64,000 nt of DNA from assembly GCA_902825965.1 (NCBI GenBank), contig CADEDA010000014.1:7740-71739 (forward strand), given 5' to 3'. Shown here piece after piece: positions 1-64,000 of the stretch. The stretch is from an uncultured Gemmatimonadota bacterium (lineage in GTDB: Bacteria; Gemmatimonadota; Gemmatimonadetes; Gemmatimonadales; Gemmatimonadaceae). Each line of letters opens with the position of its first letter. Positions within the stretch are counted from its first letter, which is position 1. Below the pieces are notes generated by a model, which was not told the origin of the DNA, ran no database searches, and was given only the letters and a program-made list of their open reading frames with translations. The translations under genes and the position numbers were made by a program.

Positions 1-1214
1 GTGACGTGTTCAACCAGGAGCGGATGATCCGCAGTTGGCGCTCGATCTCCAACCTCGGCTTCTTCGAGAATCCGCTGCCGTTCCCCGATGTCCGCCCTGC
101 GAACGACGCGGGTGACGTGGACATCATCTTCCGGGTAAAGGAGAAGCGCACCGGCAACGTGAACTTCGGTGCCTCGGTCGGGCAGGGAACCGGGCTCGGC
201 GGCTTCATCGGCCTCGAGCAGCCCAACCTGTTCGGCAAGTGCAAGCGGGGCTCGCTGCAGTACCAGTTCGGCCAGTTCATCCAGGACTTCAACACGTCGT
301 ACACGGACCCGGGCATCCGCGGGTCGCTGATCTCGGGACAGGTGAGCCTGTACCGGTCGCGAGCGCGGTACCAGATCGCCGACCTCGGCCAGCAGACGCG
401 CACCGGCGGGTCGCTGCGTGTCGGCTTCCCGTTCCCCCGGAGCCGATTCACCCGCATCTTCACGTCGTACGGGCTGGAGTCGGTGCGGTTCGGCACGCAG
501 GGGCTGCTGGGCACCGTCACGACCAACTCCTGCGCCGGCTGCGTGCGCAGCACGTTCGGCGTGGACCTGAGCCGTGACACGCGGCTCGACATGCCGTTCG
601 CGACCGAAGGGCAGTTGCAGTCGATCAGTGCGCAGTTCAACGGCGGGCCGCTGGGCGGATCGGCGACCTTCCAGCGCTACACCACGGAGTTCCGGAACTA
701 CACCATCCTGGCCCGCATCGGCGGCACGCGGCCCGGGACCCAGCCGCTGCGCCTGACCTTCGGGCTCTCGGCGCGGTCGGGTGCGGTGTTCGGCAACCCC
801 GGGGACTTCTTCTTCTCGCAGCAGTTCTCGCTGGGTGGCGTCCAGTTCGGCGAGATGCTGCGCGGCTATCCCGAGTTCTCGATCACGCCCCAGGGCTTCG
901 CCACGAACACGAGCACGTTCAATGCGCAGCGCGGGTCGTTCGGCAGCGCCTTCTTCGCCAGCACGGCGGAGGTGGGCCTGCGCTTCAACCAGTCGTTGTA
1001 CGTGAACCTGTTCTACGATGCGGGCAATCTCTGGGCGCGTCCGCGGGATTTCGATCCCACGCGCCTGTTCCGGGGCAGTGGCCTCGGCGTCTCCACCGTC
1101 ACGCCGCTCGGTCCGCTGGGGATCGACTACGCGTACGGGTTCGACCGGCGCGCGGCAGATGGGCGCCCGGATCCCAAGTGGCAGTTGCACTTCCGTCTCG
1201 GCCAGATCTTCTAA
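1..1214 (+). CDS. bamA: BamA outer-membrane protein assembly factor, 3' part
   Basis: Central beta-barrel of the BAM complex, which inserts outer-membrane proteins. The gene enters the window already open (codons in frame from base 3); about 403 residues are visible. The first ~50 residues look like the end of the last POTRA domain (GDVDIIFRVKEK), followed by the barrel start (VNFGASVGQGTG). Alternating barrel strands run to the C-terminus, which ends in a phenylalanine (RLGQIF), the usual beta-signal recognised by BAM. The skp/ompH gene follows after 16 bp and lpxD after that, the classical bamA-skp-lpxD order of LPS bacteria. Family identity is clear; the N-terminal POTRA domains lie outside the window. 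Confidence 0.95.
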   Translation, partial: DVFNQERMIRSWRSISNLGFFENPLPFPDVRPANDAGDVDIIFRVKEKRTGNVNFGASVGQGTGLGGFIGLEQPNLFGKCKRGSLQYQFGQFIQDFNTSYTDPGIRGSLISGQVSLYRSRARYQIADLGQQTRTGGSLRVGFPFPRSRFTRIFTSYGLESVRFGTQGLLGTVTTNSCAGCVRSTFGVDLSRDTRLDMPFATEGQLQSISAQFNGGPLGGSATFQRYTTEFRNYTILARIGGTRPGTQPLRLTFGLSARSGAVFGNPGDFFFSQQFSLGGVQFGEMLRGYPEFSITPQGFATNTSTFNAQRGSFGSAFFASTAEVGLRFNQSLYVNLFYDAGNLWARPRDFDPTRLFRGSGLGVSTVTPLGPLGIDYAYGFDRRAADGRPDPKWQLHFRLGQIF

Positions 1215-1230
1215 TCCTGTGGAGCTTCAC

Positions 1231-1863
1231 ATGAACGTCGGTTCGCGCGGCCTCGTCGCCGCATTGGTCCTGCTCGTCGCCACCGCGGTTCCCGCCGCCG
1301 CCCAAGGGCGCATCGGCTACGTCGACTCGCGCAAGATCCTGCAGGAGATGCCGGGGCGCACGGCGGTGGAGACGAGGCTGCGCACCGAGCTCGAGAGTCT
1401 GCAGAAGCGCGAGAAGACGATGGTGGACTCGCTGAACGCCCTGATGGGGGCCTTCGAGAAGGATTCCGCCAAGCTCGTCGGCGAGGAGCGCACCAAGCGC
1501 TTCACCGCGCTGCAGCAGTACGACGCGATGTACCGCGACACGCTGCAGGCGCTGCAGGAAGAGGCGCAGGGCAAGCAGGCGGAAGCCATGCAGCCGCTGT
1601 TCGACCTGATCCGCATCGCGCTCGAGGACGTCCGCGCGGCCGAGGGGTACGCCGTGATCTTCGATCTCGGCGCGCAGGTGAACCCGATCGTCGCGATGGA
1701 CAAGAACCTCGACCTCTCGGACAAGGTGATCGCGCGCATCCGCACGATGCCGGCCGCCCGCGCGCAGACCACGGCGCCCGCGGCGACCCCCAAGCCCGCG
1801 ACGCCGGCGCCGAAGCCGGCCGGCCCGGTCACCCAGCCGGCGGGTGTGACGCGCAAGCCGTAA
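1231..1863 (+). CDS. skp: Periplasmic chaperone Skp/OmpH family
   Basis: 210 aa. Skp holds unfolded outer-membrane proteins in the periplasm for delivery to BamA, encoded directly upstream. Residues 1-25 form a signal peptide ending in VPAAAQ, with the mature protein starting GRIGYVDSRKIL, the typical OmpH opening. A long charged helical region follows (about residues 45-125), consistent with the coiled-coil tentacles of the family. The last ~40 residues are an Ala/Pro/Lys-rich tail (PKPATPAPKPAG) that ordinary Skp lacks and that is probably disordered. The start ATG is the first in-frame codon after the bamA stop and gives a proper signal peptide. Confidence 0.92.
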   Translation: MNVGSRGLVAALVLLVATAVPAAAQGRIGYVDSRKILQEMPGRTAVETRLRTELESLQKREKTMVDSLNALMGAFEKDSAKLVGEERTKRFTALQQYDAMYRDTLQALQEEAQGKQAEAMQPLFDLIRIALEDVRAAEGYAVIFDLGAQVNPIVAMDKNLDLSDKVIARIRTMPAARAQTTAPAATPKPATPAPKPAGPVTQPAGVTRKP

Positions 1864-1890
1864 GTCGCGGACATCGGTCTCCCGCCCCCG

Positions 1891-2934
1891 ATGGCCGTTC
1901 CCACCGGCATCCCGATCCGCCTCGCTGACGTCGCTGCCGCCGTCGGCGGGGCGGTCGTCGGCGATGGCGAGGTGACGGTCGTCGGCGTCGCGTCGCTCGA
2001 CCGCGCGTCGGCCACCGACCTCTCGTTCCTGTCCTCGCCCAAGTACGCGAAGCAGCTCGTGGATAGCCAAGCGGCGGCGGTGCTGGTGACGCCCGAGCTC
2101 GCCGAGTCGCCGGGCGCGTGCCGGAACCGCGTGATCGTCGCGCGGCCGAACGAGGCCATGGTGGCCCTGCTGCCGAAGTTCTACCGGATGCCCAGCCGCC
2201 CCTTCACGGGCGTGCATCCCACGGCGGTGATCGCGCCCGACGCCGAGATCGGTGACGGCGTGTGCGTCGAGGCCTTGTGCGTGATCGGGGCGGGGGCGCG
2301 CATCGGGAGCGGCTGCTGGATCGGGCCGCATTGCGTGATCGGCGATGCGGTGCGGGTCGGCGCCCGGTCGCGCTTCGTCAGCCACGTAACGCTGTACCCC
2401 GGGTCCACGGTCGGCGAGCGCGTGATCCTGCACGCCGGCGTGCGGATCGGCTCGGATGGATTCGGCTATGTGTACGCCAACGGCGCGCACCAGAAGATGC
2501 CGCACGTGGGGGCCTGCCGGATCGGTGACGACGTGGAGATCGGTGCCAATAGCACGGTGGATCGCGGTAGTATCGACGCGACGGAGATCGGCGCCGGCAG
2601 CAAACTCGACAATCTCGTGCATGTGGGGCACAACGTCCGGGTGGGGCGCCTGTGCCTGTTCGCGGCCGGCACGGCGATCGCCGGCAGTTCGCGGATCGAG
2701 GACGGCGTGACGCTGGCGGGGCAGGTGGGGGTGGGCGGCCACCTCACGATCGGCACCCGGGCGACGATCACCGCGCAGGCGGGCGTGATCGGCAGCGTGC
2801 CGGCGGGCGAGACCTGGGGCGGGTTCCCGGCGCGTCCGCACCGCGAGATGTTGCGCGTGCAGGCGGCGGCGAGCCGGTTGCCGGCGCTGCTCAAGCGCAT
2901 CGAGAGGCTGCTGGGGCGCGAGGAACCAGGCTGA
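1891..2934 (+). CDS. lpxD: UDP-3-O-acylglucosamine N-acyltransferase LpxD
   Basis: 347 aa, normal length. Third step of lipid A synthesis: N-acylation of UDP-3-O-acyl-glucosamine using acyl-ACP, in the cytoplasm. The N-terminal ~100 residues match the uridine-binding domain (LADVAAAVGG, LSFLSSPKYAKQL). From about residue 110 come left-handed beta-helix hexapeptide repeats (IGDGV, IGAGARIGSG). HVGHNVRVG carries the expected catalytic histidine, and GSDGFGY is the usual LpxD signature. A short C-terminal helix (LPALLKRIERLL) follows. The stop overlaps the next start by one base (TGATG), pointing to translational coupling with lpxC-fabZ. Confidence 0.96.
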   Translation: MAVPTGIPIRLADVAAAVGGAVVGDGEVTVVGVASLDRASATDLSFLSSPKYAKQLVDSQAAAVLVTPELAESPGACRNRVIVARPNEAMVALLPKFYRMPSRPFTGVHPTAVIAPDAEIGDGVCVEALCVIGAGARIGSGCWIGPHCVIGDAVRVGARSRFVSHVTLYPGSTVGERVILHAGVRIGSDGFGYVYANGAHQKMPHVGACRIGDDVEIGANSTVDRGSIDATEIGAGSKLDNLVHVGHNVRVGRLCLFAAGTAIAGSSRIEDGVTLAGQVGVGGHLTIGTRATITAQAGVIGSVPAGETWGGFPARPHREMLRVQAAASRLPALLKRIERLLGREEPG

Positions 2935-4211
2935 TGGCCCGCCGCACGGTCGCGGGCCCGGTCACGGTCGACGGCATCGGGTTGCACCTGGGCCGCGCCT
3001 GCGCGCTCACCTTCCAGCCGGCCCCGTCGGGCAGCGGCATCCGCTTCCGCCGGACGGACCTCCCCGGCGCGCCGGAGACGCCGGCGCACGTGCGTGTGGC
3101 GATCGCGGCGGAGCGTCGCACGCAACTGGGGGAGGGGGACGGCGCCTTGCACACGGTGGAGCACGTGCTCGCCGCCGTGGCGGGGCTCGGCATCGACGAC
3201 CTGGTGATCGAGATGAGCGCCGCGGAGCCGCCGATCATGGACGGCTCGGCCGAGCCCTTTCGGGCAGCCCTGATGCGCGCCGGGTTCTCCGAGCTGGAGG
3301 GCCACCCCACGGTGCTGCAGCTCAGGGACTCGGTGCGCGTGGTGGACGGCGAATCCGTGTACGTCGCGCATCCCGCGGACCGCCTGGAGCTCGAGGTCGC
3401 GATCGACTTCCCGCACCCGCGCATCGGTGCGCAGCGGGGCAGTTGGACGGTGGACGCCGACACCTTCTCGCGCGAGCTGGCGCCGGCGCGCACATTCGGC
3501 ATGCTGAGCTGGGTGGAGGACCTGCGCGCCAAGGGGCTGATCCAAGGTGCGTCGAAGGAGAACACGATCGTCCTGGATGGGACGGACGTGGTGGGCACGA
3601 CCCTGCGGTGGCCGGACGAGTTCGTCCGGCACAAGGCCATGGACGTGGTCGGTGACCTGGCGCTGGCCGGGATGCGCGTCGCGGCGCGCATCACGGCGAC
3701 CAAGCCGAGCCACCGGGGGACGGTGACCCTCGTGCGCGAGATGCTCGCGCACGCACTGCCACAACGATCGGAGGCACGAGTGCTGGGCATCGAAGACATC
3801 ATGCGGATCCTGCCGCACCGCTATCCCTTCCTGCTGGTCGACAAGATCGTCGAGATGGAGGACAAGAAGCGGATCGTCGGGATCAAGAACGTCACGATCA
3901 ACGAACCGTTCTTCCAGGGGCACTTCCCCGGGCACCCGATCATGCCGGGCGTGCTCATCGTGGAAGCGATGGCCCAGGTGGGGGGCGTGCTCCTCATGGG
4001 CACGGTGGACGATCCGGAGAGCAAGGTCGTCTACTTCATGTCGCTCGACAACATCAAGTTCCGCCGGCCGGTGAAGCCTGGGGACCAGCTCCGGATCGAA
4101 GTGGACATCAAGCAACTGCGCAGCACGGTCTGCCGCATCGCCGCCGTCGCGAAGGTGGACGGCGTGGTGGTGTGCGAGGCCGAGATGGCGGCGATGGTGC
4201 GCGACCGATGA
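2934..4211 (+). CDS. lpxC-fabZ: Bifunctional LpxC-FabZ fusion (UDP-3-O-acyl-GlcNAc deacetylase / hydroxyacyl-ACP dehydratase)
   Basis: 425 aa, two enzymes in one open frame. Residues 1-282 are LpxC, the zinc deacetylase that commits to lipid [11 protein letters not shown] and [11 protein letters not shown] supply the zinc-ligand His/His/Asp, and KPSHRGT holds the catalytic His. Residues 283-425 are FabZ, which dehydrates 3-hydroxyacyl-ACP: [12 protein letters not shown], then [13 protein letters not shown] with its His, and the EAMAQ glutamate. The two compete for the same 3-hydroxyacyl pool, so fusing them links lipid A and fatty-acid output. Such fusions are known in Bacteroidetes. No stop separates the halves, but an internal ribosome-binding site sits at the junction (3770-3782). 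ATGA overlap with lpxA downstream. Confidence 0.95.
3770..3782 (+). promoter_or_regulatory. Internal Shine-Dalgarno and GTG at the LpxC/FabZ junction
   Basis: GGAGG at 3770-3774 lies five bases before an in-frame GTG at 3780. That GTG is residue 283, exactly where FabZ homology begins ([14 protein letters not shown]). This is a better ribosome-binding site than most gene starts in this operon have. Inference: ribosomes may start here and make free FabZ as well as the fusion. Confidence 0.45.
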
Positions 4212-4984
4212 GCGCCCGCATCCATCCGACCGCGATCGTCCACAAGGACGCCCAGCTCGGCGACGACGTCGAGGTGGGTCCGTGGGCGTACATCGGCCCC
4301 AACTGCACCGTGGGCGCCGGCAGCAGCATCGCGATGCGTGCCACGCTCGAGGAGCACGTGCACCTCGCCCCCCGGGTCACGGTGGGCATCGGCAGCGTGC
4401 TTGGCGGTCGCCCGCAGGACCTCAAGTTCAAGGGTGAGGTCACCACGGTGGAGATCGGCGAGGAGACGACGATCCGCGAGTACGTCACGATCAACCGCGG
4501 CACCTCCGAGTCGCTCAAGACGACGGTGGGGAAGAAGTGCTTCCTCATGTCCTACGTGCATCTCGCGCACGACTGCCACCTCGGCGACGGCGTGATCATC
4601 TCCAACGGCACGCAGCTGGCCGGTCACGTGAAGATCGACGACCGCGCGATCCTCTCGGGTCTCTGCGCCGTGCACCAGTTCGGCAAGATCGGCCGGCACG
4701 CGTTCGTCGGCGGCATGTCGCGCGTGGCGAAGGACATCCCGCCCTACGTGAAGGCCGTCGGCAATCCGGTGAAGCTCTACGGCCTGAACACCGTGGGGCT
4801 GCAGCGCAGCGGGTTCAGCGAACCCGTCGTGGCCGAGCTCAAGAAGGCGTACCGGCTCTTCTTCCGGTCCGACGTGAACATCACGCAGGCCATCGAGCGC
4901 GCCGCGACCGACCTGCAGCCGTTCCCCGAGGTGCAGGCCTTCGTCGCCTTCGTCGAGGCCAGCGGCCGGGGGATCGTCGTATGA
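4208..4984 (+). CDS. lpxA: UDP-N-acetylglucosamine acyltransferase LpxA
   Basis: 258 aa, standard length. First acylation of lipid A: transfers 3-hydroxyacyl from ACP to the 3-position of UDP-GlcNAc (or to an amine there if the substrate is the 3-amino sugar). The sequence opens [20 protein letters not shown] and continues as left-handed beta-helix hexapeptides. LAHDCHLGDGVIISNG contains the catalytic His region, and the helical C-terminus (NTVGLQRSGFS...LKKAYRLFFRS) is diagnostic of LpxA. The start overlaps the lpxC-fabZ stop (ATGA), and the stop overlaps the next gene in the same way. Confidence 0.96.
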   Translation: MSARIHPTAIVHKDAQLGDDVEVGPWAYIGPNCTVGAGSSIAMRATLEEHVHLAPRVTVGIGSVLGGRPQDLKFKGEVTTVEIGEETTIREYVTINRGTSESLKTTVGKKCFLMSYVHLAHDCHLGDGVIISNGTQLAGHVKIDDRAILSGLCAVHQFGKIGRHAFVGGMSRVAKDIPPYVKAVGNPVKLYGLNTVGLQRSGFSEPVVAELKKAYRLFFRSDVNITQAIERAATDLQPFPEVQAFVAFVEASGRGIVV

Positions 4985-5985
4985 CCGGCCCCACGCGCAT
5001 CGGCGTGATCGGCACCGGGAGCCTCGGCTACCACCACGCGCGCATCCTGCGGGACATCAAGCAGGTCGCGTTCCGGGGCTTCTTCGAGGCCAACGCGGAG
5101 CGCGCCGGCACCGTGTCGCGCGAACTCGGGATCCGGGCGTATCCGTCGATCGACGCGCTGCTCGACGACGTCGATGCCGTCTCGATCGTCGTGCCGACCC
5201 CGAAGCACCATGAGGTGGCGATGGCCGCCCTGCGCAAGGGCAAGCACCTGCTGATCGAGAAACCGATCACGGTGACCCTGGCGGAGGCGGATGAGTTGCT
5301 GGCGCTCGCCGAGCGCCAGGGCGTGATGATCCAGATCGGGCATATCGAGCGCTTCAACCGCGCGATCCGTGCCGCGCTGCCGTACGTGGAGAATCCGCTG
5401 TTCATCGACAGCGACCGCCTGGCGCCGTTCAACCCACGCGGGTCGGACGTGGCCGTGGTGCTGGACCTGATGATCCACGACATCGACCTGGTGCTCACGC
5501 TCATCGGCCAACCCGTGGCGCAGGTGTCCGCCGCCGGGCTGGGTGTGCTGACCCCGTCCATCGACATCGCCGATGCGCGGATCACGTTCGCGAGCGGCGC
5601 CGTGGCCACGATCACCTCGAGTCGCGTGTCGAAGGACCGCATGCGCAAGCTCCGCATCTTCCAGCGCAACGGCTACCTCTCGCTGGATCTCGCGGCGGGA
5701 ACAGGGGAGATGTACCGGTTGCGCGGCGACGTGGACCTCGCGGCGCTCGCGCGGCAGGCGCAGCCGCTCGAAGCGTTCGTGGAGCGCGTCGCGCTCGACG
5801 CGCCGGAGGGCGAGCCCCTGCGGCTCGAGCTGGAGAGCTTCGTCGCGGCGCTGCGCGGCGAGGCGCCGATCGCGGTGACCGGACGGGCGGGCCGCGACGC
5901 GCTGGCGGTGGCGCTGCGCATCGTCGCCGACATCGAGCGGACGCTGCCGGCCATCGGTGCCCACGCCCTGGGGCGCGGTGCGTGA
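4981..5985 (+). CDS. Gfo/Idh/MocA-family oxidoreductase in the lipid A operon (GnnA-like)
   Basis: 334 aa. NAD(P)-dependent sugar dehydrogenase fold: Rossmann motif GVIGTGSLGYHHAR at the N-terminus, the family EKP motif (LLIEKPITVTLAEADELL) and DLMIHDIDLVL with the conserved His in the C-terminal domain. It is inserted between lpxA and lpxB with ATGA and 8-bp overlaps. GnnA, a member of this family next to lpxA in Acidithiobacillus and Leptospira, oxidises the 3-OH of UDP-GlcNAc before GnnB aminates it, giving amide-linked lipid A. The GnnA role here is inferred from position; no gnnB-type aminotransferase is in the window. The slot is also where lpxI sits in some other bacteria. Confidence 0.85.
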   Translation: MTGPTRIGVIGTGSLGYHHARILRDIKQVAFRGFFEANAERAGTVSRELGIRAYPSIDALLDDVDAVSIVVPTPKHHEVAMAALRKGKHLLIEKPITVTLAEADELLALAERQGVMIQIGHIERFNRAIRAALPYVENPLFIDSDRLAPFNPRGSDVAVVLDLMIHDIDLVLTLIGQPVAQVSAAGLGVLTPSIDIADARITFASGAVATITSSRVSKDRMRKLRIFQRNGYLSLDLAAGTGEMYRLRGDVDLAALARQAQPLEAFVERVALDAPEGEPLRLELESFVAALRGEAPIAVTGRAGRDALAVALRIVADIERTLPAIGAHALGRGA

Positions 5986-7084
5986 GATCCTGATCCTCGC
6001 GGGCGAGGCGTCCGGGGACCTCCACGGGTCGATCCTCGCCGAGCGCTTGCGGGCGGCACGGCCGGATGTCGCCCTCGCCGGGACCGGCGGGCGCCGGATG
6101 CGCGAGGCCGGCGTGGAGATGATCGAGGAGCACGAAGGGGTCGTCGGCTTCGTGGAGGTGCTGCGGCACATCCCGTCGCACTGGCGGCTGCTGAACCGGC
6201 TCAAGGCGCGCCTGCGCGGCGGGCGTGTGGCCCTCGTGATCTGCATCGACTACCCGGGCTTCAATATGCGCGTCGCGGCGGCCGCCGCCGCACTCGGCGT
6301 CCCGGTGCTGTACTACATCACGCCGCAGGTCTGGGCCTGGCGGGCCGGGCGCATGAAGACGATGGCACGCATCATCACGCAGGCGGCGGTCATCCTGCCG
6401 TTCGAGGAGGCAATGCTGCGCGCCGCCGGCGTGAACGCGACCTTCGTCGGGCATCCGCTGCTCGACCGCGCCCGGGCGATGCCCGACAAGGCCGAGGCCC
6501 GCCGTCGGCTCGGGATCCCCGAGGTGGGCGAGGTGCTGGCGCTCTTCCCGGGCAGCCGCGCCCAGGAGATCCGTAGGCACCTGCACGACTTCGTCGCGGT
6601 CGCGCGGGCCCTCGAGGCCGCGCGGCCGGGCCTGCGCGTGGTGCTCAGCGTCGCGCCGACCATCGAGTTCCGCGATGCGGACGTGCCGTTCCCGATGGTG
6701 CGGTCGGCCTCGTTCGACGTGCTGCGCGCCGCGGACGTCGCGCTCTGCAAGAGCGGCACGACGACGCTCGAGGCCGCCGTGGCCGGTTGCCCCTGCGCGA
6801 TCGTGTACCGCACGAGTGCGATCTCGTACGCGATCGCGCGGCGGCTCGTGCGCATCCCGCACATCGGCCTGCTCAACATCGTCGCGGGACGCGAGGTGGC
6901 ACCGGAGTTCGTGCAGGACGCCTTCCAGCCCGGACCGGTCGCGGCGGCGCTGGGCCCGTTGTTCGCCGCGACGAGTCCGCAGCGCGTGGCCATGGAGGCG
7001 GGCCTCGCCGAGGTGCGTCGCAAGCTGGGTGAGCCCGGCGCGACCGAGCGCGTCGCGCGCATGGCGACGGAGATGCTCACGTGA
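5978..7084 (+). CDS. lpxB: Lipid-A-disaccharide synthase LpxB
   Basis: 368 aa, GT19 family. Condenses UDP-2,3-diacylglucosamine with lipid X to form the lipid A disaccharide on the inner face of the cytoplasmic membrane. Visible signatures: LILAGEASGDLHG at the N-terminus, IDYPGFNMRVA, YYITPQVWAW, ALFPGSRAQEIRRH and KSGTTTLEAAVAG in the nucleotide-binding half. The chosen start is GTG 5978, which places REILILAGE right after it and overlaps the upstream gene by 8 bp; a GTG at 5957 is possible. Stop overlaps the next GTG. Confidence 0.95.
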   Translation: MREILILAGEASGDLHGSILAERLRAARPDVALAGTGGRRMREAGVEMIEEHEGVVGFVEVLRHIPSHWRLLNRLKARLRGGRVALVICIDYPGFNMRVAAAAAALGVPVLYYITPQVWAWRAGRMKTMARIITQAAVILPFEEAMLRAAGVNATFVGHPLLDRARAMPDKAEARRRLGIPEVGEVLALFPGSRAQEIRRHLHDFVAVARALEAARPGLRVVLSVAPTIEFRDADVPFPMVRSASFDVLRAADVALCKSGTTTLEAAVAGCPCAIVYRTSAISYAIARRLVRIPHIGLLNIVAGREVAPEFVQDAFQPGPVAAALGPLFAATSPQRVAMEAGLAEVRRKLGEPGATERVARMATEMLT

Positions 7085-7743
7085 GCGACGCCGCCGAGCG
7101 ACGCATCCGGTGGATCGTCCGCCTCGGGACGCCGCTGCTGCGCCTGCTCGCGATGACCTGGCGGTTCGAGGAGCGCGGTGCCGAGGGCTGGCGGGCGCTG
7201 CGGGCGGCCAAGCGACCGTTCATCTTCGCGCTCTGGCACGGACACCTGCTCTCGCTCACCTGGCGGCGGCGCGGCGAAGGAATCACGGTGATGATCTCCG
7301 AGCACAGTGACGGCGAGATCATCGCGCGCATCGTGCAGGGGTGGGGGTACCGCACGGTGCGGGGGTCGTCGTCGCGCGGGGCGGGACGGGCCCTGCTCGG
7401 CATGGTGCGCGAGTTGGAGAGCGGACGGGAGTTCGCGATCACGCCCGACGGTCCCCGCGGGCCGGCCGGCGTCGCGGCCGGGGGTGTGCTGATGGCCTCG
7501 CAGCGCAGCGGCGCGGCCATCGTGCCGATGCGTGGTGACTTCAGCAATGCGTGGCACCTCGGCAGTTGGGACCGCTTTGCGGTGCCGAAGCCGTTCTCGA
7601 AGATCGTGATCACCTACGGGGAGCCCTGGGTCGCACCCGCTGCCGACGACGCCGCGGCCGCGGAACTCGCGCGACGGCTGGGGCCGGCGATCCCCGAGGG
7701 ACTCCCCCCTCGCGCGCCGCGTCCCCGGCGAGGCCCGGCATGA
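7081..7743 (+). CDS. DUF374 / lysophospholipid-acyltransferase family protein
   Basis: 220 aa. Belongs to the DUF374 branch of the LPLAT acyltransferases: a hydrophobic N-terminal segment (LGTPLLRLLAMTWRF), then FALWHGHLLSLTW, which stands in for the HX4D acyltransferase motif, SEHSDGEIIARI, and ITPDGPRGPAGVAAGG, the PDGPRGP signature. Members are often found in lpx operons and are suspected of putting a secondary acyl chain on lipid A. Position between lpxB and lpxK with GTGA/ATGA overlaps supports such a late-acyltransferase role, but the substrate is not shown by the sequence. Confidence 0.85.
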   Translation: MSDAAERRIRWIVRLGTPLLRLLAMTWRFEERGAEGWRALRAAKRPFIFALWHGHLLSLTWRRRGEGITVMISEHSDGEIIARIVQGWGYRTVRGSSSRGAGRALLGMVRELESGREFAITPDGPRGPAGVAAGGVLMASQRSGAAIVPMRGDFSNAWHLGSWDRFAVPKPFSKIVITYGEPWVAPAADDAAAAELARRLGPAIPEGLPPRAPRPRRGPA

Positions 7744-8768
7744 CGGCGCGGGTGATCGAGGAACTCTGGGATCGTGACGGCGCCGGAGCCACGCTGCTGA
7801 CGCCGCTCGCGTGGCTGTTCGCGGCGGGCACGGCGATCCGCAACGCGGCGTACGATCGCGGATGGCTCACCACGCAGGCGCTCGGAGCGCCCACGGTGAG
7901 CGTGGGCAACCTGAGTGTGGGTGGTACGGGCAAGACTCCGGTGAGCGCGTGGCTCGCCCAGGCCTTGCGCGCCCGCGGGCGGCGCCCGGCGATCCTCTTG
8001 CGCGGCTACGGCGCGGACGAGCCGCTGGTGCATTCGCGCCTGACTCCGGACGCGATCGTGGTGGCGGACGCGGATCGCGTACGCGGGGCGGCGACCGCAC
8101 GTGCACAGGGTGCGACCGCGTTCGTGCTCGACGACGGGTTCCAGCATCGACGCGCGCGGCGCGACCTCGATCTCGTGCTGGTCGCCGCCGAACACGCGGG
8201 ACGCCGTCGCTTGCTGCCGGCCGGTCCCCTGCGCGAACCGCCGCGCGCGCTGCTGCGGGCGGACGCACTGGTGGTCACACGGAAGTCGGCGTCGCTCGAC
8301 GCTGCGCGGGCGGCGGCCGCCGAGTGGGGGGCGTACGCGCCGGGCCGACCGCAGGTCGTGGTGGCGTTGCAGCCGGGTGACTTGGTCGCGGTACCGGGGG
8401 CCGCAGCCGGCGAGAATCCCGCGCGCGCACCCCTCGCCGCACTCGCGGGCATGCCGGTGCTCGCGATCTCGGCCATCGGTGCGCCCGCCGCGTTCGAGTC
8501 GCAGTTGCGGGCCTGTGGCGCCGTGGTGACTGCGGCGGCGTACGGGGACCACCATGCGTTCTCGCGGGCGGACGCGGAGGTACTGGCCCGTCGCGTGCCG
8601 GCTGCCGGGATGGCCGTGTGCACCCTCAAGGACGCCGTCAAGCTGGAACAGGTCTGGCCTCGCGAAGGCCCCCCGCTGTGGTATCTTTCACAGGCTGTCG
8701 CCGTTGAGGCGGGAGGGGAGGTGCTGGCCGGCCTCCTCGATCGTCTGGTGGCGGTCCAGCCTCCCTGA
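7740..8768 (+). CDS. lpxK: Tetraacyldisaccharide 4'-kinase LpxK
   Basis: 342 aa. Phosphorylates the 4' position of the lipid A disaccharide at the cytoplasmic membrane. The P-loop is clear near residue 55 ([20 protein letters not shown]), followed by RGYG and [20 protein letters not shown], the LpxK-specific DDGFQH segment. A hydrophobic N-terminus ([15 protein letters not shown]) serves as the membrane anchor. The ATG overlaps the DUF374 stop. This closes the lipid A run; the Kdo transferase WaaA is not in the window. Confidence 0.95.
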
Positions 8769-8818
8769 ATCGACCCCGTACCGCCGACCCCCCGGGCTCG
8801 GCTCTGTGCCCCGACCTC

Positions 8819-10123
8819 ATGGCAGATCTCCGCCTCCCGACCAACACGATCGTCCGTCCCGACAAAGACCGTTTCCTGAACGAGGAGAACCCGTTCGAGG
8901 CGATGATGTCCCGCTTCGACCGCGCCGCCGAGCTGCTGGATCTCGAGCCGGGCATCTACAAGGTGCTGCGCAGCGCGGAGAAGGAGATCACGGTGTCGAT
9001 CCCCGTGATGATGGACAACGGCGAGGTGGAGGTGTTCACCGGCATCCGGGTCCTGCACAACACCTCGCGTGGGCCGGCCAAGGGCGGCATCCGGTTCGAC
9101 ATGAACGTCTCGCTCGACGAGGTGAAGGCGCTCGCGGCGTGGATGACGTGGAAGTGCGCCGTCGTGAACATCCCGTTCGGCGGGGCGAAGGGCGGGGTGA
9201 TCTGTGACCCGCTGAAGATGTCGGTCGGCGAGCTCGAGCGCGTGACGCGGCGCTACACCGCGGGCATCATCGCCACGCTGGGACCCGACTCCGACGTGCC
9301 GGCGCCCGACGTGAACACCAACGAGCGCGTGATGGCCTGGCTGATGGACACGTACTCGATGCACGTGGGGCATACGGTCAACGCCGTGACCACCGGCAAG
9401 CCGGTGGAGATGGGCGGCTCGCTGGGCCGTCGCGAGGCGACGGGCCGCGGGGTGATGCTCACGACGCTGCAGGCCCTCGACCACCTCAAGATGGAGGTCA
9501 AGGGTGCGACCGTCGCCGTGCAGGGCTTCGGCAACGTCGGGTCGATCGGCGCGCAACTGCTCGCCGAGCAGGGCTGCAAGGTGATCGCGATCAGCGACCG
9601 CACCGGCGGCTGGCACAACCCGAAGGGCATCGACGTGCTCGACGCGATGGCGCACGTCAGGAAGCACAAGACGCTCGAGGGCTACGGCAAGGGCGAGGCG
9701 ATCTCCAACGAAGCGCTGCTCGAACTCGAGGTGGACGTGCTGGTGCCGGCGGCACTCGAGAACGTGATCACCACCAAGAACGCCAAGAACGTCAAGGCGA
9801 AGATCATCTGCGAGGGCGCGAACGGTCCCACGACCGCCAACGCCGACACCATCCTCGACGAGAAGGGGATCTTCGTGATCCCGGACATCCTGGCGAACGC
9901 CGGTGGTGTCACGGTCTCGTACTTCGAGTGGGTGCAGAACCGCGGGGGCTACTACTGGGACGAGCAGACGGTGAACGACCGCCTGAAGAACATCATGGTG
10001 AGTTCGTTCCGCGACGTGCTCAAGCTCTCGCAACAGCACAAGGTGAACATGCGCACGGCCGCGTACATGGTCGCGATCAGCCGCGTCGCGACGGTGCACC
10101 GCCTGCGCGGCATCTATGCGTGA
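8819..10123 (+). CDS. gdhA: Glutamate dehydrogenase, NAD(P)-dependent
   Basis: 434 aa, hexameric type. Interconverts glutamate and 2-oxoglutarate plus ammonia. The N-terminal dimerisation part holds GPAKGGIRF and [13 protein letters not shown], carrying substrate and catalytic lysines. [24 protein letters not shown] is the family signature, and [24 protein letters not shown] is the coenzyme-binding Rossmann loop. NAD versus NADP preference cannot be read safely. A 50-bp gap separates it from lpxK and 30 bp from rlmH; no clear terminator is visible on either side. Confidence 0.95.
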
Positions 10124-10153
10124 GGCAAGCGCTGCCCGCAGGGTGGGGCGGCG

Positions 10154-10618
10154 ATGAAGGTGTGGGTGGCCGTCGTCGGGAAGCCGCGCGATGCGGCACT
10201 GGCGGCGGCCATTCGTGAGTATGAGTCCCGGGCGGCCCGGTACTGGCCGCTCGAGGTGGTGGAAGTGAAGGAGGAACCGGCCCGCAGCGCGACGGAGGCG
10301 GTCGTGATGCGGAAGGAGGGTGAGCGGATCCTCGCGCGGCTGCCGACCACGGCCCGCCTGGTGCTCTGCGATCCCGGCGGCGACGCGTGCGATTCGACGC
10401 GCTTCGCCCGGTTCCTCCAGGACGAACGGGAGCGGGCGCAGGACGTCGCGTTCGTGATCGGTGGTGCGCACGGCATCGGCAGCGAGGTGCGTGCGCGACC
10501 GCACCGGCGGCTCGCGCTGGCGCCGTGGACCTTGCCGCATGAACTGGCGCGCCTCGTGCTCGCCGAACAACTCTACCGCGCCGGCACCATCGTGCGTGGA
10601 GAACCCTATCACAAGTAG
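10154..10618 (+). CDS. rlmH: 23S rRNA pseudouridine-1915 N3-methyltransferase RlmH
   Basis: 154 aa, normal length. SPOUT-class methyltransferase acting on pseudouridine 1915 of 23S rRNA in assembled 70S ribosomes. The knot region is visible as AFVIGGAHGIGSEVRARP, then LALAPWTLPHELARLVLAEQLYRAG, and the protein ends in PYHK, matching the family's aromatic-His-basic tail. LVLCDPGGDACDSTRFARFL is the expected middle segment. It stands between gdhA and bshC with short gaps. Confidence 0.95.
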   Translation: MKVWVAVVGKPRDAALAAAIREYESRAARYWPLEVVEVKEEPARSATEAVVMRKEGERILARLPTTARLVLCDPGGDACDSTRFARFLQDERERAQDVAFVIGGAHGIGSEVRARPHRRLALAPWTLPHELARLVLAEQLYRAGTIVRGEPYHK

Positions 10619-10686
10619 CCGATCCCCGTGATGCGACCCGCTGTCCGATGTCCCGCCGTCCCCGCGCCGCGCCGTGAGGTGAGCCG

Positions 10687-12234
10687 GTGAGTGCACCCCG
10701 TGTGGTGACCGAGGTCCTGGGCGGTGGACCGCTCTCGCGCGCCGCGCAGGACGGGCAGGCACCCGAGGAGTGGTACCGCGGACGTCCGCGTGGTGCGACG
10801 GAGTGGAAGGCCTACGCGGAGCGTGTGCGCAGCGAGTTCGCGACCAGCCGCTGGCTGCAGGGCCTGCGGCCGGCCTTCGATGCGTCCGGGCCCGCGCTCG
10901 AGCGGCTCGAGCGAGTCGCCAACGCCAACGGCATCGTGGTCACCACGGGCCAGCAGCCGGGCCTGTTCGGTGGACCCCTGTACACGCTGGTGAAGGCCCT
11001 CTCCGCCCTGGCGCTCGCCGACCGGCTGGAACGCGAGACGGGGATCCCGACCGCCGCCGTGTTCTGGGCCGCGACCGACGATGCCGATTTCGCGGAGGCA
11101 TCGTGGACGGCCGTGGCCGAGGATGGTGGCGTGCGCCGGCTGGCCATCCCGCGGAAGGGGCAGGATGGCCTGGTGATGGCGGAGATGCCGCTGCCGGACA
11201 CGCGCGAGGTGTTCGACGCGCTCACCGCCGCCGCCGGATCCGCGCCACACGGGGAGTTCCTCGCCGCCGCGCGCGAGGCCTACGGCAGCGACACCACGGT
11301 CGGCGCCGCATACGTGAAGTTCCTCCGCACCTTGCTTGAGCCGCACGGCATCCCCGTGCTTGACGCCTGGCACCCGGCCACGCGCGCTGCGGCCCGGCCG
11401 ACGCTGGTGCAGGCGCTGCGGCGCGCGACGGTGGTGGACGAGGCGTTGGCGCTGCGCATCGTGGCGATCGAACGCGCGGGATTCCGGGCGCAGGTCGCGC
11501 GGGTCCCCAAACTCTCGCTCGTGTTCCGCGGCATGGCCGGCGTGAAGGAGCGCGTGCCGATCGCACAGGCCACGGAAGTCGCGGATCGCGCCGACACGGT
11601 GCTCTCGGCCAACGTGCTGCTCCGCCCGATCGTCGAACGGCGCATCCTGCCCACCGTCGCCTACGTCGCCGGCCCCGGCGAGATCGCGTACTTCGCGCAG
11701 GTCGGGGCAGTGGCCGAGGCGCTCGGCGTCTCGGTGCCGCTGGCGGTGCCGCGCTGGTCGGCCACCGTGGTCGAACCCAACATCGACCGCCGCCTCGGCC
11801 GATTGGGCATGGTGCTCGACGACATCCGGACGCCGCACGACGCCGAACGTCGGCTCGGCGACCGCGCCATCCCGTCGGATATCCGGGCGAGCCTCGACGG
11901 CATCCGCGAGGACATCGCGCGCCGGATGGGGGCGCTGCGCGACGCCTCGGCGGCCCAGCAGGAGCTCGTGCCGGAGCGCGTCATCGAGGGGGCGCGGCAC
12001 CAGTTGCTGCATCGCATCGACCGCCTCGAGCGTCGGCTGCGGGCCGCATCGCGGGCGCGGCAGGTGGAGGCCGTGCAGGACCTCGCGGCCGTACGCGCCG
12101 CGCTCATGCCCGATGGACAGCGGCAGGAGCGTCGTCTCAATCCGGTGCCGATGCTCGCACGGCACGGGGACCTGCTGCTCGCGCAGCTGAAGGCCGGCGC
12201 GGCGATGCACGCGGGGACACTGGTCGGCGCGTGA
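10687..12234 (+). CDS. bshC: BshC-type bacillithiol cysteine-adding enzyme
   Basis: 515 aa. BshC joins cysteine to GlcN-malate in the last step of bacillithiol synthesis. The signature VVTTGQQPGLFGGPLYTLVKALSALALA is present (residues ~95-120), along with FWAATDDADFAEASW and AYVAGPGEIAYFAQVG. The C-terminal ~110 residues form a charged helical region (LLHRIDRLERRLRAASRARQ) matching the coiled-coil of the family. bshA and bshB are not in the window, so production of bacillithiol itself is inferred. The start GTG 10687 follows GAGCCG; the stop overlaps murJ (GTGA). Confidence 0.93.
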   Translation: MSAPRVVTEVLGGGPLSRAAQDGQAPEEWYRGRPRGATEWKAYAERVRSEFATSRWLQGLRPAFDASGPALERLERVANANGIVVTTGQQPGLFGGPLYTLVKALSALALADRLERETGIPTAAVFWAATDDADFAEASWTAVAEDGGVRRLAIPRKGQDGLVMAEMPLPDTREVFDALTAAAGSAPHGEFLAAAREAYGSDTTVGAAYVKFLRTLLEPHGIPVLDAWHPATRAAARPTLVQALRRATVVDEALALRIVAIERAGFRAQVARVPKLSLVFRGMAGVKERVPIAQATEVADRADTVLSANVLLRPIVERRILPTVAYVAGPGEIAYFAQVGAVAEALGVSVPLAVPRWSATVVEPNIDRRLGRLGMVLDDIRTPHDAERRLGDRAIPSDIRASLDGIREDIARRMGALRDASAAQQELVPERVIEGARHQLLHRIDRLERRLRAASRARQVEAVQDLAAVRAALMPDGQRQERRLNPVPMLARHGDLLLAQLKAGAAMHAGTLVGA

Positions 12235-13766
12235 CGACCAAGGGCGGGGCCCGGCTCATCGCCGCCGGCATCCTGCTGAGTCGGCTGTTCGGGCTCGTCC
12301 GGCAGAAGGTCATCGCACACTTCCTCGGCACCGCCGACGCGGCCGACGTGCTCGCGTCGGCGTTCCGGATCCCCAACTTCCTGCAGAACCTCTTCGGCGA
12401 AGGGGTCCTCTCGGCGTCGTTCATCCCGGTGTACGCGAAGCTGCTCGCCGCGGGCAAGCGCGAGGAGGCGGGGCGCATCGCCGGTGCCGTCGCCACGCTG
12501 CTTGCGCTCACCACCACCGTGCTCGTGCTGCTGGGCGTGGTGGCGGCGCCGTGGCTGGTGGACGTGATCACGCCGGGGTTCGACGGCAGCAAGCGCGAGA
12601 TGGCCGTCTTCCTGGTGCGGATCATCACCCCCGGCGTGGGTGTGCTGGTGCTCAGCGCCTGGTGCCTCGGCGTGCTCAACTCGCATCGCCGCTTCTTCCT
12701 CTCGTACGTGTCGCCGGTGCTCTGGAACCTGGCGATGATCGCGGCGATGCTGTGGAAGGGACCGCAGGAGACGCCGGAGCAGCTCGTGGTGACGGCCGCG
12801 TGGGCGAGCGTCGTCGGCAGCCTGCTGCAGTTCCTCGTGCAGGTGCCGGCCGTGTGGCGTCTCGAGCGTGGGCTGCGCTTCGCCCCCGACACCGCGTCGC
12901 CGTTGGTGCGCACGGTCGCGGCGCGCTTCGGTACCGTGGTGGTGGGGCGCGGCGTGGTGCAGGTCAGCGGCTTCGTCGACACCGCCATCGCGTCGTTGGT
13001 GAGCGCCGGGTCGGTGGCGACGCTCAACTACGCGCAGGCGATCTCCATGCTGCCCGTGTCACTGTTCGGCATGTCGGTGTCCGCGGCCGAACTGCCGGCG
13101 ATGTCCGGCGAGACGGGGACGCCGGAGGAGGTCGCGCGGGCGTTGCGTGGACGGCTGGACCGCGGGCTCGCGCGCATCGCGTACTTCGTGATCCCGTCCG
13201 CCGTGGCCTTCCTGCTGCTCGGTGGGGTGATCGCCGGCGGTCTGTACGAAGGCGGGGCCTTCACAGCAGAGAGCGGACGCTGGGTGTGGGCTGCCCTCGG
13301 CGGTGCCGCCGTAGGCCTGCTCGCCGGCACCATGGGGCGCCTCTACGCGTCGGCGAGCTACGCGCTCGGGGACACGTCCGCCCCGCTGCGGTTCGCGTTG
13401 CTGCGCGTCAGCCTCGGGGCGGTGCTGGGCTGGGGAAGCGCGCTCTTCCTGCCCACGCTGCTCGACGTGGACGCCCGCTGGGGCGTGGCCGCGTTGACGG
13501 CGTCCTCCGGCGCGGCCGCCTGGGTAGAGTTCCTGCTGCTCCGCCGGGCGATCACGCGACGCGTCGGTGCGACCGGCGTGGCCGGCGTGCGGATCGCGCA
13601 ACTCTGGGCCTGCGCCGTGCTTCCGGCCGCTGGGGCCTACGTCCTCGCGCGCGCACTCGACGGATGGACGCCGTGGCTGCTCGCGGCGGTGGTGCTCGGC
13701 GCATACGGCGCCGGTTATCTCCTGCTGACCCGCCTCGCGCGGCTCGACGATGCCCGACGCACCTGA
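12231..13766 (+). CDS. murJ: Lipid II flippase MurJ (MviN)
   Basis: 511 aa integral membrane protein of the MOP superfamily. Flips lipid II from the cytoplasmic to the periplasmic face for peptidoglycan synthesis. Opening residues LIAAGILLSRLFGLVRQKVIAHFLG and DAFRIPN-like AFRIPNFLQNLFGEGVLSASFIPVY are characteristic MurJ sequence. About fourteen hydrophobic stretches follow to the C-terminus. The start overlaps the bshC stop by four bases and the 3' end overlaps uvrC by 17 bp. Confidence 0.94.
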   Translation: MTTKGGARLIAAGILLSRLFGLVRQKVIAHFLGTADAADVLASAFRIPNFLQNLFGEGVLSASFIPVYAKLLAAGKREEAGRIAGAVATLLALTTTVLVLLGVVAAPWLVDVITPGFDGSKREMAVFLVRIITPGVGVLVLSAWCLGVLNSHRRFFLSYVSPVLWNLAMIAAMLWKGPQETPEQLVVTAAWASVVGSLLQFLVQVPAVWRLERGLRFAPDTASPLVRTVAARFGTVVVGRGVVQVSGFVDTAIASLVSAGSVATLNYAQAISMLPVSLFGMSVSAAELPAMSGETGTPEEVARALRGRLDRGLARIAYFVIPSAVAFLLLGGVIAGGLYEGGAFTAESGRWVWAALGGAAVGLLAGTMGRLYASASYALGDTSAPLRFALLRVSLGAVLGWGSALFLPTLLDVDARWGVAALTASSGAAAWVEFLLLRRAITRRVGATGVAGVRIAQLWACAVLPAAGAYVLARALDGWTPWLLAAVVLGAYGAGYLLLTRLARLDDARRT

Positions 13767-15621
13767 GCGCGTCGCGCAGGCGCTGGCGCACCTGCCGGAC
13801 ACCCCGGGCGTCTACCTGTGGAAGGACCGCAGCGGCACCGTGCTGTACGTCGGCAAGGCCAAGCGCCTGCGGCCACGCGTGCGCAGCTACTTCGCGAGCG
13901 AACACGCGGACAACCCGAAGACACGTACGATGGTGGCGCAGGTGGCCGACCTCGAGACGATCGTCGTGCCCTCCGAGGCGCACGCGCTCATCCTCGAGGC
14001 GAACCTCATCAAGGAGCATCGTCCGCGCTACAACGTGATGCTGCGGGATGACAAGACCTACCCGTACATCAAGGTCACGGTGCAGGAGCCGTATCCGCGG
14101 GTGTTCGTCACGCGCAAGCTGGTGAACGACGGCGGTCGCTACTTCGGCCCGTACACCGACGTTGCAGCCATGCGACGCGCCCTCGACGTGGTGAAACGGA
14201 TCTTCACGGTGCGTTCCTGCCGCTACGACATGCCACGGGAGATGCCCGAGCGCGCCTGTCTCGATTACCACATCGGGCGCTGCAAGGCGCCGTGCATCGG
14301 TGCGCAGAGCCAGCGCGACTATCGGCAGATGATCGACGAGGTCGTCACCTTCCTCGATGGCCGCGCGGACGAGGTGCTGCGCCGCGTGCGGCTCCGCATG
14401 GACGAGGCCGCGGAGGCGCTCGACTTCGAGCGCGCGGCCGAGTACCGCGACGCGATCGCGAAGCTGCAGCGGCTGGAGGAGCCGACCGTGGTGCTCGAGG
14501 TCGAGGGCGGCGACCGGGACGTGGTCGGTTATGCCCGCGACGGCGAGGACGCGGTGGTCACGGTGCTCCGCATCCGCGGAGGCAAGCTGCTGGCGCGCGA
14601 CCATCGGTTCCTCGAGGGCGTCGAGGGCGAGCCGGATGGCGCGGTGCTGTCGATGTACCTTGCGAGCACCTATCTCCATGCGCCGGCGCGCGCCCGGGAA
14701 CTGCTGCTGCCCTTCGACTTCGAGGACCGTCCGCTCTTCGAGGAGGCCCTCGGCGACGCGGGGCAGGTCCGCCTGCCGCAACGCGGTCCCAAGCGCGAAC
14801 TGCTCGATCTCGCGGAGCAGAACGCGCGGCACCTGCTCGAGGACTTCAAGCTGGCCGAGCAGGAGACGGCGGAACGCGCCGCGGACCCGGTGTACGAACT
14901 CGGCCAGGTGCTCGGCCTCGAGAAGCTGCCGCGTGCGTTGGTCTGCTTCGACAACTCCACGGCGCAGGGCAAGGACAGCGTGGGCAGCATCGTCTGGTTC
15001 GAGAACGGCCGGCCACGCCGCGCCGAGTACCGGACGATGCGCGTGAAGTCCGTCGATGAGGCGGGCGGCCCGGATGACTTTCAGTCGATGCGCGAGGTGG
15101 TGGGTCGCTACTTTCGCCGCCGGCTGGAGGAGGCCAAGCCTCTGCCGGACCTTGTGGTGATCGACGGCGGCAAGGGCCAGCTCAGCGCAGCGGACGAGGC
15201 GCTCACGGCCCTCGGGCTCGCGGCGCTGCCGCTGGTGAGTCTCGCCAAGCGGGAGGAGGAGGTCTTCATGCGTGGGCGCGCCGAACCGCTGCGGCTCTCG
15301 CGGCGATCCCCCGCGTTGCGCCTCCTCCAGCAGGCTCGGGACGAGGCGCACCGCACCGCCGTGGGGTACAATCGGAAGCGCCGCACCATGCGCACCGTCA
15401 CCAGCGAGCTGCTGCGGATCCCCGGCGTCGGCCCCACCAAGCGCCGGGCGCTGCTGACCGCGTTCGGCTCCCTGCAGGGCGTGAAGGACGCGACCGTCGA
15501 GCAGATCGCCGCACTCGACGGCTTCAGTGCGACGTCGGCGCGGAAGCTGCTCCTCGCGTTGGGGGTGCCTGTCCCCGACGCGCCACCACCACCACCGAAC
15601 GACCGCGAGAACGACCCATGA
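13750..15621 (+). CDS. uvrC: Excinuclease ABC subunit C
   Basis: 623 aa, full length. Makes both incisions around a DNA lesion in nucleotide-excision repair. Domains in order: GIY-YIG nuclease (PDTPGVYLWKDRSGTVLYVGKAK, residues ~15-95); a Cys-containing segment (ACLDYHIGRCKAPC); UVR domain (AEALDFERAAEYRDAIAKLQRLEE, ~215-240); RNase H-like nuclease starting at CFDNSTAQGKDSVGSIVWF; and a C-terminal helix-hairpin-helix pair (IPGVGPTKRRALLTAFGSL and GFSATSARKLLLALG). The start ATG lies inside the 3' end of murJ and the stop overlaps the next gene (ATGA). Confidence 0.96.
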   Translation: MPDAPERVAQALAHLPDTPGVYLWKDRSGTVLYVGKAKRLRPRVRSYFASEHADNPKTRTMVAQVADLETIVVPSEAHALILEANLIKEHRPRYNVMLRDDKTYPYIKVTVQEPYPRVFVTRKLVNDGGRYFGPYTDVAAMRRALDVVKRIFTVRSCRYDMPREMPERACLDYHIGRCKAPCIGAQSQRDYRQMIDEVVTFLDGRADEVLRRVRLRMDEAAEALDFERAAEYRDAIAKLQRLEEPTVVLEVEGGDRDVVGYARDGEDAVVTVLRIRGGKLLARDHRFLEGVEGEPDGAVLSMYLASTYLHAPARARELLLPFDFEDRPLFEEALGDAGQVRLPQRGPKRELLDLAEQNARHLLEDFKLAEQETAERAADPVYELGQVLGLEKLPRALVCFDNSTAQGKDSVGSIVWFENGRPRRAEYRTMRVKSVDEAGGPDDFQSMREVVGRYFRRRLEEAKPLPDLVVIDGGKGQLSAADEALTALGLAALPLVSLAKREEEVFMRGRAEPLRLSRRSPALRLLQQARDEAHRTAVGYNRKRRTMRTVTSELLRIPGVGPTKRRALLTAFGSLQGVKDATVEQIAALDGFSATSARKLLLALGVPVPDAPPPPPNDRENDP

Positions 15622-16763
15622 CCCGCTGGTCCCTGCAGTGCTCCGTCTGCGCGTACCAACAGCCCAACGGCCATCAGTTGGCGTCGCTGTGCCCGGACTG
15701 TGGCCAACCGCTGCTCGTGCGCATCGCGCAGCGCGTCCCCCGCGAGGCCGTGAGCCACGAGGCGTCGCTGTGGCGATACGGCGCGGCGCTGCCGTTGGCG
15801 CCGGGCGAGCACGCGGTCACGTTGGGCGAAGGCATGACCCCGCTCCTCGAGCTCCCGCAGCTTGCGAGCGAGATCGGCGTCCGCCGGCTCTGGGTGAAGG
15901 ACGAGGGGATGAACCCGACCGCGAGCTTCAAGGCGCGCGGCCTCACGATGGCCGTTACCCGTGCGAAGGCGCTCCGCCTGCCGGGCGTATGCGTCCCGAC
16001 CGCCGGCAACGCCGGCATCGCGCTGGCGGCATACGCCGCCGCCGCCGCGATGCCATGCCGGATCTACGCGCCCGAGACCACGCCACCCCCCATCCTCGGC
16101 TCCATCCGCGCGTTCGGCGCGGAGCTCGAGCTCGTGGCCGGCCACATCGGCGACGCGGGCAAGGCGACGCTGCAGTTCGCCAAGGAGAGCGGCTACTTCA
16201 ACGTGGCGACTGTCCGGGAGCCGTACCGTGTCGAGGGCATGAAGACGATGGGCTACGAGGTCGCCGAGCAGCTCGGCTGGCGCCTGCCGGACGCGATCGT
16301 GTACCCCACGGGCGGCGGAGAGGGGACCATCGGCATCTGGAAGGCCTTCGGCGAGATGCTCGACTGGGGCTGGTTACCGCCGGAGACGCGCAAGCCGCGG
16401 ATGATCATCGCGCAGGCGGCGGGCTGTGCACCACTCGTCCGGGCGTTCCGCGAGGGCGCGGAGAAGGCGACGCCGTGGGAGGCCCCGAGCACACACGCGA
16501 GCGGACTGCGCGTTCCCGGCCCGCTCGGCGACCGACTCACGCTGCGCACGCTGCGCGAGAGCCAGGGCGACGCCGAGTCGGTCACCGAGGAGCGCATCCG
16601 CGCGGGGACGTTCCTGCTGGCATCGCGGAGCGGCATCGATGCGGCACCCGAAGGCGGGGCGGCGCTCGAGGCCACCCGGCAGCTCGTCGCTGCAGGCCGG
16701 CTCGCCAAGGATGCGGAAGTGGTGGTGTTCAACACCGGGTCGGGCGCCAGTTATCGTTGGTGA
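15618..16763 (+). CDS. thrC: Threonine synthase-like PLP enzyme
   Basis: 381 aa. Fold-type II PLP enzyme converting O-phosphohomoserine to threonine. An N-terminal zinc-ribbon-like section holds two Cys pairs (CSVCAYQQ and CPDCGQP). The PLP lysine is in NPTASFKARGLTMAVTRA, with PTAGNAGIALAAYAAAA as the phosphate-binding loop and YPTGGGEGTIGIWKAF near the active site. This zinc-ribbon type is widespread as threonine synthase, but related pyridoxal enzymes share the pattern, so thrC is likely rather than certain. ATGA overlap with uvrC. Confidence 0.85.
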   Translation: MTRWSLQCSVCAYQQPNGHQLASLCPDCGQPLLVRIAQRVPREAVSHEASLWRYGAALPLAPGEHAVTLGEGMTPLLELPQLASEIGVRRLWVKDEGMNPTASFKARGLTMAVTRAKALRLPGVCVPTAGNAGIALAAYAAAAAMPCRIYAPETTPPPILGSIRAFGAELELVAGHIGDAGKATLQFAKESGYFNVATVREPYRVEGMKTMGYEVAEQLGWRLPDAIVYPTGGGEGTIGIWKAFGEMLDWGWLPPETRKPRMIIAQAAGCAPLVRAFREGAEKATPWEAPSTHASGLRVPGPLGDRLTLRTLRESQGDAESVTEERIRAGTFLLASRSGIDAAPEGGAALEATRQLVAAGRLAKDAEVVVFNTGSGASYRW

Positions 16764-16817
16764 GCGGAACGACGCTGCTCAGCCCGCCATCCCTCCTCAC
16801 CTTTCGACTTTCTGTCC

Positions 16818-18038
16818 ATGCGCATCGCCGTCCTCGACCCGTTCTCCGGCATCTCCGGCGACATGTTCCTTGGCGCGCTGGTGGATGCCGGGCTTGACGA
16901 GGCGTTCATCACCTCGCTGCCGAGCACCCTCGGCATCGAAGGGGTGACGGTCGAGGTGAAGCAGGTGCTCCGCGGGCAGATCGCCTGCCGGAAGGTCGAG
17001 TTCACCATCCCGCCGCAGCCGCACGGCCGGCACCTCAAGCACATCAAGGCCATCGTCGACGCCACGCCCGCGCCGGACACCGTGAAGGTGAAGGCCATCC
17101 AGGCGTTCACGCTCATCACCGAATGCGAAGCCGCCATCCACGGCACCACGGTCGAGCGCGTGCACCTGCACGAGGTCGGCAGCGTGGACGCCATCCTGGA
17201 CATCGTCGGCAGCATCTGGGGCCTGGAGCGTCTGGGCGTCACGCAGCTGTTCTGTGGCAGCATCCCGCTCGGCGACGGCTTCGTGGAGACCGCGCACGGG
17301 CGCATGGCCGTGCCGACCGCGGCGACACTGCGACTGCTCGAAGGGCTGAGCGTCCGCCCCGGGCCCGAGGGCGCCGGTGAACTGGTCACCCCCACGGGGG
17401 CTGCACTCGTCCGCGTGCTGAGCTCCGGCGCCCCCCCGACGCAGTACATCCCCAGGGCGAGCGGCTTCGGCGCCGGCACCAAGGAGTTCGCGGACCGCGC
17501 GAACGCCGCCCGGTTGGTGATCGCCGACGCGCAGGATGCCGATGTCGCCGCCGCGGTGCACGCTGCCGCCGGGGGCGGGGCGGGGGGGATGCTGGGGGCG
17601 ACCGAGACGCTCGTGGTGCTCGCCGCCGATGTGGACGACGCCACGGCGGAGCAGATCGCCGGGTTCACGGACGCGCTCCGCGTCGCTGGCGCCCTCGACG
17701 TGACACTGTTGTCCACCATCATGAAGAAGGGGCGGCCGGGCACCCGGGTCGAGGTGCTGTGCGCCATGTCGGAGGCTGATCGGCTGGAGCGCCTGCTGCT
17801 GATCGAGAGCAGCACCATCGGGGTGCGGCGCAGCGTGGTGTCGCGGCGCGCGCTGCCGCGGGAGATGCGTGAGGTCGAGATCAGGGGCGAGCGACTGCGC
17901 GTGAAGGTGGTGATGCTGCCGGACGGCCGCCGCCGCGCGAAGCCGGAGTTCGACGATGTGCAACGCGTGGCCGCCGCGCAGCGACGGACGCTCGCCGAGG
18001 TGGCCGCCGAGGCGTTGGCGCAGCTCAAGCTGGACTAG
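16818..18038 (+). CDS. larC: LarC, nickel-pincer cofactor nickel insertase
   Basis: 406 aa. LarC inserts nickel into the pyridinium-bisthiocarboxylate mononucleotide cofactor used by lactate racemase LarA and relatives. N-terminal DPFSGISGDMFLGALVDAG, the VHLHEVGSVDAILDIVG histidines and PTGAALVRVL identify the family. The C-terminal half (ETLVVLAADVDDATAEQIAGF...MKKGRPGTRVEVLC) is the LarC2 domain. In Lactobacillus plantarum the halves are separate reading frames joined by programmed frameshifting; here they form one frame with a G-rich Gly/Ala linker at residues ~250-260. larA, larB and larE are absent nearby, so the client enzyme is elsewhere. A hairpin with a T-run follows. Confidence 0.92.
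   Translation: MRIAVLDPFSGISGDMFLGALVDAGLDEAFITSLPSTLGIEGVTVEVKQVLRGQIACRKVEFTIPPQPHGRHLKHIKAIVDATPAPDTVKVKAIQAFTLITECEAAIHGTTVERVHLHEVGSVDAILDIVGSIWGLERLGVTQLFCGSIPLGDGFVETAHGRMAVPTAATLRLLEGLSVRPGPEGAGELVTPTGAALVRVLSSGAPPTQYIPRASGFGAGTKEFADRANAARLVIADAQDADVAAAVHAAAGGGAGGMLGATETLVVLAADVDDATAEQIAGFTDALRVAGALDVTLLSTIMKKGRPGTRVEVLCAMSEADRLERLLLIESSTIGVRRSVVSRRALPREMREVEIRGERLRVKVVMLPDGRRRAKPEFDDVQRVAAAQRRTLAEVAAEALAQLKLD
17582..17588 (+). other. G7 slippery-type heptamer inside larC
   Basis: Seven consecutive G occur in the zero-frame pattern G GGG GGG, within a longer G-rich stretch at 17571-17598. It encodes the glycine linker between the two LarC domains. A -1 slip would run on to a TGA near 17778; a +1 slip would stop at 17701. 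Whether ribosomes slip here is untested. Confidence 0.35.
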
Positions 18039-18057
18039 CGGAAGTCCAAGTGGTTCA

Positions 18058-18086
18058 TTGCTTTCGGCTCGCTCGCCTGATATACT
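18058..18086 (+). promoter_or_regulatory. Sigma-70-type promoter upstream of the DUF512-der operon
   Basis: TTGCTT (18058-18063) and TATACT (18081-18086) are separated by exactly 17 bp. This is one of the best housekeeping matches in the window. Transcription would begin near 18093, about 44 bases before the ATG at 18137. The start site falls at the base of the hairpin at 18092-18114. Confidence 0.55.
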
Positions 18087-18091
18087 GAGTG

Positions 18092-18114
18092 AGCCGCGAG
18101 TCGCGGCTTTTTTT
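18092..18114 (+). terminator. Intrinsic terminator hairpin after larC
   Basis: Perfect 7-bp stem AGCCGCG (18092-18098) and CGCGGCT (18102-18108) with a 3-base loop, followed directly by seven T (18108-18114). This is a textbook rho-independent terminator for the larC transcript. It sits immediately downstream of a promoter, so the same bases would also form a hairpin at the very 5' end of the next transcript. Confidence 0.8.
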
Positions 18115-18136
18115 GTTCGCCTTCGCCCGCCGCCCG

Positions 18137-19444
18137 ATGGTCCGCGTCCTCCGCGTCCAGCCTGAGAGCATCGCCGCCGAACTCGGGATCACCCCGGGTG
18201 CGGAGCTGCTGGCTGTGAACGGCCGAGCGCTGGACGACTTCCTCGACTGGGAGTTCCTGACGGCGGACGACAGCTTCGAGCTTGAGGCCAAGCTCGCCGA
18301 CGGCGAGCACGTGGTGTTCGAGATCGAACGCGACGGCGCCGACCCCATGGGCATCGAGCTCGAACCGCCCAACGTGCGGCGCTGCGCCAATCGCTGCGAG
18401 TTCTGCTTCATCGAGGGCCTGCCGAAGGGCCTCCGCAAGCCGCTCTACATCCGCGACGACGACTACCGCCTGTCGTTCGCCTACGGGAACTTCGCGACCC
18501 TCTCGAACCTGAAGGAGAAGGACTTCGAGCGCATCCTCGAGTACCGGCTGTCGCCGCTCTACGTCTCCGTGCACGCCACGCCCTGGGACGCGCGCAAGAA
18601 GCTGCTCAACAATCCCAAGGTGCCGAACATCGTCGAGCAGCTCGGGCGGTTGACGGCGGGCGGGATCCAGTTCCACGGGCAGATGGTCGTGGTACCCGGC
18701 CTCAACGACGGGGACGTACTCGAGCAGTCCCTCGCCGACCTGTATGCCTTCGGCGAAGCCTGCCTCTCGGTCGCGCTGGTGCCGGTCGGACTCACGCAGT
18801 TCTCGCACATCTACACCGGCGAGTCGATGGACCAGGCGAACGCCGCGCGCATCCTCGCCACCGCCGAGCGCTGGGCCGCCCGGGCGGAGCGCGAGCGGGG
18901 CGAGCCGTGGGTGTACGGCTCGGACGAGCTCTACCTGCTCGCGGGCCAGGCCCTGCCGGCCGCCGCGCACTACCGGGATTTCGCGCAGATCGAGAACGGC
19001 GTGGGGGCCGTCACCGCGCTCCGGGACCGGGTGCGCGCCGGCGTCTCCCGCCTTCCGCGACTCGACGGCAAGCGGATCGGCGTGGTCACTGGCTCGGCCA
19101 TGGCGCCGCTCATGCCCGAGTTGCTCGCGCAGTTGCACGAGGCCACGGGTGCGCAGTTCGAGTTGATCCCCACCGTGAACTCGTTGTTCGGGCCCACGGT
19201 CACCACGGCCGGGCTGCTCGTCGGGGCCGACATCACCCGGGCGCTCGATGGCCGCGGTGACCTCGACCTGGCCCTCATCCCCGCGGAGACGATCAACGAC
19301 GCGGGCGTCTTCCTCGATGATGCACCGTTCGTCCGGGTGCGCGAAGCGCTGCCCATGCCGGTGTATCCCTCCTACGATTTCATCGACGTGCTCGAACACG
19401 AAGGCCAAGCCGCGTCGCTCACCGTGAGTGTCGCTCGTGGCTGA
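18137..19444 (+). CDS. DUF512 / PDZ-radical SAM protein
   Basis: 435 aa. N-terminal PDZ-like segment (VLRVQPESIAAELGITPGAELLAVNGRALDDFLDWEF, residues 1-45), then a canonical CX3CX2C cluster motif (CANRCEFCF, ~80-88), then the DUF512 C-terminal region. Conserved features such as FIEGLPKGLRKPLYIRDDDYRLSF and GIQFHGQMVVVPGLNDG are typical of this family, which often neighbours der. Its biochemical reaction is not established as far as I know. ATG 18137 is preferred over an upstream GTG (18089) that lies in the hairpin. The 3' end overlaps der by 8 bp. Confidence 0.88.
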   Translation: MVRVLRVQPESIAAELGITPGAELLAVNGRALDDFLDWEFLTADDSFELEAKLADGEHVVFEIERDGADPMGIELEPPNVRRCANRCEFCFIEGLPKGLRKPLYIRDDDYRLSFAYGNFATLSNLKEKDFERILEYRLSPLYVSVHATPWDARKKLLNNPKVPNIVEQLGRLTAGGIQFHGQMVVVPGLNDGDVLEQSLADLYAFGEACLSVALVPVGLTQFSHIYTGESMDQANAARILATAERWAARAERERGEPWVYGSDELYLLAGQALPAAAHYRDFAQIENGVGAVTALRDRVRAGVSRLPRLDGKRIGVVTGSAMAPLMPELLAQLHEATGAQFELIPTVNSLFGPTVTTAGLLVGADITRALDGRGDLDLALIPAETINDAGVFLDDAPFVRVREALPMPVYPSYDFIDVLEHEGQAASLTVSVARG

Positions 19445-20756
19445 TATCCCTGTGGTCGCGCTGGTCGGACGGCCGAACGTCGGCAAGTCCGCGCTCTTCA
19501 ACCGCCTCATCGGCGACGACACCGCGATCGTGAGCGAGGAGGCCGGGACGACGCGCGACCGCCACTTTGCGCTCTGCCAGTGGAACGGTCGCGATTTCTG
19601 GCTGGTCGACACAGGCGGCATCGTCGAGGACTCGGACCTGCCGATGGACGTCGCGATCAAGCGCCAGGTGAAGCAGGCGATCGCCGAGGCGGACCTGATG
19701 CTGCTGATGGTCGACGCCAAGTCCGGCCTGCACCCCAGCGATGCGCGGCTGGTGGACCTGCTGCGGAACTCGCGCAAGCCCTGGCTCCTGGTCGCCAACA
19801 AGGTGGACGACCCGAAGAGCGCGGACTACTTCGAGTTCTTCAACCTCGGGGCCGGCGACGTGTATCCGGTCTCCGCGGCGAATGGCAAGAACTCGGGGGA
19901 CTTGCTGGATACCATCGTCACCAAGCTGCCGGCGACCGACGGGGACGGGAAGTCGGACGCCCTGCGCGTCGCCGTCATCGGGCGGCCCAACGTCGGCAAG
20001 TCCTCGTTCATCAATCGCCTGCTCGGGGAGGAGCGCCTGGTCGTGTCGGAGGTCGCCGGCACCACGCGCGACTCCATCGACACGCCGTTCAACTTCCATG
20101 GCCGCCCCATCATCTTCGTCGACACGGCAGGGTTGCGGCGCCAGGCGAAGATCGACGACGGGATCGAGTTCTACTCGTCGCTGCGCACGCGCCGGGCGAT
20201 CGACCGCGCCGACATCTGCCTGCTCCTGATCGACGCCACGGAGGGCCTGCACAACCAGGACCTCAAGATCGCGACGCTGGCCTGGGATGCGGGCCGCGCG
20301 CTGATCGTGGTGGTCAACAAGTGGGACCTCAAGGACAAGGACGACAAGACCGCCGCCAAGTTCCAGAAGGAGTGCGAGGAGAAGGCGCCGTACCTGCGCT
20401 TCGTGCCGTTCCTGTTCACCTCCGCGGTCACCGGCCAGCGCGTCACCAAGGTGCTCGAGGTGATCCTGACGGTGGAGGCGGAGCGCGCCAAGCGGATCTC
20501 CACCTCGGACGTGAACGACGCACTGCAGGAACTGCTCGCGCGACGGCAGCCGCCGCAGGCCGCCGGCAACGAGGTCAAGCTCAACTACGCGACACAGGTG
20601 GAGACGGCGCCGCCCGCCATCGCCGTGTTCGGGAACCACCCGGAGCTCGTGCAGGAGCACTACGTGCGCTATTTGCACAACGGCTTCCGCGAGAAGTGGG
20701 GCTTCCACGGCAATCCGCTCCGCATCCTGCTGCGGCGCAAGGGCGGACGCGACTGA
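19437..20756 (+). CDS. der: Ribosome-associated GTPase Der (EngA)
   Basis: 439 aa. Double-GTPase needed for 50S ribosomal subunit assembly. First G domain: VVALVGRPNVGKSALFNRLIG, VDTGGIVED, and ANKVD. Second G domain: VAVIGRPNVGKSSFINRLLGEE, VDTAGLRRQ, NKWDL. A C-terminal KH-like domain carries HNGFREKWGFHGNPLRILLRRK. The start could be GTG 19428 or GTG 19437; 19437 gives MADIPVVALVG and the 8-bp overlap common in this genome. TGATG overlap with plsY. Confidence 0.96.
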   Translation: MADIPVVALVGRPNVGKSALFNRLIGDDTAIVSEEAGTTRDRHFALCQWNGRDFWLVDTGGIVEDSDLPMDVAIKRQVKQAIAEADLMLLMVDAKSGLHPSDARLVDLLRNSRKPWLLVANKVDDPKSADYFEFFNLGAGDVYPVSAANGKNSGDLLDTIVTKLPATDGDGKSDALRVAVIGRPNVGKSSFINRLLGEERLVVSEVAGTTRDSIDTPFNFHGRPIIFVDTAGLRRQAKIDDGIEFYSSLRTRRAIDRADICLLLIDATEGLHNQDLKIATLAWDAGRALIVVVNKWDLKDKDDKTAAKFQKECEEKAPYLRFVPFLFTSAVTGQRVTKVLEVILTVEAERAKRISTSDVNDALQELLARRQPPQAAGNEVKLNYATQVETAPPAIAVFGNHPELVQEHYVRYLHNGFREKWGFHGNPLRILLRRKGGRD

Positions 20757-21391
20757 TGCACCCGGCCGTCGCGCTCGGCATCGCGTACCTCGCGGGGTCG
20801 CTTCCGTTCGCGTACCTCGCCGGCCGCCTGCTCAAGGGTGTGGATCTGCGGACGGTGGGGTCCGGCAACCTCGGCGCGACGAACGTGTATCGCAACCTGG
20901 GCGCGGGGGCGGCCGTGGCGGTCTTGCTGCTGGACGCACTCAAGGGCGCCTTGCCCGTCGCGCTGTTGCCGGCGACGCTCGCGATCGCGCCGGACACGGC
21001 GGCCGATCGCGGGCTGTGGTGGGCGCTCGCCTTCGGCGTCGCCGCGATCGCGGGCCACGCGAAGCCCATCTTCCTGTTGTGGAAGGGCGGCGGCAAGGGC
21101 GTTGCCACGGCCGCGGGGGTCTTCGCCGCCGTCGCACCGGTCGCGCTCGCCGTTGCGCTCGCGGTATTCGTGCTCATCGTCTGGCGCACGCGATTCGTCT
21201 CGCTCGCTTCCATCACCGCCGCTGCCGTGCTTCCCCTGGCGGTGTGGGGCAGCGTCGGCCCGCGGGCGCCCCTGCTCATCGTCGCGAGCGCGGTCGCGGC
21301 GTTCGTCATCTGGTCGCACCGCGCGAACATCCGGCGTCTGCGCGCGGGCACGGAACCGCGCATCGGGCGCCCCAAGGAGGCGACATCGTGA
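20756..21391 (+). CDS. plsY: Glycerol-3-phosphate acyltransferase PlsY
   Basis: 211 aa multi-pass membrane enzyme that transfers acyl from acyl-phosphate to glycerol-3-phosphate, the first step of phospholipid synthesis. Signature loops: AGSLPFAYLAGRLLKGVDLRTVGSGNLGATNVYRNLG and IAGHAKPIFLLWKGGGKGVATAAG. It works with PlsX, encoded at 59535-60536. One-base overlap with der and GTGA overlap with gpsA, so synthesis of glycerol-3-phosphate and its acylation are encoded together. Confidence 0.95.
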   Translation: MHPAVALGIAYLAGSLPFAYLAGRLLKGVDLRTVGSGNLGATNVYRNLGAGAAVAVLLLDALKGALPVALLPATLAIAPDTAADRGLWWALAFGVAAIAGHAKPIFLLWKGGGKGVATAAGVFAAVAPVALAVALAVFVLIVWRTRFVSLASITAAAVLPLAVWGSVGPRAPLLIVASAVAAFVIWSHRANIRRLRAGTEPRIGRPKEATS

Positions 21392-22380
21392 GATGCACGG
21401 TCGTCGGAGCGGGCGCGTGGGGCACCGCACTCGCAAACCTGCTGGCGGAGAACGGGCACGACACGGTGCTCTGGGCGTACGAGACCGATGTCTCGGACTC
21501 GGTGAACACGGCGTCCGAGAACCGGCGATTCCTTGCGGGGGTGTCGCTGCATGGCGGCCTCCGCGCGACCTCCGCGATCGACCGCGCCTGTGCGGACGCC
21601 GAGATGGTGGTGTTCGCGGCACCGTCGCACGTGCTGCGGCGTGTGGCGGCGGACGCAGCGCGCCACGTGCCGGCGGCGGTCCCGCTCGTTGTGGCGACCA
21701 AAGGCATCGAGCGCGACCGCCTCGCCCTCATGACGGATGTCGTGGAGCAGGAGATCCCGGATCGGCCGGCGGTGGCGCTGTCGGGGCCGAGCTTCGCGAT
21801 GGAAGTCGCGAACCACCTGCCCACCGCGGTCGTCGCGGCGTCGCGCGACCAGGCGAGCGCCCTGCTCGTGCAGCAGGCGTTCAGCACGTCGGCCTTCCGC
21901 GTGTACACACAACGCGACGTAATTGGCGTGGAGCTCGGGGGCGCCCTCAAGAACGTGATGGCCGTCGCCACGGGCATCGCCGACGGCCTGCAGCTGGGCT
22001 TCAATGCGCGGGCCGCGCTGATCACCCGCGGCTTGGCCGAGATGACCCGGCTCGGCGTGCGCCTGGGCGCCGACCCCGCGACCTTCGCCGGGCTGGCCGG
22101 GGTCGGGGACCTGGTGCTCACGTGTACGGGCTCGCTGTCCCGGAATCGCTCGGTCGGCTTGGAGATCGGCCGTGGCGCGACCCTGCACGAGGTCCTGCAT
22201 GGGCGCGAGACCGTCGCCGAGGGCGTGGCGACCACCGAGAGCGCCAAGGCGCTCGCCGCACGCGAGGGCGTCGACATGCCGATCGTGAACGCCGTGCACC
22301 GCGTGTTGTTCGAGCGCCAGCCGGCCCGCTGGGCGCTCGTCGAACTCATGACCCGCGACCTGAAGGGAGAGGCCGAGTGA
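21388..22380 (+). CDS. gpsA: Glycerol-3-phosphate dehydrogenase [NAD(P)+]
   Basis: 330 aa. Reduces dihydroxyacetone phosphate to sn-glycerol-3-phosphate for phospholipid heads. TVVGAGAWGTALANLLAENGHD is the nucleotide-binding Rossmann motif, followed by VVATKGIERD, ALSGPSFAMEVAN and GVELGGALKNVMAVATGIADGL with the catalytic lysine; MTRLGVRLGADPATFAGLAGVGDLVLTC is also diagnostic. GTG start overlaps the plsY stop and supplies the substrate of PlsY. Confidence 0.96.
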   Translation: MRCTVVGAGAWGTALANLLAENGHDTVLWAYETDVSDSVNTASENRRFLAGVSLHGGLRATSAIDRACADAEMVVFAAPSHVLRRVAADAARHVPAAVPLVVATKGIERDRLALMTDVVEQEIPDRPAVALSGPSFAMEVANHLPTAVVAASRDQASALLVQQAFSTSAFRVYTQRDVIGVELGGALKNVMAVATGIADGLQLGFNARAALITRGLAEMTRLGVRLGADPATFAGLAGVGDLVLTCTGSLSRNRSVGLEIGRGATLHEVLHGRETVAEGVATTESAKALAAREGVDMPIVNAVHRVLFERQPARWALVELMTRDLKGEAE

Positions 22381-22754
22381 CGGCGCCGAAGCGTGACGAA
22401 CCGGTGCGCGAGTTCTTCTCGATCGGCGACGTCTGCGAACTCACCGACCTGAAGCCGCACGTGCTCCGGTACTGGGAGAGCCAGTTCCGGATCCTCAATC
22501 CGGCCAAGAACCGCTCCGGCAATCGTGTCTACTCGCGCCGCGAAGTCGAGTTCGTGCTGCTGGTGAAGCACCTGTTGTACACGGAGAAGTACACCATCGA
22601 TGGCGCCCGCCAGAAGATCGACGAACATCGCAAGGGCGGCGGCGTGCGCCCCGCCGCGCGCATCGGGCTCGACTCGGAGACGGTGCAACTGCTCGAACAG
22701 GACCTGAAGGCGATCCTCGCCATCCTCGAAACCCCCGACCGTCCGGAGCGCTGA
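22377..22754 (+). CDS. MerR-family transcriptional regulator
   Basis: 125 aa. Winged helix-turn-helix of the MerR type at residues ~15-85 (FFSIGDVCELTDLKPHVLRYWESQF, then RVYSRREVEFVLLVKHLLYTEKYTIDGARQKID). Only a short helix follows the DNA-binding domain (LLEQDLKAILAILE), so there is no metal- or drug-binding domain; the ligand, if any, is unknown. It overlaps gpsA (GTGA) and surE (TGATG), so it is co-translated with lipid genes. Targets cannot be inferred. Confidence 0.85.
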   Translation: MTAPKRDEPVREFFSIGDVCELTDLKPHVLRYWESQFRILNPAKNRSGNRVYSRREVEFVLLVKHLLYTEKYTIDGARQKIDEHRKGGGVRPAARIGLDSETVQLLEQDLKAILAILETPDRPER

Positions 22755-23515
22755 TGCGCCTGCTGTGCAGCAACGATGATGGGATCCTCGCGCGCGGCCT
22801 CGACTGCCTCGAACGGGCGGCGCGTCCGCTCGGCGACGTCTGGGTGGTCGCGCCGGATCGCGAGCAGAGCGCCACGAGCCACTCGCTGACGCTGCACCAC
22901 CCCCTGCGGCCGGTGCAGCTGGGCGATCGCCGCTGGCAGGTGGACGGCACGCCGACCGACTGCGTGATGCTCGCCATCGAGACCCTGCTGCCCGCGCGCC
23001 CGGACTTCGTGCTCAGCGGCATCAACCACGGCCCCAACATGGGCGAGGACGTGCTCTACTCCGGCACCGTGGCCGCCGCGATGGAAGGCCTCGCCCTCGG
23101 CGTGCCGAGCATCGCCGTGTCGTTCGCGGGGCGGGTGCTCCGCTCCGACGATCACCTGCTCGATGATCACGTGGAGACCCTGAGCCGGCTGCTCCGGCAT
23201 CTCACCGCGCTGCCCAAGTTCCCGGCCGACACGCTGCTGAACGTCAACCTGCCCAACGTGCCCGCCGCCGAGGTGAAGGGCGTCAAGCTCACGCGGCTGG
23301 GCCGCCGCGTATTCTCGGACTCACTGCAGAAGATGAAGGATCCTTGGGGCCGCGAGATCTTCTGGATCGGCGGCGGTTCGGTGGCCTGGAGCGGCAGCGA
23401 GGATTCGGATTTCCGCGCGGTCAAGGATGGCTACGTCTCCGTCACGCCGCTGCACCTCGACCTCACCGCACGCGATCGGTTGGACGATTCGGAGCAGTGG
23501 TGGCAGGCCCCGTAG
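22754..23515 (+). CDS. surE: 5'/3'-nucleotidase SurE
   Basis: 253 aa. Metal-dependent nucleoside monophosphate phosphatase linked to stationary-phase survival. MRLLCSNDDGILARGLDCLE supplies the metal-binding Asp pair, with PDREQSATSHSLTL, DGTPTDCVMLA and VLSGINHGPNMGEDVLYSGTVAAAMEG completing the active site. It directly precedes pcm with overlap, the widespread surE-pcm pairing for survival under stress. Confidence 0.96.
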   Translation: MRLLCSNDDGILARGLDCLERAARPLGDVWVVAPDREQSATSHSLTLHHPLRPVQLGDRRWQVDGTPTDCVMLAIETLLPARPDFVLSGINHGPNMGEDVLYSGTVAAAMEGLALGVPSIAVSFAGRVLRSDDHLLDDHVETLSRLLRHLTALPKFPADTLLNVNLPNVPAAEVKGVKLTRLGRRVFSDSLQKMKDPWGREIFWIGGGSVAWSGSEDSDFRAVKDGYVSVTPLHLDLTARDRLDDSEQWWQAP

Positions 23516-24156
23516 TCCGGCAGTTCGGGGGCGCACGCCGACGACTCATCGAGGAACTGCAGCAGAAGGGCATCAGCGACATCGCCGTGCTGAAGGCGTT
23601 CGACGATGTGCCGCGGCATCTGTTCGTGCCCACCGGGGTGCGGCATCGCGCCTACGAGGATGCGCCGCTGCCGATCGGCCACGGGCAGACGATCAGCCAG
23701 CCCTGGGTGCACGCCAAATATCTCGAGCTGCTCGCGCTCAAGCCGACGGACCGCGTGCTCGAGATCGGGACCGGATCCGGCTTCCAGTCCGCGTTGCTCA
23801 CGCGGCTCGCCGGCCAGGTCTTCAGCATCGAGCGCATCCCCGATCTCGCGCGCGAGGCCCACGCCGCCCTCGGGGCCTGCGGCATCACGACCGTGGTGCA
23901 GCGCGTCGGCGACGGCACGTTGGGATGGCCCGAGTTCGCACCCTACGACGCGATCCTGGTGGGCGCGGCGTCACCCGACGTGCCGCAGCCACTGGTGGAC
24001 CAGCTCGCCCCGGGCGGGCAGCTGCTCATCCCGGTCGGCGGACGCGAGGAGCAGGTGCTGCTCCGGTTGCGTCGGACGCCCACGGGCGTCGAACGCACGA
24101 GGCTGGACGCGATGCGATTCGTCCCGCTCATCGGTCAACACGGATTCGAGGCCTGA
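23500..24156 (+). CDS. pcm: Protein-L-isoaspartate O-methyltransferase
   Basis: 218 aa. Uses S-adenosylmethionine to methylate isoaspartyl residues and start their repair. GHGQTISQPWVHAKYLELLAL holds the active-site Ser/His region, VLEIGTGSGFQSALLTRLAG is the SAM-binding motif I, and YDAILVGAASPDVPQPLVDQLAPGGQLLIPVG completes the fold. Start GTG 23500 (or the adjacent 23497) overlaps the surE stop by 16 bp. Confidence 0.94.
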   Translation: MAGPVVRQFGGARRRLIEELQQKGISDIAVLKAFDDVPRHLFVPTGVRHRAYEDAPLPIGHGQTISQPWVHAKYLELLALKPTDRVLEIGTGSGFQSALLTRLAGQVFSIERIPDLAREAHAALGACGITTVVQRVGDGTLGWPEFAPYDAILVGAASPDVPQPLVDQLAPGGQLLIPVGGREEQVLLRLRRTPTGVERTRLDAMRFVPLIGQHGFEA

Positions 24157-24157
24157 C

Positions 24158-24700
24158 ATGCGACTCCCCCACGACCCCGCGCTGGCCGGGGACCTGGCCA
24201 ATGCGATCCGGACGGTGCCGGACTTCCCGAAACCCGGTGTGGCCTTCAAGGACATCACGCCGGTGCTGGCGGCGCCCGAGTTGTTCGGTCGGACGGTCGC
24301 GGCCCTCGCGGCGCCCTGGCGGGGCGAGGCCATCACACATGTGCTGGGCGTCGAAAGCCGCGGATTCATCTTCGGAGCGCCCACCGCGCTGGCGCTGGGG
24401 GCTGCCTTCGTTCCGGTCCGGAAGCCGGGCAAGCTGCCCCGCGAACGGCTGGTCGAGGCCTACTCATTGGAGTACGGAAGCGACCAGGTCGAGGTGCACG
24501 CCGACGCGATCGGACCGGGATCGCGGGTCGTGGTGGTCGATGACGTGCTCGCGACCGGCGGTACGGCCGCGGCGACCTGCCGCCTGGCGGAACGCACCGG
24601 CGCCGAGGTCGTCGGTGTGTCGGTGGTCATCGACCTGAGCTTCCTGCCCTGGCGGGAGGCACTGTCCGGTCGGCGCGTGGAGGCGGTCGTCGTGTTCTGA
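24158..24700 (+). CDS. apt: Adenine phosphoribosyltransferase
   Basis: 180 aa. Salvages adenine to AMP with PRPP. IRTVPDFPKPGVAFKDITPVL opens the fold, VESRGFIFGAPTALALGAAFVPVRKPGKLP is the Apt signature, and VVVVDDVLATGGTAAATC is the PRPP-binding loop. It begins one base after the pcm stop, so it is the last gene of the der-to-apt run. No T-run terminator is visible after it. Confidence 0.95.
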   Translation: MRLPHDPALAGDLANAIRTVPDFPKPGVAFKDITPVLAAPELFGRTVAALAAPWRGEAITHVLGVESRGFIFGAPTALALGAAFVPVRKPGKLPRERLVEAYSLEYGSDQVEVHADAIGPGSRVVVVDDVLATGGTAAATCRLAERTGAEVVGVSVVIDLSFLPWREALSGRRVEAVVVF

Positions 24701-24752
24701 CCCGGGGAGCCCGAATGTGATCCAGGTCGGGAACACATTGTGACGGGACCGG

Positions 24753-24758
24753 TATATT
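24753..24758 (+). promoter_or_regulatory. Possible -10 element before the exported-protein pair
   Basis: TATATT lies 27 bp upstream of the ATG at 24786 in the 85-bp gap after apt, a locally AT-richer stretch. No good -35 hexamer is seen at 16-18 bp, so this is a weak call. Confidence 0.3.
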
Positions 24759-24785
24759 GTAGGAACTCCCACTAGGACCGGGTAC

Positions 24786-25544
24786 ATGTGGATCGGTAAG
24801 TCCGCACGTCTGGTACTGTTCGTCGCGGCGGCCATGGCCGCCGTCGCTGCACCTACCCGTGCCCAGGGCGCCGGCGACGGCTACCTGTTCACACACCCAC
24901 GGGTGACGTTCTCGGTGTACGGTGGCTTGGCCGCGCCGATCGCGCGGGGCAGCCTCTGGGACTTCACCACGTCCGAGCTCACGCTCTCGCGGAACGATTT
25001 CCAGAGCTCGACGTTCGGCGCCGACGTCGGCATCGCACTCACGCCGCGCACGGAACTGGTGTTCGGGTTCACCAACAGCAGCAGCCGCCAGGGCTCCGAG
25101 TTCCGCGACTGGGTGGACAACAACGACCTGCCCATCGAGCAGACCACCTCGTTCGCCCGCACCCCCATCACCGCGGGGGTCCGCTACTATCTGACGGAGC
25201 GGGGCCGCATGGTCGGCTCGGTCGCGTGGATCCCGAAGCGGTTCGTGCCCTATGTGTCGGCCGGTGCCGGCTTCACGCGCTTCCGCTTCGAGCAGCGCGG
25301 CGACTTCATCGATATGCAGACGCTGAACGTCTTCGGTGACGTCCTGCAGTCGAACGGCTGGGCGCGGTCGCTGCAGGCCGGGGCAGGGGCGCAGTGGAAC
25401 CTCTCCACACGCTTCCAGCTCACCGGGGAACTGCGCTACCTCCATTCGTCCACCGACGCATCGCGCGGCGCGGGGGACTACGTGGGCTATACGTTGGACC
25501 TGTCCGGCGTCACGACCTTGCTCGGCTTCACCCTTCGCCTCTGA
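24786..25544 (+). CDS. Exported outer-membrane beta-barrel-like protein
   Basis: 252 aa. Signal peptide residues 1-27 (RLVLFVAAAMAAVAAPTRAQ). The mature part alternates polar and hydrophobic residues in barrel-like strands (VTFSVYGGLAAPIARG, TELVFGFTNSS, PYVSAGAGFTRFRFEQRG, FQLTGELRYLHS) and ends TLLGFTLRL. This looks like a small OmpW/OmpA-type barrel in the outer membrane. No specific function can be given. The next gene starts 12 bp later, so the two are probably one transcript, perhaps from the TATATT element. Confidence 0.7.
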   Translation: MWIGKSARLVLFVAAAMAAVAAPTRAQGAGDGYLFTHPRVTFSVYGGLAAPIARGSLWDFTTSELTLSRNDFQSSTFGADVGIALTPRTELVFGFTNSSSRQGSEFRDWVDNNDLPIEQTTSFARTPITAGVRYYLTERGRMVGSVAWIPKRFVPYVSAGAGFTRFRFEQRGDFIDMQTLNVFGDVLQSNGWARSLQAGAGAQWNLSTRFQLTGELRYLHSSTDASRGAGDYVGYTLDLSGVTTLLGFTLRL

Positions 25545-25556
25545 CCGGGGACTGCC

Positions 25557-26726
25557 ATGCGAACCACACATCTGTACGGAATCGCACTCGCCGCGGCGCT
25601 CGCAGCGCCGGTCACCGTTGAGGCGCAGCGTGCGACGGACGACGTCCATCCGGGCCTGGCCTGGGTGGGCTGCTGGGAGCCCTTCGATGGCCTGCCGGGC
25701 TCGGTGATGACCTGCATCGCTCCGGTCGGGGCGAACACGCTCAAGATCACGGCGATCGGAAGTGGTGGATCGCTGACCGAGAGCTCGCTCGTGATCGACG
25801 GCCAGCGCCGTGAGATCACCGCTGGAGGCTGCTCGGGGTGGGAGACCGCCAAGCCGAGTGCCGACGGAGACCGCATCTTCGTGGACGGCGAGGTGAGCTG
25901 CCCCGACCTGCCGACGCAGCGCCGGACCGGGGCATTCGTCATCGCGCCCAACGGCGACTGGCTCCACATCGAAGGCGCCGGCATCCGCATGGTGAACTCG
26001 GCCGGCGTCCGACGTTATCGGCAGGTGACGAACTACCTGACCATCCCGCTGCCCGTGCGGGACGTGGTGCGCACCTGGCTCGAGGCCGCCGAACTGGAGC
26101 GCGCCGAGGTGATGACTGCGTCGCTGTCGGCGAAGGACCTGTTGGAGATGGACGCGGAGGAGGTTCCCGTGCCGGTCATCGACGTCATGGTCGCCTCCGC
26201 GCACCCGCAGGCCTTCGTGCTCGAGGCCACCTCGGTGAGCGCGCGCCCGCCGTACACGCGGAGCCCGAGCGAGACGCCGACGCCGGTGTATGCTGCGGGC
26301 ATGTGGCCGGTCTTCGGCTTCTACGATTCGTTCGCGCTGCAGAACTGCATGCACTTGGCGGGCACGCGCAGTCTGTACACCGCGAACTGCTTCGATCCCT
26401 GGGGACCGTTCGGGTACTACAGCTCCCGCTACGGCTGGGGTGGATGGGGCGGCCTCGGCGGTGGCTACATCCCGGTTACCGTGATCCCGACCACGCCGGG
26501 GCGAGGCGATCGCGGGGACTCGGGCGGCCGCGTGGTGCGAGGCCGCGGGTACACCCAGCCGGACAACGACGGCCCGTCACGCGGCACCGCGCAGCCGCGC
26601 GCGAGCATGCCGGTGGGCGCCCCCTCCGGCGCGAGTGCCGGAGCGCAAGGTTCGCCGTCGTCCAGCGGCGGTGGCAGCAGCGCATCCGGTGGCGAGCAGC
26701 GGACGGCGAAGCCCAGGAATCCGTAG
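25557..26726 (+). CDS. Exported hypothetical protein with low-complexity C-terminus
   Basis: 389 aa, not recognised. Signal peptide ~1-23 (YGIALAAALAAPVTVEAQ). Residues ~30-160 look like a compact beta-rich domain with cysteines (WVGCWEPFDGLPGSVMTCIAP, GGCSGWETAK, VSCPDLP). Residues ~245-320 are rich in Gly, Trp and Tyr (CFDPWGPFGYYSSRYGWGGWGG), and the last ~80 are Gly/Ser/Arg-rich and probably disordered. It is 12 bp after a putative outer-membrane protein, which suggests an envelope role. A strong hairpin follows. Function unknown. Confidence 0.65.
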   Translation: MRTTHLYGIALAAALAAPVTVEAQRATDDVHPGLAWVGCWEPFDGLPGSVMTCIAPVGANTLKITAIGSGGSLTESSLVIDGQRREITAGGCSGWETAKPSADGDRIFVDGEVSCPDLPTQRRTGAFVIAPNGDWLHIEGAGIRMVNSAGVRRYRQVTNYLTIPLPVRDVVRTWLEAAELERAEVMTASLSAKDLLEMDAEEVPVPVIDVMVASAHPQAFVLEATSVSARPPYTRSPSETPTPVYAAGMWPVFGFYDSFALQNCMHLAGTRSLYTANCFDPWGPFGYYSSRYGWGGWGGLGGGYIPVTVIPTTPGRGDRGDSGGRVVRGRGYTQPDNDGPSRGTAQPRASMPVGAPSGASAGAQGSPSSSGGGSSASGGEQRTAKPRNP

Positions 26727-26748
26727 CGCCGCGCAGGGACGGTTTCCG

Positions 26749-26790
26749 GAGCGGGGCTCGCGCCAACGCGCGGGCCCCGCTCTCGTTTTC
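26749..26790 (+). terminator. Terminator hairpin after the exported-protein operon
   Basis: A 14-bp stem, GAGCGGGGCTCGCG (26749-26762) with CGCGGGCCCCGCTC (26769-26782), holds one G-T wobble and a 6-base loop. TCGTTTTC follows. It lies 22 bp past the stop of the exported protein. Confidence 0.7.
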
Positions 26791-26821
26791 GATTAGTTTA
26801 TGCGTGCATTCCACGCAGGGC

Positions 26822-26895
26822 GCCCCCGTAGCTCAGGTGGATAGAGCGACGGTTTCCTAAACCGCAGGTCGGCGGTTCGAGTCCGCCCGGGGGCA
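26822..26895 (+). tRNA. tRNA-Arg, anticodon CCU
   Basis: 74 bases forming a full cloverleaf: acceptor stem GCCCCCG with CGGGGGC, D-loop region GCTCAGGTGGATAGAGC, anticodon loop TTCCTAA reading CCT, and T arm GGCGG-TTCGAGT-CCGCC with discriminator A. It reads AGG arginine codons. CCA is not encoded. The top pair of the anticodon stem is an A-C mismatch, which is unusual but tolerable. A 6-bp hairpin (TGCGTG/CACGCA, 26801-26817) sits just upstream. It lies ~1 kb left of the dif-like site, on the strand expected for leading-strand transcription. Confidence 0.93.
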
Positions 26896-26897
26896 TC

Positions 26898-26930
26898 GCG
26901 CAAGGACATCCACCCCTTGCGCTTCATTCA
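26898..26930 (+). terminator. Hairpin after tRNA-Arg
   Basis: Perfect 8-bp stem GCGCAAGG (26898-26905) and CCTTGCGC (26915-26922) with a 9-base loop, beginning three bases after the tRNA. The following TTCATTCAA is only moderately T-rich. It probably ends or processes the tRNA transcript. Confidence 0.55.
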
Positions 26931-27015
26931 ACCGGCCGGATCCGCTAGCTTTCACGGCTTGTCGCGAGCGTGGCGTTCGGACCTCGCGAGACTTCACCCA
27001 ATCCCGCCTCTTCGC

Positions 27016-27663
27016 ATGGCCAACCTCGACACTTCCGCGGTCTCCGAGCTCGATGCCGAGACGATCGCCGAGACCTTCCAGAAGTACCAGAAGCCGATCA
27101 TCGGCGCAGTGATCGTGCTGGCCGCGGCGGGTGGCGGATTCTGGATGTGGCGCAGCTCGGCGCAGATCCGCGAGACCCGGGCGGGGCAGGCGTACCAGGT
27201 GGCCGAAGGCGCCTTCGCGTCGGGCAACATGCCGGCCGCCAAGGTCGAGCTGGAGAAGATCACCGGCCGGTACGCCGGGACCGCAGCCGGGACGCAGGCG
27301 TCGATGTTGCTCGCCCAGTTGCTGTTCGACGAGGGCAAGTTCGACGACGGCCTCAAGGTGCTCCAGGCCGCGGCGGGCAAGGCGCCGGAGTCGCTCGTGG
27401 CGGGTCTGCAGGGCCTGATCGCGGCCGGCTACGAGGGCGCTGGCAAGGCGGCCGAAGCCGCAGCAGCCTACGAGGCGGCTGCCAGCCGGGCGCAGTTCGC
27501 GGTGGATCGCGACCAGTACCGGATGGAGCGCGCTCGGGTGCTGGTGGGCAGCGGTGATGCCGCGACGGCGAAGGCGATCTACGAGGAAATCGGTGGTCGC
27601 GACGACTCTCCGTTCGCGGGCGAGGCGAAGGTCCGACTGGGTGAGATCGCGGCCAAGCAGTAA
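27016..27663 (+). CDS. Single-pass membrane protein with TPR-like repeats (YfgM-like)
   Basis: 215 aa. A short cytoplasmic N-terminus (LDAETIAETFQKYQKP) precedes one transmembrane segment at ~27-45 (IIGAVIVLAAAGGGFWMW), followed by an Ala-rich helical repeat domain (AYQVAEGAFASGNMPAAKVELEKI, SMLLAQLLFDEGKFDDGLKVLQAA, ERARVLVGSGDAATAKAIYEEIG). This layout resembles YfgM, an ancillary SecYEG/periplasmic chaperone protein, but it could be another TPR scaffold. ATG 27016 is chosen because it precedes the anchor directly; longer starts would run into the tRNA terminator. It is the last + strand gene before the dif-like gap. Confidence 0.75.
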   Translation: MANLDTSAVSELDAETIAETFQKYQKPIIGAVIVLAAAGGGFWMWRSSAQIRETRAGQAYQVAEGAFASGNMPAAKVELEKITGRYAGTAAGTQASMLLAQLLFDEGKFDDGLKVLQAAAGKAPESLVAGLQGLIAAGYEGAGKAAEAAAAYEAAASRAQFAVDRDQYRMERARVLVGSGDAATAKAIYEEIGGRDDSPFAGEAKVRLGEIAAKQ

Positions 27664-27738
27664 TTCGGTGAGCTGAGACGGCACTCGAACTGTCGCCACC
27701 GGCGGCTCCACGCGACACTTCAGAGGTAGGGTGTGATG

Positions 27739-27770
27739 AAGCGGCCTAACACATTGTTGTTAGGCCGCTT
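27739..27770. terminator. Perfect inverted repeat, probable bidirectional terminator
   Basis: Arms AAGCGGCCTAACA (27739-27751) and TGTTAGGCCGCTT (27758-27770) pair over 13 bp with a 6-base loop. It lies between convergent genes, so it can end transcripts from both sides. There is no long T-run; the arms' own A and T ends give only short ones. Confidence 0.6.
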
Positions 27771-27851
27771 GTGCATTTGAGCAGTTGTGGTCAGTGGCGC
27801 CATGATGGGCTGATGTCGTGTAGAGCCCCTAGACCTCCGCCGTCTCGGCGT

Positions 27852-27879
27852 ACTACCCATAATATGTATTATGTAAACT
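27852..27879. other. dif: Putative dif site (XerC/XerD chromosome dimer resolution)
   Basis: A 28-bp site of two 11-bp arms around a 6-bp centre. Left arm ACTACCCATAA (27852-27862) ends in the CATAA of XerC-type arms. The centre is TATGTA (27863-27868). Right arm TTATGTAAACT (27869-27879) equals, from memory, the XerD-side arm of Bacillus subtilis dif; overall I count 24 of 28 matches to that site. It sits in a non-coding gap exactly where gene orientation flips from + to -, as expected at the terminus. A XerD-type recombinase is encoded at 49888-50802. XerC and XerD acting here would resolve chromosome dimers at division, with FtsK. Confidence 0.85.
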
Positions 27880-27914
27880 ACGAATCCACGAGACTGTGGG
27901 AAACTCAGTCCGGC

Positions 27915-28721
27915 CTACAGTTCGCGCAGAGTGCCCTCAAATACGATCCGCCCCTCCCCGGACAACGAGGGCTGCTCACGGTCTGGCCCGGTCAGGCGGA
28001 CGGTCAGGGTTCGGCCAGACCGCGTCTCCAACGCCGTCCGGTCCCCGGACTCCCCCCACTCCGCCAGAAGGACCGCGCAGGCCACCGCCCCGGTACCGCA
28101 CGCCAGGGTCTCGGCTTCGACGCCTCGTTCGTACGTGCGCATCTGCCAAGTCCCGTCCGGGCGCCGCGACACCCAGTTCACGTTGGCGCCGGCCTTGAGG
28201 CTCGAATGGTAGCGGAGGTCGGGCCCGCGGCTCCCCAGCTCGACGTGAGCGACATCGGGGGTTCGGACCACCAGATGCGGCACCCCGGTGTTCACGAAGC
28301 CCAGCCTGAGCTCTCCCGGCACTCGTGAGATTCCCGCCTCCGCCCGGAGTCCGCTGTGGGGCTGCAGGTCGATCTCCGGCAGACCGTCGCGGAGCCTGGC
28401 GTGGATGGTCCCCGCGTCCGTGCGGAACGTCAGGCCCGACGGGTCCGCGGCTCCGAGCTCGACCGCCAGCCGCGTCGCGCACAGCGATGCGTTTCCACAG
28501 AGCTCGCCTCGGCTCCCATCTCGATTGAGGTAGATGAGGCCAAAGTCATGGCCAGTAACGGTTTGGAGGACGGCAACTCCGTCCGCTCCGACCCCCGTAT
28601 GGGGAGCGCAAACGGCGCGGACGAATCCGGCGTCTGACACCCGACGCACCAGCAGGTCGTCCCCGCGTCCGTCGAAGAACACGAAGTCGTTGCCCGAACC
28701 GGAGAGCTTCCAGAACCTCAC
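27915..28721 (-). CDS. dapF: Diaminopimelate epimerase
   Basis: 268 aa. Converts LL- to meso-diaminopimelate for peptidoglycan and lysine. Both catalytic cysteines are visible: one in GELCGNASLCATRLA, the other in ETLACGTGAVACAVLL. VRFWKLSGSGNDFVFFDGR is the standard N-terminus, and GVPHLVV plus YERGVEAET complete the pattern. The start GTG 28721 overlaps the upstream stop by four bases (GTGA), which is preferred over a longer frame beginning at 28757. First - strand gene right of the dif-like site. Confidence 0.95.
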   Translation of the reverse strand: MRFWKLSGSGNDFVFFDGRGDDLLVRRVSDAGFVRAVCAPHTGVGADGVAVLQTVTGHDFGLIYLNRDGSRGELCGNASLCATRLAVELGAADPSGLTFRTDAGTIHARLRDGLPEIDLQPHSGLRAEAGISRVPGELRLGFVNTGVPHLVVRTPDVAHVELGSRGPDLRYHSSLKAGANVNWVSRRPDGTWQMRTYERGVEAETLACGTGAVACAVLLAEWGESGDRTALETRSGRTLTVRLTGPDREQPSLSGEGRIVFEGTLREL

Positions 28722-29440
28722 ACGCGCCCCGTCAGCGCCCACCAGCGCAGGCGCCACACCATGAGGATGGCCTCGCGCACGATGTGCCCGCTCATCTTGC
28801 TCTCGCCCTCCGTGCGGTCCGAGAACACGATGGGGATCTCCACGGGCTTGAACCCCTTCCGCATCGCGCGGAACGACATCTCGATCTGGAACGCGTAGCC
28901 GTTGGACCGAACGTCGTCCAGGTCAATCGCCTTGAGCACGCGCCGGTGGAAACACTTGAACCCGCCGGTCGCGTCCCATAGCCGCATCCCGGTGACCATG
29001 CGCGCGTAGATGTTGGCCCCGTAGCTGAGCAACAAGCGGCTGATCGGCCAGTTCACCACGGTGACCTTGCCGTTCAGGTACCGGCTGCCCAGCACGAAAT
29101 CGGCGGTCTCGGCGGCCGTGAGGAACTCCGGCAAGTGGGCGGGATCGTGGCTGAAATCCGCGTCCATCTCGAAGACGAGTTCGTAGTCCCGCTCGAGGGC
29201 CCACTTGAAGCCGTCACGGTACGCGGTTCCGAGCCCCAGCTTCCCCGCCCGCCGAAGCAGGTGGATCCGCGGGTTCCGTTCGGCCATCTGCGCGATGAGC
29301 TCGCCGGTGCCGTCCGGCGAGTTGTCATCGACGAACAGCATCTCGAGCCGCGGGTCCTGCGCCAACGTGCGTTCCGCCAGCTGGGCGACGTTGGCGCGTT
29401 CGTTGTAGGTCGGCGTGATGACGAGCGCCGCCTCAGGCAT
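28718..29440 (-). CDS. GT2 glycosyltransferase, polyprenol-phosphate mannose synthase type
   Basis: 240 aa. Dpm1-like enzyme that moves a sugar from a nucleotide donor to a polyprenyl phosphate. VITPTYNERANVAQLAERTL, LFVDDNSPDGTGELI, the metal-binding EMDADFSHDP, and ATGGFKCFHRRVLKAID are characteristic. No C-terminal transmembrane domain, so it is the soluble short form. It overlaps yfhO by 8 bp. The product, perhaps a lipid-linked mannose or glucose, probably feeds membrane GT-C type enzymes such as the neighbouring YfhO protein (inference). Confidence 0.88.
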   Translation of the reverse strand: MPEAALVITPTYNERANVAQLAERTLAQDPRLEMLFVDDNSPDGTGELIAQMAERNPRIHLLRRAGKLGLGTAYRDGFKWALERDYELVFEMDADFSHDPAHLPEFLTAAETADFVLGSRYLNGKVTVVNWPISRLLLSYGANIYARMVTGMRLWDATGGFKCFHRRVLKAIDLDDVRSNGYAFQIEMSFRAMRKGFKPVEIPIVFSDRTEGESKMSGHIVREAILMVWRLRWWALTGRV

Positions 29441-31793
29441 TGGCGGTCCTCGGCGCCGGCATGAGCAGGCCGAGCACGATGGCGGCCAGGGCGATCCCGA
29501 TCGAGACGAGCGTGATCAGCCGTCCTAGCTCGTAGCGCGGGCTCTCGAACCGGAGCTCGACCTTCCGCGCGCCGGCGGGCAAGGCGATGCCCATCATGGA
29601 CAGGTCGGCACGGTGGACTTCCACCGGTTGGCCGTCCACGAGCGCGCGCCATCCCGGATAGAAGTTCTCCGACACGATCAGGGCGGACTTGGCCGGTGCG
29701 GGCGCGGAGAGCTCGAGTTCCAAGTGCCCGGGGTCGTAGCGGGAGAAGTTCGCCGAAATGGCGAGTGGGGCCGGCGCCACGGTCAGTTGCTCGCCCTGCA
29801 CTGCCGCCGCGGTATCGAAGAGCGCCACGCTGGCCACCGGGAAACGCGGATCGGAGAGGGCACCGAGCACGACATCGTCGGGCTGTTTCATGATCGCGGG
29901 CGTGACCCACGCGGCCGGATTCTCGCCGGCGGTCCTGAACAGCCAGGTGGGTGTCCCTGCCGCGTTCGTGACCGGCCCCATGACCCGCGTCAGGAGCGGA
30001 CTCAACGGCGTCGAATCGTTGTAGATGAACCACCGCACGTTGGCGACCTGCCAGAAGGCGGGATTCAGCACGTTCTGCAGGCGATCGCCGACGAGGCGGT
30101 CGTAGCGGCCGATCTGGTTGCCATGGTAGCCGGTGGCGAGCCGGATGTCGTGCACCATGAGCGCGTCACCCGAGAGGAACGGATCCTTGGCCGCCGGCGT
30201 ACGCTGCACGGCGGCCGCGAACACGCGCCCCGGCTGCGGCTGCGCCTTGAGGTAGTCGATGATCGCGTCACCCGCGTACATCTCGCGCGCCGGCGGCGAG
30301 AAGCGCCAGTAGTGCCGCTCGACGCTCCACAGGTCCACGGTGATCACCGCGACGAAGGCGGCGAGCGCCAGTGGCTTGGTCACCTTGCCCTGCATGACCG
30401 CCCAAGCGATCGTGGCCGCGAGCCCGAGGAAGAACAGCGACCGCAGACCGCCGATGGCCATGTCCCGCATGCCCTCCGGGTCACGGAATACGCCCTCGAG
30501 GTCCGGGTGGACGATGCCCGCGAAGACCTCGCGCAGCATGCCGGAGCCCGCGAGCGCCGCCATCACCACGCCGAACCCGAGCCAGCCGAGGAGGTAGTTG
30601 CGCGAGAGGCCGGTGGCGAGGAGTCGTTCGGTTCCCTTCGCGGCGAACACGGCGACCGCGAACGTGGTGAGGAAGAAGATCGTGCTCGGCGCGCGGAAGT
30701 ACTTCGCGCCGGGGACGATCCAGTAGACGAGATTGTAGAACGGTGTGTGACCGCCGAGCGCCCACAGCAGGCTGACGATGAGGAAGCCGAGCCAGAACCG
30801 GCTATCGGCGCGGCGCCCCCAGCCGAAACCGGCCCCCGCGAGCAGGAGCACGGACGCGCCGATGTACTCGGAGTGGAAGTGGATGCCGTTCCGGCCCCAA
30901 TAGTTGCCGAGCAAGCCCGAGAACTGCGGCAGGTAGACGTTGATGAGTTCCTCGATGGGGAACGAGTAGCTCACCGCGTGCTCCCACCCCTTGCCGCCGG
31001 CGCGCGGCGACCATGACACGTACTCGAGCACCGGCGCGAACTGGATGGCGCCGATCAGCCAGCCCAGCAGCACGGCGCCGAGTGCGAGCCCCAGGCGCCC
31101 GAGCGCGGTGTTGCGAGGCAGGCGCTGCTCGGCGCCGAATGCCAGCATGAGCCCATAGGCACCCGCACCAAGAAGCAGGTACTGGTAGAGCTGCGGATGC
31201 GGCGTCAGCACGCCGAGCCCGCTGATGAGGGCGAGCACGCCCCAGGCCCAGCGCTTGCCGTCGCGAACGCCCCAATGCAGGGCGAGCAGCGTGAGCGGGA
31301 ACAGGGCCGCGATGAAGAGTTTGCCGTCGTGTCCCGGTCCCACGAGCGAACTCGTCCACCCCCCCATCATGTACGCGAGGCCGCCGATGAGGGACGCCGC
31401 GAACGAGAAGCGGCTGGAACGCAGGAACCAGTACGCGAAGCAGCCTGCAAGGAACAGATGCAGGATCATGCCCCAGGACATGCCGACGTCGATCGGCAGG
31501 AGGAGCCGCAGGAGGAAGGTCGGGTAGAACGTGTCGCCGTTCATCGCGGCGATGTAGGGCATGCCGCCGAACAGGTACGGGTTCCACAGCGGGAACCCGT
31601 TGCCGCTGGTGATCGACTCCGCCGCGAACTGGCGCACGGGAAAGCCACCGATGTACTGGTCGCTGGTGGGGTTGATGAGGAAGAGCCCCGTCAACGCGGG
31701 CCAGGCCAGCGTCAGGGTGGCCAGGCCGTAGGTCAGGCAGGCCCAGAGCGCCGCAAGACGCGGTGCCGGAACGGGTTCGGTCGTCGAGGGCAT
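29433..31793 (-). CDS. YfhO-family multi-pass membrane protein
   Basis: 786 aa. About a dozen hydrophobic segments in the first ~530 residues (LAALWACLTYGLATLTLAWPAL, MGMI-type GMILHLFLAGCFAYWF, LLGAGAYGLMLAF), then a periplasmic beta-rich domain, and one last transmembrane segment (LITLVSIGIALAAIVLGLLM). Early motifs PLWNPYLFGGMPYIAAMNGDTFYP and a C-terminal ENFYPGWRALVDGQPV are typical of YfhO. Family members are GT-C-like and are implicated in adding sugars to lipoteichoic acid or similar polymers with polyprenyl-phosphate donors. Here the neighbouring Dpm1-like protein would supply the donor. Confidence 0.85.
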   Translation of the reverse strand: MPSTTEPVPAPRLAALWACLTYGLATLTLAWPALTGLFLINPTSDQYIGGFPVRQFAAESITSGNGFPLWNPYLFGGMPYIAAMNGDTFYPTFLLRLLLPIDVGMSWGMILHLFLAGCFAYWFLRSSRFSFAASLIGGLAYMMGGWTSSLVGPGHDGKLFIAALFPLTLLALHWGVRDGKRWAWGVLALISGLGVLTPHPQLYQYLLLGAGAYGLMLAFGAEQRLPRNTALGRLGLALGAVLLGWLIGAIQFAPVLEYVSWSPRAGGKGWEHAVSYSFPIEELINVYLPQFSGLLGNYWGRNGIHFHSEYIGASVLLLAGAGFGWGRRADSRFWLGFLIVSLLWALGGHTPFYNLVYWIVPGAKYFRAPSTIFFLTTFAVAVFAAKGTERLLATGLSRNYLLGWLGFGVVMAALAGSGMLREVFAGIVHPDLEGVFRDPEGMRDMAIGGLRSLFFLGLAATIAWAVMQGKVTKPLALAAFVAVITVDLWSVERHYWRFSPPAREMYAGDAIIDYLKAQPQPGRVFAAAVQRTPAAKDPFLSGDALMVHDIRLATGYHGNQIGRYDRLVGDRLQNVLNPAFWQVANVRWFIYNDSTPLSPLLTRVMGPVTNAAGTPTWLFRTAGENPAAWVTPAIMKQPDDVVLGALSDPRFPVASVALFDTAAAVQGEQLTVAPAPLAISANFSRYDPGHLELELSAPAPAKSALIVSENFYPGWRALVDGQPVEVHRADLSMMGIALPAGARKVELRFESPRYELGRLITLVSIGIALAAIVLGLLMPAPRTANA

Positions 31794-31842
31794 CTCGGAA
31801 AGATGCCGCCGGCGCGGGGCCGGGTAAAGTGAGCCTCAGGCC

Positions 31843-33003
31843 CTACTTGGCGCTGCGGTACAGTCCGGCGTACAGCGACGCCACGGCGTCCGCACCGAAG
31901 CGTCCAAGGGCGAACTCCCTGCCCTGCCGTCCCCAGCGCCGAGCGAGGGCCTCGTCGTCGAACACGCGGTCGATCGCGCGCGCGAGCGATGCCACGTCTC
32001 CGGGCGGGACGAGCAGTCCGGTGCGACCGTCCTCCACGCAATCGGGAAGCCCGCCGGACGCGAACGCGATGACCGGGGTCTCCGACAGCGCCGCCTCGAT
32101 GGCGGTCATGCCGAGCCCTTCGTCGATGGCCGGGATGACGAGCGCAGCGGCCTCACGGTAGCGCACCGCGAGGTCCGGTTGCGAAAGGATGGGCGTCCAG
32201 ACGATGCGATCGGCGAGCCCGAGTTCGGCCGCGAGCGCACGAACGGCGCTGTCGTCGAGTCGCCCGGCGCCGACCACCTCGAGCGTGGGCTTGGCGCGGC
32301 ACATCGCCAGCGCGCGCAGCAGGTGATGCAGCCCTTTCTGCTCGCTGAGCTTGCCGACGAAGAGCAGGCGTTCGGGGCGTTGCGGCGGGCCCGGGGGAAA
32401 TCCCTCCGCGAACACCGGCATCGGCGCGACGAGCACCTCTCGCCCCGCGCGTTCGGTGGCGGCGCGCGCGAGCCAGCTCGAGACGGCCGTGACGGCCGAG
32501 GACGCCTGCGCCACCCACTGGAATGCGCGTTGCGCCCCGGGGGAAGTCGCCAGCCGCACGTCGCTTCCGTGACTAGTCGTGATCATGGGCACGCCGAGGA
32601 TGCGGCTCGCGACCATGCCGATGAGTCCACCGGGCAGCCACCAATGCGCGTGGATCACGTGGACGTCTCGCGCCCGCCCTTCGGCGACGGCGGCGGCCAC
32701 TCCCGACGCCAGCATCCCGACGAATGCTGCCCGTCCGGCCCAACTGCCGCGCACCTGGTCGCTCAGCGTGCCGGTGTAGGCCAGCGTCTCCCGCGCGGTC
32801 GGCGCGTAGCGGTAGCGGCGCACCGCGAGGCCGCGGAACGTGTCCCGAGCGGCAAGCCCCGGTGCCGACGGGGCGAGCACGTACGTCTGGACGCCCTCGC
32901 GCTCGACCGCGAGTGCGAGCTGTGCGACGAAGAGCCCGACCGGATCGTCGGCCCAGCGCGGGAACGCATGCGTGAGTGCCAGGACCCGCAACGCTGCGGT
33001 CAT
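31843..33003 (-). CDS. GT4-type glycosyltransferase
   Basis: 386 aa GT-B fold enzyme. N-terminal acceptor half: ALTHAFPRWADDPVGLFVAQLALAVEREG, then VHVIHAHWWLPGGLIG and TTSHGSDVRL. C-terminal donor half: LLFVGKLSEQKGLHHLLRAL, VVGAGRLDD, and the EX7E-like IDEGLGMTAIEAALSETPVIAFASGGL. Donor and acceptor sugars cannot be told. Start ATG overlaps the stop of the deacetylase-like gene (ATGA). Part of the surface-polysaccharide block. Confidence 0.88.
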   Translation of the reverse strand: MTAALRVLALTHAFPRWADDPVGLFVAQLALAVEREGVQTYVLAPSAPGLAARDTFRGLAVRRYRYAPTARETLAYTGTLSDQVRGSWAGRAAFVGMLASGVAAAVAEGRARDVHVIHAHWWLPGGLIGMVASRILGVPMITTSHGSDVRLATSPGAQRAFQWVAQASSAVTAVSSWLARAATERAGREVLVAPMPVFAEGFPPGPPQRPERLLFVGKLSEQKGLHHLLRALAMCRAKPTLEVVGAGRLDDSAVRALAAELGLADRIVWTPILSQPDLAVRYREAAALVIPAIDEGLGMTAIEAALSETPVIAFASGGLPDCVEDGRTGLLVPPGDVASLARAIDRVFDDEALARRWGRQGREFALGRFGADAVASLYAGLYRSAK

Positions 33004-34454
33004 GCGGTCCGCACGGCGCTGAGCGCGCGACCATCGGCCAGCAGGACCTCGGGCACGGCGGGCGCCTCGCCGGCGAGCGCACGCGGGAGCTCCGCGATCG
33101 GCAGGCCGCTGGCGTCGCTGCCGACCACGCGGATCGCGCGCCGAGCGCGGCGCCAGGCGACGATGTCGTCGAGTGTCGCGAGCCAGGCACCGTTGCGCCG
33201 GAGCGAAGCCACCAGGGCGGCGTAGGCCTCAAGCGCGTCGGGAAACCCCAGCGCGGTGTCCAGATTGGGATGCCAGATGCCGCACCAGAGACCCTGGACC
33301 GATGCGCAGGTCGCGGCCAGGCGTTCCGCTTCCGCGATCCACGCGGAGGGATCCTCGACGCCCTGATACTTGCTCTGGGCGCGGTCCATCCAACAGAACG
33401 GCGCACTCTCGAGCGCGAGCGGCACCTTCTGCGAGGCATCCCAGTACGGCGACACGTCCGCCAGCCCGTTCCGGAACCCGTTGCGATCGGGGAATCCGGT
33501 GGTGGAGTCGTACCCGAAGCCCGCCGTGGCCATGTCGGCCTCGGTGTGCGCCGGATCGCGTCGCAGGAAGTGCTGGCGCACGCCGCGCACCGGTCCTCCG
33601 GCGAGTGTGGCAAGCCGCTGGCGCTGCGCCGTGAAGCGGCGCCCGTCGGTCACGGTCTCGAGGCTCCCGTGCAATCCGATCGCGTGCTGCGCGCCCGCGA
33701 TCTCGCCGAGCATGCTGCGGACCAGTGCGCGCTCGGGCGCGTACGTGAGGTCGCCCGCGGCAAAGCTGCCGACCGTGGGGGTCCCGCAGAGCACGAACCA
33801 CGTGGCGCGCGCGTGCTCGGCCGCCTCGATCGCGAGCACCTGCCGCAACGCCCGCTGTACCGGGTTGGTCGCGAGCGCCGCGGCTGCGCTGCCGAGCACC
33901 CTACCCACGCGCGCCCACTCCCCCTTCTTGGCGAGTTCGACGACCCGCAGTCCGGTGAACGCCGGCCACCACGAGACGACGTCGATGTCATGCGAGAGGG
34001 CGGCGGCCCAGGTCGCCTGTGCGGGCCACGGCCGCGCCACCACGAGCGGTCGCCCGGCGGCCGCCCGCTCGGCGGAGACGCGCAGCGCCCGTGCCAAGAG
34101 CGACACCACCGGGTGCTGCGCGAGGTCCGCGCGCACCAAGCGATTCTCCGCACTCAGCGGGCGTTGATGTTTGTCCCGGCCCGGCGCCTCGTGTTCGGCG
34201 GCCATGGCAAGTACGCGCGCGACGTCGCGGAGCGTGTGCGTCGAGAGCGTGACGGTGCCGGGTGCGGAGTGGAGCGCCGCGTCCGGCTGCCGCAGCCATG
34301 CGTCGGCCGAGGCCGGGGCGTCGGCGTGCAGCACGATCTCGACTGTGGGGGTGGTGGTCCCGGCCACGGGCACCAGCGCACTGGCATCGAGCAGCGTGTC
34401 GAGAGCGAACCGCTCGGATGGAGCGAGCTGGGCGTGGAGGCGGACCCCGATCAT
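33000..34454 (-). CDS. Polysaccharide deacetylase-like protein
   Basis: 484 aa. The central part carries a NodB-type first motif, ALSHDIDVVSWW (about residues 151-162). Further on, GLHGSLET and the SAPFCWMDRAQSKYQ...GIWHPNLDTALGFPDALEAY stretch are consistent with the metal-dependent deacetylase barrel found in polysaccharide loci. The first ~130 residues resemble the N-terminal domain often attached to such proteins. Substrate unknown; presumably an amino sugar of the surface glycan made by neighbouring genes. No signal peptide, so a cytoplasmic or peripheral location is implied. Confidence 0.65.
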   Translation of the reverse strand: MIGVRLHAQLAPSERFALDTLLDASALVPVAGTTTPTVEIVLHADAPASADAWLRQPDAALHSAPGTVTLSTHTLRDVARVLAMAAEHEAPGRDKHQRPLSAENRLVRADLAQHPVVSLLARALRVSAERAAAGRPLVVARPWPAQATWAAALSHDIDVVSWWPAFTGLRVVELAKKGEWARVGRVLGSAAAALATNPVQRALRQVLAIEAAEHARATWFVLCGTPTVGSFAAGDLTYAPERALVRSMLGEIAGAQHAIGLHGSLETVTDGRRFTAQRQRLATLAGGPVRGVRQHFLRRDPAHTEADMATAGFGYDSTTGFPDRNGFRNGLADVSPYWDASQKVPLALESAPFCWMDRAQSKYQGVEDPSAWIAEAERLAATCASVQGLWCGIWHPNLDTALGFPDALEAYAALVASLRRNGAWLATLDDIVAWRRARRAIRVVGSDASGLPIAELPRALAGEAPAVPEVLLADGRALSAVRTA

Positions 34455-34512
34455 CGGTGCGGCGCGAAGGAGGCGCGTGAGGCGGGGCTGGCGGTGGCGC
34501 GCGACCGCGCGC

Positions 34513-34860
34513 TCAGCGGTAGATCCGCACGAAACCGGCGAGGGTGTTCCCGTTCGGCCACGCGTTATCGCAGACGTTGCCGAGCTTGAACGAGCGGTGC
34601 GTCGTCGTCCGCAGGATCGTGCCGGCGACCCCGTTGCCGTCCCAACTGCGCTTCACACCGTCGAAATTGTTGTAGCCGGTGTAGTAGCTCTCCGGGCCCT
34701 GGCAGTTGAGCTCCGTGTAGTGACTGATGTAGGCCTCGGTCACCGGCGTGCAGGTGGCCTCGCCGCAGACGCGTGGCTCGCTGGGGCCGCTGGTGCAGGC
34801 CAGGACGCCACCGAACGCCGTGACCAGTCCGCGTACGATCCACTTCGCCGTGCGTTCCAT
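34513..34860 (-). CDS. Small putative lipoprotein
   Basis: 115 aa, not recognised. N-terminus IVRGLVTAFGGVLAC is a signal sequence with lipobox VLAC, so residue 22 is the probable lipidated Cys. The mature part has four more cysteines (VCGEATC, ELNCQGP, GNVCDNAW), which could form two disulfides, and is rich in aromatic and Asn/Gly residues. It stands alone between the deacetylase gene and the divergent acyltransferase, with a 53-bp upstream gap. Function unknown; an outer-membrane or periplasmic anchor is inferred. Confidence 0.6.
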   Translation of the reverse strand: MERTAKWIVRGLVTAFGGVLACTSGPSEPRVCGEATCTPVTEAYISHYTELNCQGPESYYTGYNNFDGVKRSWDGNGVAGTILRTTTHRSFKLGNVCDNAWPNGNTLAGFVRIYR

Positions 34861-34913
34861 GTCGGTCCTCTACTGGGTTCAGGTGGGGCGTTCGAGCGAA
34901 TACTGAGGAAGGG

Positions 34914-36023
34914 TTGCGGGCGACGCAAGCGGAGACGCATCCTTCCTCCCACACCCTCCCGGAGCCCCTCCTGCACGCCCTCGTACGACGCACGCGCCTT
35001 CCGCTGGGTCACCTGATCCTGTTCGGTTGGATGCCCAGCGCGTTGCGGCGGGTCGCCTACCGGGCACTGCTGGGCTACAAGGTCGGCGCGCGGGTGCGCT
35101 TCGCGCTCGGCAGCGCGGTGGTCGGCCGCGCGGTGGAACTCGACGACGACGTCGAGATCGGCATGCTCGCGGTCGTGCAGGGCCGCCACATCCGGATCGG
35201 GCGCCACTCGAGCGTCGGCATGATGAGCTACGTCAGCTGCGAGCGGATCGAGATCGGCGAGGACGCCCGTATCCGCGAGCAGGTGTATGTCGGCGGCCCC
35301 GCCCTTCCGGAGTCGCTGTTCAAGCTGGGTGACCGCACGATCGTGCTCCAGCAGGCGAACATCAATCCCACCAAGCCGGTTTTGATCGGCGACGACAGCG
35401 GCATCGGTGGCCACTGCCTGATCTTCACGCACGGGGCCTGGCTCAATCAGCTGGATGGTTATCCGGTCACGTACGAGGGCGTGACGATCGGGGCGAGTGT
35501 CTGGCTGCCGTGGCGGGTGTTCGTGATGCCCGGCACGACCATCGGTGACGGTTCGGTGATCGGGGCCAACTCGCTCGTGAGCGGGACCATCCCGCCGCGC
35601 AGCCTCGCGGTTGGCTCACCGGCCAAGGTCATCCGTTCGGCTCCCGAGTTCCCCAAGACGCCCACCGCAGAACAGCGCGCCGCGATGGTGGACGCCATGC
35701 TGACCGAGTTCGATCGCTACCTCGCCTACGAGTCCGTGGCCGTGAGCGGCGACGGGGTGCGGCTCTACCAGGCCACGGCGGGCCGATTCGCACTGCACCG
35801 CCTGCGCGGGGCGTCGAGCACGTTGCCGGCCTCTCTGGGCGCTGCGGACACCGTGCTCGCGGAGCGCGCACTCTCCCGAGAGGAGCAGGCGCGACTCACC
35901 CTTGCCGGGGCGTCGTGGCTGGACCTCGACGGACGCACGCGGAGTCGCCGCGGGAGCGCCCTCACCGAGGAACTGGCGCTCTTCCTGGGACGCTACGGGA
36001 TCCGGTTACCGCGCGTCGACTGA
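34914..36023 (+). CDS. Hexapeptide-repeat (left-handed beta-helix) acyltransferase
   Basis: 369 aa, on the minority strand here. Residues ~65-245 are left-handed beta-helix repeats (VELDDDVEIGMLAVV, IRIGRHSSVGMMSYV, VTIGASVWLPWRVFVMPGTTIGDGSVIGANSLVSGTIPPRSLAVGSPAKVI), the pattern of colanic-acid/NodL-type O-acetyltransferases. A ~120-residue C-terminal part of unknown role follows. The longest start is TTG 34914, which directly abuts a GAGGAAGGG sequence and so is poorly spaced; an internal ATG (35031) is the alternative. It probably acetylates the surface glycan. Its 3' end overlaps the opposite-strand flippase-like gene by 31 bp. Confidence 0.82.
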   Translation: MRATQAETHPSSHTLPEPLLHALVRRTRLPLGHLILFGWMPSALRRVAYRALLGYKVGARVRFALGSAVVGRAVELDDDVEIGMLAVVQGRHIRIGRHSSVGMMSYVSCERIEIGEDARIREQVYVGGPALPESLFKLGDRTIVLQQANINPTKPVLIGDDSGIGGHCLIFTHGAWLNQLDGYPVTYEGVTIGASVWLPWRVFVMPGTTIGDGSVIGANSLVSGTIPPRSLAVGSPAKVIRSAPEFPKTPTAEQRAAMVDAMLTEFDRYLAYESVAVSGDGVRLYQATAGRFALHRLRGASSTLPASLGAADTVLAERALSREEQARLTLAGASWLDLDGRTRSRRGSALTEELALFLGRYGIRLPRVD

Positions 36024-36946
36024 CGCGCGAGCAGGACGAGGCCGGGCAGGACCTCGAGTGCGGTTCGCCAGACGCGGGCGACCGTCGCGATGACCGCCGC
36101 CTCACCGACGGTCGCGATGCTCGTGGTGGTGAGCAGCGCGATGAGCGCACCATCCGCGACCCCGAGTCCCGCCGGCGGGCCCAGCGAGAGGAACCCGGCG
36201 AGGTACGACGCCGCGTAGATCGCGACCGCCGTGTGCACCGGTATGCTCAGCGCGGGCAATAACGACTGCACCAACTGCTGGAACGCGAGTCCGTAGAGGA
36301 CCCACGCGACGGCCGAGCCCCCGATCGACGCCGCGAGCATGCGGCCACCCAACGCGGGGAGTGCGAGGCGCTCGGCGCGGTTGGCCTGCAAGCGGGCGAC
36401 GATCGGCGGGACCGCCCAGCGCAGCAGTACGATCGCCACGACGGCCAACACGGGCTGCCAGAGCGAGAACGCCCAGCCGCGGAGCAGGTCGGCTCCCAGC
36501 GCCACGACGATGATGCCGCCGCAGAGCGTGTTGATGATGGTGAGGGCGATCGCCGAGCTGGTGGCGCCGCTGGCGGTCGCCCCGGCTCGCTTGGCCAGGA
36601 CCGCCAGGGCGCCGATCTGCCACAGGGCGCCAGGCACGTAGCGCGCGAGGTTGGACACGAACCAGATATGCGTGGCCGTACCCACGGGGAGCGATTCCCC
36701 CGCGTCGCGCAGGCACTCGCGCCAGGTCCAGATGAGCACTCCATAGGCCGCGAGCACGATGCCACCCGACGCGATCAGGCGCGGCCACCGCGGCTGCAGG
36801 TCGCCGGCGATCGCCATCGCAGCGCGCCACTCGCCGCGCATGGTCCACAGCGCGAAGCCCACGATGACCAACGCAACGGCGAACGCGGCGAGCCGCCACG
36901 CCGGCCGCGACGGCGCACGCAGGGTGGGCTCGGCGGCGTCAGCCAC
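35993..36946 (-). CDS. Flippase-like / lysylphosphatidylglycerol-synthase TM-domain protein
   Basis: 317 aa, about eight hydrophobic segments (LAAFAVALVIVGFALWTM, LIASGGIVLAAYGVLIWTW, TIINTLCGGIIVVALGADLL, VLAVVAIVLLRWAV). WFVSNLARYVPGALWQIGALAVLAKRAG and SLGPPAGLGVADGALIALL match the UPF0104/AglD-type family, thought to flip or transfer lipid-linked sugars. Start GTG 36946 overlaps the upstream glycosyltransferase by 8 bp. Probably moves or handles a lipid-linked intermediate in this locus (inference). Confidence 0.75.
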   Translation of the reverse strand: MADAAEPTLRAPSRPAWRLAAFAVALVIVGFALWTMRGEWRAAMAIAGDLQPRWPRLIASGGIVLAAYGVLIWTWRECLRDAGESLPVGTATHIWFVSNLARYVPGALWQIGALAVLAKRAGATASGATSSAIALTIINTLCGGIIVVALGADLLRGWAFSLWQPVLAVVAIVLLRWAVPPIVARLQANRAERLALPALGGRMLAASIGGSAVAWVLYGLAFQQLVQSLLPALSIPVHTAVAIYAASYLAGFLSLGPPAGLGVADGALIALLTTTSIATVGEAAVIATVARVWRTALEVLPGLVLLARQSTRGNRIP

Positions 36947-38096
36947 GGGTGGTGATGTCGCGGTAGAGTTGCAGGTGACGGGCCGCGACGACGCTCGGCG
37001 AGAAGCGGTCGAGGGTGTGGGCGCGTGCGGCGGCGCCGCGGCCATCGACCATCCCGGCCTGTGCGTGCAGTTGTGTGATCGCGTCCGCGAGGGCGCGCAC
37101 GTCACCGCGCGGGACCAATGCCCCGCCCCAGGCCCCACTCACCACGTCGGGGAGCGCGCTGGCCATGGCGGCGATCACCGGCGTGCGGCAGAGCTGGGCT
37201 TCCACGGCGACGACGGCCTGCGAGATCCCCGCGCCGGGCGCGACCAGCGCCTGTGCGGTCGCGTAGGCCTGTGGCAGGCGTTCGCGCGGCAGCGCGCCGA
37301 GGAACCGCACGCGGTCGCGCAGGCCGAGGCGCTCGACGCTGGACTCGAACGCGTCGCGCTGTGGTCCGTCCCCGATGACGTCGAGCGAGGTGTCGCGCGG
37401 GCTCCAGGCCAAGGCCTCCAGCAGCGTCGGCATCCCGCTCCCCTCGCGGAGCCGCCCGACGAACACGAAGCGCCCGGGCACGCGGGCGGCGATCTCGGCG
37501 CGGAAGAACCGGGGATCGATCGCCGCCGGGATGGACTCGAACCGCACGTCGGGCGCATAGCCGCGCGCCTCGCCGGCGACGAAGTCCCAGCTGGTCACGA
37601 CGGCCGCCGAGGACGCAAGGACGCGGCGCGCCATACGCGCCGCGAACGGACTGCGCCGGGCGACACTGGAGTCGGGGCCATGCAGCGACGTGACGAACGG
37701 GCGATCCTCCACGCCGTACATGGCCAGCACGCCCGAGGGGAACCACCAGTGGGCATGTACCGCGTCCGGAGCGAAGCGTGCGAGTTCACGGCGCAGCGCG
37801 GGGCCACCGGCCAAGAGGATGGCCGCGATCGCGCCCTTGCCGCGGAAGGTGCCCAAGGTCTCGTCGAAGAACCCGCGTGCACCGATCGCCCGCTCCAGTG
37901 GCTTCGGGGCGAAACGGAACCGATGCACCGGTACATCCTCCAGCACGCCGGTGGTGGGCATCACCTCGGTGGCGGGCGCCAGCACCTCGACTTCAACACC
38001 CGCCGCACGCAGCGAGACGGCGAGCCGGTGGACCACCACCCCGGAGGTGTCCTCGCGGTCGCTGGGATACCGATGCGTGACGAAGAGCACCCGCAC
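36939..38096 (-). CDS. GT4-type glycosyltransferase
   Basis: 385 aa GT-B enzyme. MRVLFVTHRYPSDREDTSGVVVHRLAVSLRAAG opens the acceptor domain, with VHAHWWFPSGVLAMYG and TSLHGPDSS; RFVFVGRLREGSGMPTLLEALAW and VIGDGPQRDAF mark the donor domain, and PGAGISQAVVAVEAQLCRTPVIA replaces the EX7E motif. It resembles the other GT4 at 31843-33003 in architecture (both have an HAHWW segment), suggesting related acceptors. Sugar specificity unknown. Confidence 0.87.
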   Translation of the reverse strand: MRVLFVTHRYPSDREDTSGVVVHRLAVSLRAAGVEVEVLAPATEVMPTTGVLEDVPVHRFRFAPKPLERAIGARGFFDETLGTFRGKGAIAAILLAGGPALRRELARFAPDAVHAHWWFPSGVLAMYGVEDRPFVTSLHGPDSSVARRSPFAARMARRVLASSAAVVTSWDFVAGEARGYAPDVRFESIPAAIDPRFFRAEIAARVPGRFVFVGRLREGSGMPTLLEALAWSPRDTSLDVIGDGPQRDAFESSVERLGLRDRVRFLGALPRERLPQAYATAQALVAPGAGISQAVVAVEAQLCRTPVIAAMASALPDVVSGAWGGALVPRGDVRALADAITQLHAQAGMVDGRGAAARAHTLDRFSPSVVAARHLQLYRDITTRG

Positions 38097-38101
38097 GCCG
38101 C

Positions 38102-39088
38102 TCAGTCCCCGCGGCGGCGCGTGGTCACCTCATCGAGGAGCCGACGGAGTTCCCGCTGTTCGGCACGCGTGACGGCGATCTGCTCGCCGAGCAGGCCGGT
38201 GGCGAAGAAGATGGAGCCGAGCAGGAGGCAGGTCTGGATGAGGGTCCACAACCAGCGCTGGCCGACGTTCTGCGTCACGAGCAATCCGACGGCGATCACG
38301 CCGGCCACCACGCCGAGTGCGAACAGGCCCGCGCCGAGCATGCCGAAGGCGAGCAGTGGCTTCTGGCCGAAGCGGAGCTCGAACCACACGGCGAGCATGT
38401 CGAGCACGCCCACCGGGATGCGGCCCCAGCCGAACTTGGAGCGCCCGGCATGTCGCGGATACAGCGGCACCGGGATCTCGCTCACGGTGTAGCCGCGCGC
38501 GTGGGCGAGCACGATCATGTAGCGATGCCAGTCCGGGCGCGCCGGCTGCTCATCCATGATGATGCGGCGGTAGGCCTTGACGCTGTTGAGGTCGCGCACG
38601 GGGATGTCGAACAGCGACCGCGAGAGGCCGTTGTAGATGCGCGACACGAACGCCTTCTCGTAGTGGCCCTGCTTGAATCCCGTGACCATGTCCGACTGGT
38701 CGTCGAGGATGGGCTGGACGAGGCGCGGGATGTCCTCGGGCTTGAACTGCAGGTCGGCCGGGTAGAACACGAGGATGTCACCCTGCGCCGCGAGATAGCC
38801 GGAGCGCAGGGCGTCGGCGATGCCGCGCTGGGCGCGATGCCGCACCGTGCGGAGCCATGGGTAGCGCGCCGAGAGGTCGGCGAGGACGGTCGGCGTGTCG
38901 TCGCGCGAGCCGTCGTCGATGACGACCACCTCGTAGCCCACGCCCTGGCCACGGATCATCGCGTCGCAGAGTTCGAGGAACAGCGGCAGGTTCTCGGCCT
39001 CGTCCTTCGCCGGCACGAGCACCGAGACGCGCGGGGCATCCTCGACGCGCAGGTCGCGCGGCCGCCGGGTGGTCAGGGGCGTGCTCAT
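38102..39088 (-). CDS. GT2 glycosyltransferase with C-terminal membrane segments (ArnC/DPM type)
   Basis: 328 aa. GT-A fold: VSVLVPAKDEAENLPLFLELCDAM, VVVIDDGSRDDTPTVLADL, and the metal-binding FYPADLQFKPEDI. RDLNSVKAYRRIIMDEQ and PVPLYPRHAGRSKFGWGRIPVGVLDML are typical of polyisoprenyl-phosphate glycosyltransferases. Two transmembrane helices follow (LLAFGMLGAGLFALGVVAGVIAVGLLV and LWTLIQTCLLLGSIFFATGLL). It starts 2 bp after the rpoN stop, so it may be co-transcribed with the Kdo/Lpt operon. Confidence 0.87.
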   Translation of the reverse strand: MSTPLTTRRPRDLRVEDAPRVSVLVPAKDEAENLPLFLELCDAMIRGQGVGYEVVVIDDGSRDDTPTVLADLSARYPWLRTVRHRAQRGIADALRSGYLAAQGDILVFYPADLQFKPEDIPRLVQPILDDQSDMVTGFKQGHYEKAFVSRIYNGLSRSLFDIPVRDLNSVKAYRRIIMDEQPARPDWHRYMIVLAHARGYTVSEIPVPLYPRHAGRSKFGWGRIPVGVLDMLAVWFELRFGQKPLLAFGMLGAGLFALGVVAGVIAVGLLVTQNVGQRWLWTLIQTCLLLGSIFFATGLLGEQIAVTRAEQRELRRLLDEVTTRRRGD

Positions 39089-39089
39089 G

Positions 39090-40573
39090 CTACAGCCGCT
39101 TGCGCATGCGCGCCGGCAGGACCCCGAGCTGGTCCCGGTACTTGGCCACGGTCCGGCGGGCGATCTGGACGCCATCGCGCTCCAGCAGTTCCACGAGTGC
39201 CTGGTCGGTGAGCGGGTTCTTGGGGTCCTCCTCCGCCACCAGCTTCTCGATCGTCGCGCGGATGCCGCGCGCCGAGACGTCCTCGCCGTCGGAGCTCTTG
39301 AGTGCGCTGGAGAAGAAGAACTTGAGCGGCAGCACGCCACGCGGCGTCTGCGCGAACTTCTCGTTGGTCACGCGCGAGACGGTGCTCTCGTGCATGCCGA
39401 TCGCCTCGGCGACCTCCCGGAGCGTCAGGGGCCGCAGCGCCTGGACGCCCTTCTCGAAGAACTCACGCTGCCGGTCTACGATGAAGTGCATCACCTTGAG
39501 CATCGTCTGGCGCCGTTGCTCGATGGCCTGGATCAGCCACTGCGCCGCGCTCAGGCGGCTGGTGATGAACTCCTTGCTCTCCCCGTCGAACTTCTTCTTG
39601 TCGCGCGCGATCTCCTGGTAGGCCCGGCTGAGCTTGAGCCGCGGGAGGTTCGCATCGTTGATGAACACGAGGTACTCGCCCTCGACCTTCTCGACGATGA
39701 GGTCCGGCACCACGTAGTTGTCGCTGCCCTCGGCGTAGGCGCGCCCGGGCTTCGGATTGAGCTTGGCCACCTCGTCGGCCGCCCGCTGCACCTCACCCGG
39801 CGGCAGGCCGAGCTTCTTGCCGATCTCCACCCAACGGTGCGCGATGAGTTCCTGGAAGTGGTCGCGCACCAGCGTCCCCGAGAGCGTGCCGTCGAGGCCG
39901 GAGTCCTTGAGCTGCAGCACCAGGCACTCGTGCAGCGTGCGGGCCCCGATGCCCGCCGGATCGAGCGACTGGATCACGCGCAGCATCCGCTCGGCCTCGG
40001 GCATCGTGAAGTGCGGCGCCTCACGCTCGTCGCCTGCTGCCTCGGCCGCCTTGTCGATCATCTCGTTGATGCCGGCGAGGATCTCGTCCAGCGACGCGGT
40101 GAGCCAGCCGTCCTCGTTGATGTTCCCGATGAACTCGTCGGCGAGCAGCTCGTCGCGCTCGGAGAGGTCGAGCAGCCGGACCTGGTCGCGGAGGTGGTCG
40201 TCCAGCCCGCGCGACGCGATCGTGGTCGGCTCGTAGTGCTCGCGGTCGTCGCGCTCCTCGCGCATGCCGCCCACGTCGAAGCCGTTGAGGAGGATCTCCT
40301 CCCATTGCGACTCGTCGTCCGAGTCGGATCGCTCCGGCGTCTGCTCCGCCTCCGCCTCCGACTGTTCCTCCGCCTCCGCCGCGGTCTCCTCGCCGGCCTC
40401 GGCCTCCTCCTCATCTTCCTCGACCAGCTCGAGGAACGGATTCACGAGCAGCTCCTGCTTGAGGTGCTGCTGGAGGTCGAGCAAGGGCATGTAGAGCATG
40501 TCCATCGCCTGGTACAGGCGTGGATTGACCTTCAGCTCCTGGCCGAGCCGCGCGGACTGGTGGAGACCCGCCT

Positions 40574-40577
<4 letters not shown>
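39090..40577 (-). CDS. rpoN: RNA polymerase sigma-54 factor
   Basis: 495 aa. Alternative sigma factor for -24/-12 promoters that need AAA+ activators. N-terminal activator-interacting region: ELKVNPRLYQAMDMLYMPLLDLQQHLKQELLVNPFLEL. A strongly acidic region II covers residues ~50-95 (EEDEEEAEAGEE...ESQWEE). The core-binding part follows, then a helix-turn-helix (LTLREVAEAIGMHESTVSRVTNEK), and the RpoN box ARRTVAKYRDQLG near the C-terminus. ATGA overlap with lptB; the lptB-rpoN pairing is common. No partner enhancer-binding protein is in the window. Confidence 0.96.
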
Positions 40578-41796
<1,219 letters not shown>

Positions 41797-41800
<4 letters not shown>

Positions 41801-43140
41801 GGCCGCCGCACCGTGGAATCCGGTTTGGTCTTGGGCGCGACCGGCGGTTCGAGGTAGAGCCCCGACGCCTGGTCCCTCACCTGCACCACGTCCACCTCGC
41901 CCTTGATGAAGCTGACCACGATCTCCCGGCCACGGTTGTAGTTGATGTTCGGGACCCCACGCTCGCCCGACGACGGTGCCAGCTGGTAGTAGGACCGCGC
42001 ATCACCCGTCGCGGTCACTTGTCGCATGCGGGCCGTGGCGCTGTCGCCCGGGGCCAGCGAATCGAACAGGGCGACGATCGACTCCCCGGCGATCCAGTCG
42101 GGCTCGTCGGAGACGACCTTGGTGCTGTCCACTGCGGACCGCGTGATCGCCCGGCCGAAGGCGCGCACCTCGCGGATCTGCTGGTTCGGCAGGTGCACGT
42201 CGAGCGAGTCGGCTTCCATCCACTGCTTGGGACCGTTGGCGTACGCGCGGCTGCCCCAGATGTAGGCCCGCTGGATCCGCTGTTCGGCCATGCGCAGGTC
42301 GATGGAGTCGCCGCGGAGGTCGAGCGAGTCGCTGGTGGCGTGCGCGGAGTCGGCGGCCAGCACACGTTCGAGCTTCTGTGCCCGCGACCAGATGTCCACC
42401 ACCCGGCCGACGAGCGTGAAGGAGCGCTGCCCCTGCCCCACGATGCGCGGGCCGCGCATCAGTCGTGCCTGTTCCTTGGGCCGGTCCATCGTCGCCGAGT
42501 CGGCGGTGGCACGCAGGTCCGTGCGCTCGATCACCACCTGTCCTCGCGCGGTGATGAGCGAATCGTTGTCCGAGAGCACGAGGTCCGCGGTGAGGTCCGT
42601 GGAGTCGTTGACGGTGCGGTTGCGCACCGAGTCCGGCGCCATGCGCACGAACGGCCGTCCGGGTGCCCGCCAGCGGGGGACGTCGCGGAGGCCGGGTTTG
42701 GCGCGCCAGTACTCCATCTCCGGCCCGGTGAACCGGGTGCCCGAGGTCATGCGGCCGCGCACGTTCCCCGTGGCGTGGATGCGCTCCTCGATCGTGTAGT
42801 ACACCATGCGGCTCGACTGCATCGACACCCGCGGGTCGCTGTAGCGCACCCGGTTGATGAGGATCAGTTCGCCGCGACTCTCGTAGTGCTCGGCGCTGTC
42901 GGCGAGCAGGCGGTTGCCCTGCCCCTCGCAGCGCGCGTCCACGCCGCCGCCCACGTACGTGATCCGCGAGCCGTTCGCGAGGTTGTAGTACTGGATGCGG
43001 GTGGAGTCCACCCCGCCGAGCGGCGTGCCCTCGAGCACGAGTTTGCAGGGTTTCGGGTCCTGCGCCGCCAGCGCCGTCGCGGCCGTTGCCACCAGCAGGG
43101 GCGCGGCCAGGTGTCGCAGGCGGCGGAGGGCGGACGTCAC
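41797..43140 (-). CDS. lptA: OstA/LptA-family LPS transport protein
   Basis: 447 aa, more than twice the ~185 aa of E. coli LptA and closer to the long OstA proteins. Signal peptide ~1-26 (LAAPLLVATAATALAAQ). Repetitive beta-jellyroll elements follow, each pairing a 'DSLDL'-like strand with a variable one (NRLLADSAEHYESRGELILINRVRYSD, DSTDLTADLVLSDNDSLITARGQVVIERTDLRATADSATMDRPK, DSLDLRGDSIDLRMAEQRI). Such repeats could build a longer periplasmic bridge. Neighbours lptC and lptB confirm the pathway. Confidence 0.85.
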
Positions 43141-43685
43141 TGCGGCAGCTGCACGGTGCCGGCCTTGCCGCGCTGGACGCGCAGCACCTGCACCGCACTC
43201 AGGTTGGGGTCCGCGCGGAAACCCACCCCGCGCATCTCCTTCTCGCCGGGCTCGGTGAGCACGAACGACGAGTCGGAGCTGATCTGGTTCTTGCTCTGTT
43301 CGTAGCGGATCATCGGCGTCTTGAGCACCCGCCCGTCGACCGACGTGATGACCACGTCGTGCCAGGCCTCGAAGGTGCCGTTCCGCTGCGTGAGGTTGCC
43401 CAGCTTGGCGGTCATCGTCGCCTCCTTCGCGCCGGTCGCGCCGAAGAAGTCGCCGTGCACCACCCGCAGGGACGCGCGCGTGTTGTTCTCCATGAACAAC
43501 GCGGTGTCCGCGAAGACCTCCGCCCGCAGGAGCCCGCCGTCCGTCAGGAGCGTGCGGAAGCCGAAGGCAACCTGGTCCGCCGAGTCGACGATCGCGGCCG
43601 TGCTCTGGCCGGCGCCCTGCACACCGGGGTCGCTGTTGCAGGCGCCGAGGACAGCGATCGCGGCGACGACGAGGAGGCGCCGCAT
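43137..43685 (-). CDS. lptC: LptC-family LPS transport protein, putative lipoprotein
   Basis: 182 aa. LptC passes LPS from LptB2FG to LptA. Beta-strand-rich LptC domain from residue ~40: GFRTLLTDGGLLRAEVFADTALFMENNTRASLRVVHGDFFG, and LTQRNGTFEAWHDVVITSVDGRVLKTPMIRYEQSKNQISSDSSF. The N-terminus RRLLVVAAIAVLGAC ends in lipobox LGAC, so this protein is predicted to be lipid-anchored rather than held by a transmembrane helix as in E. coli. Overlaps kdsD by one base and lptA by four. Confidence 0.85.
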   Translation of the reverse strand: MRRLLVVAAIAVLGACNSDPGVQGAGQSTAAIVDSADQVAFGFRTLLTDGGLLRAEVFADTALFMENNTRASLRVVHGDFFGATGAKEATMTAKLGNLTQRNGTFEAWHDVVITSVDGRVLKTPMIRYEQSKNQISSDSSFVLTEPGEKEMRGVGFRADPNLSAVQVLRVQRGKAGTVQLPQ

Positions 43686-44683
43686 CAGACCGCCCCCGCG
43701 CGCATGAGGTCGTGCAGGTGCACCACGCCGACGATCGCGCCGCCAGGCTCGAGCACCGGGAGCGCCACGATGCCGTGTGTCTCCATCAGGTGCACCGCGG
43801 CCGTCCCGAGGTCGTCGGCGAGGACCGTCTTGGGCGTGCGGGTCATGACGCGTTCCACCGGGATCGGGAAGATCTCCTGCTCCTGTTCCATGAGGCGTGA
43901 GAGGTCGCCGGTGGTGACGACGCCGAGCAGCCGGCGTGCCTCGTCGGCCACCATGCAGATGCCCCGGCGTTCCGCGAGTTGCACCACCGCATCGCGCATC
44001 GTGGCCCGCGCGCCCAGCACGGGCAGCGCGTCGCTGACCATCACGTCACGCACGCGGAGCAGCAACTTGCGGCCGAGCGATCCGCCGGGATGGAACTTGG
44101 CGAAGTCCTCGCGCCGGAATCCCTTCTCCTCGAGCAACGCGACGGCGAGGGCATCGCCGAGCGCGAGGGCGAGTGTGGTGCTGGTCGTCGGCGCGAGGTC
44201 GTGCGGGCAGGCCTCCTCGCGCACCCACCCGTCGAGCGAGACGGTGCTGTGTCTCGCCAGCGTCGATTGCTGGTCGCCGGTGATGGCGATGCAGGGTACC
44301 CCCAGCCGCGTGAGCTGTTCCAGCAGCGGCAGGAGCTCCACGGTTTCGCCGCTCTTGCTCAGCAGGATCGCGACGTCCTGCTCCCCGACGATCCCGAGGT
44401 CGCCATGTACGCTCTCGGTAGGGTGCAGGAACGTGGCCGGCGTCCCGGTGCTCGTCATGGTCGCTGCGATCTTGCGGCCGATCAGGCCCGACTTGCCGAT
44501 GCCGGAGACGATCACACGCCCGCGGGACGCCTTGATGAGGGCCACGGCCTGCGCGAAGCCGGCCCCGAGCCGCTCGACGGCGTTGCCGAGCGCCTCCTGC
44601 TCCAGGCGCAGCACTCGACGTCCACGCTCCGTGATGCGCGCCGCGTCCTCGACGCTCGGCAGGTTGCGGGGGGTGGGCGTCAC
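43685..44683 (-). CDS. kdsD: Arabinose-5-phosphate isomerase (KdsD/KpsF)
   Basis: 332 aa. Isomerises ribulose-5-P to arabinose-5-P, the sugar precursor of Kdo. SIS domain: VIVSGIGKSGLIGRKIAATMTSTGTPATFLHPTESVHGDLGIV with the conserved Lys and His, then LLSKSGETVELL. Two CBS domains follow (VRDVMVSDALPVLGARATMRDAV, VERVMTRTPKTVLADDLGTAAVHLMETHGIVALPVLE). Start GTG 44683 overlaps the kdsC stop (GTGA) and is preferred over an upstream start at 44731. Confidence 0.95.
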   Translation of the reverse strand: MTPTPRNLPSVEDAARITERGRRVLRLEQEALGNAVERLGAGFAQAVALIKASRGRVIVSGIGKSGLIGRKIAATMTSTGTPATFLHPTESVHGDLGIVGEQDVAILLSKSGETVELLPLLEQLTRLGVPCIAITGDQQSTLARHSTVSLDGWVREEACPHDLAPTTSTTLALALGDALAVALLEEKGFRREDFAKFHPGGSLGRKLLLRVRDVMVSDALPVLGARATMRDAVVQLAERRGICMVADEARRLLGVVTTGDLSRLMEQEQEIFPIPVERVMTRTPKTVLADDLGTAAVHLMETHGIVALPVLEPGGAIVGVVHLHDLMRAGAV

Positions 44684-45255
44684 GCGCCCTCCGACCGGCT
44701 GGCCACGTACGCCTCCACCTGCGCGTCCCATTCCCCGCGCGCCCGCAGCAACACCTCGCAGAACTCGCGCACGGCACCGGCGCCGCCGGTCCGCGTCAGT
44801 TGCAGCGTCGCCGTCCGCCGCACTTCCGCCGTCGCATTGCCCACCGCGACCGGCAGGCCGACGAGCCGCAGCACGCCGAGATCCGGCAGGTCGTCACCGA
44901 CGAACGCGACCTCGGCCATCGTGAGGCCGCGCGCCGCGAGGAGGCGCTTGAGCGCCGGGACCTTGCGCGCCTCGCGATCCTGCACGAGGTCGTCCACCGC
45001 GAGCTCCTGCGCACGCAGCGCGACACTGACCGACTCGCGTCCGGTGATGATCGCCGTCAGCAGGCCGGCCTGCTGGAGCATCTTGATGCCGAGCCCATCC
45101 TGGATGTCGTACTGCTTGAGCTCGACGCGGGCGCCCGCGGTGTCCCCGAGGATGATGCCGCCATCCGTGAGCACGCCGTCCACGTCGAAGGCGACGAGGC
45201 GGATCCGCCGCGCGAGCGCCGCATCCAGCGTCGGGGTCCCCGTGCCGAGGATCAT
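44680..45255 (-). CDS. kdsC: 3-deoxy-D-manno-octulosonate 8-phosphate phosphatase KdsC
   Basis: 191 aa. HAD-family phosphatase releasing Kdo from Kdo-8-P. RLVAFDVDGVLTDGGIILGD holds the nucleophile Asp, AIITGRESVSVALRAQEL is the second motif, and EVAFVGDDLPDLGVLRLVGLPVAVGNA the magnesium-binding loop. ATG 45255 overlaps the kdsA stop by four bases, which argues against the longer frame from 45285. Capless HAD of the normal KdsC length. Confidence 0.95.
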   Translation of the reverse strand: MILGTGTPTLDAALARRIRLVAFDVDGVLTDGGIILGDTAGARVELKQYDIQDGLGIKMLQQAGLLTAIITGRESVSVALRAQELAVDDLVQDREARKVPALKRLLAARGLTMAEVAFVGDDLPDLGVLRLVGLPVAVGNATAEVRRTATLQLTRTGGAGAVREFCEVLLRARGEWDAQVEAYVASRSEGA

Positions 45256-46081
45256 CCGCGCGCCAGCTCCCACGTGGCGACACACTTGGCGACCAGCGCG
45301 TCGAGCTGGTGCAGTGGCACCATGTTGGGACCGTCGCTGGGGGCGTGGTCCGGGTCAGGATGTGTCTCCATGAACAGGCCGTCGCAGCCCGCCGCGCAGG
45401 CGGCCATGGCCAGCGGCGGGATGAACTCGCGGGCCCCGCCGGACGACCCGCCTTGCCCCTGTCCGGGACGCTGCACCGAATGGGTGGCGTCGAAGATCAC
45501 GGGCACCCGCGTCGCGTCACGCATCCGCGCGAACGCGCGCATGTCCACCACCAGGTCGCCATAGCCGAAGAACGTGCCGCGCTCCGTCACCGCGATGTCG
45601 CAGCCCTCACCCTTGCGCTCCAGTGCCTTGGGAAACGCGGCGCGCACCTTGGCGACCGCCCCGGCGATGCCCTCGGGGTGCATCCACTGCCCCTTCTTCA
45701 CGTTGACCGGCTTGCCCGTGGCACCCGCCGCCTCGAGCAGGTCGGTCTGCCGGCAGAGGAACGCCGGGATCTGCAACACATCGGCGACCAAGGCCGCCTC
45801 TGCGCACTGCTCCGGGAGGTGCACGTCGGTGAGCACCGGCAGGCCCGTGCGCTCGCGTACGCGCTGCAGTGCCGCCAGTCCTTCCTCGAGGCCCGGGCCA
45901 CGATGTGCACCGGCGTTGGAGCGGTTCGCCTTGTCGAAGCTCGCCTTGAAGATGATGCCGCCCGGCACCTTCTCCGCGAGCCGCGCGAGGTGGTCACCCA
46001 CGCGGAACATCAGGTCGTCGCCCTCGACGACGCAGGGACCCGCGATGAGGAAGAGACGATCGGTCGGGAACGTGGCCGGCA

Positions 46082-46082
<1 letters not shown>
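45252..46082 (-). CDS. kdsA: Kdo-8-phosphate synthase
   Basis: 276 aa. Condenses phosphoenolpyruvate and arabinose-5-P. [70 protein letters not shown] and [24 protein letters not shown] are the family signatures. Start ATG overlaps the pyrG stop; the stop overlaps kdsC. QRPGQGQGGSSGGAREFIPPLA is the loop around the active site. Confidence 0.96.
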
Positions 46083-48513
<2,431 letters not shown>

Positions 48514-48809
48514 GGTTCAGCTCACCGGAGAGGGGGTCGCGGACGCAAAATCCACGCCAGACGAATCTATAGAGCGGTCCCGCAGGAACAAGAGGGTTGC
48601 GCGAGGCCGTGGCGTGTGGCGCCGAGACGGTCGCCTATGCTGCGCTGCGATCAGAAGTTGCACATCGTCGCGTGGCGCGACAGCTCACTGGAGCATGGGT
48701 GTCCCGTCGGCTGAATTCCCTGCGAAAATCGGCTCAAGTCGATGCGCGCGGGTCCGAGACTCCAGACAAGTCCGCGTTCCGCCCCTTTCGCTCATCTCAG
48801 GAGTCTCCC
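48514..48809. other. Divergent intergenic region between kdsB and the TonB-C gene
   Basis: 296 bp without a convincing gene. For the - strand, TATAGA (48566-48571 on the complement) is a plausible -10 for the kdsB operon, but the -35 is weak. For the + strand, AGGAG at 48799-48803 is a good ribosome-binding site for the ATG at 48810. A longer + frame from 48597 exists but would place the signal peptide internally, so it is not taken. Confidence 0.5.
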
Positions 48810-49205
48810 ATGTCCCGATCCCTGATCGGTACGCTTCGCTTGCTCGCCCTCGTCGCCTACCTCGGCGCGCCGTCCCTCGCGGCCGCGCAGGAGGAGCAGA
48901 TCTACAATCCGTCCGAACTCGACTCGCCGCCGCGGCTCTCCTCGCAGGAGATGACGGCGCGGCTGCTCGCCCGCTCGTATCCGGCCGACCTCCAGAAGGC
49001 CGGTGTGTCCGGCATCGTGCAGGTGGAGTTCGTCGTCGACAAGACCGGCAAGGTCGACCCGAAGTCGATCAAGGTCGTGAGCTCGTCGGTGCCGCAGCTC
49101 TCCGAGGCCGCGAAGAAGGCCGTCGCGGAGATCAAGTTCAAGCCTGGTCAGGTCAAGGGGCAGCCGGTGGCGTCCGTCGTGCTGCTGCCGATCGTCTACA
49201 AGTAA
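48810..49205 (+). CDS. Exported TonB C-terminal-domain protein
   Basis: 131 aa, on the minority strand. Signal peptide ~1-26 (LIGTLRLLALVAYLGAPSLAAAQ), then a TonB_C domain: PADLQKAGVSGIVQVEFVVDKTGKVDPKSIKVVSSSVPQLSEAAKKAVAEIKFKPGQVKGQPVAS. Classical TonB has a membrane anchor and a Pro-rich spacer; both are missing, so this is a free periplasmic or secreted domain rather than an energy transducer. AGGAG precedes the ATG by six bases. Tail-to-tail with pabA, overlapping by 10 bp. Role unknown. Confidence 0.8.
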   Translation: MSRSLIGTLRLLALVAYLGAPSLAAAQEEQIYNPSELDSPPRLSSQEMTARLLARSYPADLQKAGVSGIVQVEFVVDKTGKVDPKSIKVVSSSVPQLSEAAKKAVAEIKFKPGQVKGQPVASVVLLPIVYK

Positions 49206-49807
49206 GCCGCCGTCGCTCCCGCCGACGGCCCGAGGGCAAGCGCCAGGAAGTTCTCCAACAGGCGCTTGCCCTCGCGCGTTCCGATCGACTCCGGATGGAA
49301 CTGCACGCCGTGCACCGGATGCCGGCGGTGCACGAGCGCATGGATCTCCGTGGGATCGTCCGTCGCGGTGGCGGTGATCCGGAGGTCGGCTGGCAGGCTC
49401 TGGTGCTCCACCACGAGCGAGTGATAGCGCATCACCTCCAGCGGGTTCGACAGGCCCGCGAACACCCCGGACCCGTCGTGCTGCACGAGTGAGGTCTTCC
49501 CGTGCATCACGCCGCGCGGCGCCCGGATCACGCGCCCGCCGTACGCCTCACCGATGGCCTGGTGGCCGAGACAGACCCCGAGCATGGGGATCGTCGCGCC
49601 GAAGCGCTGGATGACGGGGATGGTGATGCCCGCTTCGCGCGGCGTGCAGGGCCCCGGGCCGAGCACGATCGCGCGGGGGGCACGCCCGGCAATCTCATCG
49701 AGCGTGATCGCATCGTTCCGCACGACCTGCGGGTCCGCCCCCAACTCGCCGAGGTAGTGCACCAGGTTGAACGTGAACGAGTCGTAGTTGTCGATGACGA
49801 GGAGCAT
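49196..49807 (-). CDS. pabA: Anthranilate/aminodeoxychorismate synthase glutamine amidotransferase
   Basis: 203 aa class I glutaminase that supplies ammonia to the TrpE or PabB subunit. MLLVIDNYDSFTFNLVHYLGELGA, IVLGPGPCTPREAG, PMLGVCLGHQAIGEAYGG with the catalytic Cys, and HGVQFHPESIGT with His/Glu are all present. Without trpE or pabB beside it, tryptophan and folate roles cannot be told apart; such subunits often serve both. Stands between the convergent TonB-C gene and xerD. Confidence 0.93.
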   Translation of the reverse strand: MLLVIDNYDSFTFNLVHYLGELGADPQVVRNDAITLDEIAGRAPRAIVLGPGPCTPREAGITIPVIQRFGATIPMLGVCLGHQAIGEAYGGRVIRAPRGVMHGKTSLVQHDGSGVFAGLSNPLEVMRYHSLVVEHQSLPADLRITATATDDPTEIHALVHRRHPVHGVQFHPESIGTREGKRLLENFLALALGPSAGATAAYL

Positions 49808-49887
49808 GCGGCGGCGGTCGGTGCGTCGGGGTTGATCGGACTTCCCGAACGATAGCGCCTGCGCGCGGGCGTGGGAGCGGCGTCCGC

Positions 49888-50802
49888 TCAGCCGCGCGGG
49901 TGGAACTGGCGATGCACCTGGCGCAGGTGTTCGCGATCCACGTGGGTGTAGATCTGGGTGGTGGAGATGTCGGCGTGCCCCAGCATCTCCTGGACCGCGC
50001 GCAGGTCGGCGCCGCCCTCGAGCAGGTGCGTGGCGAACGAGTGCCGCAGCGTGTGGGGCGTGACCGCCTTGGTGAGGCCGGACGCCTCCACGTACTTGCG
50101 CAGGATCTTCCAGGCTCCCATGCGCGTGAGCGGCGTGCCCCGTGCGTTCAGGAACAGGTGCCCGGCCCCGGCTCCCTTCTCCAGTACCGGTCGCAGTTCA
50201 CGCAGGTACACGGCGAGCGCCCCGGCAGCCTTCCGCCCGATCGGTACGAGCCGCTCCTTGCCGCCCTTGCCGAAGACCCGCACCACCATGTCCTCGAGCA
50301 GGACGTCTTTGGTGCCGATGCCGAGCCACTCGCTCACGCGGAGGCCGGCCGCATACGCGAGCTCGAGCATCGCGCGGTCGCGGAAGGCCAGTGGTTCGTC
50401 CAAGGTCACCGCGCCGATCAGGCGATCCACCTCGTCCGCGGTGAGCACGTCGGGCAGCACGCGCCATCGCTTGGGGGTCTCCAGGCGCTCGCTGGGGTCC
50501 TTGCTCACGATCCCCTCGGCCAGCAGGAACCGGTACCAGGTGCGCAGAGCCGATATCCCGCGCCGGATGGAGCTCGGTGCGAGGCCCAGGTCCTTGAGGT
50601 GGTAGACGAACTCGCGCAGGTGCGCCGCCGTCAGGCCCTCCGGACCGCTGACCCCCTTGACCGTCGCCCAGGTCGCGAGCCGGGCCAGGTCGCGGCCGTA
50701 GGCTTCGTTGGTACGGAGGCTCGCGCCCTGCTCCAGCGAGAGGAACTCGTCGAAGCGTTCGAGCTGGAACGCGCGGGCGACGGCATCGGCGGGCGTGGAC
50801 AC
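49888..50802 (-). CDS. xerD: XerD-type site-specific tyrosine recombinase
   Basis: 304 aa. Resolves chromosome dimers by strand exchange at dif together with XerC, activated by FtsK. N-terminal SAM-like core-binding domain (FDEFLSLEQGASLRTNEAYGRDLARLATWA). Catalytic domain: Arg in AAGLRVSEWLGI, Lys in VRVFGKGGKERLVPIG, HTLRHSFATHLLEGGADLRAVQEMLGHADISTTQIYTHV with HXXR, the second His and the nucleophile Tyr, then REHLRQVHRQFHPRG, a typical XerD-like tail. The probable target is the dif-like site at 27852-27879. XerC is not in the window. Confidence 0.92.
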   Translation of the reverse strand: MSTPADAVARAFQLERFDEFLSLEQGASLRTNEAYGRDLARLATWATVKGVSGPEGLTAAHLREFVYHLKDLGLAPSSIRRGISALRTWYRFLLAEGIVSKDPSERLETPKRWRVLPDVLTADEVDRLIGAVTLDEPLAFRDRAMLELAYAAGLRVSEWLGIGTKDVLLEDMVVRVFGKGGKERLVPIGRKAAGALAVYLRELRPVLEKGAGAGHLFLNARGTPLTRMGAWKILRKYVEASGLTKAVTPHTLRHSFATHLLEGGADLRAVQEMLGHADISTTQIYTHVDREHLRQVHRQFHPRG

Positions 50803-50808
50803 GCCGGA

Positions 50809-50814
50809 AAGCTA
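50809..50814 (-). promoter_or_regulatory. Possible -10 element giving a leaderless xerD transcript
   Basis: TAGCTT on the - strand overlaps the stop codon of the DedA gene. A start site seven bases downstream would coincide with the xerD GTG at 50802. The same ten bases, GCTAGCTTTC, occur upstream of the TPR gene at 26944-26953. The -35 is poor, so this is tentative. Confidence 0.25.
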
Positions 50815-51474
50815 GCGTCGATCGGTGTCGGACTCGGCGGCCACCGTGGCGCGGCGCTTCCGCCAGAGGCGCCAGCCCACCAGCACCAGCACGCCGGCGA
50901 CCGCCACGGCACCCAAGCCGACGTCGCGCGCGACGACCTCGATCGAGCGGCGCACGGACGCCCAGTCCTCGCCCACGCGGAACGCCAACCAGGCGATGGT
51001 CCCGTACCAGATGCCCGAGGCGACGGTGAAGATGAGCGTCACTTCCCAGAACGGCACGCGGAGCGCACCCGCCGCAGCCGGCACGACGGCACGCAGGCCG
51101 GGCACGAAGCGGCTCACGAAGAGGGCCACCCAGCCGTACTGCTGGTACGCGTCCTCGATCCGATGTTCGGCCTTCTCCAACTGCGACTCGGCGCGCAGCA
51201 GGCCGAAGCGGCCGAGTTGGTGGGTCATCCAGTCGGCCCCGAAGCGGCGCCCCAGCCACCACATGATGAGCGAGCCGCCGATGCTCCCGGCCGTGACCAT
51301 CACGATGGTCGGGAACAACTGGCCCCCCGCGCGCGCCGCGAGGAACGCGAGCAGTGCGGCGGCGACGTCGCCCGGCATGATGGGCAGCACGCCCTCGACG
51401 AGTGACGCGAGGAAGATCAGCCCGTAGAGTGCCCCGAGCGGGACACCCGAGAGCCAGCCCATGAAGCCCTCCAC
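50812..51474 (-). CDS. DedA-family membrane protein
   Basis: 220 aa. SNARE-associated Golgi/DedA family; several members act as undecaprenyl-phosphate or phospholipid flippases. PLGALYGLIFLASLVEGVLPIMPGDVAAALLAFLAAR and VALFVSRFVPGLRAVVPAAAGALRVPFWEVTLIFTVASGIWYGTIAWLAFRVG are the conserved re-entrant/helix motifs, including the FXRXXPGXR signature. A last helix (VGLGAVAVAGVLVLVGWRLW) precedes a basic tail. It lies between ispF and xerD in a - strand run. Confidence 0.88.
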   Translation of the reverse strand: MEGFMGWLSGVPLGALYGLIFLASLVEGVLPIMPGDVAAALLAFLAARAGGQLFPTIVMVTAGSIGGSLIMWWLGRRFGADWMTHQLGRFGLLRAESQLEKAEHRIEDAYQQYGWVALFVSRFVPGLRAVVPAAAGALRVPFWEVTLIFTVASGIWYGTIAWLAFRVGEDWASVRRSIEVVARDVGLGAVAVAGVLVLVGWRLWRKRRATVAAESDTDRR

Positions 51475-51475
51475 G

Positions 51476-51970
51476 CTACCGTCCTGGCGTGCGCGTGAGC
51501 ATCGCGACCGCGATGACGGCGATGCCTTCGCCGCGGCCGATCCACCCCATGCCTTCGTTGGTCTTGCCCTTCACCATGACGTCCTCGGCATCGATGCCGA
51601 GGGCCATCGCGAGGCGTTCACGGATGGCCGGCCGGTGCGGACCGATCTTGGGCGTCTCTGCGATCACCGTGAGGTCCGCCTGCGCCGGCGCCCAGCCGGC
51701 GGCACGGACGCGGGCGACGGCCAGGCGCAGCATCTCGATGCTGTCGCGCTCGGCGTTCTCCGCCTTGGTGTCCGGGAACATCTCGCCGATGTCGCCGAGT
51801 CCGGCGCCGCCGAGCACTGCGTCGGTGAGCGCATGGCAGACGGCGTCGGCATCGCTGTGCCCCGTGCAGCGCACTGCAGCGGGGATCATGACGCCGCCCA
51901 GCAGGACGCCGTGTCCCTCGGCGAAGCGATGGGAGTCATACCCGATGCCGACCCGCATGGTGAGGCTCAC
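51476..51970 (-). CDS. ispF: 2-C-methyl-D-erythritol 2,4-cyclodiphosphate synthase
   Basis: 164 aa. Isoprenoid MEP pathway. MRVGIGYDSHRFAEG carries the metal-binding Asp and His, VMIPAAVRCTGHSDADAVCHALTDAVLGGAGLGDIGEMFPDT is the signature, and TNEGMGWIGRGEGIAVIAVAMLTR ends the fold. GTG 51970 is chosen because GAGGCG stands six bases before it; the ATG four codons later (51958) is the alternative. It provides isoprenyl units useful for the menaquinone side chain, and menaquinone genes are next to it. Confidence 0.95.
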   Translation of the reverse strand: MSLTMRVGIGYDSHRFAEGHGVLLGGVMIPAAVRCTGHSDADAVCHALTDAVLGGAGLGDIGEMFPDTKAENAERDSIEMLRLAVARVRAAGWAPAQADLTVIAETPKIGPHRPAIRERLAMALGIDAEDVMVKGKTNEGMGWIGRGEGIAVIAVAMLTRTPGR

Positions 51971-51980
51971 GACGGACGCC

Positions 51981-53027
51981 TCACGCAGCGACGGTCGAGG
52001 GCGACTCGTCGAGCAGGCGGTAGTCCTGGCGGCGCTTGCGCGGCGTGAAGCCCGCCTCGCGGATGAGCTGCTCCATCTCGTCGATGCTCGTCCGGTGCGT
52101 GGTGTTGGCGGCCGAGACGACGTTCTCCTCGAGCATCAGCGACCCGAAGTCGTTGCAGCCGTAGTGCAGCGCGGTCTGGCCGACCTTCATCCCCATCGTG
52201 ACCCAACTCGCCTGGATGTTGGGGATGTTGTCGAGCACGGTGCGCGCGAAGGCCGTCGTGCGGAGGTACTCCACCGCGTCGGTCTTCTGCATGTGGCTCA
52301 TGGTCGGCGTGTTCTCGGGCTGGAGCGGCCAGCAGATGAACGCCGTGAATCCCTTGGTCCGGTCCTGCAGCGCCTTGAGCCGCAACAGGTGTTCCACCCG
52401 CTCGGCCTTGGTCTCCCCGATGCCGTACATCATGGTGCACGAGGTCTTGAGGCCCTCGGTGTGGGCGATCTCCATGACCTCGAGCCAGCGGTCCGCACCG
52501 GCCTTCTTCTTCGCCACGTTGTCCCGCACGCGCTGCACGAGGATCTCGCCCCCGCCGCCGGGGATGGAGTCGAGCCCGGCCTTCACCAGTTCCTGGATCA
52601 CGGTGCGCGCGTCCATCCGGTACAGCGTGCTCCAGAAGTCCACCTCGCTGGGCGAGAACCCGTGGACGTGGATCGGATGGTTGCGCTTGATGTAGCGCAG
52701 CAACTCGAGGTACCACTCGAACGGGATGTACGGGTTGTGCCCACCCTGGATGAGGATCTGCACCCCGCCCAGCGCCTTCACCTCGTCGATCTTGGCACCG
52801 ATCTGCTCGTAGCTGAGCGTCCAGCCTTCGCCGTCCTTGGGGCGGCGGTAGAAGGCGCAGAAGCCACAGTCGGCCACGCAGACATTGGTGTAGTTGATGT
52901 TGCGGTCGACGATGTACGTGACGATCGGCTCAGGGTGCAGCCGACGCCGCACCGCATCCGCCTCGGCTCCCAGTTCGAGCAGCGGCGCGGCGGTGTAGTG
53001 GCGAAGGAGGTCGGATTCGAGGGACAC
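51981..53027 (-). CDS. mqnC: Dehypoxanthine futalosine cyclase MqnC
   Basis: 348 aa radical SAM enzyme of the futalosine menaquinone pathway, cyclising dehypoxanthine futalosine. Canonical CX3CX2C in TNVCVADCGFCAFYR, then GVQILIQGGHNPYIPFEWYLELLRYIK, HVHGFSPSEV and AGLDSIPGGGGEI. Start GTG 53027 begins SLESDLLRHY but has no ribosome-binding site; a TTG at 53072 has GGGAGGGG eight bases upstream, just before it, and would add 15 residues through the local tandem repeat. The start is therefore uncertain; the enzyme call is not. Confidence 0.93.
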   Translation of the reverse strand: MSLESDLLRHYTAAPLLELGAEADAVRRRLHPEPIVTYIVDRNINYTNVCVADCGFCAFYRRPKDGEGWTLSYEQIGAKIDEVKALGGVQILIQGGHNPYIPFEWYLELLRYIKRNHPIHVHGFSPSEVDFWSTLYRMDARTVIQELVKAGLDSIPGGGGEILVQRVRDNVAKKKAGADRWLEVMEIAHTEGLKTSCTMMYGIGETKAERVEHLLRLKALQDRTKGFTAFICWPLQPENTPTMSHMQKTDAVEYLRTTAFARTVLDNIPNIQASWVTMGMKVGQTALHYGCNDFGSLMLEENVVSAANTTHRTSIDEMEQLIREAGFTPRKRRQDYRLLDESPSTVAA

Positions 53028-53036
53028 GGTAACGGC

Positions 53037-53064
53037 AGGTGGGAGGTGTGAGGTGGGAGGTGAG
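53037..53064. repeat. Two-copy 14-bp tandem repeat between mqnA and mqnC
   Basis: AGGTGGGAGGTGTG (53037-53050) is followed directly by AGGTGGGAGGTGAG (53051-53064), differing at one base, in the 49-bp gap before mqnC. On the transcribed strand it is pyrimidine-rich. If mqnC starts at TTG 53072, the repeat would be coding. Confidence 0.7.
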
Positions 53065-53076
53065 AGGAACAACCAC

Positions 53077-53937
53077 TCATCCCCTCCCGCCAACCGCAGG
53101 GAGGAACGCAAGCTTGCCGCGCGGGACGCGACCGGCGAGCTCGAGACGGCGGAAGAACTCGGTGAGGCCCTCGAGCTCGGCCAGCCCGAGGCGCCAATCC
53201 AACCCGTCGAAGTAATGCCGGCACGCGGCGACCGGCACCCCGGTGGAACGCGCGGCCTGCGCGGAGAGTTCGCCGAGGTGCTGCAGCCCCCAGTCACGGG
53301 ACGCGATGAGGGAGGCGTGTACGCCGAGTGCCTCGCCCACCGCCGTGCTGCGTTGCGCGACCCATACGGCGAAGACGAACGGGAGGCCGGTCCACTCCTT
53401 CCAGGTCTCCCCGAGGTCGTAGACGTACGGGTAGTCGGCGCCGTGTGCGATGCTGAGCGGATGGCTGGCGCTCTGGAGCATGAGTGCCGCGTCCCCGATC
53501 ACGAGGCGGGCGGCCACGTCGGTCTCTCCTTCGCGGGCGAGCGCGTCGGCCTCGGCATCGCCGGGCACGAACTCCGGCCGGGCGTGCCAGACGTGTTCGA
53601 AGAGCAGTTCGAGCAGGTGCACGCTGGTCATCGACGACCGGGACACGAGCACGCGCTTTCCACCCAGGGATTCGGCCGGCTCGTGCGAGAACAGCATCAC
53701 GCTGCGCACGGGTCCGTTGCAGGAGATCGCGAGATCCGGCAACAGCAGGTAGCGCTCGCTGTCGCGCGCGTACTCCACGGCGGAGACCACGGACACGTCG
53801 AGTGTGCCTTGCGCCATCATGCGATTGAGCGCCGTGGGCACGCCGTCCACCAGCGTCGCCCGCAGCGGCACGATCCCGCGGTCGACCGCCCCGTAGACCG
53901 GGAAGCAGTTGATGTACGGGATGCGGCCGAGGCGCAC
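53077..53937 (-). CDS. mqnA: Chorismate dehydratase MqnA
   Basis: 286 aa. First committed step of the futalosine pathway: dehydrates chorismate to 3-enolpyruvyl-benzoate. Two-lobed periplasmic-binding-protein-like fold: RLGRIPYINCFPVYGAVDRG, VDGVPTALNRMMAQGTLDVSVVSAVEYARD, LVSRSSMTSVHLLELLF, VIGDAALM and YVYDLGETWKEWTGLPFVFAVW. Start GTG 53937 gives the normal N-terminus 8 bp after the mqnE stop; a longer frame to ATG 54003 overlaps mqnE. Confidence 0.92.
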   Translation of the reverse strand: MRLGRIPYINCFPVYGAVDRGIVPLRATLVDGVPTALNRMMAQGTLDVSVVSAVEYARDSERYLLLPDLAISCNGPVRSVMLFSHEPAESLGGKRVLVSRSSMTSVHLLELLFEHVWHARPEFVPGDAEADALAREGETDVAARLVIGDAALMLQSASHPLSIAHGADYPYVYDLGETWKEWTGLPFVFAVWVAQRSTAVGEALGVHASLIASRDWGLQHLGELSAQAARSTGVPVAACRHYFDGLDWRLGLAELEGLTEFFRRLELAGRVPRGKLAFLPAVGGRG

Positions 53938-53944
53938 GAGAGGG

Positions 53945-55162
53945 CTACGCCCCGACGGTGGAGGGGAGCTCGCGGACGGCAGACGGAAGGGCTTCCCCAC
54001 CATCCGTTCCCTGCCCTCCAGCATCGAACGTGCGCAGCACGTTGTAGAAGCTGTCCCGCTCGGCCGGGATCTTGCCCGCCCCGCGGATGAGCCGGAGGAG
54101 GTCGTCGAGCGTCATCGACTGCTGCGTCGTCGCGCCCACCGCGTGGTAGATCTTCTCGCGCACCACGGTGCCTTCGAGGTCGTTGACGCCGTAGTGCAGC
54201 GCGATCTGCGAGAGGGACGGCGTGACCATGATCCAGTGCGACTTCACGTGCGCGAAGTTGTCGAGGAAGAGCCGGCCGACCGCGAGGTTCTTGAGGTCGT
54301 CCACGCCCGACGTCGCGATGCCCTGCCGCCCGAGCTTCTTGCCCAGCTCGTTGTCGTCGGGATGGTACGCGAGCGGGATGTACGCGAGGAACCCGCCGGT
54401 CTCGTCCTGCAGGTCGCGGAGCATCTGCAGGTGCTCCATCCGGTCGGCGAACGACTCCACGTGGCCGTAGAGCATGGTGCTGTTGGAGCGGATCCCGAGC
54501 TGGTGCGCCGTGCGGTGCACGCCGATGTAGTCCGCCGCCCCGAGCTTCTTGCGCGCGATCTCCTCTCGCACCGCGGCCGAGAAGGTCTCGGCACCGCCGC
54601 CGGGCATGGTGTCGAGGCCGGCCTCCCGGAGCGCGATGAGCACCTCCGCCCAGGGCTTCTTCTCGATCCGCGCGATGTGCGCGATCTCGACGGCCGTGAG
54701 CGCCTTGATGTGCACCTGCGGCAGCTCGGCCTTGAGCGCGCGGAACATCCTCGTGTAGTACTCGAGGCCGGCTTCCATATCGAGGCCCCCGACGATGTGG
54801 AACTCGCGGGTCATGCCGTTGTTGCCGGTCTTGGCCTCCGCCAGCACCTGCTCGAGCGTGTAGCGGTACGCCCCGGCTTCCTTGGGCAAGCGCGCGTAGC
54901 CGCAGAACACGCAGGTGGTGCGCAGCGTGCAGATGTTGGTCGGATTGATGTGCTGGTTGGACGCGAAGGTGACTCGGTCCCCGTGCCGCGCACGGTTCAC
55001 CGCGTCGGCGAGCACGCCCACGCCGGTGAGGTCCGGGGTCTCGAAGAGCGTCACGCCGTCCGCCTGCGTGAGCCGCGTGCCGGCGGCGACCTTCTCCGCG
55101 ATGGCGCGCACCGCGGGGTCGGCGATGCGCTCGAAGGGGATCGTCAGCGCGTTCGCCGTCAT
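53945..55162 (-). CDS. mqnE: Aminofutalosine synthase MqnE with an unusual cluster motif
   Basis: 405 aa radical SAM enzyme that joins 3-enolpyruvyl-benzoate with an adenosyl radical. HINPTNICTLRTTCVFCGYARLPKE holds the cluster cysteines with spacing CX5CX2C instead of the usual CX3CX2C. The rest is normal MqnE: FHIVGGLDMEAGLEYYTRMFRALK, AGLDTMPGGGAETFSAAVREEI, HRTAHQLGIRSNSTMLYGHVE, PLAYHPDDNELG. With mqnA and mqnC it forms the core of the pathway; mqnB and mqnD are not in the window. Confidence 0.92.
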   Translation of the reverse strand: MTANALTIPFERIADPAVRAIAEKVAAGTRLTQADGVTLFETPDLTGVGVLADAVNRARHGDRVTFASNQHINPTNICTLRTTCVFCGYARLPKEAGAYRYTLEQVLAEAKTGNNGMTREFHIVGGLDMEAGLEYYTRMFRALKAELPQVHIKALTAVEIAHIARIEKKPWAEVLIALREAGLDTMPGGGAETFSAAVREEIARKKLGAADYIGVHRTAHQLGIRSNSTMLYGHVESFADRMEHLQMLRDLQDETGGFLAYIPLAYHPDDNELGKKLGRQGIATSGVDDLKNLAVGRLFLDNFAHVKSHWIMVTPSLSQIALHYGVNDLEGTVVREKIYHAVGATTQQSMTLDDLLRLIRGAGKIPAERDSFYNVLRTFDAGGQGTDGGEALPSAVRELPSTVGA

Positions 55163-55166
55163 GGGA

Positions 55167-56420
55167 TCACCCCGTGACGCGGCGGAGCGCGATACTGACG
55201 TTGTGGCCGCCGAAGCCGGACGAGTTGGACAGGGCCGCGTGCACCTCGCGCTTCACCGGGACGTTCGCGGTGCAGTCGAGGTCGCACTCCGGGTCCGGAG
55301 TCGTGAGGTTGATCGTCGGCGGGATGATCCCGTGCCGGATCGCCATCGCCGTGAAGATGGCTTCCACCGCGCCCGCCGCCCCGAGCATGTGGCCGGTGGA
55401 GGACTTGGTGGAACTCACGTTGAGGCCGGTCGCGTGCGGTCCGAAGACCTTCTTGATGGCCCGGATCTCGTTGGGATCGTTCAGCGGCGTCGAGGTGCCG
55501 TGGGCGTTCACGTACTGCACGTCCGCCGGCGACAGCGCCGCATCCTCGAGGGCCCGGCGCATGGCGCGCTGCAGGCCTTCGTGGTCCTCGGGCTGCCCCG
55601 TCAGGTGGTACGCGTCGCCGGTCGCGCCGTAACCGACGATCTCGCAGTAGATCGTCGCGCCGCGCGCCTTGGCATGCTCGTACTCCTCGAGCACCACGGA
55701 GGCCGAGCCCTCGCCGAGCACGAAGCCGTCGCGGGTCTGGTCGAACGGCCGCGATGCGGTGGTGGGCGAATCGTTGCGCGTCGACAGCGCCTGCATGTTG
55801 CCGAAGCCGCCGATCGACATCGGCGACACCGCCGCCTCGGAGCCGCCGGCGATGATCACGTCGGCGTCGCCGTACGCGATCATGCGGAAGGCATCACCGA
55901 TCGCGTGCGCGCTGGTGGCGCAGGCCGACTGCGTGGCGTAGTTGGGGCCCTTCGCCTTGAAGCGCATGGACACCACACCCGCCGCGATGTCGCCGATGAA
56001 CATCGGCACGAAGAACGGCGAGATGCGGTTGGGGCCCGACGTGAAGTACGTGTGGCACTGCTCCTCGAACGTCGCGATCCCGCCGATGCCGGACCCGATG
56101 ATCACGCCGGTGCGCTCGGGGACGTACCCCGTGCCGTCGCCGAAGCCGGCATCCTGCATCGCCTGCACCGACGCCGCCATCGCGTACTGCGTGTACAGGT
56201 CCGCGCGCTTGGCCTCCTTGCGGTCCATGTACTGCGTGACGTCGAATCCCTTGACCTCGTGCGCGAACTTGACCTTGAAGGCCGAGGCATCGAACCGCGT
56301 GATCGGACCGCCCCCCGACTTGCCGTCGAGGAGGGCCTGCCACGACGTCGCCACGTCATTGCCCACCGACGTGACGCACCCCGCTCCCGTGATGACCACC
56401 CGGCGCTTCAAGGATCCCAT
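55167..56420 (-). CDS. fabF: 3-oxoacyl-ACP synthase II
   Basis: 417 aa elongating condensing enzyme of type II fatty-acid synthesis. RVVITGAGCVTSVGNDVATSW opens it; the active-site Cys is in YATQSACATSAHAIGDAFRMIAYG; the two His are in VQYVNAHGTSTPLNDPNEIRAI and SSTKSSTGHMLGAAGAVEAIF; SNSSGFGGHNVSIALRR ends it. It follows acpP by a single base gap, the usual acpP-fabF pair. Confidence 0.97.
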   Translation of the reverse strand: MGSLKRRVVITGAGCVTSVGNDVATSWQALLDGKSGGGPITRFDASAFKVKFAHEVKGFDVTQYMDRKEAKRADLYTQYAMAASVQAMQDAGFGDGTGYVPERTGVIIGSGIGGIATFEEQCHTYFTSGPNRISPFFVPMFIGDIAAGVVSMRFKAKGPNYATQSACATSAHAIGDAFRMIAYGDADVIIAGGSEAAVSPMSIGGFGNMQALSTRNDSPTTASRPFDQTRDGFVLGEGSASVVLEEYEHAKARGATIYCEIVGYGATGDAYHLTGQPEDHEGLQRAMRRALEDAALSPADVQYVNAHGTSTPLNDPNEIRAIKKVFGPHATGLNVSSTKSSTGHMLGAAGAVEAIFTAMAIRHGIIPPTINLTTPDPECDLDCTANVPVKREVHAALSNSSGFGGHNVSIALRRVTG

Positions 56421-56421
56421 C

Positions 56422-56661
56422 TCAGCCGCCGATCTTGCCGTTCAGGTAGCTGATCGCGTCGCCCACCGTCCGGAGCTTCTCCGCATCCTCGTCCGGGATG
56501 TCGATGTTGAACTCCTTCTCGAACTCCATCACGAGCTCGACGATGTCGAGCGAGTCAGCGCCGAGGTCCTCGATGAAGCTCGCGCCATCCGTGAGCTTCT
56601 CCCGCTCGACGCCCAGCTCCTTCTCGATGATGTCCTTGACCTTCGCGGAATGGTCGGCCAT
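56422..56661 (-). CDS. acpP: Acyl carrier protein
   Basis: 79 aa. Carries acyl intermediates on a phosphopantetheine attached to the serine in [19 protein letters not shown]. The acidic helix-rich sequence is typical ([43 protein letters not shown]). ATG 56661 is preceded by CGGAGT and gives a standard-length ACP, so a longer frame from 56769 is rejected. A promoter-like TATATT and a hairpin lie in the 107-bp upstream gap. Confidence 0.97.
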
Positions 56662-56703
56662 GCGAAAAGACTCCGTAGGGGTGGAACTGCGGTGGTGCTC
56701 GGA

Positions 56704-56709
56704 AATATA
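56704..56709 (-). promoter_or_regulatory. Possible -10 element for acpP-fabF
   Basis: TATATT on the - strand, 42 bp before the acpP start, is in the only AT-rich patch of the fabG-acpP gap. No clear -35 at 16-18 bp. Together with the upstream hairpin it suggests a separate acpP promoter. Confidence 0.4.
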
Positions 56710-56739
56710 AGCGGGACAACGCGCAAGCACACGTCGGTC

Positions 56740-56760
56740 ACGGGGGTGCAACACCCCCGT
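56740..56760 (-). terminator. Hairpin between fabG and acpP
   Basis: Perfect 9-bp stem (ACGGGGGTG with CACCCCCGT) and a 3-base loop, starting 8 bp past the fabG stop. No T-run follows, so it may be a partial terminator, an attenuator or a stabilising 3' end rather than a full stop. Confidence 0.5.
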
Positions 56761-56768
56761 CCGCGCCA

Positions 56769-57503
56769 CTACATGACCATGCCGCCGTCCACCGGGATGA
56801 CCTGCCCGGTGAGGTACGCGGCGTGCTCCGAACAGAGGAAGGCGACCACGCCGGCGATGTCCTCCGGCGTGCCGAACCGCTCGAGCGGGATCTGCGCCGA
56901 CAGGGCCGCGACGGCTTCAGGTGTCATCGCGTCGGTCATGTCGGTCTTGATGAAGCCCGGCGCGACCACGTTGCACAGGATGTTGCGGCTGGCCAGCTCC
57001 TTGGCGACCGATTTGCTCAAGCCGATCAGGCCGGCCTTGCTGGCCGCGTAGTTCGCCTGCCCCTTGTTGCCGATGATCCCCACCACCGACGCGATGTTGA
57101 TGATCCGGCCCCACCGCCGCTTCATCATGCCGCGCTGCGCGGCCCGGATGGCGATGAAGGCCGAGCGCAGGTTCGTCTCGAGGACCGCGTCCCAGTCGTC
57201 GTCCTTCATGCGCAGCATCAGGTTGTCCTTGGTGATGCCCGCATTGTTCACCAGGATGTCGAGCGACCCGAACGCGTCCTCGACGGTCTGCACCAGCATG
57301 GTGACGTCGGCCGGCACGCTGATGTCGCAGGCGAACCCGCGCGCCTCGCCCAGCTCCTCGGCCACGGCCTCGGCCTTCGCGAGGTCCCGGCCCACCACCG
57401 CGACCTTCGCCCCGGACGCGACGAGCTGCTTGGCGATCGCCTTGCCGATCCCGCGGGTGGATCCAGTGACGAGGGCCACGCGGCCCGACAGGTTGAAAGT
57501 CAT
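56769..57503 (-). CDS. fabG: 3-oxoacyl-ACP reductase
   Basis: 244 aa short-chain dehydrogenase, NADPH-dependent reduction of 3-oxoacyl-ACP. [28 protein letters not shown] is the cofactor loop, [21 protein letters not shown] the structural motif, and [31 protein letters not shown] holds the catalytic Ser-Tyr-Lys. ATG 57503 gives the standard N-terminus. Followed by a hairpin before acpP. Confidence 0.96.
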
Positions 57504-57525
57504 CGACGGCTGCCTGGGTTGGCGT

Positions 57526-58455
57526 TCACAGCTGGGAAAGGAGTCCTTCGACTTCGGCGACGGTTCCACAGGTCAACGACCGGCAGTCGGGGGCGAGCCG
57601 CTTCACCAGTCCACTCAGCACGGCCCCGGGGCCCATCTCGACGAAGGTGACACCCGGGAACCGCTGCGCGATGCTCCGGACCACGTCCACCCAGCGTACG
57701 GGCGAGGTCAGCTGGCGCAGCAGCAGGTCCCTCGCGCCGGCTGCCGTCGAGTTCGCCTCGGCCGTGACGTTGCTCCACACGGGGATGGCGGGTTCGCTCC
57801 AGCCGGCGGCGGAGAGGGCCGTCGCGAGGCCGGGCGCCGCCGGCTGCATGAGCGGGCTGTGAAACGCCCCGCTGACCTGCAGGCGCATGGCGCGCTTGGC
57901 CCCGGCGGCCTTGGCGAGCTCCATCGCCGCCTCGACGGCCACGACCTCGCCCGAGATCACGATCTGCTCGGTGTTGTTGTAGTTGGCGGGCACGCAGACC
58001 CCCTGCGCCGAGGCCTCGCGGCAGATGTCCTCGATGGGCCGCTGCAACTCGCCGAGGATCGCGGCCATCGCACCCGGCACCTGCACACCGGTCTCGTACA
58101 TCAGTTCACCGCGGCGCCGCACGAGGCGCACCGCGTCCTCGAGCGACAGGGCGCCGGCGGCGTGATAGGCGGAGAACTCCCCGAGCGAATGCCCGGCGGC
58201 CCCCTGCACCTTGCCACGCATCGCCGTGCCGACCAGGGCCCACACGGCGGCCCCGTGTGTCAGCAGCGCGGGCTGCGCGTTGTGCGTCAGCGTCAGTTCC
58301 TCCGCCGGGCCATCGAAGCAGAGCGTGCTGAGGGCCGCACCGAGGGCCGCGTCGGCGCGCGCGAACGTCTCGCGGGCGGCCGGGAATGCCGCGGCGAGAT
58401 CCTTCGCCATGCCAGGCTTCTGCGATCCTTGGCCAGGAAAGAGCAGGAAGAACAT
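57526..58455 (-). CDS. fabD: Malonyl-CoA-ACP transacylase
   Basis: 309 aa. Loads malonyl onto ACP. FFLLFPGQGSQKPGMAKDLA at the N-terminus, GAAGHSLGEFSAYHAAGAL with the nucleophile Ser, and RLQVSGAFHSPLMQPA with the catalytic His. EMGPGAVLSGLVKRL is the C-terminal signature. A 93-bp gap, with nothing recognisable, separates it from fabH upstream. Confidence 0.96.
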   Translation of the reverse strand: MFFLLFPGQGSQKPGMAKDLAAAFPAARETFARADAALGAALSTLCFDGPAEELTLTHNAQPALLTHGAAVWALVGTAMRGKVQGAAGHSLGEFSAYHAAGALSLEDAVRLVRRRGELMYETGVQVPGAMAAILGELQRPIEDICREASAQGVCVPANYNNTEQIVISGEVVAVEAAMELAKAAGAKRAMRLQVSGAFHSPLMQPAAPGLATALSAAGWSEPAIPVWSNVTAEANSTAAGARDLLLRQLTSPVRWVDVVRSIAQRFPGVTFVEMGPGAVLSGLVKRLAPDCRSLTCGTVAEVEGLLSQL

Positions 58456-58548
58456 GTCGGGATGGGTGAGAAGTGACGGGGGGCGCAGGCCGCTCGCGGT
58501 GGACGGTACGCCCGGACGCGCCGCAGGGCCCCCTCCCGCGAGCCGATC

Positions 58549-59538
58549 CTAGAACCGGACGACCATCGAACCCCAGGTGAAGCCGGCACCGAACGCCACG
58601 AACATGACGTGCATGCCGTCCTTGATCAGGCCCTGCTCCTGCGCCTCGCTCAAGGCGATCGGGATGGAGGCCGCGGACGTGTTCCCGAACCGGTCGACGT
58701 TCACGTACACCTTCTCCATCGGGATGCCCGCGTGTTTCGCGGTGGCCTCGATGATCCGGATGTTCGCCTGATGGGGGATCAGCAGGTCGATGTCGCTGGC
58801 CGAGAGCTTGGCGCCGTCGAGGGCGCGGTCGGCGGCATCGGCCATGGAGCGCACGGCGTTCTTGAACACCTCGCGACCCGCCATCGTGATGAAGTGCGAG
58901 CCCTCGGCCAGCACCTGGGCGTCCATGGGGTGGCTGCCCGCCCCCTTGGGCCGCTGCAGCAGGTCCGCGAGCGTGCCGTCGGAGCGCATGTAAGCGGAGA
59001 GCACGCCGCGCCCCTTGGTGCTGCGCTTGACCACCGTCGCCCCGGCTCCGTCGCCGAAGAGCACGCAGGTGTTGCGGTCCTTCCAGTTGATGATCCGCGA
59101 GAGCACCTCGCCGCCGATCACGAGGATGGTCTCGTAGCCGCCCGTGGCCATGAGCCCCTCGGCCACCTGGATGCCGTAGAGCCACCCGGAGCAGGCCGCG
59201 TCGATGTCGAACGCCACCGCGCGGGTCGCGCCCAACGCGGCCTGCACCTCCACGGCCGTCGCCGGCAGCAGCCGGTCGGGACTCGCGGTGCCCAGGATGA
59301 TCGCGTCGAGTTCTGCGGCGGTCACGCCGGCGCGCTGCAGTGCGATGCGGGCGGCCTCGGTGCAGATGGTCGTGAGGTTCTCGCCGTCGCCCGCGACGTA
59401 CCGCTGTCCGATCCCCGTGCGCTCCCGAATCCACTCGTCCGAGGTCTCCACGCCGATCGACGCGAAGTCGGCGTTGGTGAAGGCGCGCTTGGGGACGGCG
59501 TGTCCCGTGGCGGCGAGCATCGCGACCGGGCGTTTCAC
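58549..59538 (-). CDS. fabH: 3-oxoacyl-ACP synthase III
   Basis: 329 aa. Starts fatty-acid chains by condensing acyl-CoA with malonyl-ACP. Active-site Cys in AFDIDAACSGWLYGIQVAEGL, His in LLIPHQANIRIIEATAKHAG, Asn in NVDRFGNTSAASIPIAL. The conserved TSDEWIRERTGIGQRYVA is present. Start GTG 59538 overlaps the plsX stop by four bases, so the longer frame reaching to 60066 inside plsX is rejected. Confidence 0.96.
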   Translation of the reverse strand: MKRPVAMLAATGHAVPKRAFTNADFASIGVETSDEWIRERTGIGQRYVAGDGENLTTICTEAARIALQRAGVTAAELDAIILGTASPDRLLPATAVEVQAALGATRAVAFDIDAACSGWLYGIQVAEGLMATGGYETILVIGGEVLSRIINWKDRNTCVLFGDGAGATVVKRSTKGRGVLSAYMRSDGTLADLLQRPKGAGSHPMDAQVLAEGSHFITMAGREVFKNAVRSMADAADRALDGAKLSASDIDLLIPHQANIRIIEATAKHAGIPMEKVYVNVDRFGNTSAASIPIALSEAQEQGLIKDGMHVMFVAFGAGFTWGSMVVRF

Positions 59539-60536
59539 TTGGCGAGTTGCTCCCCGATGTGGTGGCTCATGCGCGACTCGACGGCGCGGATGCCGGCGAG
59601 CACCCCGTTCTTGATGGCCTCGGGGCTGGACTTGCCGTGGCAGATGATGCTCACGCCCTTGACGCCGAGGAGCGGCGCCCCGCCGTACTTCGCGTAGTCG
59701 AGGGAATGCACGAGCGCCCCGATCTGCTCCTTGGTGACGCCGTTCTTCATCATCATGCCGAACAGCATGGGGGCGACGGACTCGTAGAACTTGAGCAGCA
59801 CGTTCCCGGTGAAGCCGTCGCAGACCACCACGTCGATGGGGCCGCGGTCGCAGGCCCCGGCCGGGATGTCCCGGCCTTCGACGTTGCCGATGAAGTTGAG
59901 GCCGGCGCCGAGGAGGAGCTGGTGCGCCTCCTTCACGGCCGCGTTGCCCTTCTCCGGCTCCTCGCCCACCGAGAGCAGGCCGACCGCCGGGTTCTCGCGC
60001 CCGAGGATGTCGCGGGCATAGACGTGCCCCAGGCGCGCGAACTGCACGAGCTCGGCGGCGGAGCAATCGACGTTGGCGCCGGAATCGAGGACCACCACCG
60101 GCTGCTTCGCCGTGGGGAAGACCGTGCTGATCGCGGGCCGCGAGAGCCCCTCGTGGAGGCGCAGGAACACCGTGGACGCGGCCATCTGCGCCCCGGTGTT
60201 GCCGGCCGAGACGAACGCGTCCGATTTGCCCTCGGCCTGGAGCTTGATGCCGACCGTCATGGACGAGTTGGGCTTCCCGCGCACGGCCACGGAGGGCTTG
60301 TCCGACATCTCGACGACGTCGGGCGCCTCGACGATCTCCAAACGCGTCGCCGCTTCGACCAGGGAGGCCGGAGCGGCGGCGAGTTGGGTGCTCAGCTGCT
60401 CGCGGATGACGGCGGTCCGTCCGACGAGCTGGAGCTGGTGCGCAGAACCGATTTCGTGGAGCAGCAACAAGGCGGCCGCAACGGGCGCCGCTGGGGCGTG
60501 GTCGCCCCCCATCGCATCCAGGGCGATGCGAGCCAT
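59535..60536 (-). CDS. plsX: Phosphate acyltransferase PlsX
   Basis: 333 aa. Makes acyl-phosphate from acyl-ACP, the donor used by PlsY (20756-21391). RIALDAMGGDHAPAAPVAAALLLL, GKPNSSMTVGIKLQAEGKSDAFVSAGNTGAQMAAS, LDSGANVDCSAAELVQFARLG and IDVVVCDGFTGNVLLKFYESVA are diagnostic. Located 4 bp after rpmF, in the widespread DUF177-rpmF-plsX-fabH order. Confidence 0.97.
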   Translation of the reverse strand: MARIALDAMGGDHAPAAPVAAALLLLHEIGSAHQLQLVGRTAVIREQLSTQLAAAPASLVEAATRLEIVEAPDVVEMSDKPSVAVRGKPNSSMTVGIKLQAEGKSDAFVSAGNTGAQMAASTVFLRLHEGLSRPAISTVFPTAKQPVVVLDSGANVDCSAAELVQFARLGHVYARDILGRENPAVGLLSVGEEPEKGNAAVKEAHQLLLGAGLNFIGNVEGRDIPAGACDRGPIDVVVCDGFTGNVLLKFYESVAPMLFGMMMKNGVTKEQIGALVHSLDYAKYGGAPLLGVKGVSIICHGKSSPEAIKNGVLAGIRAVESRMSHHIGEQLAK

Positions 60537-60540
60537 GGGA

Positions 60541-60723
60541 TTAGGCGTTGCGGGCTTTGACTCGCTGCTCGCCGGCGTAGAAGCCGCAGCTCTCGCACAC
60601 GTGGTGCGGGCGCTTCATCTCGCCGCACTTCGGGCATGCCTGGATGTTGATCGCGGGAGCGACCTTGTGCGTGTTACGCGCGCGCTTCTTGCGCTTGGAG
60701 GTGCGGCGCTTCGGGACGGCCAT
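60541..60723 (-). CDS. rpmF: 50S ribosomal protein L32
   Basis: 60 aa. Basic N-terminus AVPKRRTSKRKKRARNTHKV, then a four-cysteine zinc-ribbon (CPKCGEMKRPHHVCESCGFYAGE), the C+ type of bL32 that binds zinc. The gene sits between DUF177 and plsX, linking ribosome and membrane-lipid output. Confidence 0.97.
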   Translation of the reverse strand: MAVPKRRTSKRKKRARNTHKVAPAINIQACPKCGEMKRPHHVCESCGFYAGEQRVKARNA

Positions 60724-60747
60724 CGGAAACCTGCCAGGTGGAGTGAA

Positions 60748-61215
60748 TCAGGAGACGGAAGACGGACAACTGCACGGGCCTGCATTGAGATCGGCGCCAC
60801 ACGTCGGGCAGAGTCCCTTGCAGTCGGGACGGCACAACGGCAACGCCGGGGCCTCGAGCAGCCACTGTTCACGGATCGCGGGGCGAAGGTCCAGCACGGT
60901 TCCCAGGTCACCGATCGGGAAGACGTCGGGCTCGTCCGCGTTCTCGTCGTCGGCGTCGGCGAAGATGAAGTGAGCGTCGCCGCTCACCGGCACCTCCACC
61001 GGCACCAGACAGCGTCGGCACTCTCCCGCGGCGATCCCACTGAACCCGCCGCTGAAGTAGAACCGACCACTACCAGCCCCGCTCAGACGCCCCGTGACCT
61101 TGAGCGGTTGAACCGGACGCGCATCGCCCTCCAACCACACTTCGTCGTCAGGAGCGAGGTCCCCGGAGACTTGGACTGCGCCCTGCGAGAGCGTGCGGAT
61201 GTCGAACGACAGCAT
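60748..61215 (-). CDS. DUF177 (YceD-like) protein
   Basis: 155 aa. YceD/DUF177 family, linked to 23S rRNA metabolism in plants and bacteria. MLSFDIRTLSQGAVQVSGDL opens it, GECRRCLVPVEVPVSGDAHFIF holds a CXXC, and CRPDCKGLCPTCGADLNAGPCSC is the Cys-rich C-terminus often seen upstream of rpmF. Its ATG lies about two bases from the start site predicted for a strong promoter, suggesting a leaderless mRNA. First gene of the fatty-acid operon. Confidence 0.9.
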   Translation of the reverse strand: MLSFDIRTLSQGAVQVSGDLAPDDEVWLEGDARPVQPLKVTGRLSGAGSGRFYFSGGFSGIAAGECRRCLVPVEVPVSGDAHFIFADADDENADEPDVFPIGDLGTVLDLRPAIREQWLLEAPALPLCRPDCKGLCPTCGADLNAGPCSCPSSVS

Positions 61216-61223
61216 AGGGGTGA

Positions 61224-61252
61224 AACCTATCGACCCTGACCGAGGGGGTCAA
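61224..61252 (-). promoter_or_regulatory. Sigma-70-type promoter of the DUF177-rpmF-plsX-fab operon
   Basis: On the - strand, TTGACC (61252-61247) and TAGGTT (61229-61224) are separated by exactly 17 bp. Transcription should begin near 61217, two bases before the ATG at 61215. It is among the best -35/-10 pairs in the window and lies in the 63-bp gap after ndk. Confidence 0.6.
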
Positions 61253-61275
61253 GGTCCAAACTACTGACCTATCGA
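61225..61275 (-). repeat. Paired 9-bp direct repeats flanking the fatty-acid promoter
   Basis: TCGATAGGT occurs twice on the - strand, at 61275-61267 and 61233-61225, 42 bp apart (four helical turns). The downstream copy overlaps the -10 element. The spacing and placement resemble operator boxes, but no regulator is identified. Confidence 0.4.
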
Positions 61276-61278
61276 GAC

Positions 61279-61698
61279 TTAGACGACCTCGCTCTCGGCA
61301 AAGAAGAAGCGGCTTTCGCGGACCGCGTTCTCGTCCGAATCGGAGGCATGGATGGCGTTCTTGCCCTTGGACTCGGCGTACAGCTTCCGCACCGTGCCGG
61401 CGGCCGCCTCCGCCGGATCCGTGGCGCCGATCGCGTCGCGCAGGGCCGAGACGGCGTTCGCCTTCTCCAGGATGAACGGCATGCAGGGCGCCGAACTCAT
61501 GAAGTCCACGAGCTCACCGTAGAACGGCCGGCCGCGATGCACCGCGTAGAACTCCTCGGCCTGCTTCTTGGAGAGGTGCATCACCCGCGCCGCCTTGAGC
61601 ACGAAGCCCTGCGACTCGAGATGTGCGAGGATCTTGCCGGCCTTGCCCGTGTTGAAGGCGTCCGGCTTGATGATCGAGAACGTGTAGTTGAGGGACAT
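61279..61698 (-). CDS. ndk: Nucleoside-diphosphate kinase
   Basis: 139 aa. Balances NTP pools by phosphate transfer through an active-site histidine, found in KNAIHASDSDENAVRES. NYTFSIIKPDAFNTGKAGKILAHLESQGF and HRGRPFYGELVDFMSSAPCMPFILEK are the other conserved parts. Placed between sucCD, whose enzyme can make the NTP that Ndk exchanges, and the fatty-acid operon. Confidence 0.96.
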   Translation of the reverse strand: MSLNYTFSIIKPDAFNTGKAGKILAHLESQGFVLKAARVMHLSKKQAEEFYAVHRGRPFYGELVDFMSSAPCMPFILEKANAVSALRDAIGATDPAEAAAGTVRKLYAESKGKNAIHASDSDENAVRESRFFFAESEVV

Positions 61699-61732
61699 CG
61701 GGGATCGGAGGTTGGTGGTGGTGCCGTGACCG

Positions 61733-62605
61733 TTACTTGAGGCGGGCGCGGATCAGCTCGACGAAATCGATGGGCCGCTTGGCGATGCCCATACCCGCCG
61801 CCGCGAAGGCCTCGAGCTTCTCCGCCGCCGTGCCCGACGAGCCCGAGATGATCGCACCCGCGTGGCCCATGCGACGCCCCGGCGGCGCGGTCTGCCCGGC
61901 GATGAAGCCGACCACCGGCTTCTTCATGTGCTGCTTCACGTACTCGGCGGCCTCCTGCTCATCCGTGCCACCGATCTCGCCCATCATCGCGACGGCCTTG
62001 GTGGCCGGGTCCTTCTCGAAGGCCGCGAGGCAATCGATGAAGTTGGTGCCGTTGATCGGGTCGCCGCCGATGCCGACGCAGGTGGTCTGGCCGATGCCGG
62101 CGCGCGTGAGCTGGTACACGACCTCGTAGGTCAGCGTCCCCGAGCGGGACACCACGCCCACCGGGCCCGGCGTGCAGATCCGGCCCGGGATGATGCCGAC
62201 CTTCGACGCCCCCGGCGTGATGAGCCCCGGGCAGTTGGGGCCGATGAGGCGGACCCCACGCTCCTTCACGAAGGGATAGACCTTGGTCATGTCGAGCACC
62301 GGCACCCCTTCGGTGATGCAGACCACGAGCTGCACGCCGGCGGCGGCCGCTTCCATGATCGCATCGGCCGCGAACGGCGGCGGCACGTAGATGACGCTGG
62401 TGTTGGCGCCGGTGGCCTTCACCGCGTCGGCGACCGTGTTGAAGATCGGCACCGTACCCTCGAACTTCTGGCCGCCCTTGCCTGGCGTGACGCCGGCGAC
62501 GACCTGCGTGCCGTACTCCATCATCTGCTTCGCGTGGAAGGAGCCGTCGCGGCCCGTGATCCCCTGGATCACCAGCTTGGTGTTCTTGTCGATGAAGACG
62601 CTCAT
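61733..62605 (-). CDS. sucD: Succinyl-CoA synthetase alpha subunit
   Basis: 290 aa. TCA-cycle substrate-level phosphorylation. CoA-binding N-terminus [75 protein letters not shown], and the phosphohistidine loop [19 protein letters not shown]. The start overlaps the sucC stop by four bases. Confidence 0.97.
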
Positions 62606-63747
62606 GCCGCCTTCCCTCCCTTGGCGAGCGCGACGGCCTTCTGCACCGCCTCGTCCATGTCGCTCGACGCGGAGAAGCCATTCTCCGTCAGGATCTTCAT
62701 CGCGATCTCCTCGTTGGTGCCCGTGAGGCGGATCACGATCGGCACCTTGAGCGGATTCGCCTTGGTCGCCGTGACGATGCCGTTCGCGACGTCATCGGTG
62801 CGGGTGATGCCGCCGAAGATGTTGAACAGGATGGCCTTCACGTTCGGATCGGCCGTGATGATGCGCAGCGCGTTGACGACCTTCTCGGGATTCGACGAGC
62901 CGCCGATGTCGAGGAAGTTCGCCGGCTCGCCGCCGTAGTACTTCACCAGGTCCATCGTCGCCATCGCGAGGCCCGCGCCGTTCACCACGCAGCCCACGTT
63001 GCCGTCGAGCTTGATGAACGTGAGGTTCGCGTTGCGCGCGTCCACCTCGGACGGCTCCTCGCTGCTCTCGTCGCGGAGCGCGGCGATGGCCGGCAGCCGG
63101 TCGAGTTCGTTGTCGTCGATCACCATCTTGCCATCGACCGCCACGAGTTCGCCCTGCGGCGTCACCACCAGCGGGTTGATCTCGGCCAAGGAGCAGCCGC
63201 TGGCCATGAAGGCCGCGTAGAGCTGCTGCATGATCTTGCCTGCGGCGCGGGCCAGCTTCACGTCGTCGTACAGGAAGAAGCCCATGCGCATCGCGTCGTA
63301 CGTCGGCAGGCCGTAGCGCACGTCCACCGGCACGTAGAGGATCTTCTCCGGCGTCTCGGCCGCCACCTGCTCGATGTCGATACCGCCCGCGGCCGACACC
63401 ATGAACACCGGCTTCTTGGTCGCGCGGTCGACGATGATGCCGACGTACGCCTCCGTGCCGATGTCCGCCGCCACCGTGACGAGCACCTTCTCGACCGTGA
63501 GGCCCTTGATCTGCATGCCGAGGATGGCCGTCGCCTTCTCCTTGGCGTCCGCCGGCGTCTTGCAGAACTTCACGCCGCCCGCCTTGCCACGGCCGCCCGC
63601 ATGCACCTGCGCCTTCACCATGACCGCCGTGCCGTACTTCTTGGCGATCGCCTCAGCCTCGGCAGGGGTCGTCGCGATCTCGCCGGGCGGGATGTTCACG
63701 CCGTAGCCGCGGAGGATCTCCTTGGCCTGGTATTCGTGGATGTTCAC
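62602..63747 (-). CDS. sucC: Succinyl-CoA synthetase beta subunit
   Basis: 381 aa. ATP-grasp subunit pairing with Suc[25 protein letters not shown] at the N-terminus, [23 protein letters not shown] the grasp loop, [24 protein letters not shown] the metal site, and [19 protein letters not shown] plus [16 protein letters not shown] the C-terminal ligase part. GTG 63747 is the standard start; a longer frame to 63783 adds residues not seen in the family. Confidence 0.96.
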
Positions 63748-63852
63748 GCGTGCTCCGAAAGGGGTTCTGAGACAGCTGTGCAATCTACTTCCGCCGCTGG
63801 GCGGATGGTACGGTGTCGGCCCGCCTTCGTGGGGCGGATTCCTGACCTGCGC

Positions 63853-64000
63853 TCAGGGCACCGGGCGCCCGAGCAGGCGGCCCAGCGCTTCCCAGGCCTC
63901 GGCGTAGGCACGCCAGTCGCCGACCCGCTGGGCGGCGCGCATCGCGTCGTAGAGCGACGCCGCCTGGCGACGCAGGGCATCCGCCGAGAGTGTGGCCCGG
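63853..64000 (-). CDS. UPF0182-like membrane protein, C-terminal fragment
   Basis: Only 48 codons are in the window, ending in a TGA at 63855-63853. The visible part is helical: ALRRQAASLYDAMRAAQRVG, then DWRAYAEAWEALGRLLGRPVP. This matches my memory of the C-terminal tail of the UPF0182 (COG1615) family, where a 'GDW..Y.EA...LG' stretch is common. The rest of the protein lies beyond the window, so the family call is tentative. It is in frame and co-directional with sucC, 105 bp away. Confidence 0.5.
   Translation of the reverse strand, partial: RATLSADALRRQAASLYDAMRAAQRVGDWRAYAEAWEALGRLLGRPVP

Follow-up and report, generated by a model that had tools for sequence, protein, structure and literature searches.

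The window analysed here, a stretch of 64,000 nucleotides from an uncultured Gemmatimonadota bacterium, contains a 251-bp gap (27664-27914) on which the genes from either side converge. On its left ends a gene for a TPR_21 protein (26917-27663, plus strand; Pfam PF09976) and on its right ends dapF (27915-28757, minus strand; TIGR00652, over cutoff). The change of strand extends beyond these two neighbours: among the called ORFs of the window, 20 of 22 to the left lie on the plus strand and 30 of 33 to the right on the minus strand. Thus, the convergent gap is as originally predicted, while the claim that all gene orientations reverse at this point is true of nearly all ORFs and not of every one. 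A tRNA-Arg gene (CCT; 26822-26895, plus strand) immediately precedes the TPR gene, at a distance of 1 kb from the site described below.

The gap harbours a 28-bp sequence on the plus strand (27852-27879) composed of a left (XerC) arm, ACTACCCATAA (27852-27862), a centre, TATGTA (27863-27868), and a right (XerD) arm, TTATGTAAACT (27869-27879). This AT-rich, partly palindromic sequence has the layout of known dif sites, with two 11-bp arms around a 6-bp centre. When both strands of the window were compared with dif of Bacillus subtilis, using what we take to be its sequence, this 28-mer was the best match with 24 identities in 28; it was also the best match to Escherichia coli dif (20/28), for which the query was validated by its presence in 5,384 of 5,426 E. 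coli genomes. The next independent places in the window reached 15/28 (B. subtilis dif) and 16/28 (E. coli dif). The original prediction of a dif site had given the same sequence and coordinates, which are exact, and the same 24/28 score, which we reproduced with this reference. It had also raised the prospect of a better dif match elsewhere; the source genome (4.07 Mb, a draft of 73 contigs) contains no such match and has the site in one copy. These results support the interpretation of 27852-27879 as the chromosomal dif of a Gemmatimonadaceae-type bacterium. By itself such a dif is ordinary and of a kind already known.

Is the site conserved among relatives? A core pattern, ATAA-N6-TTATGTNAA, searched with zero mismatches, was present in 190 of the 220 order genomes searched, nearly always in one copy each, and the reversed pattern, used as a control, had no match in the 220 genomes. 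(An early search pattern, TATNNTATGTAAA, was mis-specified, as was a phylum-wide pattern with the prefix TAN, which nonetheless recovered dif sites at the class level.) In an information profile of 47 dif loci of the family, the inner sides of the arms are nearly invariant, the 6-bp centre is variable and the flanks are at background. Mean pairwise identity between loci is 78% within dif versus 27% in the flanks. The surroundings are conserved as well. Across 94 loci (two families of the order, 47 loci each), the TPR gene is on the XerC (left) side of dif and on the plus strand in 81/81 loci where it was found, and dapF is on the XerD (right) side and on the minus strand in 87/87. A copy of dif between the TPR gene and dapF, which the original prediction suggested looking for in related genomes, is therefore conserved order-wide and in one orientation.

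Does dif mark the terminus? The original prediction proposed, as a check, to look for a GC-skew extremum at the site. GC skew in the window is too weak for an extremum to be seen at dif, and the window maximum falls at 56,055. Because of this weak signal, and because the source genome is a draft whose contig is too short, we analysed skew in closed relatives. In a genome of the same genus with a 3.14-Mb main contig (G004), both the sign of the skew and the strand bias of the genes switch at dif: across 260 kb around the site, cumulative GC skew peaks at 1,479,010, about 30 bp from dif itself (1,479,036-1,479,063). In another family member (G070; 4,636,964 bp), the curve, taken over 200 kb, peaks at 1,930,413, roughly 100 bp from dif (about 1,930,286). 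Thus, in both closed relatives the extremum coincides with the orthologous dif, as had been anticipated. Consistent with a terminal position, the distance between dnaA and dif amounts to 42-48% of the chromosome in five closed genomes of the family (G004, G032, G070, G078 and G105). Two genomes of family f2, each a single contig (G217:C1 and G334:C1), have dif only 26-30% of the chromosome away from dnaA, and in G217 the local skew maximum is about 15 kb off dif; rearrangement and assembly error are both possible causes of this offset. What dif marks is the place of dimer resolution, close to the terminus; Kono et al. 2011 (PMC3025954) argue that replication forks do not have to meet precisely at dif.

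The proteins expected to act at dif are also encoded. The window carries xerD (49888-50802, minus strand; TIGR02225, 353.3 bits against a cutoff of 329.6), whose product is the expected partner of the right arm, and the source genome also encodes a second protein that matches Xer and a single FtsK, whose gamma domain scores over cutoff. In the window, 22 kb separate xerD from dif, and in both G004 and G032 about 21 kb; Kono et al. (PMC3025954) report that other bacteria mostly carry xerD close to the origin. By analogy with the E. coli system, XerC and XerD would each occupy an 11-bp arm, and FtsK, brought in at the septum, would activate XerD, so that chromosome dimers are resolved; XerCD recombination presumably takes place at the dif of the window in this manner. 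In E. coli, FtsK-gamma acts at the XerD side (PMC5357621). As an observation on the terminus itself, GGGCGGGG and GGGGCGGG are strongly skewed toward the leading strand around dif in G004 (35:3 and 33:4) and are possible FtsK orienting sequences; GGGCAGGG is skewed 12:1 around dif in G070.

The original prediction held that no other feature explains the site. This is correct for the 28-mer, but a conserved box that adjoins it had been overlooked; an alignment of dif loci and their information profile reveal it as a further conserved block past the XerD arm. In the window, a 9-mer that resembles a DnaA box, TGTGGGAAA, occupies 27895-27903 on the plus strand and starts 15 bp after dif, at the second of two phased positions; the first (27885-27893) holds no recognisable 9-mer in the source genome. 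Across the 94 loci, the accessory element consists of one or two TGTGGANAA 9-mers on the XerD side, which start 5/6 and 15/16 bp after dif. A match to TGTGGANAA in at least 8 of 9 bases was present within 41 nt downstream of dif at 93 of these loci; in the same loci, two upstream control regions gave 4 and 2 matches and one downstream control region gave 1, and shuffled sequence gave a rate of 1.7%. Several features of the element emerged: (i) the second position (offset 15/16) is the stronger one, with 86 of the 94 loci matching at 8/9 or better; (ii) both positions are filled at 7/9 or better in 43 loci; and (iii) an extra base in the spacer usually displaces both copies in step. Two 9-mers phased in this way are one helical turn apart and lie on the same face of the DNA. 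Genome-wide, TGTGGRNAA shows no consistent excess over a reversed control. A lone copy is thus common background, and only its position and spacing are informative. A conserved, phase-locked accessory motif therefore sits next to dif, and we are highly confident that the locus combines dif with a real conserved accessory element.

What binds the accessory box? Read on the opposite strand, the 9-mer is TTNTCCACA. This sequence is found 53-67 bp upstream of dnaA in all 30 loci that were checked, a position and a sequence that would be expected of the native DnaA box lying across the promoter of dnaA. The dif boxes TGTGGANAA match the native DnaA box consensus of the same organisms, and the DnaA protein of the source genome has an intact domain IV motif (GGRDHSTVIHS). 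The sequence TTGACTTNTCCACA, of which the 30 checked loci are occurrences, is present in a single copy per genome in 66 of 81 genomes. Because the same 9-mer serves as the putative native box upstream of dnaA, DnaA is the most likely binder of the box at dif, with a probability that we judge, from sequence, to be slightly better than even.

Other readings of the locus must be weighed against this one, beginning with the 28-mer itself. Its AT-richness and partial palindromy, together with a tRNA gene 1 kb away, would also suit a chance palindrome, a mobile-element attachment site or a plasmid-type pdif; the nearly invariable single copy, the conservation across the order, the constant synteny and the skew extremum at dif in closed relatives refute these in practice and leave them a negligible chance. 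The box could instead be part of dapF, as a terminator or a 3' regulatory element, with dapF next to dif on the right in 87 of the 94 loci. The distance between the box and the dapF stop codon ranges from 0 to 338 bp, whereas the distance between the box and dif is fixed; furthermore, no box extends into the dapF ORF, and the 7 loci that lack a dapF match all retain the box. Since the spacing to dif is fixed and that to dapF variable, the element belongs to dif and not to dapF, and the terminator reading, rejected on this spacing, is highly improbable. A role for the box as an FtsK orienting sequence (KOPS) or as a docking site for FtsK-gamma would fit its location, since FtsK-gamma acts on the XerD side. 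The box, however, points away from dif, TGTGG[AG]NAA is rare (11 in 859 kb of G004) and it is other octamers, such as GGGCGGGG, that carry the leading-strand skew. We rejected the KOPS reading on these three grounds, and consider the box very unlikely to serve FtsK in either way.

The remaining alternatives concern which protein binds and to what end. Tandem copies of a DnaA-box-like sequence in non-coding DNA are also what a DnaA titration or nucleotide-exchange site would look like (datA or DARS), in which case the box would be at the terminus by happenstance and without effect on Xer. Titration needs no particular spacing, whereas throughout the order the box keeps its distance from dif to within about 1 bp, and we find this explanation unlikely. 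A stronger contender is a plain dif whose adjoining motif is bound by a protein other than DnaA, for example a dedicated Xer accessory factor comparable to ArgR/PepA at cer. In family f2, the box at the dnaA promoter is TTTTCCACA in the genomes listed, whereas the box at dif is mostly TTCTCCACA or TTGTCCACA; read on the same strand, the variable base in the middle of the box is A at the dnaA promoter and G or C at dif. This mismatch implies that the binder may be another protein. In the same direction, the 10-bp tandem phasing is absent at the dnaA promoter, and paired DnaA boxes are not usually separated by a single base pair. On the other side, the same family of 9-mers is found at dnaA in several genomes, and we know of no other protein with this box specificity. 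Binding by a non-DnaA factor thus appears quite possible, if somewhat doubtful.

What could DnaA do at dif? The 28-mer is usually regarded as self-sufficient and under the control of FtsK. If DnaA binds the box, it would sit beside the XerD arm, where it would gate recombination or report on it, and FtsK, or the passage of a replication fork, would then clear it from the box; such a regulatory role is conceivable and decidedly less than an even bet. More generally, we propose tentatively, with a likelihood that falls somewhat short of even, that a site by the XerD arm, dedicated and helically phased, is bound by DnaA or by another protein of equal specificity, and that this binding couples the state of replication to dimer resolution in Gemmatimonadales and in Peregrinibacteria, where the layout is similar. 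If true, this arrangement would be a physical link between the control of initiation and the last step of chromosome segregation. The accessory element also provides a sharper signature with which to locate dif in draft genomes of Gemmatimonadota. As a separate observation, one protein, about 630 aa in length, has two tandem matches to the DnaA-type AAA+ domain (Bac_DnaA) and adjoins a TPR-type protein (G000:C40:2927-4471; G004:C1:1683587-1685128). Its translation has no evident DnaA-box-binding domain, and double Bac_DnaA matches are also present in G070, G078, G105, G217 and G334.

How does the arrangement compare with known systems? Like dif of E. coli and dif of B. subtilis (acted on by CodV/RipX), the site has 28 bp in an 11-6-11 layout with the right arm TTATGTNAA conserved; as in the bacterial dif/XerCD/FtsK system in general, it is single-copy and at the terminus, and XerD and FtsK-gamma are present. 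Unlike E. coli dif, it is followed after the XerD arm by a phased DnaA-box-like element; in E. coli, 300 bp were read to each side of dif and contained no such box. For the same phylum, passages of Kono et al. 2011 (PMC3025954) give a predicted dif in the one Gemmatimonadetes genome of that study, and the text of that paper, as searched, contains no discussion of elements flanking dif. The combination of a Xer core with a nearby site for a cellular protein, the binder being a prediction here, recalls the plasmid Xer sites cer and psi. At cer, about 180 bp of accessory DNA is engaged with ArgR/PepA (PMC5357621); here, in contrast, the accessory DNA is about 20 bp long, the dif is chromosomal and the motif is different. 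Finally, apart from the variable base in family f2, the 9-mer has the sequence of the native box that these genomes carry ahead of dnaA and in this respect resembles the DnaA boxes of oriC and the dnaA promoter; unlike those, this candidate box sits at dif, opposite the origin, and often occurs as a same-strand pair 10 bp apart. Titles and abstracts of open-licence papers on dif in connection with DnaA boxes, TTATCCACA, accessory sequences, Gemmatimonas or Peregrinibacteria contained no evident report of it. The association of dif with an adjoining DnaA-box-like element thus appears to be new here, with no evident prior description, which is not proof that none exists.

The box extends beyond the order. 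In family f4, which belongs to another order of the same class, one locus (L138) has boxes at offsets 5 and 15 and another (L139) has one at 15. In two genera of family f5 (L134 and L136), a TGTGGAAAA box is found on the XerC side of dif and not on the XerD side; the other f5 and f7 dif loci among the class-level loci examined have no box. A scan of named genomes had many Gemmatimonadota among the matches listed, and at least eight records of Peregrinibacteria or Peribacteria and at least one further bacterium carried the same site. Outside Gemmatimonadota and Peregrinibacteria, most of the matches listed look, by eye, like chance or coding matches. In each of those nine genomes (L335-L343, the Peregrinibacteria/Peribacteria records), a palindromic dif-like site, TTAACATAA-N6-TTATGTTAA, is unique, and TGTGGANAA lies about 8-12 bp downstream of it; some also have an inverted copy upstream. 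From its sequence, we infer that the Peregrinibacteria site is a dif. A conserved CAATTGA is also present upstream of the dif-like site in Peregrinibacteria/Peribacteria.
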